Source: Bathymodiolus brooksi (lineage: Eukaryota > Mollusca > Bivalvia > Mytilida > Modiolidae). Taken from it: a stretch of 64,000 nt of DNA. Positions 1 through 64,000 of this stretch are shown here, piece by piece (the stretch's first letter is position 1; every line of letters starts with the position of its first letter). The translations under genes and the position numbers were made by a program. The stretch lies in contig OY804585.1 in the NCBI GenBank assembly GCA_963680875.1, positions 25,314,186 through 25,378,185 of the forward strand. The letters are read 5' to 3'. Below the pieces are notes generated by a model. The model saw nothing but the letters and a program-made list of their open reading frames with translations, had not been told where the DNA came from and ran no database searches.

Positions 1-485
1 ATTTTATATTGTTAGGTTTCTTGTTAATGAAATGTCAGATTAGAATAGAATTTCATAGTTGTTTTAAAACTAAAAAAAATAGCAGCTTGTATTTATTTTG
101 CTCTGATGTGTTTCATCATTTTCAAAACACAAAAAGATACTCATGCAAATTTCGGTAACAGGTCAAATTGGCCCAAGGTCAAATCGTATAATATGTTATA
201 TATATATAATTAAAAGAAATACAGATATCTGATATTGATTATCAATCACTCTTTCATAAGGGAATTTGATTTGTGTTTAATATGTATTGACGACAATGTG
301 TCTTAATACGGTAGTCAGATTTCGACATTGTAGCACGACTGTGATTTTTTAATTGAGTGTCCACAATAGAAAAACAGTAATTTATAACAGTTTATCAAAT
401 TATGGTAAAAAAAACGTTTTTCATAAAAAAAGCAAGTTAATTTTCAATGAGATATGATAAGGTCCACTTTTTGTAGTAGACCAAC
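1..485. other. Gene-free AT-rich stretch ending in a SINE fragment
   Basis: No coding signal. From about 430 to 485 the sequence matches the SINE-A body (TTTTCAATGAGAT...TAGACCAAC) and is interrupted by the hAT-like element that starts at 486. Confidence 0.5.
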
Positions 486-877
486 CAGGGGTTAAAAATT
501 CCACTGGTCCGAGGTCCGGGACTGGCGATTTGTGGATTCGGACCTAACATTTTCTATTCCTGTAAAGACCAACGGACCAGTTGAAACTGTCCAATTACGG
601 ACTGGAATTAAATAGGAGGTTAAAAGCCTGAGTGACAGATGTACTGCATAATTTTAATCCAACATTGATTGCCTCTTTTAATATTTTTAACATTGGATAA
701 TGTAATCTGAAATAATTCAAGATCGCTTTAGTGCTTTACCAAATGTGTTTTGTTCCGTATGAACCTCTGGTAATTAATGGAGCACACGCACCCGGGATGG
801 TTATAACAGAATAACTCAAGATCAGATTTGCACTTTACGGAAACAGTAATTCTTTCAATAATACTTAAGCGTATTAG

Positions 878-1180
878 TTTGATTGATTGATTGGTGTTTA
901 ACGTCCAGCGAGCAATTTTTCAGCTATATTCAGGACGAGAACATTTAAAAATTTAAATGCCACAGGACTCGAAACAAGGAAAGGTGATGGGTAGGGACGG
1001 ATAATTTAGCCAGTGCAACAGGTCTCCTATGGACCACTCATCATGAGCTGTTACACTGGGTTCCTTAACATGCGAAGAGGGTGGCAATCTCTCAACACGG
1101 GACCTCGGTTTTATTTACGTCTCATCCGAAACCTGGTGCCTATTCTACCCCAGGCACACCCTCTGGGAGGGGGTCTTAAG
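878..1180. mobile_element. SINE family C copy
   Basis: Begins with GATTGATTGATTGGTGTTTA, followed by the shared body AGCAATTTTTCAGCTATATTC. It is related to the copy at 57114-57400, which shares the later GGGA..GGGT..CAAC and TTAACACGGGA parts. It lies inside the hAT-like element. Confidence 0.55.
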
Positions 1181-1602
1181 CGTATTAGTGAAGCAGTTCA
1201 AACATAAAAATGGCCAGAGTCATTGACCAGTTTTCTTTTAGGTTAACAGAGCGGCTTGTGATACTTGACAACCAGAGTTGGCCGGAAAATACCGTCCTGG
1301 GAAATACTCTAAATTTTAGCTCAAGTGGGAAATATAATTTTTAGATGAGATTAATTTCTTCAAAGTTGCTAAAAACTTAACATTTTAACACACAGTGTTG
1401 AAAATTACATCAGTTTAATAAATATGGGTATACAGCCTATGTGTACATGTAGGACCATTAAGAAGGACTTCAGGCAACTTTTGAAATTGTAATCTTCATA
1501 TAAACATAATATTTATACAAAAGACTTTTATTAAAAACATGTTAAAACTGTCACCACAATTTTATATCTACACTTTTCAGTTCAACCATACAGTTTCAGA
1601 GT

Positions 1603-1791
1603 TCACCAATCTATTTCATCTTTCCCCCTTAACCTTCTGTAGCAAAAAACAAGCTTTCCTGCTTTAGCAAGAACAAGTCTATTTCTTAATTTTGACTGAA
1701 TCATGCCAAAGTTTGAGAAAATTCTCTCAATAGCAGCCGAACATGATGGCATTTCTAACAATAGCTGATTTTTTTGCCAGGTTGTATACAT
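1603..1791 (-). pseudogene. hAT transposase C-terminal (dimerisation) fragment
   Basis: A 62-codon open stretch. It contains PSCSAAIERIFSNFGMIQSK then LRNRLVLAKAGKLVF, the pattern of the hAT-family C-terminal dimerisation domain (P.S.A..ER.FS..G.....R..L...A..L). No catalytic core is attached, so this is a fossil. Confidence 0.75.
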
Positions 1792-2268
1792 GTAATCTAA
1801 TATCCTAAGGGCATTTCCTTTATGCTATAGTATAATAATGACTAACTTTTTTAATTTGTTTTTACAAACTAATTAACACATCTTCAATAACCTTTAGAAA
1901 TCAATAAGTCCAGTTTGTAAAGACAAACAATAAACATGTCAAAAGCAGGTCAGAATATGGTTTTAATCACTAAACAAAGGAGGTACAAAGTGAGGATTAC
2001 AAGTAAAGAATAATTTTCTTAATATTTCTATCAAAATCAATATATTTTTTAACTAAATCAATTTTCCAATATCTGTACATTAACACTATCCATTAATTTT
2101 TTTAATTTTTTTTCTGTAAGGCCAATATAGTTATATTTGTATCTATTAAAGATTTTTTATATGCAATTTTGGCCATACATGCAAAACATAAATATCAATT
2201 TAGAAGTTTCCTGTACCATTATATTTGCAAATTAAGAATCAATCTTATTTCCCACCGTCCTGGGAAAT

Positions 2269-2454
2269 ATGAGTATTTCCCGCTTTTTTGCCAACCCTGC
2301 TGACAACAATAAATTACATAATGATAAAACACCACAACTAACAAAAGGTCAAAGATATGATAGGCTTAAACGGAAGAGTACATTTCAAACATCGTGGAAG
2401 GAAAAAATTCCTTGGGTTGAGGCAAGTGGTAGGCTAATAACAATGGCGATCTAA
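2269..2454 (+). pseudogene. Possible hAT transposase N-terminal fragment, opposite orientation
   Basis: A 61-codon open stretch containing RLKRKSTFQTSWKEKIPWVE, which resembles the segment before the zinc finger in some hAT-derived proteins. It runs opposite to the C-terminal piece at 1603-1791, implying internal rearrangement or two nested elements. The assignment is tentative. Confidence 0.3.
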
Positions 2455-2909
2455 TTTCGTTGAAGTTAAACTTTCGAAGACATTTTCTGCTCTGTGTCTT
2501 TGGAAGTCTAACCTCAACGATATTACCGGCGATCATTCTAATGAGAATTATGAAGTAAATATGTGGGGTAAATACTGTAGAATATATCCAGAATTTGCAC
2601 CCAAAAAAAACAGTGCTTTATTTAAAGAAACGTACAACCAATATACTAACATTGTCATTGACTGTTTGATAGCCCCGACAAAATGAAAAGCAGGATTTAC
2701 AAAAATAAATTTACAGCAGCATCTGATCAGGTATTAAATTGCCAACCTACAATAGTCATTTCAAATAATATATGTTAATTTTGTGTACAACAAATTTTCT
2801 TTCCTCCATTCCGATATTCAGAACCAGTAGAAAATTTTTCAGGTCCAGTAGATTCCTGGTGCTCACTGGTCCTGGACCAGTGAACTTTTGGCAAATTTTT
2901 TAACCCCTG

Positions 2910-3665
2910 CCAACACGCTTAGTTTGTCATTCTTTCAAGTTGATCCGCAGTTCTTAGTGGGCAAATTAACGTATCCAAAATGTGTATAAACCATTGGCTA
3001 TGAGGAATTTTCGTGAATGTTTTAAAGTGAATTTTAAACACAAGTTGTAGGAAGAATTTGGGAAGAGAAAGGGCCAATTTGTTTTTGAAATGTACAAGTA
3101 ATTTAATTCCGAAATTTCAACCCAAAAAAATGAGAAAGGTCGATAAAACAATCGTGTTGCTGATTTACTATTCAATTTATCATGATAAAAATTTTACTGC
3201 GAAGACTTTATTTTATGCACAGTTATTGTATGAAATTATTTCCTTGCAAAAATTTGCTATGTCTAAGAAAAGAACGTTTATATAATACCTACCCTGTTTT
3301 TGATTTTTTTATCAGCGCCCGCATTCTTAGTGCCAGCTACGGTTTTGTGTGCCCGAATACCCGGCGTGTTTATAGACAATAGATCAAAGAATGTGTCTAA
3401 TCAATATAATGTTGTTTTTTTAAATAATTGTCGCCAATCACGTTTTATGTAAATTAGTAATCACTTAATTAGATCACAAATTAATTTCTTTAATTAAAAA
3501 AAAAAAGAACACGTTCATCAATAAAAATAAGATTATACATTAATCTTTTAACCAAAAATTTTAATTCATATAATATTAATGCATTTTTTATTAATTCAAT
3601 TTGAAATATGTGGCCGATTTTGAGTTTCATTTTGAGGTCGTTTTGACTTGGGGCCGATTTGACCA
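2910..3665. other. Gene-free stretch
   Basis: Residual SINE flank, then AT-rich DNA with no recognisable coding or repeat structure. Short open stretches here are unsupported. Confidence 0.5.
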
Positions 3666-4349
3666 CAGGGGGGGCTAGGTGCATCCGGAAAAAAAAATAA
3701 AATAAAAAATACTATATAATACTACAACTACAAGGGTGCGAACTCACTTGCTTCCATATTTTTAAGTCGTCGTGTTAAATTGATCGTAACTTCAGAACGC
3801 CTTAATATTTTCAAAAAATGTTTCCACCAGTCAAAAGTCAGATTGTTCAGCCAATCAAAAAGCCCGTTAGAACTCTCTCAATTTTCACGTCTATGGCGTT
3901 TGTCAAGGATGCAAATGGGATTTCTTTCAAAAACAGACTTAAAGGACATATAAATTGGCGTAAGGTAAGAAATTTTATCATAATTTGAATGGATGAAAGT
4001 ATTTAGCTAGTCAAAATGACTCGTTTACGAATGGGAAAGTCTGTACACAGATGGGAAGTGGTCAACCCATCGTTTGTACGACTTCGGATTTTCACGCCGT
4101 TTTTGTTTTGGTTTGTGTATGATACCTCAGCAGTTCGGAGGCCTACACTAACAATTGGGGTCTCTTTGGAAATGAAAATTACTTGACTTTCGACTGGTGG
4201 AAACATTTTTTGAAAATATTAAGGCGTTCCGAAGTTACGATCAATTTAACACGACGACTTAAAAAAATGGAAGCAAGTGAGTTCGCCCCCTTGTAGTATT
4301 ATATAGTTTTTTTGGTTTTTTTTTTTTTTTCGGACGCACCTAGCCCCTG
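3666..4349. mobile_element. MITE with long terminal inverted repeats
   Basis: About 170-bp arms, 3666-3840 against 4184-4349, begin with CAGGGG..GCTAGGTGC and end with the complement GCACCTAGCCCCTG. The outer bases (CAGGGG) suggest a hAT-related MITE. GATTTGACC lies just outside both ends but is not in exact register, so the target duplication is uncertain. There is no coding capacity. Confidence 0.65.
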
Positions 4350-4899
4350 TGGATTTGACCTGGGGCTGGGGCCGATTTGACTGAAAACCTTTGTCATGCA
4401 TATTTCATAAAAAGTGCATTCAACCTAGACTTGCATGAAACTTGAGCCCAATAATATGAGGAAGTTAATCATAATATAAACCAGAAATATTTTAAATTCC
4501 ACATTGCAATACAATTACAAAGGCAATTTTTTGGACAGTGACACGAGTGGTACAAGTTTGCAAAGTACGAGTTGACTCCTTGTGGTACGAATATAATCGT
4601 AAGAGTTTACATAGATAAACATTCAAACACAAATATTTTTTTAAGATAAGCTAATATTGAGTAATAAACAACCGGATACATCATACGCCGGCTTTTCCTG
4701 TGATTAATTTCAGGCAGTGTCGAAAAAATCAAAGGCATATGAAATGCCAAAATGCAATACTGCTGCAGCATATAACAAAGTAAAAACGCATACCTGTCTC
4801 TCCAATGTAAGTAAATGTTAGGAAACCGGGTAACGTGCAAGGACCAAAACATGTGTTGCCTAAACAACTCGGAAACAAACTATGCAGTGAAAGCACCTT

Positions 4900-5071
4900 G
4901 CTGGCCAATTAAATCGATGTTTACATATTTTTATCTTTAGTCGTTTTCTGTGATTGGTCAGAACAAAATCTAAACCACAAAATCGTCCAGGTCCTCACAG
5001 AAAACGGGAAGTAAATATTCGCCAGTTTAATTGTTAGTTGTTACCACAGTGACAGATCATACGAGCCAGGT
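4900..5071 (+). promoter_or_regulatory. Possible upstream promoter and non-coding first exon of the elongase
   Basis: Weak inference. The start-codon exon appears to follow an intron, so a 5'UTR exon should lie upstream. Near 4960 there is an inverted CCAAT (GATTGGTCAG), and a short GC-richer stretch ends in ACGAGCCAG followed by GTAAAG at 5072, a plausible 5' splice site. There is no transcript evidence, and other candidates may exist. Confidence 0.2.
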
Positions 5072-5189
5072 AAAGTTGTTAATATCTTGATGCTTTGTTT
5101 TAATATAATTTTGCTAAGTTAAGATTATTTGGTCTTTAAAATGCAAGAATATTTCTGGAATTGAAATAGGCATTTTGCATTTTTCTTGA

Positions 5190-5400
5190 GACAAACAACA
5201 ACAAATTCTTTATTGCAGTATTGATATTGTAATTGGAGGCATCCATAACGAGCAGAAAATACGATAATAAATAATTAAAAAGAGTTTTTTCCAATTTCAA
5301 TTCAAATATTTTATTGAATAAAATGCATAAATTTAATTATACAATATACAATGGGATTGCACATCAGGCATAGCCTGTAAGTTCTCTCCCTCAATAACTA
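5190..5400 (-). mobile_element. LINE-like 3' tail fragments
   Basis: The complement contains GCAATAAAGAATTTGTTGTT near 5200 and a second AT-rich 3'UTR-like block near 5285-5380 ending in a T/A-rich tail. These look like two decayed non-LTR retrotransposon ends; no ORF remains. Confidence 0.3.
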
Positions 5401-5667
5401 AGGATATCAAGTATAATGATAAGAATAATAAATTAATTTACATTATAATTAGTGTATAAAATTTTTACTTTGGAGAAATTCAAAATTTTGTAGTAATTTT
5501 AAAACTGTCCATTTATTCATTATACAATTTGTGAAATTTGCCAATTTAGAGTGTGAATAAGTTAACTAGTAATTAATATATATTCTTCTGTATATTAAGG
5601 ATACATATGTACATGTATATATACATGTAAGCACATAAAAAGGCATATTCATACATAAAGAATAAGA

Positions 5668-6420
5668 ATAATTTTTTTTTATTGCCAATTAAGGTCCCAC
5701 AAGGGGCAAACAATTTAATACAATGATTGAAATGATTGGAGACACACAAAGATACATGTAAACACACATAAAAAAACAGGAAAACATATTTAAGTTCGGT
5801 GACTGCACGGCCAGATCAGAGCCTATCAAATACCACCATAAATCAATTCACATTTAATATAACATGTATAATAACTATAATAATTCACCTAACCTAATAT
5901 GCATACATATACACATAAATATAGATATATATTTGTTTAACCATCTTAAGCAACAAATGAAAAAAAGATTCAAAGCAAATAATACAAAATCAAATTGAAA
6001 AATGTTAATAGTCAAGTCTCTTGGTTCCACAAATAAAGGTGTGGACAGAGTTCATAATAAATACATTATCATCAAAAGAAAGGTCAGGTGATCCCTTTAA
6101 GAGTACATCAATGTTTAGGAAGTCGGCTAAATCTCTTAGTTGAGTAAACAGCAAAATTCTTTGGCAAATGAAAAGTGGACAGACATAAAAGTAGTGAAAG
6201 TTGTCTTCAACATCATCCCCACAGGGACACCCTAAACTATCTGACAAGTGTGACAAGAACTTGTGTTGATTCACGTTACTTGCCAAGTTTCTAAGTTGGC
6301 AATGGAATATGTTATATTTGCTTGTACCCAAGGCAAAGTAGGGGGAGGGACAGATTAAAAAGTGTTCAACTGGGAGTACTGTCATCCACACACATAATCA
6401 TTTCTTGTAAAGTTAAATTG
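5668..6420 (-). mobile_element. 5'-truncated LINE with the ORF2 C-terminus
   Basis: The complement has an open reading frame at 6005-6391 followed by a 3'UTR and an A-rich tail preceded by GGCAATAAA near 5675-5690. The 128-codon frame encodes IFHCQLRNLASNVNQHKF then GCPCGDDVEDNFHYFYVCP, the C-terminal cysteine/histidine block found after the reverse transcriptase in many animal non-LTR retrotransposons. The RT core is missing, as expected of a truncated insertion. Confidence 0.65.
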
Positions 6421-7497
6421 GACATTGACATGATAATACACTTTACAGATTTAGAGAACTATTTATAATTTACAGTATTCAACCAAAGCAAAGGGTCAAG
6501 GTGTAATACAAACATGTATTGTCATCACTTTGCATTCCTCATAGTCTCTCATCGTAGACATACATAAACTGTTGCATATTGACCTTCTTCTCAGAAGACG
6601 CTGGACCAATTGGAGCCAAACTTGGTAGAAATGTTCATTGGGTGGTCCTCTAAAATGCTTGGTTTATTTTGATATTTTTCTAGAATCAATATATGATTTC
6701 CTGCTTGTGATTATCGAACATATTCGACCTAGCTAGCTCTTATGGTTTCAGAAATAACAAGGCTAAAAGGGAACCTAAAGTGACCTGCATCTAAAATGAT
6801 AAAAAAAAAAATTAAGTCTGATTTGCATGCAATTTTTCCATTAAATACCTTCTGTATGATATAAGGACATCAATTGGGGCCAATACCCAAAATTTATCAT
6901 TTTTATTTTAAGTCCAATTTTGATGTTTTTTCTTTTTATTCCTTATACGCTTTCCTGCTTGTATTTTTCAAAGAGATTTGACATATAGTTCTTTAGATTT
7001 CTATGCTAAAAGATGTCAAAGAGAACCAAGAGGGACCAATATCCAAAAATGAAAACTTTTCAGCTCATCTGACACAAAGAATTATGTGAGATTTTGCCAT
7101 TGATATTTGGTTTCCATAGCTGTGCAACGTCCATCCTTCATCATAAATGTTTTTAAGAATATTCTGCTCAGAAACCACTGGACCAATTTGATTCAAACAT
7201 GTCCAAGTTTAAACTAAATCATCTTTAGGGTGTCTGCTTTCAAAACTGTGACTGATGATCCTGCCAATCATTCAACATGGCTGCTATTACTATAAATAAA
7301 ACATAGGCAGTCCTCAAAGTAGCTTTTGAAACGAAGTGGCCTATTGACCACCAGGCATGAAAATGTAGTGACCAAATTGCACTAAGGAGGCTATGAAAGA
7401 GTTAAAAATTTAATATCAAACTACTCTGTTTGCTACAACTTAATCCGATTGGTTTGTACTTGTCATATCATGAAATATTCATGACATAGTCGGTTTC
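6421..7497. other. Gene-free stretch with a diverged mollusc-type repeat
   Basis: Two related blocks, near 6590 and near 7165, share a (A/G)CTGGACCAATT core followed by a GGGTG(G)TC-type segment. They look like old repeat copies. No gene is visible. Confidence 0.35.
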
Positions 7498-8292
7498 ATG
7501 TGACCCGTAATGTGTCTCCCATACCACCCATAATGTGTCTCCCATGTCACCCATAATGTGTCTCCCATGCCACCGTAATGTGTCTCCCATGCCACCCGTA
7601 ATGTGTCTCCCATGCCACCCGTAATGTGTCTTCCATGCCTCCGTAATGTGTCTCCCATGCCACCCATAATGTGTCTCCCATGCCACCCGTAATGGGTCTC
7701 CCATGCCACCCATAATGTGTCTTCCATACCACCGTAATATGTCTCCCATGCCACCCGTAATGTGTCTTCCATGCCACCGTAATGTTTCTCCCATGCCACC
7801 CATAATGTGTCTCCCATGTCACTGTAATGTGTCTTCCATGCCACTGTAATGTGTTTCCCATGCCACCCATAATGTGTCTCCCATGCCACCCATAATATGT
7901 CTTCCATGCCACTGTAATGTGTCTTCCGTGCCACCGTAATGCGTCTTCCATGCCACCCATAATGTGTCTTCCATGCCACCATAATGTGTCTTCCATGCCA
8001 CCCATAATGTGTCTTCCATGCCACCATAATGTGTCTCCCATGCCACCCGTAATGTGTCTTCCATGCCACCCATAATGTGTCTTCCATGCCACTGTAATGT
8101 GTCTTCCATGCCACCCATAATGTGTCTTCCATGCCACCATACTGTGTCTCCTGTGCCACCCATAATGTGTCTTCCATGTCACTGTAATGTGTCTCCCATG
8201 CCACCTGTAATGTGTCTTCCATGCCACCGTAATGTGTCTTCCATGCCACCATGTGTCTTCCATGCCACCCGTAATTGGTCTTCCATGCCACT
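7498..8292. repeat. 22-23-bp minisatellite upstream of the elongase start-codon exon
   Basis: About 34 tandem copies of CATGCCACCCGTAATGTGTC plus TCC, with CCCGT/CCCAT/CCGT/CTGT and CTCC/CTTC variants. It probably lies in the elongase 5'UTR intron. The complement lacks stop codons in all three frames (WHGRH-type repeats), which follows from the unit and is not evidence of coding. Confidence 0.9.
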
Positions 8293-8446
8293 ATGTATCA
8301 GTTAAAGGGAGCAAGTGAGAGATGTGATTCTAATCAGATTGAGAAAAAAAAACACATGGTATGAAATCATTTATTGAGTCAACCTTTGGTTGCTTTTAAA
8401 CTTTTCTACAATGGTACATTTAGATTTTTGTTTGTTTTTATTTTAG

Positions 8447-8525
8447 ATCAACTAAAAGATTACAAAGATGGGGTTATCATCACTGATTGATGACTATGAT
8501 GAAGCCTGGAAAGTTAAGATGGGTG
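8447..8525 (+). CDS. ELOVL: Elongase exon 1 (start-codon exon; CDS from 8468)
   Basis: A T-rich tract ending in AG at 8445-8446 looks like a 3' splice site, so 8447-8467 is probably 5'UTR and at least one non-coding exon lies upstream. ATG at 8468-8470 opens the short cytosolic N-terminus ([19 protein letters not shown]). The donor is GTATGT at 8526; the last codon is split after its first base (phase 1). Confidence 0.85.
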
Positions 8526-11500
8526 GTATGTATACAGGTTTATCATCCTTCCCTCCCACTATATCTGCCTGCTGACTCCATAAGCAAAACTCGTATCAAA
8601 GTTTGCGTGAGCTGAGCTGGACTTATCAACAGTCAGCAGGAGTTATCACCAAATTCTCCCAACATTTAAATGATAATTCCTGTGAAGATGACAAAAGTAA
8701 ATAAAATTCAGCAACACTATTAGCTAGTTAACATTTTATTTTTTAGACATATATCAAATTAGGAACTCTCGTGTCAGCAATATCAACAAACATCGTCCTA
8801 CAAAAATGTACTTGTCACAATTCTTGATAACCTCTGCTGAGACGTCATCATTTTTATGTCATAAGCGAGGTCGTGACCTTTGTGTTTTCTAAAACGGAAC
8901 AGCATTGGTAAACAAAACCGGTGAATCCTATTGCCGACTTTGATGTTTGTAATAAAAAAACAAAATACAAATATAGATGTATCTGTGTTTATGTTAGATT
9001 TAAGGATGATAAACATGTCATCTGAATGTGAATATGATTGATGCTGAAAAATATCAGCCTGCTCGACAGAATATGAAGTTTGAGACTCGTTTGCTTCGCT
9101 CACTCGCCACCAAACTTCATATTCTGGCTCGGCAGGCTGATATTTTCTGTATCAATCAATTCACATCCAGATAACATATACGTATAGTGTAGACCAAGTG
9201 GATTAATTTATTTGTCCACTGTGGGAGTTCATTACAGGAAAAATGGTGTTCATTCTTCAAAATTTTGTGCAAATCTACTGAAAAATTGTCGATAGTATTA
9301 AAAGGATAGTGTTTGCAATTTTCAGTTATATCTACTGTCATTTCTTTTTGCAATGTTACGTATATGATAGTTTAACTTTTAGTTTAAGCACCAAACATAT
9401 TTTAAACAATAAGATTTTACCTGTATATTGGTTGAAATCTTGTTATATGATCACTAATGAGGCATAAACTACATCATCTAGGATAAATACTGATGATGTC
9501 ATGGATGAGTAGGCAAGAGGCACGGATTAGGGGTATTTCTTCATAACTCTTGATTTAAGAACCATAAGAATGTCCTTTATCTCTAGCCAATGGTCATGTT
9601 GGTGCCCTCTGTCGATTCTTGCTTTATTATACATTTTTGGGGGCAATTTTTCAATTATTCAATACCATATATATAGACAGTAAATATGCTCAAGTTCAGA
9701 AATGATTGCACAGTAATAAATAGTGTATATCACAAGTCACAATATCCAAACATGTCATGGGGAGTTTTTATTTTATGCAATAGAATAAAGGGAGATAATA
9801 TTAGTCTTTGGGTAGCACTTGCTAATGAAAAAAAACATCCTCTTAGGAATGACATACTTTGCATGAGTACTACTGCATTTAGCTTTAAAATTTTCAGTTT
9901 TGCTTTCTCAAGAGGAATATTACGAGGATAATTTGTATTTATTGCCAACCAACTAAAAAAGTTATACAGTACATACTTGTATTATTTTCTAGATCCTCGA
10001 ACCCAGAATTGGTTTATGATGACATCACCCATACCTACGATTCTCATCGTCATGGGATACCTGGCCTTTGTACATAAAGGACTTCGATGGATGAAGAAGA
10101 GGGAAGCCTATGATTTGAAAAGAGCCATTCAAGTTTATAACTTCTGTCTAATCTTACTTAATGCATACATTTTCTATGAGGTGAGAAAAATAGGAAGTAG
10201 CTAATTATGATTAAAGGGGAAGATAGGTTGTGGCTAATAGAAGGGTAATAAAAACGTAGATATTTTATTTTGTGTGCATGACATGCAGAGCCAGATTATG
10301 ACCTTTTGGGGTCCATAGGCTAATGAAATTATAGGGCCCCCCCTCAGACGAAGCCACCCTAACTCACCAACACCCGTCTTGAATTTGTTTTACTCATGAT
10401 ATATTTTAGCGACATTTACATAGCTTGAAGTAAACTTATTGCAAACTAGAATGAGGGCCCACAAGCTTGAGGGACCCTAGGCTACAGCCTATAAGATAAT
10501 CCGGCTCTGACAACATGTTTCTGGAATAACTGTCATTAGTTATGCTCAAAAGTCAAAAGATTAGAAATAGGTGGTAACTATTAGTATTACATAAAAATAT
10601 AAATTGAAAACATGCAAACAGATGTACAAATCTACATTCTAATCTGACAGAAGTAAATTCTATTTATAATTTTGTGTTCATGTTTGTCTGGTTTTAAATA
10701 TGGTTATGACAGAAGCATTTATTGATGTTTTTTATTGTCAAGAGAGCAGAATATCAGCTATATTCATGAAGATAGCATCTTTAGAAATAATCAGTCATGT
10801 ACCATATGTAAAAAGATGGCACTGTCATGAACCTATGTTCAGATGTTTTGATTGACAAATACTTAAAAGGGGAGATAATGTGCCAAATACATCAAAGGGG
10901 AGATCATCAATATTGAACCAATAACATTTCTTGTATTTTTACATATGAATTCATAAAAGTTTGAACTTTGCATCCAGGTTCTTGCTTATACAAATGTATA
11001 GGTATATTCTTTTCTTTTTTTCCTTCAATTTTACTTAATTGATTGTGTTTTTGCCATAATTCTTCTAAGATGCATGTGTTCATGACATTTCACCTCCTGT
11101 TTGTATTATGATAATAAAAGAAAACAAGTAACAGGATTCTATGATAAATCTGTTTATAAATGTAGCAAAATTCCTTTTAAGACTGGAATTTTGTGATTAC
11201 CTTTTTCCTGTACAGTGAAACCGGACATTTAATAAAACAGAATCCTGTATAAACCAAAATATGAATAAAGTCTAAATGTACTAAGGAAATCTTTTTTGTT
11301 CATTTTACCTATAGAAACCTGTCTATTCCGAACACAAAAGTTGGTCCCCATGAGGTTCATGTGGATCAGAAATCCATTATGGCTACCACTACTCGATATT
11401 GTTTTACATAGAAAGCTATAGAAATTTTAATTAAAAGCTTTATCTTAGAAAAAGATAAATATTTGTTAATAGGTTAGATGATATTATTTGTGAAATTTTC

Positions 11501-14500
11501 TTTTCAACTTTTTCAGTTTTTCATATCAGCTTGGGTGAATCCAAAGGTAGATAAATTCTGTGCACCTATAGACTCATCTGATGATCCCATGTCACTTAGG
11601 GTAAGTTGCAATAAAAAATGTCCAATGTAGTATTTTGTTTTGTTAATGTTTAAAGAATCATTTGCCACTTAAAACAAACTGATCACATTACTGTAAAAAA
11701 TCATTTTGTTCCATTGATATGATCATTAAACCATCAATTTCATTGCATGGGTGAGTGAGTGATTGTTGTTCTCATGCCAAATCAGCAATTTTTCAGCTAT
11801 ATCATGGCAAGAACAAGTTACATTTTGGTGAGATGATGATAATGATGATGTCTGCTTTGTAATAGACCAATACGCTTAGTTGGATTCTTATAGCACTAGC
11901 TCACTGAAACAACAATCTGCTGGTGGACACGTCATTCCACTCGGGACACATTATCTTGAATCTGAGTCAACTCCTTAATGCTGCATGCTTGGCAGAGAAG
12001 CTGTACCAGTTATTTAAGATTAGTCGATAAAGATGGTTTGTTCCAGTTCATCATTAGCATTATGGTGTTTAATGCCACTTTCAACAATATTTCATTTATA
12101 TCGTGGTAGTGTTCCAGTCTATAAAGATAATATCAAATCTTAAAAGCTTTTAAAAGAGTATCATATTTTATGTAAGAACAGTACAAAGAATGATTTTGAT
12201 ATGATATTTCCCATGTAAATTTTTGGATCCAAAGCAGATTAAAAAAATCAGATGCATATCAATTCCTATGACGATTCAATTTCTGTAATCAATTTCTGTA
12301 ATCAATTTCTGGGGGGAAAAGGGGGGAAAGTACTGGTATGTGCGAAAATATGACAATGTTCCTAGTTTAGTTTATAACAATGTTATTTGCTCATAGAGAC
12401 AAAAAGGATCAGATACAAGTTTTACCAACCTATGTAGTGTTCTCCTTTGAATTACATACCAATTATAACAAATATTTATATTGTACAGAACAGGCACATT
12501 AATGTAAGTATATACCAGTAACAATTACACATGTAAAAGAGAACAGAAATATAGAAAGAAAAAAAGTTTTTGTTCCTAGTCACACAAGAAACAATAGATA
12601 TTATAAATAATGGTGTCTTTATCTTTACAGTTGGCAAATGCAGTTTGGTGGTTTTATTTCTCTAAGATAATTGAGCTGATGGATACTGTAAGTATATTAA
12701 CTTACATAATTATGTGTATAAACTACACCTACATATATGATAATGTATTTGTACAGTCAACAGGGTTTGGAATATTGGGCACCAATTTATTGACAACATA
12801 TCAGTTTTATTGGTGATTGGATAAAAAACCAAGGAAGTTTATTACAAAAGGTTAAATTAAGTACACCTTATCACAAAGGGTCATAATTATCATTTAGACA
12901 TTTCATTTATGAATAAATTATTTTTTCAAAATATAAAATATTAGAATTTAATTGATATTTTAATTCTATTAGAAATTTGACAATAGACAAATAAAAAAAA
13001 TTGATATACTGTTTTGTGTTAATTACAGAAGAAAAAAAGCTTACTTTGAACAGATAACCATCTAGCAAATAATTACTTGTGTAGGGAAAGAGAAACAGCA
13101 ATCTACCCATTGTTTAAATTATTTTTTTAATATTTGATTGAAGAGGTATTACCGATATGCCAAAATTTTAATACTTTTTAAAAGTTTTTCTTATGATAAC
13201 GACATTAAAACAAGGTATCCTGTTAACAGCAGTTGACAATCTTTACTAAATGCTAATTTTTGATGTCACGCATTTCATCCTGGATTGTAAGACAATGATG
13301 ATCAATAACCATAGAATAGTTCATATCAAATTAATATCATATTTTGGAATAATTTTGTTATTGCTATTTTCAGATTTTCTTCATTCTAAGAAAAAAGAAC
13401 ACACAGGTGACTTTCCTTCATGTCTATCATCACTCTACTATGCCAGCAATCTGGTGGATTGGTGTATTCTTTGCTCCAGGAGGTGAAGGTAAGTTGATTT
13501 GAATGAACACTTGCAAATGCTAAAAATCCAGTAAAAAGTAATTTTCTTTGTTGCCATGAGTACCACTGAGTTATAAATTTAGTGCATAAACCAACATAAA
13601 TTCTCAAGGAAAGTTGAAGAGCATTGATAAGATGGCGATACTTTTATAAAAAAAACCAAAAAAACATTTCATTCTTCTGAGATATTTTTTGACAATCTTT
13701 CCATTATATGTTCCTGTGTTATGGGAATTTGTAAATGTGTTGTTTGCTTAATCCAGTTTTCTATAACTGTTTTACTTCAATGTTTATCAGACTATTTGGA
13801 ATGATAGTGTGAGGGTCTATATACATTTTGATGTGTTCCACGTTTGTTTTTTAAGGTGACCGTAACAGCAATTTTGATTGTTCTGCTACATATTCTGTCT
13901 GATCATTTCTGCCTTAAGAACAGTAATAAACCGTTTTTTACTGCCATTTGGTTTCTCTCTATCTTTGTCCTTGATTGCTCATTATTGTATGCAAAAGTCA
14001 AGTAACACTCCAAATGGAATATTAAATGTCTGAAGAATTTTTATTTTTTTTAATAACATGACCTACTTTTGATTTTACATTTATAGAAAATTTTTGAATG
14101 ATTCAGGGGAGATAAATTTAAGATTTTTAGATTGACAAATTAGATATATGTAGTATATGAAAAGAAAAGTGTGAAAAAATTTAATTTGAAAAGAAAACCA
14201 ACAGCAACAATTGTTTTAGTACTTTTTATGTCATCAATGTTATTTTCAACCCCATCGGTGGTGTAATGGTTAGTGTGCTCGCCTCGAGTGTGGTAGATCA
14301 TGGATTCAAGCCACTGTAGGATCAAACCAGACTATAAAATTGATATTTGCTGCTTCTCCGTTAGCATGAGGCTTTCAGGAATAAGAGCAAAGACTGGTTG
14401 CCTTGGGAATCAGGATAATGTGTCCGAGTGGAGTGACCGGCAGACTGTTATTCAAGTGAGTTAGCACTATAAAAATCCAACTAAGCAGACATCATCATCA

Positions 14501-17500
14501 TCATCATTTCATTGACTTGTTCTTACCTTTATATAGCTAAAAAAAATGATCATTTGATGTTAAACAACAATCACTCACTCATTCTATTTTATTTTCAGCT
14601 TATCTATGTGCTAGTATCAATAGTTTCATTCACACCTTGATGTATTCTTACTACTTCCTGTCATCACTAGGACCACACATGCAGAAATATTTGTGGTGGA
14701 AGAAATACATGACAACATTACAACTGGTATGTATTTCTGTATAAGAATTCAGAGTAATCATTAAATGTAGGGGCTGTGACAACATTACAACTGGTATGTA
14801 TTTCTGTATAGGAATTCAGAGTAATCATTAAATGTAGAGGTTGTGACAACATTACAACTGGTATGTATTTCTGTATAGGAATTCAGAGTAATCATTAAAT
14901 GTAGGGGCTGTGACAACATTACAACTGGTATGTATTTCTGTATAAGAATTCAGAGTAATCATTAAATGTAGAGGCTGTGACAACATTACAACTGGTATGT
15001 ATTTCTGTATAAGAATTCAGAGTAATCATTAAATGAAGGGGCTGTGACAACATTACAACTGGTATGTATTTCTGTATAAGAATTCAGAGTAATCATTAAA
15101 TGTAGAGGTTGTGACAACATTACAACTGGTATGTATTTCTGTATAGGAATTCAGAGTAATCATTAAATGTAGGGGCTGTGACAACATTACAACTGGTATG
15201 TATTTCTGTATAAGAATTCAGAGTAATCATTAAATGTAGAGGCTGTGACAACATTACAACTGGTATGTATTTCTGTATAAGAATTCAGAGTAATCATTAA
15301 ATGTAGGGTCTGTGACAACATTACAACTGGTATGTATTTTTGTATAAGAATTCAGAGTAATCATTAAATGTAGAGGTTGTGACAACATTACAACTGGTAT
15401 GTATTTCTGTATAGGAGTTCAGAGTAATCATTAAATGAAGGGGCTGTGACAACATTACAACTGGTATGTATTTCTGTATAAGAATTCAGAGTAAGCATTA
15501 AATGTAGGGGCTGTGACAACATTACAACTGGTATGTATTTCTGTATAGGAATTCAGAGTAATCATTAAATGTAGGTGCTGTGACAACATTACAACTGGTA
15601 TGTATTTCTGTATAGGAATTCAGAGTAATCATTAAATGTAGGGGCTGTGACAACATTACAACTGGTATGTATTTCTGTATAGGAATTCAGAGTAATCATT
15701 AAATGTAGAGGTTGTGATAACATTACAACTGGTATGTATTTCTGTATAAGAATTCAGAGTAATCATTAAATGTAGAGGTTGTGACAACATTACAACTGGT
15801 ATGTATTTCTGTATAGGAATTCAGAGTAATCATTAAATGTAGAGGTTGTGATAACATTACAACTGGTATGTATTTCTGTATAGGAATTCAGAGTAATCAT
15901 TAAATGTAGGGGCTGTGACAACATTACAACTGGTATGTATTTCTGTATAGGAATTCAGAGTAATCATTAAATGTAGGGGCTGTGACAACATTACAACTGG
16001 TATGTATTTCTGTATAAGAATTCAGAGTAATCATTAAATGTAGAGGTTGTGACAACATTACAACTGGTATGTATTTCTGTATAGGAATTCAGAGTAATCA
16101 TTAAATGTAGAGGTTGTGACAACATTACAACTGGTATGTATTTCTGTATAGGAATTCAGAGTAATCATTAAATGTAGGGGTTGTGACAACATTACAACTG
16201 GTATGTATTTCTGTATAGGAATTCAGAGTAATCATTAAATGTAGGGTCTGTGACAACATTACAACTGGTATGTATTTCTGTATAGGAATTCAGAGTAATC
16301 ATTAAATGTAGGGGCTGTGACAACATTACAACTGGTATGTATTTCTGTATAGGAATTCAGAGTAATCATTAAATGTAGGGGCTGTGACAACATTACAACT
16401 GGTATGTATTTCTGTATAGGAATTCAGAGTAATCATTAAATGTAGAGGTTGTGACAACATTACAACTGGTATGTATTTCTGTATAGGAATTCAGAGTAAT
16501 CATTAAATGTAGGGTCTGTGACAACATTACAACTGGTATGTATTTCTGTATAGGAATTCAGAGTAATCATTAAATGTAGAGGCTGTGACAACATTACAAC
16601 TGGTATGTATTTCTGTATAAGAATTCAGAGTAATCATTAAATGTAGAGGTTGTGACAACATTACAACTGGTATGTATTTCTGTATAGGAATTCAGAGTAA
16701 TCATTAAATGTAGGGGCTGTGACAACATTACAACTGGTATGTATTTCTGTATAAGAATTCAGAGTAATCATTAAATGTAGGGGTTGTGACAACATCACAA
16801 CTGGTATGTATTTCTGTATAAGAATTCAGAGTAATCATTAAATGTAGAGGTTGTTGTGGTTGTATTCATATTATGGCTGCTGTTATGATAAGTAGATGGC
16901 CTAATATAAACTCCTACATTTTTCATTAAAATGAGCAGAAAAAGAAAATGTAATGTAAATGTTTCATATAGTCCGTGTAATTTTGCCAATTTTTGCTGAT
17001 CATACTAATTAAACCTACTTTAACCCCCCAAAAATCTTCTCCTCCAAAACTGAAGAAAATTACACCAAACCTGGGTTTTAAGGTCTTTTGGTGAGCCCCA
17101 TTTCAAAACTATCTGATAACCGGACTCTCAATTCAAGATGGCTGTTGTTACTAAAAATAGCATTTCTTATTTCCAAATGGACATCTATTCTACATTTTAA
17201 ATTGGAATATAGCTTCGTGATAATGAATTGGGTAATAATTATATTCAGGATTTTTCTGTGCCCTCTTTTTTTTGGACATGTAATTTTATGCTTTCTCTGA
17301 CAATTTTTTTTTATTACATGTTGCATCAACTGCTTATACAAGTTCAGTTATAACTTTGTTTATTTTTAGGTGCAATTCTGGTGGATTATGTTCCACACTA
17401 TCAATGCCATCCACCAAAACTGTGGCTTCCCCAACAAATTCAACTGGTCTCTTATAGTATATGACCTGTCTCACATCATCCTCTTCACAAACTTTTACTA

Positions 17501-17591
17501 CGAGACCTACACAAAGAAGGAAAGACGACTCAAATTGGAGAAAGAAATGATCGCTAAAGCTGAAGAGATAAAAGGAAATAAAGTCAATTAA
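8468..17591 (+). CDS. ELOVL: ELOVL-family very-long-chain fatty-acid elongase (7 coding exons)
   Basis: Join of 8468-8525, 9993-10180, 11517-11600, 12631-12687, 13374-13488, 14599-14726 and 17370-17591. This gives 852 nt, 283 residues plus a stop, with GT..AG introns throughout and no frame break. ELOVL enzymes are multi-pass ER-membrane 3-ketoacyl-CoA synthases that condense malonyl-CoA with a fatty acyl-CoA, the first step of each two-carbon elongation cycle. Motifs seen: DPRTQNW near residues 20-26, KIIELMDT (KxxExxDT) 122-129, [11 protein letters not shown] with the HxxHH box at 145-149, N175/H179 with MYSYY at 182-186, and TxxQxxQ at 206-212. Q140 before the histidine box is typical of the ELOVL4/1/7 and PUFA-elongase type rather than the saturated/monounsaturated type, which has K. 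The length matches the family (about 270-320). The lysine-rich C-terminus ends KGNKVN and has no clean KKxx or KxKxx ER-retrieval signal. The subfamily (ELOVL4 versus ELOVL1/7) needs a tree. Confidence 0.94.
9013..9179. mobile_element. Foldback MITE in elongase intron 1
   Basis: Arms of about 68 bp (9013-9080 and 9112-9179) pair through ATATCAGCCTGC and CAGAATATGAAGTTT, with a 30-bp centre. No coding potential. Intron 1 (8526-9992) is otherwise unremarkable. Confidence 0.65.
9993..10180 (+). CDS. ELOVL: Elongase exon 2
   Basis: Residues 20-82. The acceptor is TTTTCTAG at 9985-9992; the donor is GTGAGA at 10181. The exon opens with [16 protein letters not shown], the conserved ELOVL N-terminal motif, followed by the first hydrophobic helix and the charged [10 protein letters not shown] loop. 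It is in phase with exons 1 and 3. Confidence 0.93.
10286..10509. mobile_element. hAT-type MITE in elongase intron 2
   Basis: 224 bp with termini CAGAGCCAGATTAT at 10286 and the complement of CAGAGCCGGATTAT ending at 10509. The flanking octamers ATGACATG and ACAACATG are an imperfect 8-bp target duplication, as hAT elements make. The rest of intron 2 is AT-rich without features. Confidence 0.65.
11517..11600 (+). CDS. ELOVL: Elongase exon 3
   Basis: Residues 83-110 (28 codons, phase 0 at both ends). The acceptor is TTTTTCAG and the donor is a consensus GTAAGT at 11601. It encodes [10 protein letters not shown] and the loop containing C97 and [10 protein letters not shown], the usual variable lumenal segment between the first two conserved ELOVL blocks. 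Confidence 0.92.
11751..12020 (-). mobile_element. SINE-A copy in elongase intron 3 (tRNA head missing)
   Basis: On the plus strand it starts GTGAGTGAGTGATTGTTG, then AGCAATTTTTCAGCTATATC, GACCAATACGCTTAGTTGG and GCTGCATGCTTGGCAGAGAA, in the order seen in full copies such as 41031-41394. The tRNA-related end is truncated. A SINE-B fragment follows at about 12057-12115. Confidence 0.7.
12631..12687 (+). CDS. ELOVL: Elongase exon 4 (KxxExxDT motif)
   Basis: Residues 111-129, a 57-nt exon in phase 0. The acceptor is CTTTACAG and the donor is GTAAGT at 12688. It carries [19 protein letters not shown], including the invariant KxxExxDT signature. Confidence 0.94.
13374..13488 (+). CDS. ELOVL: Elongase exon 5 (histidine box)
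   Basis: Residues 130-167 plus one base of the next codon. The acceptor is TATTTTCAG; the donor is GTAAGT at 13489. It contains [11 protein letters not shown]: the HxxHH box at 145-149 is required for condensation activity in this family. [12 protein letters not shown] follows. Confidence 0.95.
14252..14582 (+). mobile_element. SINE-A, full length, in elongase intron 5
   Basis: The tRNA-like head GTGGTGTAATGGTTAG (A-box-like) and GGATTCAAGCC (B-box-like) is near 14258-14315. The SINE body and the terminal AACAACAATCACTCACTC follow. The element ends about 16 bp before the exon 6 acceptor at 14598, so the branch point of intron 5 may lie inside the SINE. Confidence 0.75.
14599..14726 (+). CDS. 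ELOVL: Elongase exon 6 (MYSYY motif), flanked by repeats
   Basis: Residues 168-210 after completing the split codon. The acceptor is ATTTTCAG at 14591-14598; the donor is GTATGT at 14727. It encodes the [12 protein letters not shown] motif and the start of TxxQxxQ (TTLQL). The last 17 bases (14710-14726) and the following donor are the founder of the 67-bp minisatellite downstream. A SINE ends about 16 bp before the acceptor. Confidence 0.94.
14710..16854 (+). repeat. 67-bp minisatellite copied from the exon 6 / intron 6 junction
   Basis: 32 units of exactly 67 bp. The first contains the genuine exon 6 end (14710-14726) and donor (14727). Each later unit repeats TGACAACATTACAACTG followed by GTATGTATTTCTGTATA and the intron's next 30-odd bases. 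Donor copies run from 14794 to 16804 at constant spacing: (16804-14727)/67 = 31. Units differ by single bases only (AGGGGCTG, AGAGGTTG, AGAGGCTG, AGGGTCTG; ATAAGAATT or ATAGGAATT). The array fills about 80% of intron 6. Retaining any part would add V-C-I-S-V and then a stop. Confidence 0.97.
16855..17369 (+). other. Remainder of elongase intron 6
   Basis: Diverged repeat-like sequence (for example TCCAAAACTGAAGAAAATTA) and a T-rich 3' end before the exon 7 acceptor. No separate gene. Confidence 0.4.
17370..17591 (+). CDS. ELOVL: Elongase exon 7 (terminal coding exon)
   Basis: Residues 211-283 and a TAA stop. The acceptor is TTATTTTTAG at 17360-17369. It begins VQFWW, completing TxxQxxQ with exon 6, and carries the last transmembrane segments and a charged tail rich in K and E ([20 protein letters not shown]). 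The GTG at 17370 is an internal Val codon, not a start. Confidence 0.94.
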   Translation: MQFWWIMFHTINAIHQNCGFPNKFNWSLIVYDLSHIILFTNFYYETYTKKERRLKLEKEMIAKAEEIKGNKVN

Positions 17592-17638
17592 GTTGGTCGT
17601 TACGAAAAACTGAGAAAATTTCAGAAAAGCATGAGATT

Positions 17639-17902
17639 AATAAATGTGATAGCTACTGTAGATGATAATGAGAATGTTGTGTGTACCTGTACTCATGTAA
17701 ATGCTTTTGTACTTTTTGTGAACATGCATGCACACCTGTAGGTAGCTGTAATAGAAAAAGTTTGCATCTATGCAACAAAGTATATAAGTAAAATTGTGAA
17801 AGTTTGTTCTTAACTGGTACATTGTATGTGGAGAATTGTATGGCATACAATTGTAATAGTACATGTTTTTACAGTTAGAGAGCTTGTATACATGTAAATA
17901 AA
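17639..17902 (+). promoter_or_regulatory. Candidate polyadenylation signals of the elongase
   Basis: AATAAA occurs at 17639-17644 (48 bp after the stop) and again at 17897-17902. Both lie before the 2.39-kb tandem array begins at 18061. The second gives a more usual 3'UTR of about 320 nt; which one is used cannot be told from sequence. Confidence 0.5.
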
Positions 17903-18992
17903 ATTCAGAAATGTATACCTGTGGAGAATGTTATGAATACTAGTTCATGTTTCTACAGAGATCTTGTATACATGTAACTTAAATTCAGAAATTTACAAAC
18001 ACACATGTACATGTAAATGAGAATTTTTTTGCAGTTTGTATAAAAATTCCAAACTTGTTAGTAAAAACAGTCAACAATAATTTGATACATACAAAGAAAC
18101 AACAGTTAATAACGATCATGAAAATAGTAAATTCATATATTTTTGCCGTTTTAGGTCACATGGTCCAGGTACCATGTTGAGCTATCGTCATCACTTTTAC
18201 ATCAGCTGTCATCTTTATTATCATCATCCCCATCTTTGTACAGTAACATATTCTTTTCCAAAACATATCGCCGAATTGAAGAAAAAAACTTTGCAGAAAT
18301 GTTCTTGTAAGTATTCCTCATCAGAATTTATAATTTGGTGCCAATGTGAAATTAAATTCAATATGGCTACTAGAGCCCATGTGAAATTAAATTCAATATG
18401 GCTACTAGAGCCCATGTGAAATTCAATTCAATATGGCTGCTATAGCCAATGTTGCAATTTGATTGGCTGAGCTTCAAAGCTCTTTTATTCATTAACTACT
18501 ACTCAGTCATTTGAAATTGAATATGATGAGAATAATTCATAAGGTGGCCAGTCCTTAGCAAATGTTTTTTGATTGGTAATCCAAAATGGCATTCAACACA
18601 GGGCACTTTTTAACACAAGAACCTATGGGGAAAATGTGTTACATATATCTTTTCTCTGAAACAACTTAACCATCTGAAAGCAATCTTGGCCAGAATGTTC
18701 CTTTGATAATTTTAAAAAAATACATTTTTTTTGGTGTCAATCAAACCCTATAGCAAAATTAATAACTATCTTTTTTCAATGACACTATATATTGAACCCA
18801 AATTGTACATGATCCTCTACCAGTTGTATTTTTTTCATATTGATCAGAAATTAAATGTTGTTACCATTGCAGGAAAATTTGAAAAGATTTTCCCAGCAAT
18901 GGAAATAAGTAAAACTAAAAACATGTTTGAATTCAATCATTACATAAGTGATAATTAAAAATAATAAACATAGCTAAGATATAATTTATAGC

Positions 18993-19156
18993 CAGGCCTT
19001 TTGGTCATAAAACATTTGAGCATAAGTTTGTACTCGTAAATGGAAAAAAAACAGCCAATCAGAACACTTTATCAAATAAATACTTTGTTCTTATTGAACA
19101 ATTTTGGAATACGAGTATAAAAATCGTACTCTGAAGTTTTATGACCACAAGGCCTG
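18993..19156. mobile_element. MITE-like 164-bp inverted-repeat element in each 2.39-kb unit
   Basis: 21-bp termini CAGGCCTTTTGGTCATAAAAC and its complement with one mismatch (19136-19156). It is repeated at the same offset in copies 2-4. No ORF; no target duplication identified. Confidence 0.6.
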
Positions 19157-19262
19157 ATGACTGATACAGGCCGACAGAAAGCTGTAGTTTACCAACACAA
19201 CTGAAATTTTATACATGTAAGGAATAATAGACAATTAGAATTCAAGATTTATTTTACTTTTT

Positions 19263-19931
19263 AGCCGAGTTGCGACGAAGTCGAACTTGGCTTATAATAT
19301 GATGAATGTTGTCCGTGCGTCAACTTTTTCTTTTCTGCACAATATCTTAAGAATGAAATGTCTGATCTAAATGAAACTTGGTACACACATGCCTGGTGGT
19401 GAGAGGAGGAAGCCTATTGATATTGAGGATCATAGAACAAAGGTCAAGGTCACAACTTCTAAAAATAGAACACAAATTTGATAAGAACGAAATGTTAGAT
19501 CTAAATGAAGCTTGGTACACACATGCCTGCTGGTGAGAGGAGGAAGCCTATTGATATTGAGGTTTATTGGACAAAGGTCAAGGTCACAACTTCTAAAAAT
19601 AGAACAAAAATTAGATACTTTTTTTTTGTTTCCGCACAATATCTTAAGAACGAAATGTCGGATCTAAATGAATCTTGGTACACACATGCGTGATGGTGAG
19701 AGGAGGAAGCCTATTGATATTGAGGTTTGTAGGTCAAAGGTCAAGGTCACAACTTCTAAAAATAGAACAAAAATTTGATACTTTTTTGGTTTCCGCACAA
19801 TATCTCAAGTACAAGAAACTAAGTATGCACATTCTAGCACCAAACAAAATAAATAAATATCACAGCAAAGACTAAGGTTCAGAATTATATAACTAGGCAT
19901 TGTCCATCCATCATATGTTCGCAACTCGGCT
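19263..19931. mobile_element. 669-bp TIR element in each 2.39-kb unit
   Basis: Perfect 13-bp inverted ends AGCCGAGTTGCGA and TCGCAACTCGGCT. Inside are three diverged sub-repeats of about 130-165 bp containing ACTTGGTACACACATGC, GGTGAGAGGAGGAAGCC and AAGGTCAAGGTCACAACTT. No transposase. The equivalent element is present in copies 2-4. Confidence 0.65.
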
Positions 19932-20448
19932 TTCGCACTTTTGGTGCGTTATTGATTTTTTGATTTTATAAGATAATTTGTTTTTCTTTTTTACTTTTAA
20001 TTGATTATTTTTAGTTAATTTCATCTCGAGTCACTAGTCAGTAATATATTTTAATAGCCAGGATAACTCAAACTTTTGATATTTTTATATATAATTTTTA
20101 ACTTTTTGATAGATTATTAGTGGTTTATTTTACACCAAAGATGATTCATTAAACATCACTTAAAACTTAAAATTCTGCAATAAAGCCATTTAGATCTCAT
20201 AAATTCAGTTGAAACTCAGTGTTAAAATATTTTCCTTTATATGTTTATATGTACAATGTAATTATGCAATTAAACTAATAAGTTCTCATAAATTCAATTG
20301 AAGCTCAGTTTGTGGAAATAATATAGAAACAACTCTACATGTGTTTGACTTAAAATATAATTATGCAATCAAGCTATTTAGTTCTCTTAAATTCAGTGAT
20401 TATAATCATTTGTTACTCAGTATGAGGAATTAGTATAGAGGCCGTCTT

Positions 20449-22836
20449 GTAAAAACAGTCAACAATAATTTGATACATACAAAGAAACAACAGTTAATAA
20501 CGATCATGAAAATAGTAAATTCATATATTTTTGCCGTTTTAGGTCACATGGTCCAGGTACCATGTTGAGCTATCGTCATCACTTTTACATCAGCTGTCAT
20601 CTTTATTATCATCATCCCCATCTTTGTACAGTAACATATTCTTTTCCAAAACATATCGCCGAATTGAAGAAAAAAACTTTGCAGAAATGTTCTTGTAAGT
20701 ATTCCTCATCAGAATTTATAATTTGGTGCCAATGTGAAATTAAATTCAATATGGCTACTAGAGCCCATGTGAAATTAAATTCAATATGGCTACTAGAGCC
20801 CATGTGAAATTCAATTCAATATGGCTGCTATAGCCAATGTTGCAATTTGATTGGCTGAGCTTCAAAGCTCTGTTATTCATCAACTACTACTCAGTCATTT
20901 GAAATTGAATATGATGAGAATAATTCATAAGGTGGCCAGTCCTTAGCAAATGTTTTTTGATTGGTAATCCAAAATGGCATTCAACACAGGGCACTTTTTA
21001 ACACAAGAACCTATGGGGAAAATGTGTTACATATATCTTTTCTCTGAAACAACTTAACCATCTGAAAGCAATCTTGGCCGGAATGTTCCTTTGATAATTT
21101 TAAAAAAATACATTTTTTTTGGTGTCAATCAAACCCTATAGCAAAATTAATAACTATCTTTTTTCAATGACACTATATATTGAACCCAAATTGTACATGA
21201 TCCTCTACCAGTTGTATTTTTTTCATATTGATCAGAAATTAAATGTTGTTACCATTGCAGGAAAATTTGAAAAGATTTTCCCAGCAATGGAAATAAGTAA
21301 AACTAAAAACATGTTTGAATTCAATCATTACATAAGTGATAATTAAAAATAATAAACATAGCTAAGATATAATTTATAGCCAGGCCTTTTGGTCATAAAA
21401 CATTTGAGCACAAGTTTGTACTCGTAAATGGAAAAAAAACAGCCAATCAGAACACTTTATCAAATAAATACTTTGTTCTTATTGAACAATTTTGGAATAC
21501 GAGTATAAAAATCGTACTCTGAAGTTTTATGACCACAAGGCCTGATGACTGATACAGGCCGACAGAAAGCTGTAGTTTACCAACACAACTGAAATTTTAT
21601 ACATGTAAGGAATAATAGACAATTAGAATTCAAGATTTATTTTACTTTTTAGCCGAGTTGCGACGAAGTCGAACTTGGCTTATAATATGATGAATGTTGT
21701 CCGTGCGTCAACTTTTTCTTTTCTGCACAATATCTTAAGAATGAAATGTCTGATCTAAATGAAACTTGGTACACACATGCCTGGTGGTGAGAGGAGGAAG
21801 CCTATTGATATTGAGGATCATAGAACAAAGGTCAAGGTCACAACTTCTAAAAATAGAACACAAATTTGATAAGAACGAAATGTTAGATCTAAATGAAGCT
21901 TGGTACACACATGCCTGCTGGTGAGAGGAGGAAGCCTATTGATATTGAGGTTTATTGGACAAAGGTCAAGGTCACAACTTCTAAAAATAGAACAAAAATT
22001 AGATACTTTTTTTTTGTTTCCGCACAATATCTTAAGAACGAAATGTCGGATCTAAATGAATCTTGGTACACACATGCGTGATGGTGAGAGGAGGAAGCCT
22101 ATTGATATTGAGGTTTGTTGGTCAAAGGTCAAGGTCACAACTTCTAAAAATAGAACAAAAATTTGATACTTTTTTGGTTTCCGCACAATATCTCAACTAC
22201 AAGAAACTAAGTACGCACATTCTAGCACCAAACAAAATAAATAAATATCACAGCAAAGACTAAGGTTCAGAATTATATAACTAGGCATTGTCCATCCATC
22301 ATATGTTCGCAACTCGGCTTTCGCACTTTTGGTGCGTTACTGATTTTTTGATTTTATAAGATAATTTGTTTTTCTTTTTTACTTTTAATTGATTATTTTT
22401 AGTTAATTTCATCTCGAGTCACTAGTCAGTAATATATTTTAATAGCCAGGATAACTCAAACTTTTGATATTTTTATATATAATTTTTTACTTTTTGATAG
22501 ATTATTAGTGGTTTATTTTACACCAAAGATGATTCATTAAACATCACTTAAAACTTAAAATTCTGCAATAAAGCCATTTAGATCTCATAAATTCAGTTGA
22601 AACTCAGTGTTAAAATATTTTCCTTTATATGTTTATATGTACAATGTAATTATGCAATTAAACTAATAAGTTCTCATAAATTCAATTGAAGCTCAGTTTG
22701 TGGAAATAATATAGAAACAACTCTAAATGTGTTTGACTTAAAATATAATTATGCAATCAAGCTATTTAGTTCTCTTAAATTCAGTGATTATAATCATTTG
22801 TTACTCAGTATGAGGAATTAGTATAGAGGCCGTCTT
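20449..22836 (+). repeat. 2.39-kb tandem unit, copy 2
   Basis: 2388 bp, joined to copy 1 at CCGTCTT|GTAAAAACAG. It differs from copy 1 only by scattered single bases. Confidence 0.96.
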
Positions 22837-25189
22837 GTAAAAACAGTCAACAATAATTTGATACATACAAAGAAACAACAGTTAATAACGATCATGAAAA
22901 TAGTAAATTCATATATTTTTGCCGTTTTAGGTCACATGGTCCAGGTACCATGTTGAGCTATCGTCATCACTTTTACATCAGCTGTCATCTTTATTATCAT
23001 CATCCCCATCTTTGTACAGTAACATATTCTTTTCCAAAACATATCGCCGAATTGAAGAAAAAAACTTTGCAGAAATGTTCTTGTAAGTATTCCTCATCAG
23101 AATTTATAATTTGGTGCCAATGTGAAATTAAATTCAATATGGCTACTAGAGCCCATGTGAAATTAAATTCAATATGGCTGCTATAGCCAATGTTGCAATT
23201 TGATTGGCTGAGCTTCAAAGCTCTTTTATTCATTAACTACTACTCAGTCATTTGAAATTGAATATGATGAGAATAATTCATAAGGTGGCCAGTCCTTAGC
23301 AAATGTTTTTTGATTGGTAATCCAAAATGGCATTCAACACAGGGCACTTTTTAACACAAGAACCTATGGGGAAAATGTGTTACATATATCTTTTCTCTGA
23401 AACAACTTAACCATCTGAAAGCAATCTTGGCCGGAATGTTCCTTTGATAATTTTAAAAAAATACATTTTTTTTGGTGTCAATCAAACCCTATAGCAAAAT
23501 TAATAACTATCTTTTTTCAATGACACTATATATTGAACCCAAATTGTACATGATCCTCTACCAGTTGTATTTTTTTCATATTGATCAGAAATTAAATGTT
23601 GTTACCATTGCAGGAAAATTTGAAAAGATTTTCCCAGCAATGGAAATAAGTAAAACTAAAAACATGTTTGAATTCAATCATTACATAAGTGATAATTAAA
23701 AATAATAAACATAGCTAAGATATAATTTATAGCCAGGCCTTTTGGTCATAAAACATTTGAGCACAAGTTTGTACTCGTAAATAGAAAAAAACCAGCCAAT
23801 CAGAACACTTTATCAAATAAATACTTTGTTCTTATTGAACAATTTTGGAATACGAGTATAAAAATCGTACTCTGAAGTTTTATGACCACAAGGCCTGATG
23901 ACTGATACAGGCCGACAGAAAGCTGTAGTTTACCAACACAACTGAAATTTTATACATGTAAGGTATAATAGACAATTAGAATTCAAGATTTATTTTACTT
24001 TTTAGCCGAGTTGCGACGAAGTCGAACTTGGCTTATAATATGATGAATGTTGTCCATGCGTCAACTTTTTCTTTTCTGCACAATATCTTAAGAATGAAAT
24101 GTCTGATCTAAATGAAACTTGGTACACACATGCCTGGTGGTGAGAGGAGGAAGCCTATTGATATTGAGGATCATAGAACAAAGGTCAAGGTCACAACTTC
24201 TAAAAATAGAACACAAATTTGATAAGAACGAAATGTTAGATCTAAATGAAGCTTGGTACACACATGCCTGCTGGTGAGAGGAGGAAGCCTATTGATATTG
24301 AGGTTTATTGGACAACGGTCAAGGTCACAACTTCTAAAAATAGAACAAAAATTAGATACTTTTTTTTTGTTTCCGCACAATATCTTAAGAACGAAATGTC
24401 GGATCTAAATGAATCTTGGTACACACATGCGTGATGGTGAGAGGAGGAAGCCTATTGATATTGAGGTTTGTAGGTCAAAGGTCAAGGTCATAACTTCTAA
24501 AAATAGAACAAAAATTTGATACTTTTTTGGTTTCCGCACAATATCTCAAGTACAAGAAACTAAGTACGCACATTCTAGCACCAAACAAAATAAATAAATA
24601 TCACAGCAAAGACTAAGGTTCAGAATTATATAACTAGGCATTGTCCATCCATCATATGTTCGCAACTCGGCTTTCGCACTTTTGGTGCGTTACTGATTTT
24701 TTGATTTTATAAGATAATTTGTTTTTCTTTTTTACTTTTAATTGATTATTTTTAGTTAATTTCATCTCGAGTCACTAGTCAGTAATATATTTTAATAGCC
24801 AGGATAACTCAAACTTTTGATATTATTATATATAATTTTTTACTTTTTGATAGATTATTAGTGGTTTATTTTACACCAAAGATGATTCATTAAACATCAC
24901 TTAAAACTTAAAATTCTGCAATAAAGCCATTTAGATCTCATAAATTCAGTTGAAACTCAGTGTTAAAATATTTTCCTTTATATGTTTATATGTACAATGT
25001 AATTATGCAATTAAACTAATAAGTTCTCATAAATTCAATTGAAGCTCAGTTTGTGGAAATAATATAGAAACAACTCTACATGTGTTTGACTTAAAATATA
25101 ATTATGCAATCAAGCTATTTAGTTCTCTTAAATTCAGTGATTATAATCATTTGTTACTCAGTATGAGGAATTAGTATAGAGGCCGTCTT
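22837..25189 (+). repeat. 2.39-kb tandem unit, copy 3 (35 bp shorter)
   Basis: 2353 bp. One nested 35-bp unit present in copies 1, 2 and 4 is missing near 23150-23180; otherwise near-identical. Confidence 0.96.
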
Positions 25190-27577
25190 GTAAAAACAGT
25201 CAACAATAATTTGATACATACAAAGAAACAACAGTTAATAACGATCATGAAAATAGTAAATTCATATATTTTTGCCGTTTTAGGTCACATGGTCCAGGTA
25301 CCATGTTGAGCTATCGTCATCACTTTTACATCAGCTGTCATCTTTATTATCATCATCCCCATCTTTGTACAGTAACATATTCTTTTCCAAAACATATCGC
25401 CGAATTGAAGAAAAAAACTTTGCAGAAATGTTCTTGTAAGTATTCCTCATCAGAATTTATAATTTGGTGCCAATGTGAAATTAAATTCAATATGGCTACT
25501 AGAGCCCATGTGAAATTAAATTCAATATGGCTACTAGAGCCCATGTGAAATTCAATTCAATATGGCTGCTATAGCCAATGTTGCAATTTGATTGGCTGAG
25601 CTTCAAAGCTCTGTTATTCATCAACTACTACTCAGTCATTTGAAATTGAATATGATGAGAATAATTCATAAGGTGGCCAGTCCTTAGCAAATGTTTTTTG
25701 ATTGGTAATCCAAAATGGCATTCAACACAGGGCACTTTTTAACACAAGAACCTATGGGGAAAATGTGTTACATATATCTTTTCTCTAAACAACTTAACCA
25801 TCTGAAAGCAATCTTGGCCGGAATGTTCCTTTGATAATTTTAAAAAAATACATTTTTTTTGGTGTCAATCAAACCCTATAGCAAAATTAATAACTATCTT
25901 TTTTCAATGACACTATATATTGAACCCAAATTGTACATGATCCTCTACCAGTTGTATTTTTTTCATATTGATCAGAAATTAAATGTTGTTACCATTGCAG
26001 GAAAATTTGAAAAGATTTTCCCAGCAATGGAAATAAGTAAAACTAAAAACATGTTTGAATTCAATCATTACATAAGTGATAATTAAAAATAATAAACATA
26101 GCTAAGATATAATTTATAGCCAGGCCTTTTGGTCATAAAACATTTGAGCACAAGTTTGTACTCGTAAATGGAAAAAAAACCAGCCAATCAGAACACTTTA
26201 TCAAATAAATACTTTGTTCTTATTGAACAATTTTGGAATACGAGTATAAAAATCGTACTCTGAAGTTTTATGACCACAAGGCCTGATGACTGATACAGGC
26301 CGACAGAAAGCTGTAGTTTACCAACACAACTGAAATTTTATACATGTAAGGTATAATAGACAATTAGAATTCAAGATTTATTTTACTTTTTAGCCGAGTT
26401 GCGACGAAGTCGAACTTGGCTTATAATATGATGAATGTTGTCCGTGCGTCAACTTTTTCTTTTCTGCACAATATCTTAAGAATGAAATGTCTGATCTAAA
26501 TGAAACTTGGTACACACATGCCTGGTGGTGAGAGGAGGAAGCCTATTGATATTGAGGATCATAGAACAAAGGTCAAGGTCACAACTTCTAAAAATAGAAC
26601 ACAAATTTGATAAGAACGAAATGTTAGATCTAAATGAAGCTTGGTACACACATGCCTGCTGGTGAGAGGAGGAAGCCTATTGATATTGAGGTTTATTGGA
26701 CAACGGTCAAGGTCACAACTTCTAAAAATAGAACAAAAATTAGATACTTTTTTTTTGTTTCCGCACAATATCTTAAGAACGAAATGTCGGATCTAAATGA
26801 ATCTTGGTACACACATGCGTGATGGTGAGAGGAGGCAGCCTATTGATATTGAGGTTTGTAGGTCAAAGGTCAAGGTCACAACTTCTAAAAATAGAACAAA
26901 AATTTGATACTTTTTTGGTTTCCGCACAATATCTCAAGTACAAGAAACTAAGTACGCACATTCTAGCACCAAACAAAATAAATAAATATCACAGCAAAGA
27001 CTAAGGTTTAGAATTATATAACTAGGCATTGTCCATCCATCATATGTTCGCAACTCGGCTTTCGCACTTTTGGTGCGTTACTGATTTTTTGATTTTATAA
27101 GATAATTTGTTTTTCTTTTTTACTTTTAATTGATTATTTTTAGTTAATTTCATCTCGAGTCACTAGTCAGTAATATATTTTAATAGCCAGGATAACTCAA
27201 ACTTTTGATATTTTTATATATAATTTTTCACTTTTTGATAGATTATTAGTGGTTTATTTTACACCAAAGATGATTCATTAAACATCACTTAAAACTTAAA
27301 ATTCTGCAATAAAGCCATTTAGATCTCATAAATTCAGTTGAAACTCAGTGTTAAAATATTTTCCTTTATATGTTTATATGTACAATGTAATTATGCAATT
27401 AAACTAATAAGTTCTCATAAATTCAATTGAAGCTCAGTTTGTGGAAATAATATAGAAACAACTCTACATGTGTTTGACTTAAAATATAATTATGCAATCA
27501 AGCTATTTAGTTCTCTTAAATTCAGTGATTATAATCATTTGTTACTCAGTATGAGGAATTAGTATAGAGGCCGTCTT
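25190..27577 (+). repeat. 2.39-kb tandem unit, copy 4
   Basis: 2388 bp including compensating 1-base indels. It shares private variants with copy 3, such as CAACGGTCAAGG at about 26701. It ends at CCGTCTT, after which unique sequence resumes with GTATATG, a 3-base overlap with the unit start. Confidence 0.96.
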
Positions 27578-27701
27578 GTATATGTTTATTGCTCATAAAT
27601 GTCTTGTACACCCTTTTTGGGGCCTCTGATGTTTTATTAAAAAAATTCCACTTTTTTAGCCTGCATGTAGTGTTTTCATATAAAGACCACAGAACAAATT
27701 T

Positions 27702-27880
27702 TAGTCAAACCTGCCTTAAAGGGCCCCCTATATATCAAATCACTGTCTTATAAAGGCAGTCTCATTTTTCCCATTTATGAATAGTGCATATAATTTTAAC
27801 CCGTATATAAAGGGCAATTGTTCATAAAGACCACATTTTCAGGTTCCTGTGAGTGGCCTTTATATACAGGTTTGACTGTA
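27702..27880. mobile_element. Pogo/Tigger-like MITE
   Basis: Ends TAGTCAAACCTGCC and the complement of TACAGTCAAACCTG enclose about 179 bp rich in TATAAAGG and GACCAC blocks. TA at both ends fits the Tc1/mariner-pogo target preference. Confidence 0.55.
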
Positions 27881-30580
27881 ACTGGAAATAATTTTTTTTT
27901 TCTCAGATTCTAGAAACAGAATCATAATTATCCACAAGTAGTCATTGGAGGTCGTTGTTCAAGGTTTTCATTTTTGTTTTGTGGTGATAGGATATCTTTT
28001 TTTATCTCAGAAACTACAAACTTGCTTTAACCCAAACATTTACAGAAGAGCCTCAAGATTTCAGATTTGTTCATTGCCCGGAAATAAAAAATTTTATATC
28101 TTATTTCTATAAAAAAAAAAACAATTATTTATTACTTTTAAAAATGAATGGTTTATTTTTAATACACTTTTACAATTTAAGATTCTTCATGCAATTTGCA
28201 TTTTTGCATTTTTTAGACAACATAATTATATATTTTGCAATATTTTGCTATTTTTTTTAGCATTTTGTTTCACATATTTGTTATATTTCAGATTGTTATT
28301 TTGTGTTTTATTTATTTGAATATTAAATTTTTTTATTTAACAGTGATGGTCAACAATTCCATCAATATCAACAAAATGAACAATCACCTTTCATCTTAAC
28401 TCAATGAACGCAAAAAAAACATGACGTATGTTAGGAAAATTCTGCATTTTTCTTGATGAATAAAACTGACCACCAGAATATTGACAGTTGCTAAGGTCGT
28501 GAAAGACATTATCGCTAGTATCACACTGAGTTCGACAGGACAATCTTTAATACTATGTCAAGACTTTCAAAACTGACGTTTTTGTTTTTATTGGCAATGT
28601 GATAATGTGTTTGACATCACAGACACTGACTAATCATTTTCAATATCAGAGTCATTCGGTTGATACTGACAACATCTGGCGAGATCAAAAGAAAAATGTA
28701 TAAACGATAATAAATAATAATAAATCTGGTGATTGAACTCTTACAGGGTACAACATTTTTTTAAATATTTATTTGCATATTGCATTTAAAAAGAATTATT
28801 AGACCTAAGATAAATGCACTGGTTCATAATATTAATCTTACCCTAACCCTAAGAGTAAAATTAACCAATAATCTTCTCACATCTGTGTAGAAAGATAGAC
28901 TACAGTGAACATTTTGAAATATGTATATACTTTTGACAAAGACCATGATTTAGAAGTATACAGTATTCCTCTTCTTATAAGACCACCCCTTCTGCAATGA
29001 ACAGTTTAGTAGTATTTTACTATCTCAGCCCAGTGCATCTAAAATCTGATCTTATAAGAGAGGTGGCCTTTTGTAGGAGGTGCCTTATAAAAGGGAGACT
29101 ACTCTACTTAAAATGTCACTCGTCGCAACTTCGGCTGATTCTGTACCTTCATCATACCTCGTCCGTATTACGATAGCTCTCATTGGAACTACTTTCTGAA
29201 ATCTTCAATGAAGGAGGTATTCAAATAATTTCACTTTCGAATATTCGTCCAATAATAATATATTTTCATTCGTCGCAATGTCGGCTGATTCTGTACCTTC
29301 ATCAAAGACCAATATTTTTCAAAACAAACTCATCTATTGTCACCATTTTAGAACTTATTCGCAGTGCGCAATGTTTGATTGAAGTGATACGGTCTTCCGG
29401 CGAAGAAATGTGATGCGTAGATGCATATCAAATACCGTATTACAGCCGAGGTATTGAGGGAGAGAAGCGAACTCACCCGAGGTTTGCCGATTGCTTAAAA
29501 TGTATGAATACTAAAATTCTACTGTACATGACTTATTTCCCCTTTTAAGATGTTTTTTTTTTTATTGTTGCAATTTTTAAACAATATCAGTCATAATTTT
29601 CACTGCTTACATTGAAAGTAGTAGACTAATTTCTGAATTGTACAATTATTTTTGATAATTTGATCTTTTTAGATGTTTCTATTCATTTTCCTTTTTAACA
29701 TGTTTACCTTTAAACAAATTTAATGTATATGTTTGTTCGTTATGTGTTAGATCTTTGATTAAAATATAAAAATAGATTTCTTGAGTCACATGATTTCTTG
29801 AAACATATTGTTCAGTTTTGATCATCAGATGTTCTTATTGTATCAAGAGGAATTACATTGTCAGTAACACTACGATACTCTCCATTCATCACCCGTGGTT
29901 AAGTTGAAGTCATCCTTTTGAAAATTTTACAGTCACCACCATGACTTGGTTAACTGCTACGGAGTATCTGTGTCACAAATAACTATGGATATGTTCCATT
30001 TGTCGTAATCACAATCAGGTCCTTTCCTCATTCATGATTTACCAGGTTTGTAACTTTGTAACAAGAGTAACACAATGGGTGCCACATGTGGAGCAGGAAC
30101 TGCTTACCCTTCCAGAGCACCTGAGTTTTTAGTAGGGTTCGTGTTAGTCACTCTTCGGTTTTCTGTGTAATGTTTTGTAGATCATTGTTTGTATTTGGCC
30201 ATTGTGTTGTCTGTGATTTACGGCTTGATTATCTCCCTTTGGTATCTTCAAGCTTCTCTTATATGAAAGCCATAGTTTCAGGTTTTTCCACATCGTCGGT
30301 AACCCACGGTTGATTACGATACGTTCCTCTATGGGTTACAGACGATGGTTTTTCCATAATCATATTTAGTAGTTTCAATAACAAAATAGCAGTCGCTCAT
30401 ATGTTCCTTTTAGATGAACAGATTATAAAAGATATGATCTGACCAGTCATTTTAGTATTCATTGTCCATAACCCACTGGGAATTGCCATCCGTTCATTTC
30501 CTCTAATCATTTTAATTTGCAAGGAAATCCCGTAACAGTGGTTTTAAAACAAAAAAGGAAAAAGTATGCAAATTATAGGA

Positions 30581-30726
30581 AGTGAGTGGTTGTTCAGCAA
30601 CTTTTCAGCTATATCATTGTGAGAAAATTACTTTTCAATGAGATTTTTGGTTTGACCCAACTGGGACTCGAACCATCGATCAAAAGCACTTGATGGGAGC
30701 AGCTAGCCATTACACCACTGATGCAG
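30581..30726 (-). mobile_element. Internally deleted SINE-A copy
   Basis: AGTGAGTGGTTG, the CAGCTATATC body and a tRNA-like end (complement of GGGACTCGAACCATCGAT..CATTACACCACTGATG) are all present, but the middle is missing. Confidence 0.65.
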
Positions 30727-31281
30727 TTATGCAAATTAGAAGAGGGTGGATATGGGGAACATGTTCATGGAAGAATGTGAAACAAAATAGAAATTCATGA
30801 TGAATGAAAATCATATTTCGTCCTTGCACAAAATAAATTAGGCTGTCTGCGTGAAAACAAGGTTGATCAGGACCTAGCTTTTGGCTTCCGTCATCATTCC
30901 TGTGTTTAGAAGAAAGAGTGGTTACTGGCATTTTTGTTGTTGCATGTAAATATTTATCAACCCTTTGTTATCTCCCCTTTTACTTGTAGCAATTAACCAT
31001 TCACCTATAGGCATATCTTAGTGAAACCTTTTCACTTGATTTATATATCAATTTTATGTTCACATACTGAATATAGCCGAGATACATATACTTGATATGA
31101 ACATAGTGCAGATGCCGGTACACATTTTTCTGTATGCACACATTTTTCAGATGAATGCATTTTCATTAATAACTTTATGGAAGTTTTCTGCAAAAATCTT
31201 CAATTTGAACTATCCTTAGGATCTGACATAATAGCTTGGATTCCTTAATCATGGATTAAACATCCTTTTCAAGCACAATTT

Positions 31282-31333
31282 ACAATTAGGTTTATGGGCG
31301 TTAAATGCTTTTAACGCCCATAAACCTAATTGT
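31282..31333. repeat. Perfect 24-bp hairpin
   Basis: ACAATTAGGTTTATGGGCGT plus TAAA (31282-31305) is exactly complementary to 31310-31333 across a 4-nt loop TGCT. Confidence 0.9.
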
Positions 31334-31845
31334 AACTTCAAGCCTGTTAAGAGTAGTTACTGGTGGATTTTTTCGTTGCAATATTTACCCTTAAAAAATT
31401 TCAAACATTTTAATGCTGTAATAACTTGTGAATTTTATATAAAATTATCCTCTGATTTTATACATGGTTCAAATATATCTACAAATTATGACAATATTAT
31501 ACTCAGATTTGTTGTCCTTACCATTGCTTCTGCTAGAAACCCATACCATTTTGCCAGTCAAGCTGATCATCCAAAACACCTGTTGCCTCAAGAAAAAAAA
31601 ACTAGCCTGAAGCATGCCCCTCCACAGCACCTGAGGTTTAAGTGCAAACAGTGATTTGTTATTCATACATTTGCTGTGTCTATAAGACACATATGATGCA
31701 TGATACATTTACAAATAAGCAATAAAAATAAAAAGCTGTTAGCTTGGGAACTGTAAGAGAAGTTAGACAGACAAAGTCTATACATATAAGTGAAATTTCA
31801 CAAAAATGGACTTAAGTTCAACAACCTGTAATTTTGTGAAATATT

Positions 31846-32080
31846 GAGTGAGTGAGTGATTCTTGTTTAAGGCCAACTCAGCAATTTTTCAGCTAAATCA
31901 TGGCAAGAACAAGTTAATTTTCAGTGAGATGATGATGAGGTCTGCTTTGTTCTAGACCAACACACTGTGTTGGATTGTTGTAGTGATAGCTCACTGAAAC
32001 AACAGCATGTGGATAGACATGTCACTCCAATCGGACACATTATCCTGAATCTGAGCCAACCAGTCTTTGTTCTTTCATCT
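31846..32080 (-). mobile_element. SINE-A copy, head truncated
   Basis: GAGTGAGTGAGTGAT, AGCAATTTTTCAGCTAAATC, TAGACCAACACACTGTGTTG and GAGCCAACCAGTCTTTG occur in SINE-A order. It lies just past the NDUFA9 3' end. Confidence 0.65.
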
Positions 32081-32281
32081 TAATCATGTACCCTACGGAC
32101 CTGCAGACAGACAACCAGTCACACAGGGGCCAAAAAATACACTGTCCAACTTTTAATCGTAGGGAACGTAAAAACAAATACAAAATACATACCATTTGCA
32201 ACAATACTGTAAAAGTATGAACAAATCTAATTATCGTGAACATTTAAAATGATATGAACAACATACATTGTACTGTAATAA

Positions 32282-32287
32282 TTTATT
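32282..32287 (-). promoter_or_regulatory. Candidate NDUFA9 polyadenylation signal
   Basis: AATAAA on the complement, about 140 nt after the NDUFA9 stop codon. Confidence 0.5.
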
Positions 32288-32427
32288 TCTATATTTATCA
32301 TCCATGTTGTTTTCGACAAATTTCTGAGCAGATCTGTCAAATTCCAGATTCGTACATTTTTTCATTAATTATTTAATGTTACAATGTACAAATGTACATT
32401 AAATATTTTTCAAATAATTTCAAATTG

Positions 32428-55486
<23,059 letters not shown>

Positions 55487-55989
55487 TTGGAAGTTAAATA
55501 TCAACTTTTTTTATACGTTTAATTCGCCGTAATCTAAAACGTTTTGAAGAATGTCGTTTGATCAGGTCTTAAAGGGTGTTTAATTGATATTATATATATT
55601 GTAACAAATAAAACGTTCGTCTGATTTGATGTGTCTTCGCAGGTGGATAAAGAGGCCGTTCAAGTAAACACTTGGTAACCGTTTATATTTAAGTGTGTCT
55701 GCGCAAGAATACAAGAATAAAATTTAATAGGTCTACAATGAAAAGAGAACAAAATACAATATACAACCAAAAACCACACGGTACTGATATTTAAAAACTT
55801 AATATGAGAAGGCGCGGCCTTTGAAGAGGACGGAAATATATCTGAAATTAAACAATGTTAAAAATAACTTTATAGAAAGTTAAATGAAGTTTTGGAATAG
55901 TAAATAATGTAAATTAACGAAGTTATTCTATTATGCAAATGTATGTGTATCTGTATGAGTACGTTGTAGTAACCAATTCTGGCTTATAT
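55487..55989 (-). other. NDUFA9 upstream region
   Basis: The NDUFA9 promoter should lie here, beyond the start codon at 55486. It is AT-rich, and no TATA box or known element could be assigned with confidence. Confidence 0.35.
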
Positions 55990-57113
55990 CCAACGGTAGA
56001 GTGAGCACCGTCGATTTATTGACGTTTGTGAGAGCAGATTTGAAGCTCTCAACACTAGTTGCACACACAATTGAGTCTTCTAGATGGTTTCAGTCAATTA
56101 GGGTTTTTACAAAGAATGAATTTGAGAATTGTTGTGTTTTGCTTGATGGAATGTCAAAACACTTTGTATTGTTCTTCACTTGTTTCTCGACGATGTTAGT
56201 TGCCTGGTAGTTCTCTCTTCTTTTTTTTTTTAGCAGTGATAGATCTCTTGGGTCGTGCTTTTTTTCAGGTAATCGTCTGGTTCAATAGCAGGAACCAGCC
56301 CCTCAACCACTTTGTACACAAATATAAGTTTCTTACTCGTTCTTCTCTCTTTAAATTCTTGTAGTTCGAGTTTCACAAGCAAGTTGGAGACACTCCCTTC
56401 TTCCCGTGACATATATGTAGTCTCCTGTAATGAATCTTGCTGCTTGTCGTTGGATTCTTTCGAGCATATTAATGTTTGTTTCCGTGTAGGGGTCCCATAT
56501 TATTCCTCCATACTTCATTGTTGATCGAACCAGTGAAATGTAGGCTGTTTTCTTACATTCCTGTGGACGGGGTCCGACCTATAATCCGACAGTCCGATAG
56601 TCCGATAGTCCGACGGTCCGATAGTCCGACAGTCCGATAGTCCGACAAATGCTATATTTCTTTGAAAGTTAACACTATAACATGTGTAATATGAGGCCAG
56701 AAACCGAACCGTTTACTCACCAAAGAAAGGTCCAGAACATCGGAAACACGATATCATAGACGGACAAACAATTGGCAGGGCCACACAAGAGCTAAAAAAA
56801 AACACATATATGAACAACGCGGACTCCATAAAGACCTGGATCCAATCGTGATGAACCGGTAGTGTAAGTATCCCGTATATTTTTTAGTAGCGACTACTTC
56901 AGGCTTTATTTAAGTAGCGTGTAGTCGAGTCCAGCCAAGAAAAGTCACTATTAAAAAGAAAGATGAAATAAATGAATACACAAAAAAAATAAATACAAAA
57001 AAAAGGAAAGGCCAAAAGGAGAGCGTACCAGTGTCCCCCGCCCTTTATCATGGAATATTTATGTTAAAAAGCAATGTCGACACACCAATAGAGCTGGATA
57101 CAATAATGTGTGC

Positions 57114-57400
57114 GAATTGATTGATTGATTGATTGATTGATTGCTTAAGGTCCAGCAAGCAATATTTCAGTCATATTCAGGATGAGAAAAGTTTGTAAAC
57201 AAAAAATCAGAAAGAGGGGACTCTGGGATGGGTCAACATGGGCAACGGCTTAACACAGGAACTTGTTTTTCTGTCTCTTCCGACGACAAGTTGGTTCTAT
57301 TTTTATTCCCCGGGATTCCGACGGGTGACCCTGCTATAGTCGCCTTCTACGACAAACGCATATATAAAAAGTTACGATTGAAGGAATTGTCCCTAAGTGA
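57114..57400. mobile_element. SINE family C copy
   Basis: (GATT)n start, AGCAATATTTCAGTCATATT body, then GGGATGGGTCAACATGGGCA and CGGCTTAACACAGGAAC. Related to 878-1180. Confidence 0.55.
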
Positions 57401-57608
57401 CCCTTTATATCACGGAAAGAAACAGCATCGGAATATGACAAAATAAACAACTGTGCCATGATACGCCCCCCCCCCTCTTTTATGACAATTGAAGGTCGGT
57501 TGCTCAGCGTGAGAACAGTAATTATTAATATTCTGCACTTTTTTAAACCAATTAATTGTATATACATGTACCATATGAAAACTGGCGTTTTCCAAACTGA
57601 CTAAAATC

Positions 57609-57696
57609 ACACCTCTCACTTGCTCCCCCTTTTATCAATACAATGTATGTCACGACGTGACCTATCAGTAAAAGGGGGAACAAGTGAGAGATGTTA
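57609..57696. repeat. Inverted repeat within the 1349-bp element
   Basis: CTCTCACTTGCTCCCCCTTT pairs with AAAGGGGGAACAAGTGAGAG around a 30-bp centre. A single arm-like match (AAAGGGAGCAAGTGAGAGAT) occurs at about 8304, so this is a dispersed repeat. Confidence 0.7.
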
Positions 57697-58815
57697 TCGT
57701 ACGAGGCGTGGACGGACGGACGAACAGCGGTATGCCATAATAAGCCCGTATTTTGACGGGCGTATATAAAAATGAATGGCCCATATCCTGAAATTACGAA
57801 TATATCATTTTTGGCCAAATTATTTTTCAAAACTTTCATCAGTTTAAAGCATTTGTCGGACTATCGGACCGTCGGACTGTCGGACTATCGGACTGTCGGA
57901 TTATAGCTACGGCCCCCCTGTGGACAGTACTAGAGGTTTCTTCTGAGAAAGCCCAGTGTCGAATTGGCCTTTTCGCTACGTTTGCAATTTGTGTTGTCAA
58001 TCCTCTGATATTTAGAGGCCAAGGTATGGATTGTTTTGGACTTGTTGTAGTATATGTCCATTTAAGCTGTAGAAATGCTGGCTTTTGCTTTTTATGTTCA
58101 GAATGTAGCATTGTTTGGCATTGAATCTCATGCCCCAATCATTTGCCCATGCTTCTAAGCTTTTAAGGTCTTCTTGCAGCAGTTGATGTTCTTTGCTGAC
58201 TTGATGGTTCTGTAGACAGTCGTATGCAAATAGTCTTACTGAAGATATTACTATATCTAGGATGTCACTTATGTGAGAGAGGAAGAGTAACGGTCCAAGA
58301 ACTGTCCCTTGCGGCACCCCGGAGTCTACTGTTACGTCTACTGATTGTTCTCCCTCTACTACAACTTTCATCTTCCTGTGCGTCAAGAACATATTTAGCC
58401 AGTTGTTTATTGGTCCTCGTATTCCATACGAATCCATTTTTAAGAGTAGTTTTTTGTGTGGTACTGTGTCGAAGGCTTTAGAGAAGTCTAAGATGGCAAC
58501 ATCGGTTTGCAGTCCAGCATCGTATGCTTTCATGAAGTCGTGGAGTGTGACTAATAGTTGAGTTTCGCATGAATAGCCTGATCCGAAACCGTGGTTTAAT
58601 GATGTTAGTATTCTATGCCTTTCTAGATGTTTCATTATATGTTTGCATATTATATGTTCAAGGAGTTTGCATGGTACTAATGTTAGTGATACCGGCCTAT
58701 AGTTTTCCGCGGCAAGTTAATTATCTCCTTTTTGTACACATATGATATGCTTGCGCTGAGCCAGTCCTCTGGTAGTGTTAAGCATCATCTAAACATTGAT
58801 AATTTTATACAAATA

Positions 58816-58937
58816 TATCCTGTTAGTGAGGGTTAATTGTGACAAATTTCGGTCGAGAGGAGAGGCAAATTTCCTCGGACCGCCTGTCTTCGAAATCGGT
58901 ATTTTTCGCAAATATTAACCCTCACTAACAGGACATA
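58816..58937. mobile_element. Small MITE
   Basis: Inverted ends TATCCTGTTAGTGAGGGTTA and TAACCCTCACTAACAGGACA (one mismatch) enclose about 75 bp of GC-richer sequence. Confidence 0.65.
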
Positions 58938-58984
58938 TGTGTTTAATTCCGCCGAATTTCCCTCGAGTGCGAGCAGGGTATTTT

Positions 58985-59350
58985 TTTTAATCGGTCAAAG
59001 ATTGGGGTGCCACTTATAAAGCAATTAAAACTAAAGCTACGTCATTTTCTTGTAAATACGATATATCCACCGATATTTTTTGGTGGAAATGTACTTGAAA
59101 CCTATACAAGTTATGAACATTCTGGTGTTACTTTAAAATCTGATGGCAAGTGGATCGAAGGTTCATTCAACCATATCTATAACGTAAAACAATCAACTGC
59201 ATAAGATTAATGAAATACAGATTGGACAGAAAATCACTTGAGAAATTATATATTAGATGTATTCGATCTATGCTGAAATATGGGGAATTAGTTTGGGATA
59301 CCTGTGATAAAGGAGAATCAGATTTGATAGATTATAATTAAGTATCCAAT
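58985..59350 (+). pseudogene. LINE reverse-transcriptase C-terminal fragment
   Basis: The plus strand encodes YPPIFFGGNVLETYTSYEHS, GVTLKSDGKWIE and, after a frame change, KYRLDRKSLEKLYIRCIRSM then LKYGELVWD. These match the post-catalytic region of animal non-LTR reverse transcriptases (GVTLxxDxxW; LYxxxIRSxLEYxxxVWD). No start, catalytic core or intact end. Confidence 0.65.
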
Positions 59351-60148
59351 CAGAGACGGAACGAATTATCACTGGTTAAGAAAGGACATATCGTGTATGA
59401 CATCTCAGTATTTATGGAGAATTTAGGTGATAATCACTTAAAGAACGATGAAGGGAAAACAAATTACTTTTATTGGATAGTATATCTAAGATACTCTTTT
59501 GTCTTTTACTGTCGAACATGTCACGAAGTTGACATATATTTTAAACTGTAACTTTTTATCCATAACTGGAGCACCGAGATAATATCTCTGAAACCAAACC
59601 CGATTTAATATTTATTAAGCTTCTATTATTATTGTAATGAATAAATACACAGCAATCCTGTCATATTAAACATCTAACAATTTTTGTATTTTATGTCAAT
59701 CTGCGCATTTAACTAGATCATGGAAAATAAGACTATATTTATTGGCGAATTTTTTTCTCGAAAAATGGTGCCATTGATGGGTTACCTTGAGGTCGTACTT
59801 AAACGGAGCTTTTATCCATATGACGTTCTTGTGTCGCAGTCAACATCACCAACCGGCTAAGAATCAGGGTACCCTAAGAATCATACGACACTGGCAAACG
59901 CTTAGGTAAATTACTTTATATTAGGTATCTACTACCCATTCCAATACTATATTTCACAGAGAGTAATACATGATGTCGCTGTTGTTTCACTGGAAAAGAA
60001 ACGACCGGCAGCGGTTACTTCCCCCCCATTTTTCATCTTCTTCTCGCCGTATTAAATTTAGTTAATACATAAGTTAACATATGTACAATAAACAATGAAT
60101 CAAAGGTTAAAACTATATACATTTGATAACTACTATGAATATGAGTGA

Positions 60149-60289
60149 TTATGGTGTGAAAATTGGAATCAAGGCAGATACTGGGATCAAGCTCTTGAAA
60201 CCGTCAACTGTGTCTGCAGTGGTAAATGTTGTAGGCAGTTGATTCCAAAGTGTGATAGACCTGGGGAAATACGAGTATTTGTAGCAGTC
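60149..60289 (-). pseudogene. LINE reverse-transcriptase extreme C-terminus
   Basis: The complement reads DCYKYSYFPRSITLWNQLPT then TADTVDGFKSLIPVSALIP and a TAA stop at 60149-60151, matching the usual end of these proteins (F.R....WN.LP....A.S...FK). A 3'UTR-like stretch follows toward 60000. Confidence 0.65.
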
Positions 60290-60488
60290 ATTAGCCTATC
60301 AACGAGGGTATCGGGTCGATTCGGCCCTACTATAAATATTACGTTATAAACTAGCAAATTTGAACGTCAAACAGAAAGTGTGTTCCGAATGATAAGCAGG
60401 AGATAACTAGTTTCCACAGGAGTCACACTCTAGAGCTTTCTCACAGGCACTTGTTTCTGGTAATTTTTTTTTACCTAGATACTATATA

Positions 60489-61763
60489 TATCCTACCGTG
60501 ACATCTGCTCGGTCATGCAATGAAGTTGATCACTTGTTTTGATTTACAATTCTCGCGCAGCACGAGACCAATGACGTCATTCTGTATATTCATAGCGTAC
60601 ATAAACACTGAGGGAATACTTTTCAACGTCAAAATTACAAGATGAGATTAAAACAGAGAAGTTTGAATTGAATAAATTCCATGCAAGTAAAAAAGATCCT
60701 TTTTACTAATGTCTTTTTTTCCTGATCATTATGCTTGTTAAATATGTTTTCATCGATGGTATTCCCCAAACATTTGTATTTTTCCGGTTTGTTGACATAA
60801 TCGTCATCACAGTTCATGACCGTTTCTGGAATGTAGGCCAAGCAAATTGTATTTTAAAATACTTTGAAAATATGATGATTGATCATTCAGATTCCACCAT
60901 TTTCTAGAAAATGGCTGATTTTACCGGGAAAATACATGCAAGTGCCCTCCATTAGTCACAAAATGGCAGATTATTTTGCATTTCCACTGCTGCTTTAATA
61001 ACAAATATACCCCTTACTTCTTAGGGTATTGAAATGAAATTCACAGAGAAGATAGAAAAAGAATTAATTTAACAGCAATAATCAAAATTTATAGCATAAA
61101 TTGAACAGAGAATTAAATTAAACCAGACAGAAAAATGAGATTATCTGGGTTAAAAAAAACCTGTCATTATTACAAATAGCATCAACAAAACTGTATTGTT
61201 ACCACTCTGTGATAATAAATGTGATTAAAATAAATTGAAATCAGTCATTAATTGTTTTAACAAAATATGTCGGTCTAATACTATAGATTGTATTGACAAA
61301 AGCAAAAACACAAAATTCACTGGATTAAATACTTTTTATGTGGGTAAGCAAGTTTAATTTTTGCATCAAATAATTAATTTTTAATACTTCAATTTCAAAC
61401 TATTTAAAAAAAACATCTTTTGAAATTTTTCAGACAAATCAATTACACTGAAAAAGCTAAAATACTGTACTTTCTTAATCTGGTTTACTTTTTAAGTTTG
61501 GTTGGCCTATGACAAAATCATGTGCTTTATTGAAATTTGACCGGCTTTATGTGACATCATACGACGCCATTTGGAAAATGGATGGTAAACAAATACAGGT
61601 CAGTGTGTTATTATTATCGATCTTTTTTCCATGGAACTTTACACATGTGAGCAAGAATAGATGAGGAACATAATTAAAAAGAAAAAAATGTTTACTTTTC
61701 AAACATGAAAAAAATAATCAAACATAATCCAATGACTGACCGACTTATTGTCAGACGAGGATA
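60489..61763. mobile_element. 1.28-kb TA-flanked element, copy 2 (uninterrupted)
   Basis: Inverted relative to copy 1 at 33289-39744, with high identity along its length. It supplies the empty-site sequence TATGAATATACAG for the 5.2-kb insertion. The open stretch at 60635-60841 (complement) parallels that at 34229-34417 of copy 1. No recognised transposase. Confidence 0.8.
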
Positions 61764-62656
61764 CTACAAGGTACGTAACCGTTCATTTGTAAAAAATCTA
61801 GGTCATCGCGATTTTCGCGTTTTTTCAACTCGACTGACGCCAGCATGAAGGAATGGCCTACATCATCTGAAACTACGATAATTTATCTACAAAATGATGT
61901 ATAAAACACCTACCTTTGCTGAACCTCAACAATGCAACAGACCTTTTTCCACGGGTCAGTTATCAGCTTTCATCATCCAGTTGGTCACCTGGCAAGTTCT
62001 AGCCCGCAGTGAAAGAAAAAATAAGATAAGTTGTAATAAAAATGCTATAAAAAATACTGAGATGTTAGAAAATTATATATATTGCATTCCAATAAAAAAA
62101 ATTAATAAAAGTGTTTTAATTTCTTAGAATAAAAGTGTAGTTTGAATGCAAATCTGTGGCTATTTTTAGAATTCAAAAATTTGTAAATTTCTATACAACC
62201 TCGGGATTTTTCCCTGAAGTATATCAACAGGACTGAAAGTCTTATAGGCGGGAAAATTAATACAGCATCACATGTTTCTTTTTGCATCTTCTCCATTTTG
62301 ATGAAAAATTATAAAAATAAACTTCAGAATTCCAGCTTGCTAAATGTAATGAGAAACTTCGACCAATCAAATACTTTACCTGAGTTCGACCTTGAACTTT
62401 TCATTCACTGCGGGGTAGAACTTGCCAGGTGACCAACTGGATGATGAAAGCTGATAACTGACCCATGGAAAAAGGTCTGTTGCATTGTTGAGGTTCAGCA
62501 AAGGTAGGTGTTTTATACATCATTTTGTAGATAAATTATCGTAGTTTCAGATGATGTAGGCCATTCCTCCATGCTGGCGTCCGTCGAGTAGAAAAAATGC
62601 GAAAATCGCGATGACCTAGATTTTTTACAAATGAACGGTTACATACCTTGTAGTAT
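61761..62656. mobile_element. 896-bp element with about 258-bp inverted repeats
   Basis: Arms 61761-62020 and 62397-62656 begin ACTACAAGGTACGTAACCG and stay similar through AGGTCATCGCGATTTTCGC, CATCATCTGAAACTACG and CACCTGGCAAGTTCTA. TA lies at both borders. The 376-bp centre has no ORF of note. Confidence 0.8.
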
Positions 62657-62712
62657 ATATAGTATCTAGGTAAAAAGGTAAAACAAAATTACCAGAAACA
62701 AGTGCCTGTGAG

Positions 62713-64000
62713 CTTTCTGCTGCGGTCTGACAGGTCTGGAACACACTACACATGGGTAAAACATCATGGAAGGAATGGATGAAAGCTATAGTCATAGTTC
62801 CTTTTTTTTTTCATAGCCACAGCACGGCAGAACAAAGACTTTCAAATTTCTCACCCTAAAATTAGCTTGGGTTTTGAGTTCTTGTACATGTATGTTTTTA
62901 CTACACTTGATTTTATAAATTGTTCAAATTAATTGGCGATATCAAACAATAAAATTAGCTTGGGTGTAGCTTAATTTAGAGTACAATCAAAGATAACGAG
63001 TACATTGATTTCTTGATTACACACAAAAAATTCTAATGTTTGAATTTTTAAAATTAAAATCGATCAAAATGATTTTGAAATGATAAACACTTGTGTATTT
63101 CAGTTCAAAAGTATTTAATTTCAAATGGGGCAGAATCAACTTTTAATTTAGGGCCGGAACGACCTGACACTTACACCGTGTACAAGCAAACGGGTGCGAC
63201 TTTTTACCCAAATATACCCAAATACACTATAAAATCGTATTTATTGTATTAGTTAAAGGTTCTATTTGAAGTATTTTTCATAAAAAAATTCAAATTTCAT
63301 GAATTTGGCACAAAAGTAATCAGTATGCTCCTTTTTTTTCTCGGTGATTAGACATACCACTTGCTCACACCTTAAATCAACTGAAATTTGCATAAGTTTT
63401 AAAAAGACTAGAATTGTTTTGTTTAGAATAAGATTTTATTTCATTTAAACCCCAGAAATAATACGATACATGTCCTTTTCACGTGTATTTGGGTTTATAT
63501 CCATTAATATTCCATCAGCGCCATTGTTGTAAGCGACATTGAGATCGATCCTTTTCTTCATCAGTATTTCTCTTCTGCACTTCATCTTTGAAGAATTTTC
63601 AGTTTCAGAATTTATGTAAAAATATATACAGTTTAACCTGCCTTACCGGTCACCTCAAATAAACGGTCACCTCTGTCTAACGGTCACTTTGAGACCCGCC
63701 CAACTAATATTACTATATAATTTAACTCTTTTTAACAGTCACCTCTCTAACGCGGCCAACTGTCACCTATTTCATACGTGAATTGTGAGATCGTCTTCTA
63801 ATAACGGCCATTTTGGACATCTTATCACATGACATAATGTGTACGACTGATCACGTGATACAGTTACTTTTAAGATAATAAATACTCGCCGAAGGGAAAT
63901 ACAACTAATTAAGTTGGTAATTTAAGTGTTAAATAAACATAGATAAAAAGAGATCCTAATAAACAATTGAATAGGTGTAAACAGTGTTCATTGAGGCTCA
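62713..64000. other. Mostly unassigned end of the window
   Basis: AT-rich DNA. A possible terminal exon is at 63445-63585 (complement). A pogo-type end TACAGTTTAACCTGCC starts near 63628, with GGTCACCT repeats to about 63770. Confidence 0.4.
63445..63585 (-). CDS. Candidate terminal exon or short ORF of unknown function
   Basis: The complement is open from upstream of ATG at 63583-63585 to TAA at 63445-63447 (MKCRREILMKKRIDLNVAYN, then NGADGILMDINPNTREKDMY and RIISGV). AATAAA follows 4 nt after the stop (63435-63440). Codon content looks protein-like, but the product is not recognised, the acceptor is weak (TTCAAAG), and a pogo-like repeat begins 40 bp upstream. It could be the last exon of a gene beyond the window or a chance ORF. 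Confidence 0.25.
   Translation of the reverse strand: MKCRREILMKKRIDLNVAYNNGADGILMDINPNTREKDMYRIISGV

Follow-up and report, generated by a model that had tools for sequence, protein, structure and literature searches.

Minisatellites that repeat the 5' splice site of an exon are known from the human genes ABCA7, CBS and IFI6. The intron 18 VNTR of ABCA7, with a unit of 25 bp in about 12-427 copies, begins with the exon 18 donor (PMC5954066). Retention of one unit gives an out-of-frame transcript with a PTC, the PTC transcripts increase with cycloheximide, and two frameshift isoforms are reported at 14 and 2%, respectively (PMC5954066); from the "respectively" wording we read the 2% figure as unit retention, i.e. 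use of the second donor at about that level. Longer arrays show more skipping of exon 19 and lower expression, with unit retention unchanged (PMC5954066). In CBS, a 31-bp VNTR designated c.1444_1467+7(16_21) occurs in 16-21 copies of invariable unit length (PMC2630376), and the title of Lievers 2001 links it to reduced enzyme activity. The minisatellite of IFI6 (6-16/G1P3) gives multiple splice donors, as stated in the title of Turri 1995; two downstream repeat units serve as donors (PMC4526556), and three mRNA species encoding isoforms are described. Apart from these, internal tandem repeats at exon-intron boundaries of human segmental duplications alter splicing (PMC2812944). Unlike the array described below, they average four units of 30 bp, lie in primate-specific gene copies and are described as giving rise to novel introns. 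The W repeats of EBV (PMC12451641) were set aside as a parallel, the repeated element there being whole exons.

The array considered here lies in a fatty-acid elongase gene of the mussel Bathymodiolus brooksi, within a window of 64,000 nt (contig OY804585.1, positions 25,314,186 to 25,378,185, forward strand). As in ABCA7, the authentic donor of an exon heads the array and recurs along it; use of the second copy retains a unit in ABCA7, introduces a PTC and makes the transcript subject to nonsense-mediated decay (NMD), and would do the like here. However, the ABCA7 unit starts at the GT without exon bases, whereas the 67-bp unit here includes 17 of them; furthermore, the next exon of ABCA7 is internal and is skipped more often in long arrays, whereas here it is the last coding one. 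The CBS unit, judged by its name to comprise 24 exon and 7 intron nt, also spans the exon-intron boundary, but it is a shorter unit of a human gene, for which population genotypes exist and a paper title draws a link to enzyme activity. With IFI6 the locus shares a minisatellite that supplies several splice donors. The IFI6 unit is 12 bp long, so that the frame is kept, and its array sits at the exon's own donor; its mRNAs encode isoforms, whereas the decoys here lead to a stop at once.

An invertebrate case of a donor-spanning array was not met in the literature searched, which is not proof of absence. A search combining bivalve, minisatellite, intron and splice site found no paper (absence from print is not thereby proven), and a repeated donor was not seen in the available parts of a clam globin paper (PMC4732748) and of a paper on earthworm metallothionein that describes minisatellites in introns (PMC12783039). 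The elongase array is a further case of a known kind rather than a unique one; the features that distinguish it are the exact 67-bp register, the 17 exon bases, the single immediate stop and the mollusc host.

The elongase gene and its relatives

An ELO-family elongase gene with seven coding exons occupies the plus strand over a coding span of 9124 nt (8468-17591). The joined exons amount to 852 nt including the stop codon and encode a protein of 283 aa.

8468..8525, plus strand: exon 1, coding part (gene model)
9993..10180, plus strand: exon 2 (gene model)
11517..11600, plus strand: exon 3 (gene model)
12631..12687, plus strand: exon 4 (gene model)
13374..13488, plus strand: exon 5, with the HVYHH box (gene model)
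14599..14726, plus strand: exon 6, 128 nt, preceded by the real 3' splice site and closed by the real donor, copy 1 (match of the 283-aa open reading frame to the protein P0001; Pfam ELO match of exons 4-7)
17370..17591, plus strand: exon 7, coding part up to the stop codon, the partner of donor 1 (gene model)

Exons 4-7 match the Pfam family ELO (PF01151, E = 1.1e-50), and the residues encoded by exon 5 include HVYHH, which fits the HXXHH box of ELO-type fatty-acid elongases. On the strength of the domain match and this box, the product is assigned as an ELO-type fatty-acid elongase. Of the 120 matches listed out of 725, the nearest relative is P0001, a protein of 283 aa with 98% identity over the query: 278 of 283 residues agree and five differ. 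The named matches that follow among the same 120 belong to the molluscs Pinctada, Pecten and Solemya, with identities of 65-72%. A tree was built from the window protein and 24 rows hand-chosen from 226 listed proteins, 25 rows in all; most of its inner forks are unresolved. In this tree, P0001 is the partner of the window protein (100/100), and the pair falls in a group of 16 rows, whose 11 named rows are all molluscs. A protein of Tegillarca granosa (P0009) is without two residues exactly at the join of exons 6 and 7 (LQL|FW), and this gap is a hint that an intron may occupy the corresponding position in that species.

Structure and origin of the array

Tandem Repeats Finder (TRF) reports an array at 14710-16854 with a period of 67, 32.0 copies, 96% matches and 0% indels. 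The base at 16854 is one further T, equal to the first base of the unit, and the array proper stops at 16853.

14710..16853, plus strand: minisatellite of 32 units of 67 bp (2144 nt), each with the 17-nt exon end, the donor and further intron, 50 nt of intron in all (TRF and unit-by-unit comparison)
14727..14732, plus strand: gtatgt, the authentic exon 6 donor (pairs weakly with U1)
14777..16853, plus strand: 31 decoy units, copies 2-32, with the decoy GT at 14794 + 67k for k = 0-30, the last at 16804 (donor positions and unit comparison)

Unit 1 combines the 17 nt that close exon 6 (14710-14726) with the 50 nt that open intron 6. The sequence ACAACTGGTATGT occurs 32 times on the plus strand, once per unit, and is not found on the minus strand; likewise, ACAACTG|GTATGT is present in 32/32 units and the donor 9-mer CTGGTATGT does not vary among them. 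Every further unit thus repeats the usable-looking donor CTG|GTATGT, which counts 32 copies with the authentic one. The initial annotation had described an array of 32 length-constant 67-bp copies beginning in exon 6 and offering 31 decoys with the same 5' splice site, and both statements are borne out here; its end point alone moves, from 16854 to 16853. So regular an array of 2 kb is no chance product.

Variation is confined to 11 of the 67 columns of the unit. The 32 units comprise 18 distinct ones, and two units are on average 96.67% identical. Columns 35, 62 and 65 vary at intermediate frequency and in several combinations, the A/G change at column 35 toggling between TAA (13/32 units) and TAG (19/32 units). 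Within the exon-like part, columns 4 and 10 vary, and they do so only in copies 16, 18 and 32, all of them untranslated. Unit 32 carries four differences from the consensus, as do units 10 and 16, and differs from the other units at 3.16 positions on average (1.87 for unit 1). A higher-order repeat within the array is not claimed: over 12 lags, the best value was an uncorrected p of 0.03 at lag 4, followed by 0.06 at lag 11, with the others above 0.15. Elsewhere in the window, the 20 matches listed for the unit extend over 10-14 nt only.

Selection on the decoy donors was considered and is not shown. With 11/67 columns variable, none of the nine donor columns would vary 18% of the time (0/9, p = 0.18), so the intactness of all 32 donors, striking as it looks, provides no evidence of selection. 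The exon-plus-donor columns gave a similar result (2/23 variable, p = 0.19), and an invariant run over columns 11-27 reached p = 0.03 but was chosen post hoc; these p values treat the columns as independent.

The direction of the duplication can be read from the protein alignment. The motif K-K/R-Y-(M/L/I)-T-x-x-Q-L, whose end is coded by the 17 exon bases, is conserved in all 25 aligned elongases (the window protein and the 24 chosen rows); the exon end is therefore ancestral and the array derives from it, having grown out of exon 6. The seed would have been a tandem duplication with its left breakpoint 17 nt inside exon 6, and the minisatellite would have grown later by exact unit exchange or slippage. 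This mode of spread is suggested by the fixed period and by the mixing of variants among units, and it agrees with the unequal exchange proposed in the initial annotation, slippage being the other form it may have taken. The array reads as young and as probably subject to repeated exchange.

Other features of the window

Further repeats lie on both sides of the gene. An array of a 23-bp unit in about 35 copies (7503-8291) stops some 180 bp short of the elongase start codon; an open frame of 272 aa runs across it on the minus strand. About 450 bp past the stop codon begin four tandem copies of a segment of about 2.4 kb (18041 to about 27580), in which a 300-bp reference stretch recurs with 100% identity in 4/4 copies at spacings of 2388, 2388 and 2353; each copy contains smaller repeats of 35, 134 and 163 bp. 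A 26-bp array of about 127 copies with 97% matches is located at 48368-51715, where periods of 53 and 237 are also called. A 234-aa open frame on the minus strand (58015-58716) matches the reverse transcriptase RVT_1 (E = 3.4e-24) and is probably a piece of a retrotransposon. Inverted repeat pairs at 33288-34470 and 60582-61764, which are 94-97% complementary and 26-28 kb apart, may represent a single mobile element that is present twice, the copies facing opposite ways. On the plus strand at 46434-46784, a weak CENP-B_N match (E = 0.0019; 18.3 bits, under the Pfam cut-off of 21.2) is possibly a transposase remnant.

Coding consequences of decoy use

Translation of the modelled decoy transcripts gives a uniform outcome.

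14727..14744, plus strand: VCISV-stop, read upon use of any decoy donor (31/31 decoy products)

Since the stop codon (14742-14744) sits in the intron part of unit 1, all 31 decoys yield one identical truncated protein of 215 aa ending in LQLVCISV, just as the initial annotation had foreseen for any decoy (V-C-I-S-V-stop). What differs among them is the length of the exon and the distance of the stop from the junction downstream: 195 nt and 49 nt for copy 2, 262 nt and 116 nt for copy 3, and 2205 nt and 2059 nt for copy 32. A stop more than about 50 nt before a junction usually marks a transcript as an NMD target. By this rule, products of copy 2 would be borderline and those of copies 3-32 would be targets; with the stop at 49 nt (copy 2) or at least 116 nt (copy 3 onwards) before the junction, most leaked transcripts would therefore be cleared by NMD.

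Choice among the donors

The sequence of P0001 carries the join of exons 6 and 7 (...TTLQL|VQFWW...). It is found on two contigs, the longest of 2452 nt, as against a coding span of 9124 nt here, and therefore most likely comes from spliced RNA. An mRNA in which donor 1 is spliced to exon 7 is thus very probable. The usability of donor 1 in that near-identical gene is strongly indicated, which is compatible with some use of decoys; P0001 is not tied to the array-bearing allele, and its source may be an allele or a closely related species that carries fewer units, or a processed gene copy. The preference for the first copy assumed in the initial annotation is thus upheld as to the usability of donor 1, but not as to this allele. 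When the decoy product was used as a query (215 aa ending in VCISV, residues 160-215 scored; 146 matches, 120 listed), the best match among those listed was again P0001, with 93% coverage. Neither VCISV nor LQLVC was present in the 226 proteins listed by the two protein searches, a negative that is weak because the lists hold cluster representatives only.

The local context of the donors points in both directions, and two features of exon 6 are involved.

14699..14704, plus strand: GAAGAA motif of exon 6, immediately outside the repeat and missing ahead of the decoys; candidate enhancer (position read from the sequence, role putative)
14701..14738, plus strand: 10-bp perfect inverted repeat around donor 1, arms 14701-14710 and 14729-14738 (stem search, folding)

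The U1 pairing of CTG|GTATGT amounts to -4.8 kcal/mol, against -11.6 for the consensus. This ties exon 6 with exon 1 as the lowest of the gene's six donors, exon 4 having -4.9 and exons 2, 3 and 5 having -9.5 to -10.1. Upstream of the decoys, the sequence reads TAGGG in 15, TAGAGG in 13 and another form in three of the 31. We take GAAGAA to be an enhancer-like exon sequence and TAGGG to be hnRNP A1-like, a contrast that would favour copy 1. Nevertheless, among identical competing donors in vitro the intron-proximal one is often favoured, which here is copy 32. Furthermore, in a local folding model donor 1 is the least open of the 32 (unpaired 0.001, against 0.007-0.034 for the 31 decoys) because of its 10-bp stem. 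This stem is the longest among the gene's 370 GT sites (the inner GTs of the array excluded, donor 1 included), has pair probabilities of 0.90-0.99 in three contexts and is absent at all six decoys checked; donors 2-5 are partly paired as well. As a special structure the hairpin was rejected, the fold being ordinary against dinucleotide shuffles (z = -0.84, 39/200 as good).

Competing explanations

We consider it probable that the array is a near-neutral intronic minisatellite, seeded by a tandem duplication from exon 6, with donor 1 dominant and slight leakage. Copy 1 would remain the working donor because it alone is joined directly to the real exon, in a context that comprises the 3' splice site 128 nt upstream and the GAAGAA-type sequence, while each decoy would lengthen exon 6; occasional leakage into the first decoys would give the one truncated product. 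Counting against this reading are the possible origin of P0001 outside this allele, the weakness and closure of donor 1, and the intron-proximal preference noted above. The inverse correlation of length and expression in ABCA7 also speaks against plain neutrality of such arrays. The main rival, tuning by copy number, is possible but unlikely: decoys would be used frequently, and longer arrays would lower elongase output through NMD of the VCISV-stop transcripts. The same early stop in 31/31 decoys and the weak donor 1 would suit it, as would the reduced activity named in the title on the CBS 31-bp VNTR and the ABCA7 length effect on expression (PMC5954066); yet the same source gives ABCA7 unit retention itself as unchanged by array length, and no decoy product is found among the 226 listed proteins, which are cluster representatives only. 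It is unlikely that all of this amounts to a 32-way contest of donors with an identical core, in which the exon context of copy 1 picks the winner and array length would be an inherited dial on fatty-acid elongation, acting via one NMD-prone transcript.

That the array acts on splicing through its length, RNA pairing or bound factors and not by way of the decoy donors, e.g. by intron 6 retention or slow splicing, is quite improbable, even though the 38-bp VNTR in TERT intron 6 works through RNA:RNA pairing (PMC3948165), the ABCA7 length effect falls on exon 19 skipping (PMC5954066) and TAGGG precedes 15 of the 31 decoys. Rfam gave no matches over 6000-20000 at gathering thresholds, the three folded donor regions were no better than shuffles, and since no coding exon follows exon 7, skipping of the ABCA7 kind would remove the 3' end. 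Near-identical units are difficult to assemble, and the true copy number might differ or the array be inflated; this is very improbable, as 18/32 units are distinct, several with private variants, which simple assembler duplication would not yield. The initial annotation had also suggested that units could act as cryptic micro-exons, spliced in from TTCAG to the next donor. Each unit does contain a TTCAG with a donor 41 nt downstream, but the pyrimidine tract is weak (fraction 0.53, with other AGs close by), and the AGs of the unit range over 0.35-0.59 against 0.71-0.88 for the six real acceptors, which renders such splicing extremely improbable.

Implications

With one and the same donor 9-mer in 32/32 copies, position and exon context can be told apart here from the sequence of the donor. 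The locus could therefore reveal how the spliceosome chooses among donors distinguished by their place alone, and which copy prevails in an invertebrate, the intron-proximal or the exon-proximal one. Furthermore, a kind of array that was otherwise met in this analysis only in human genes is now seen in a lipid gene of a mollusc, which suggests that such arrays originate repeatedly wherever tandem repeats are common.
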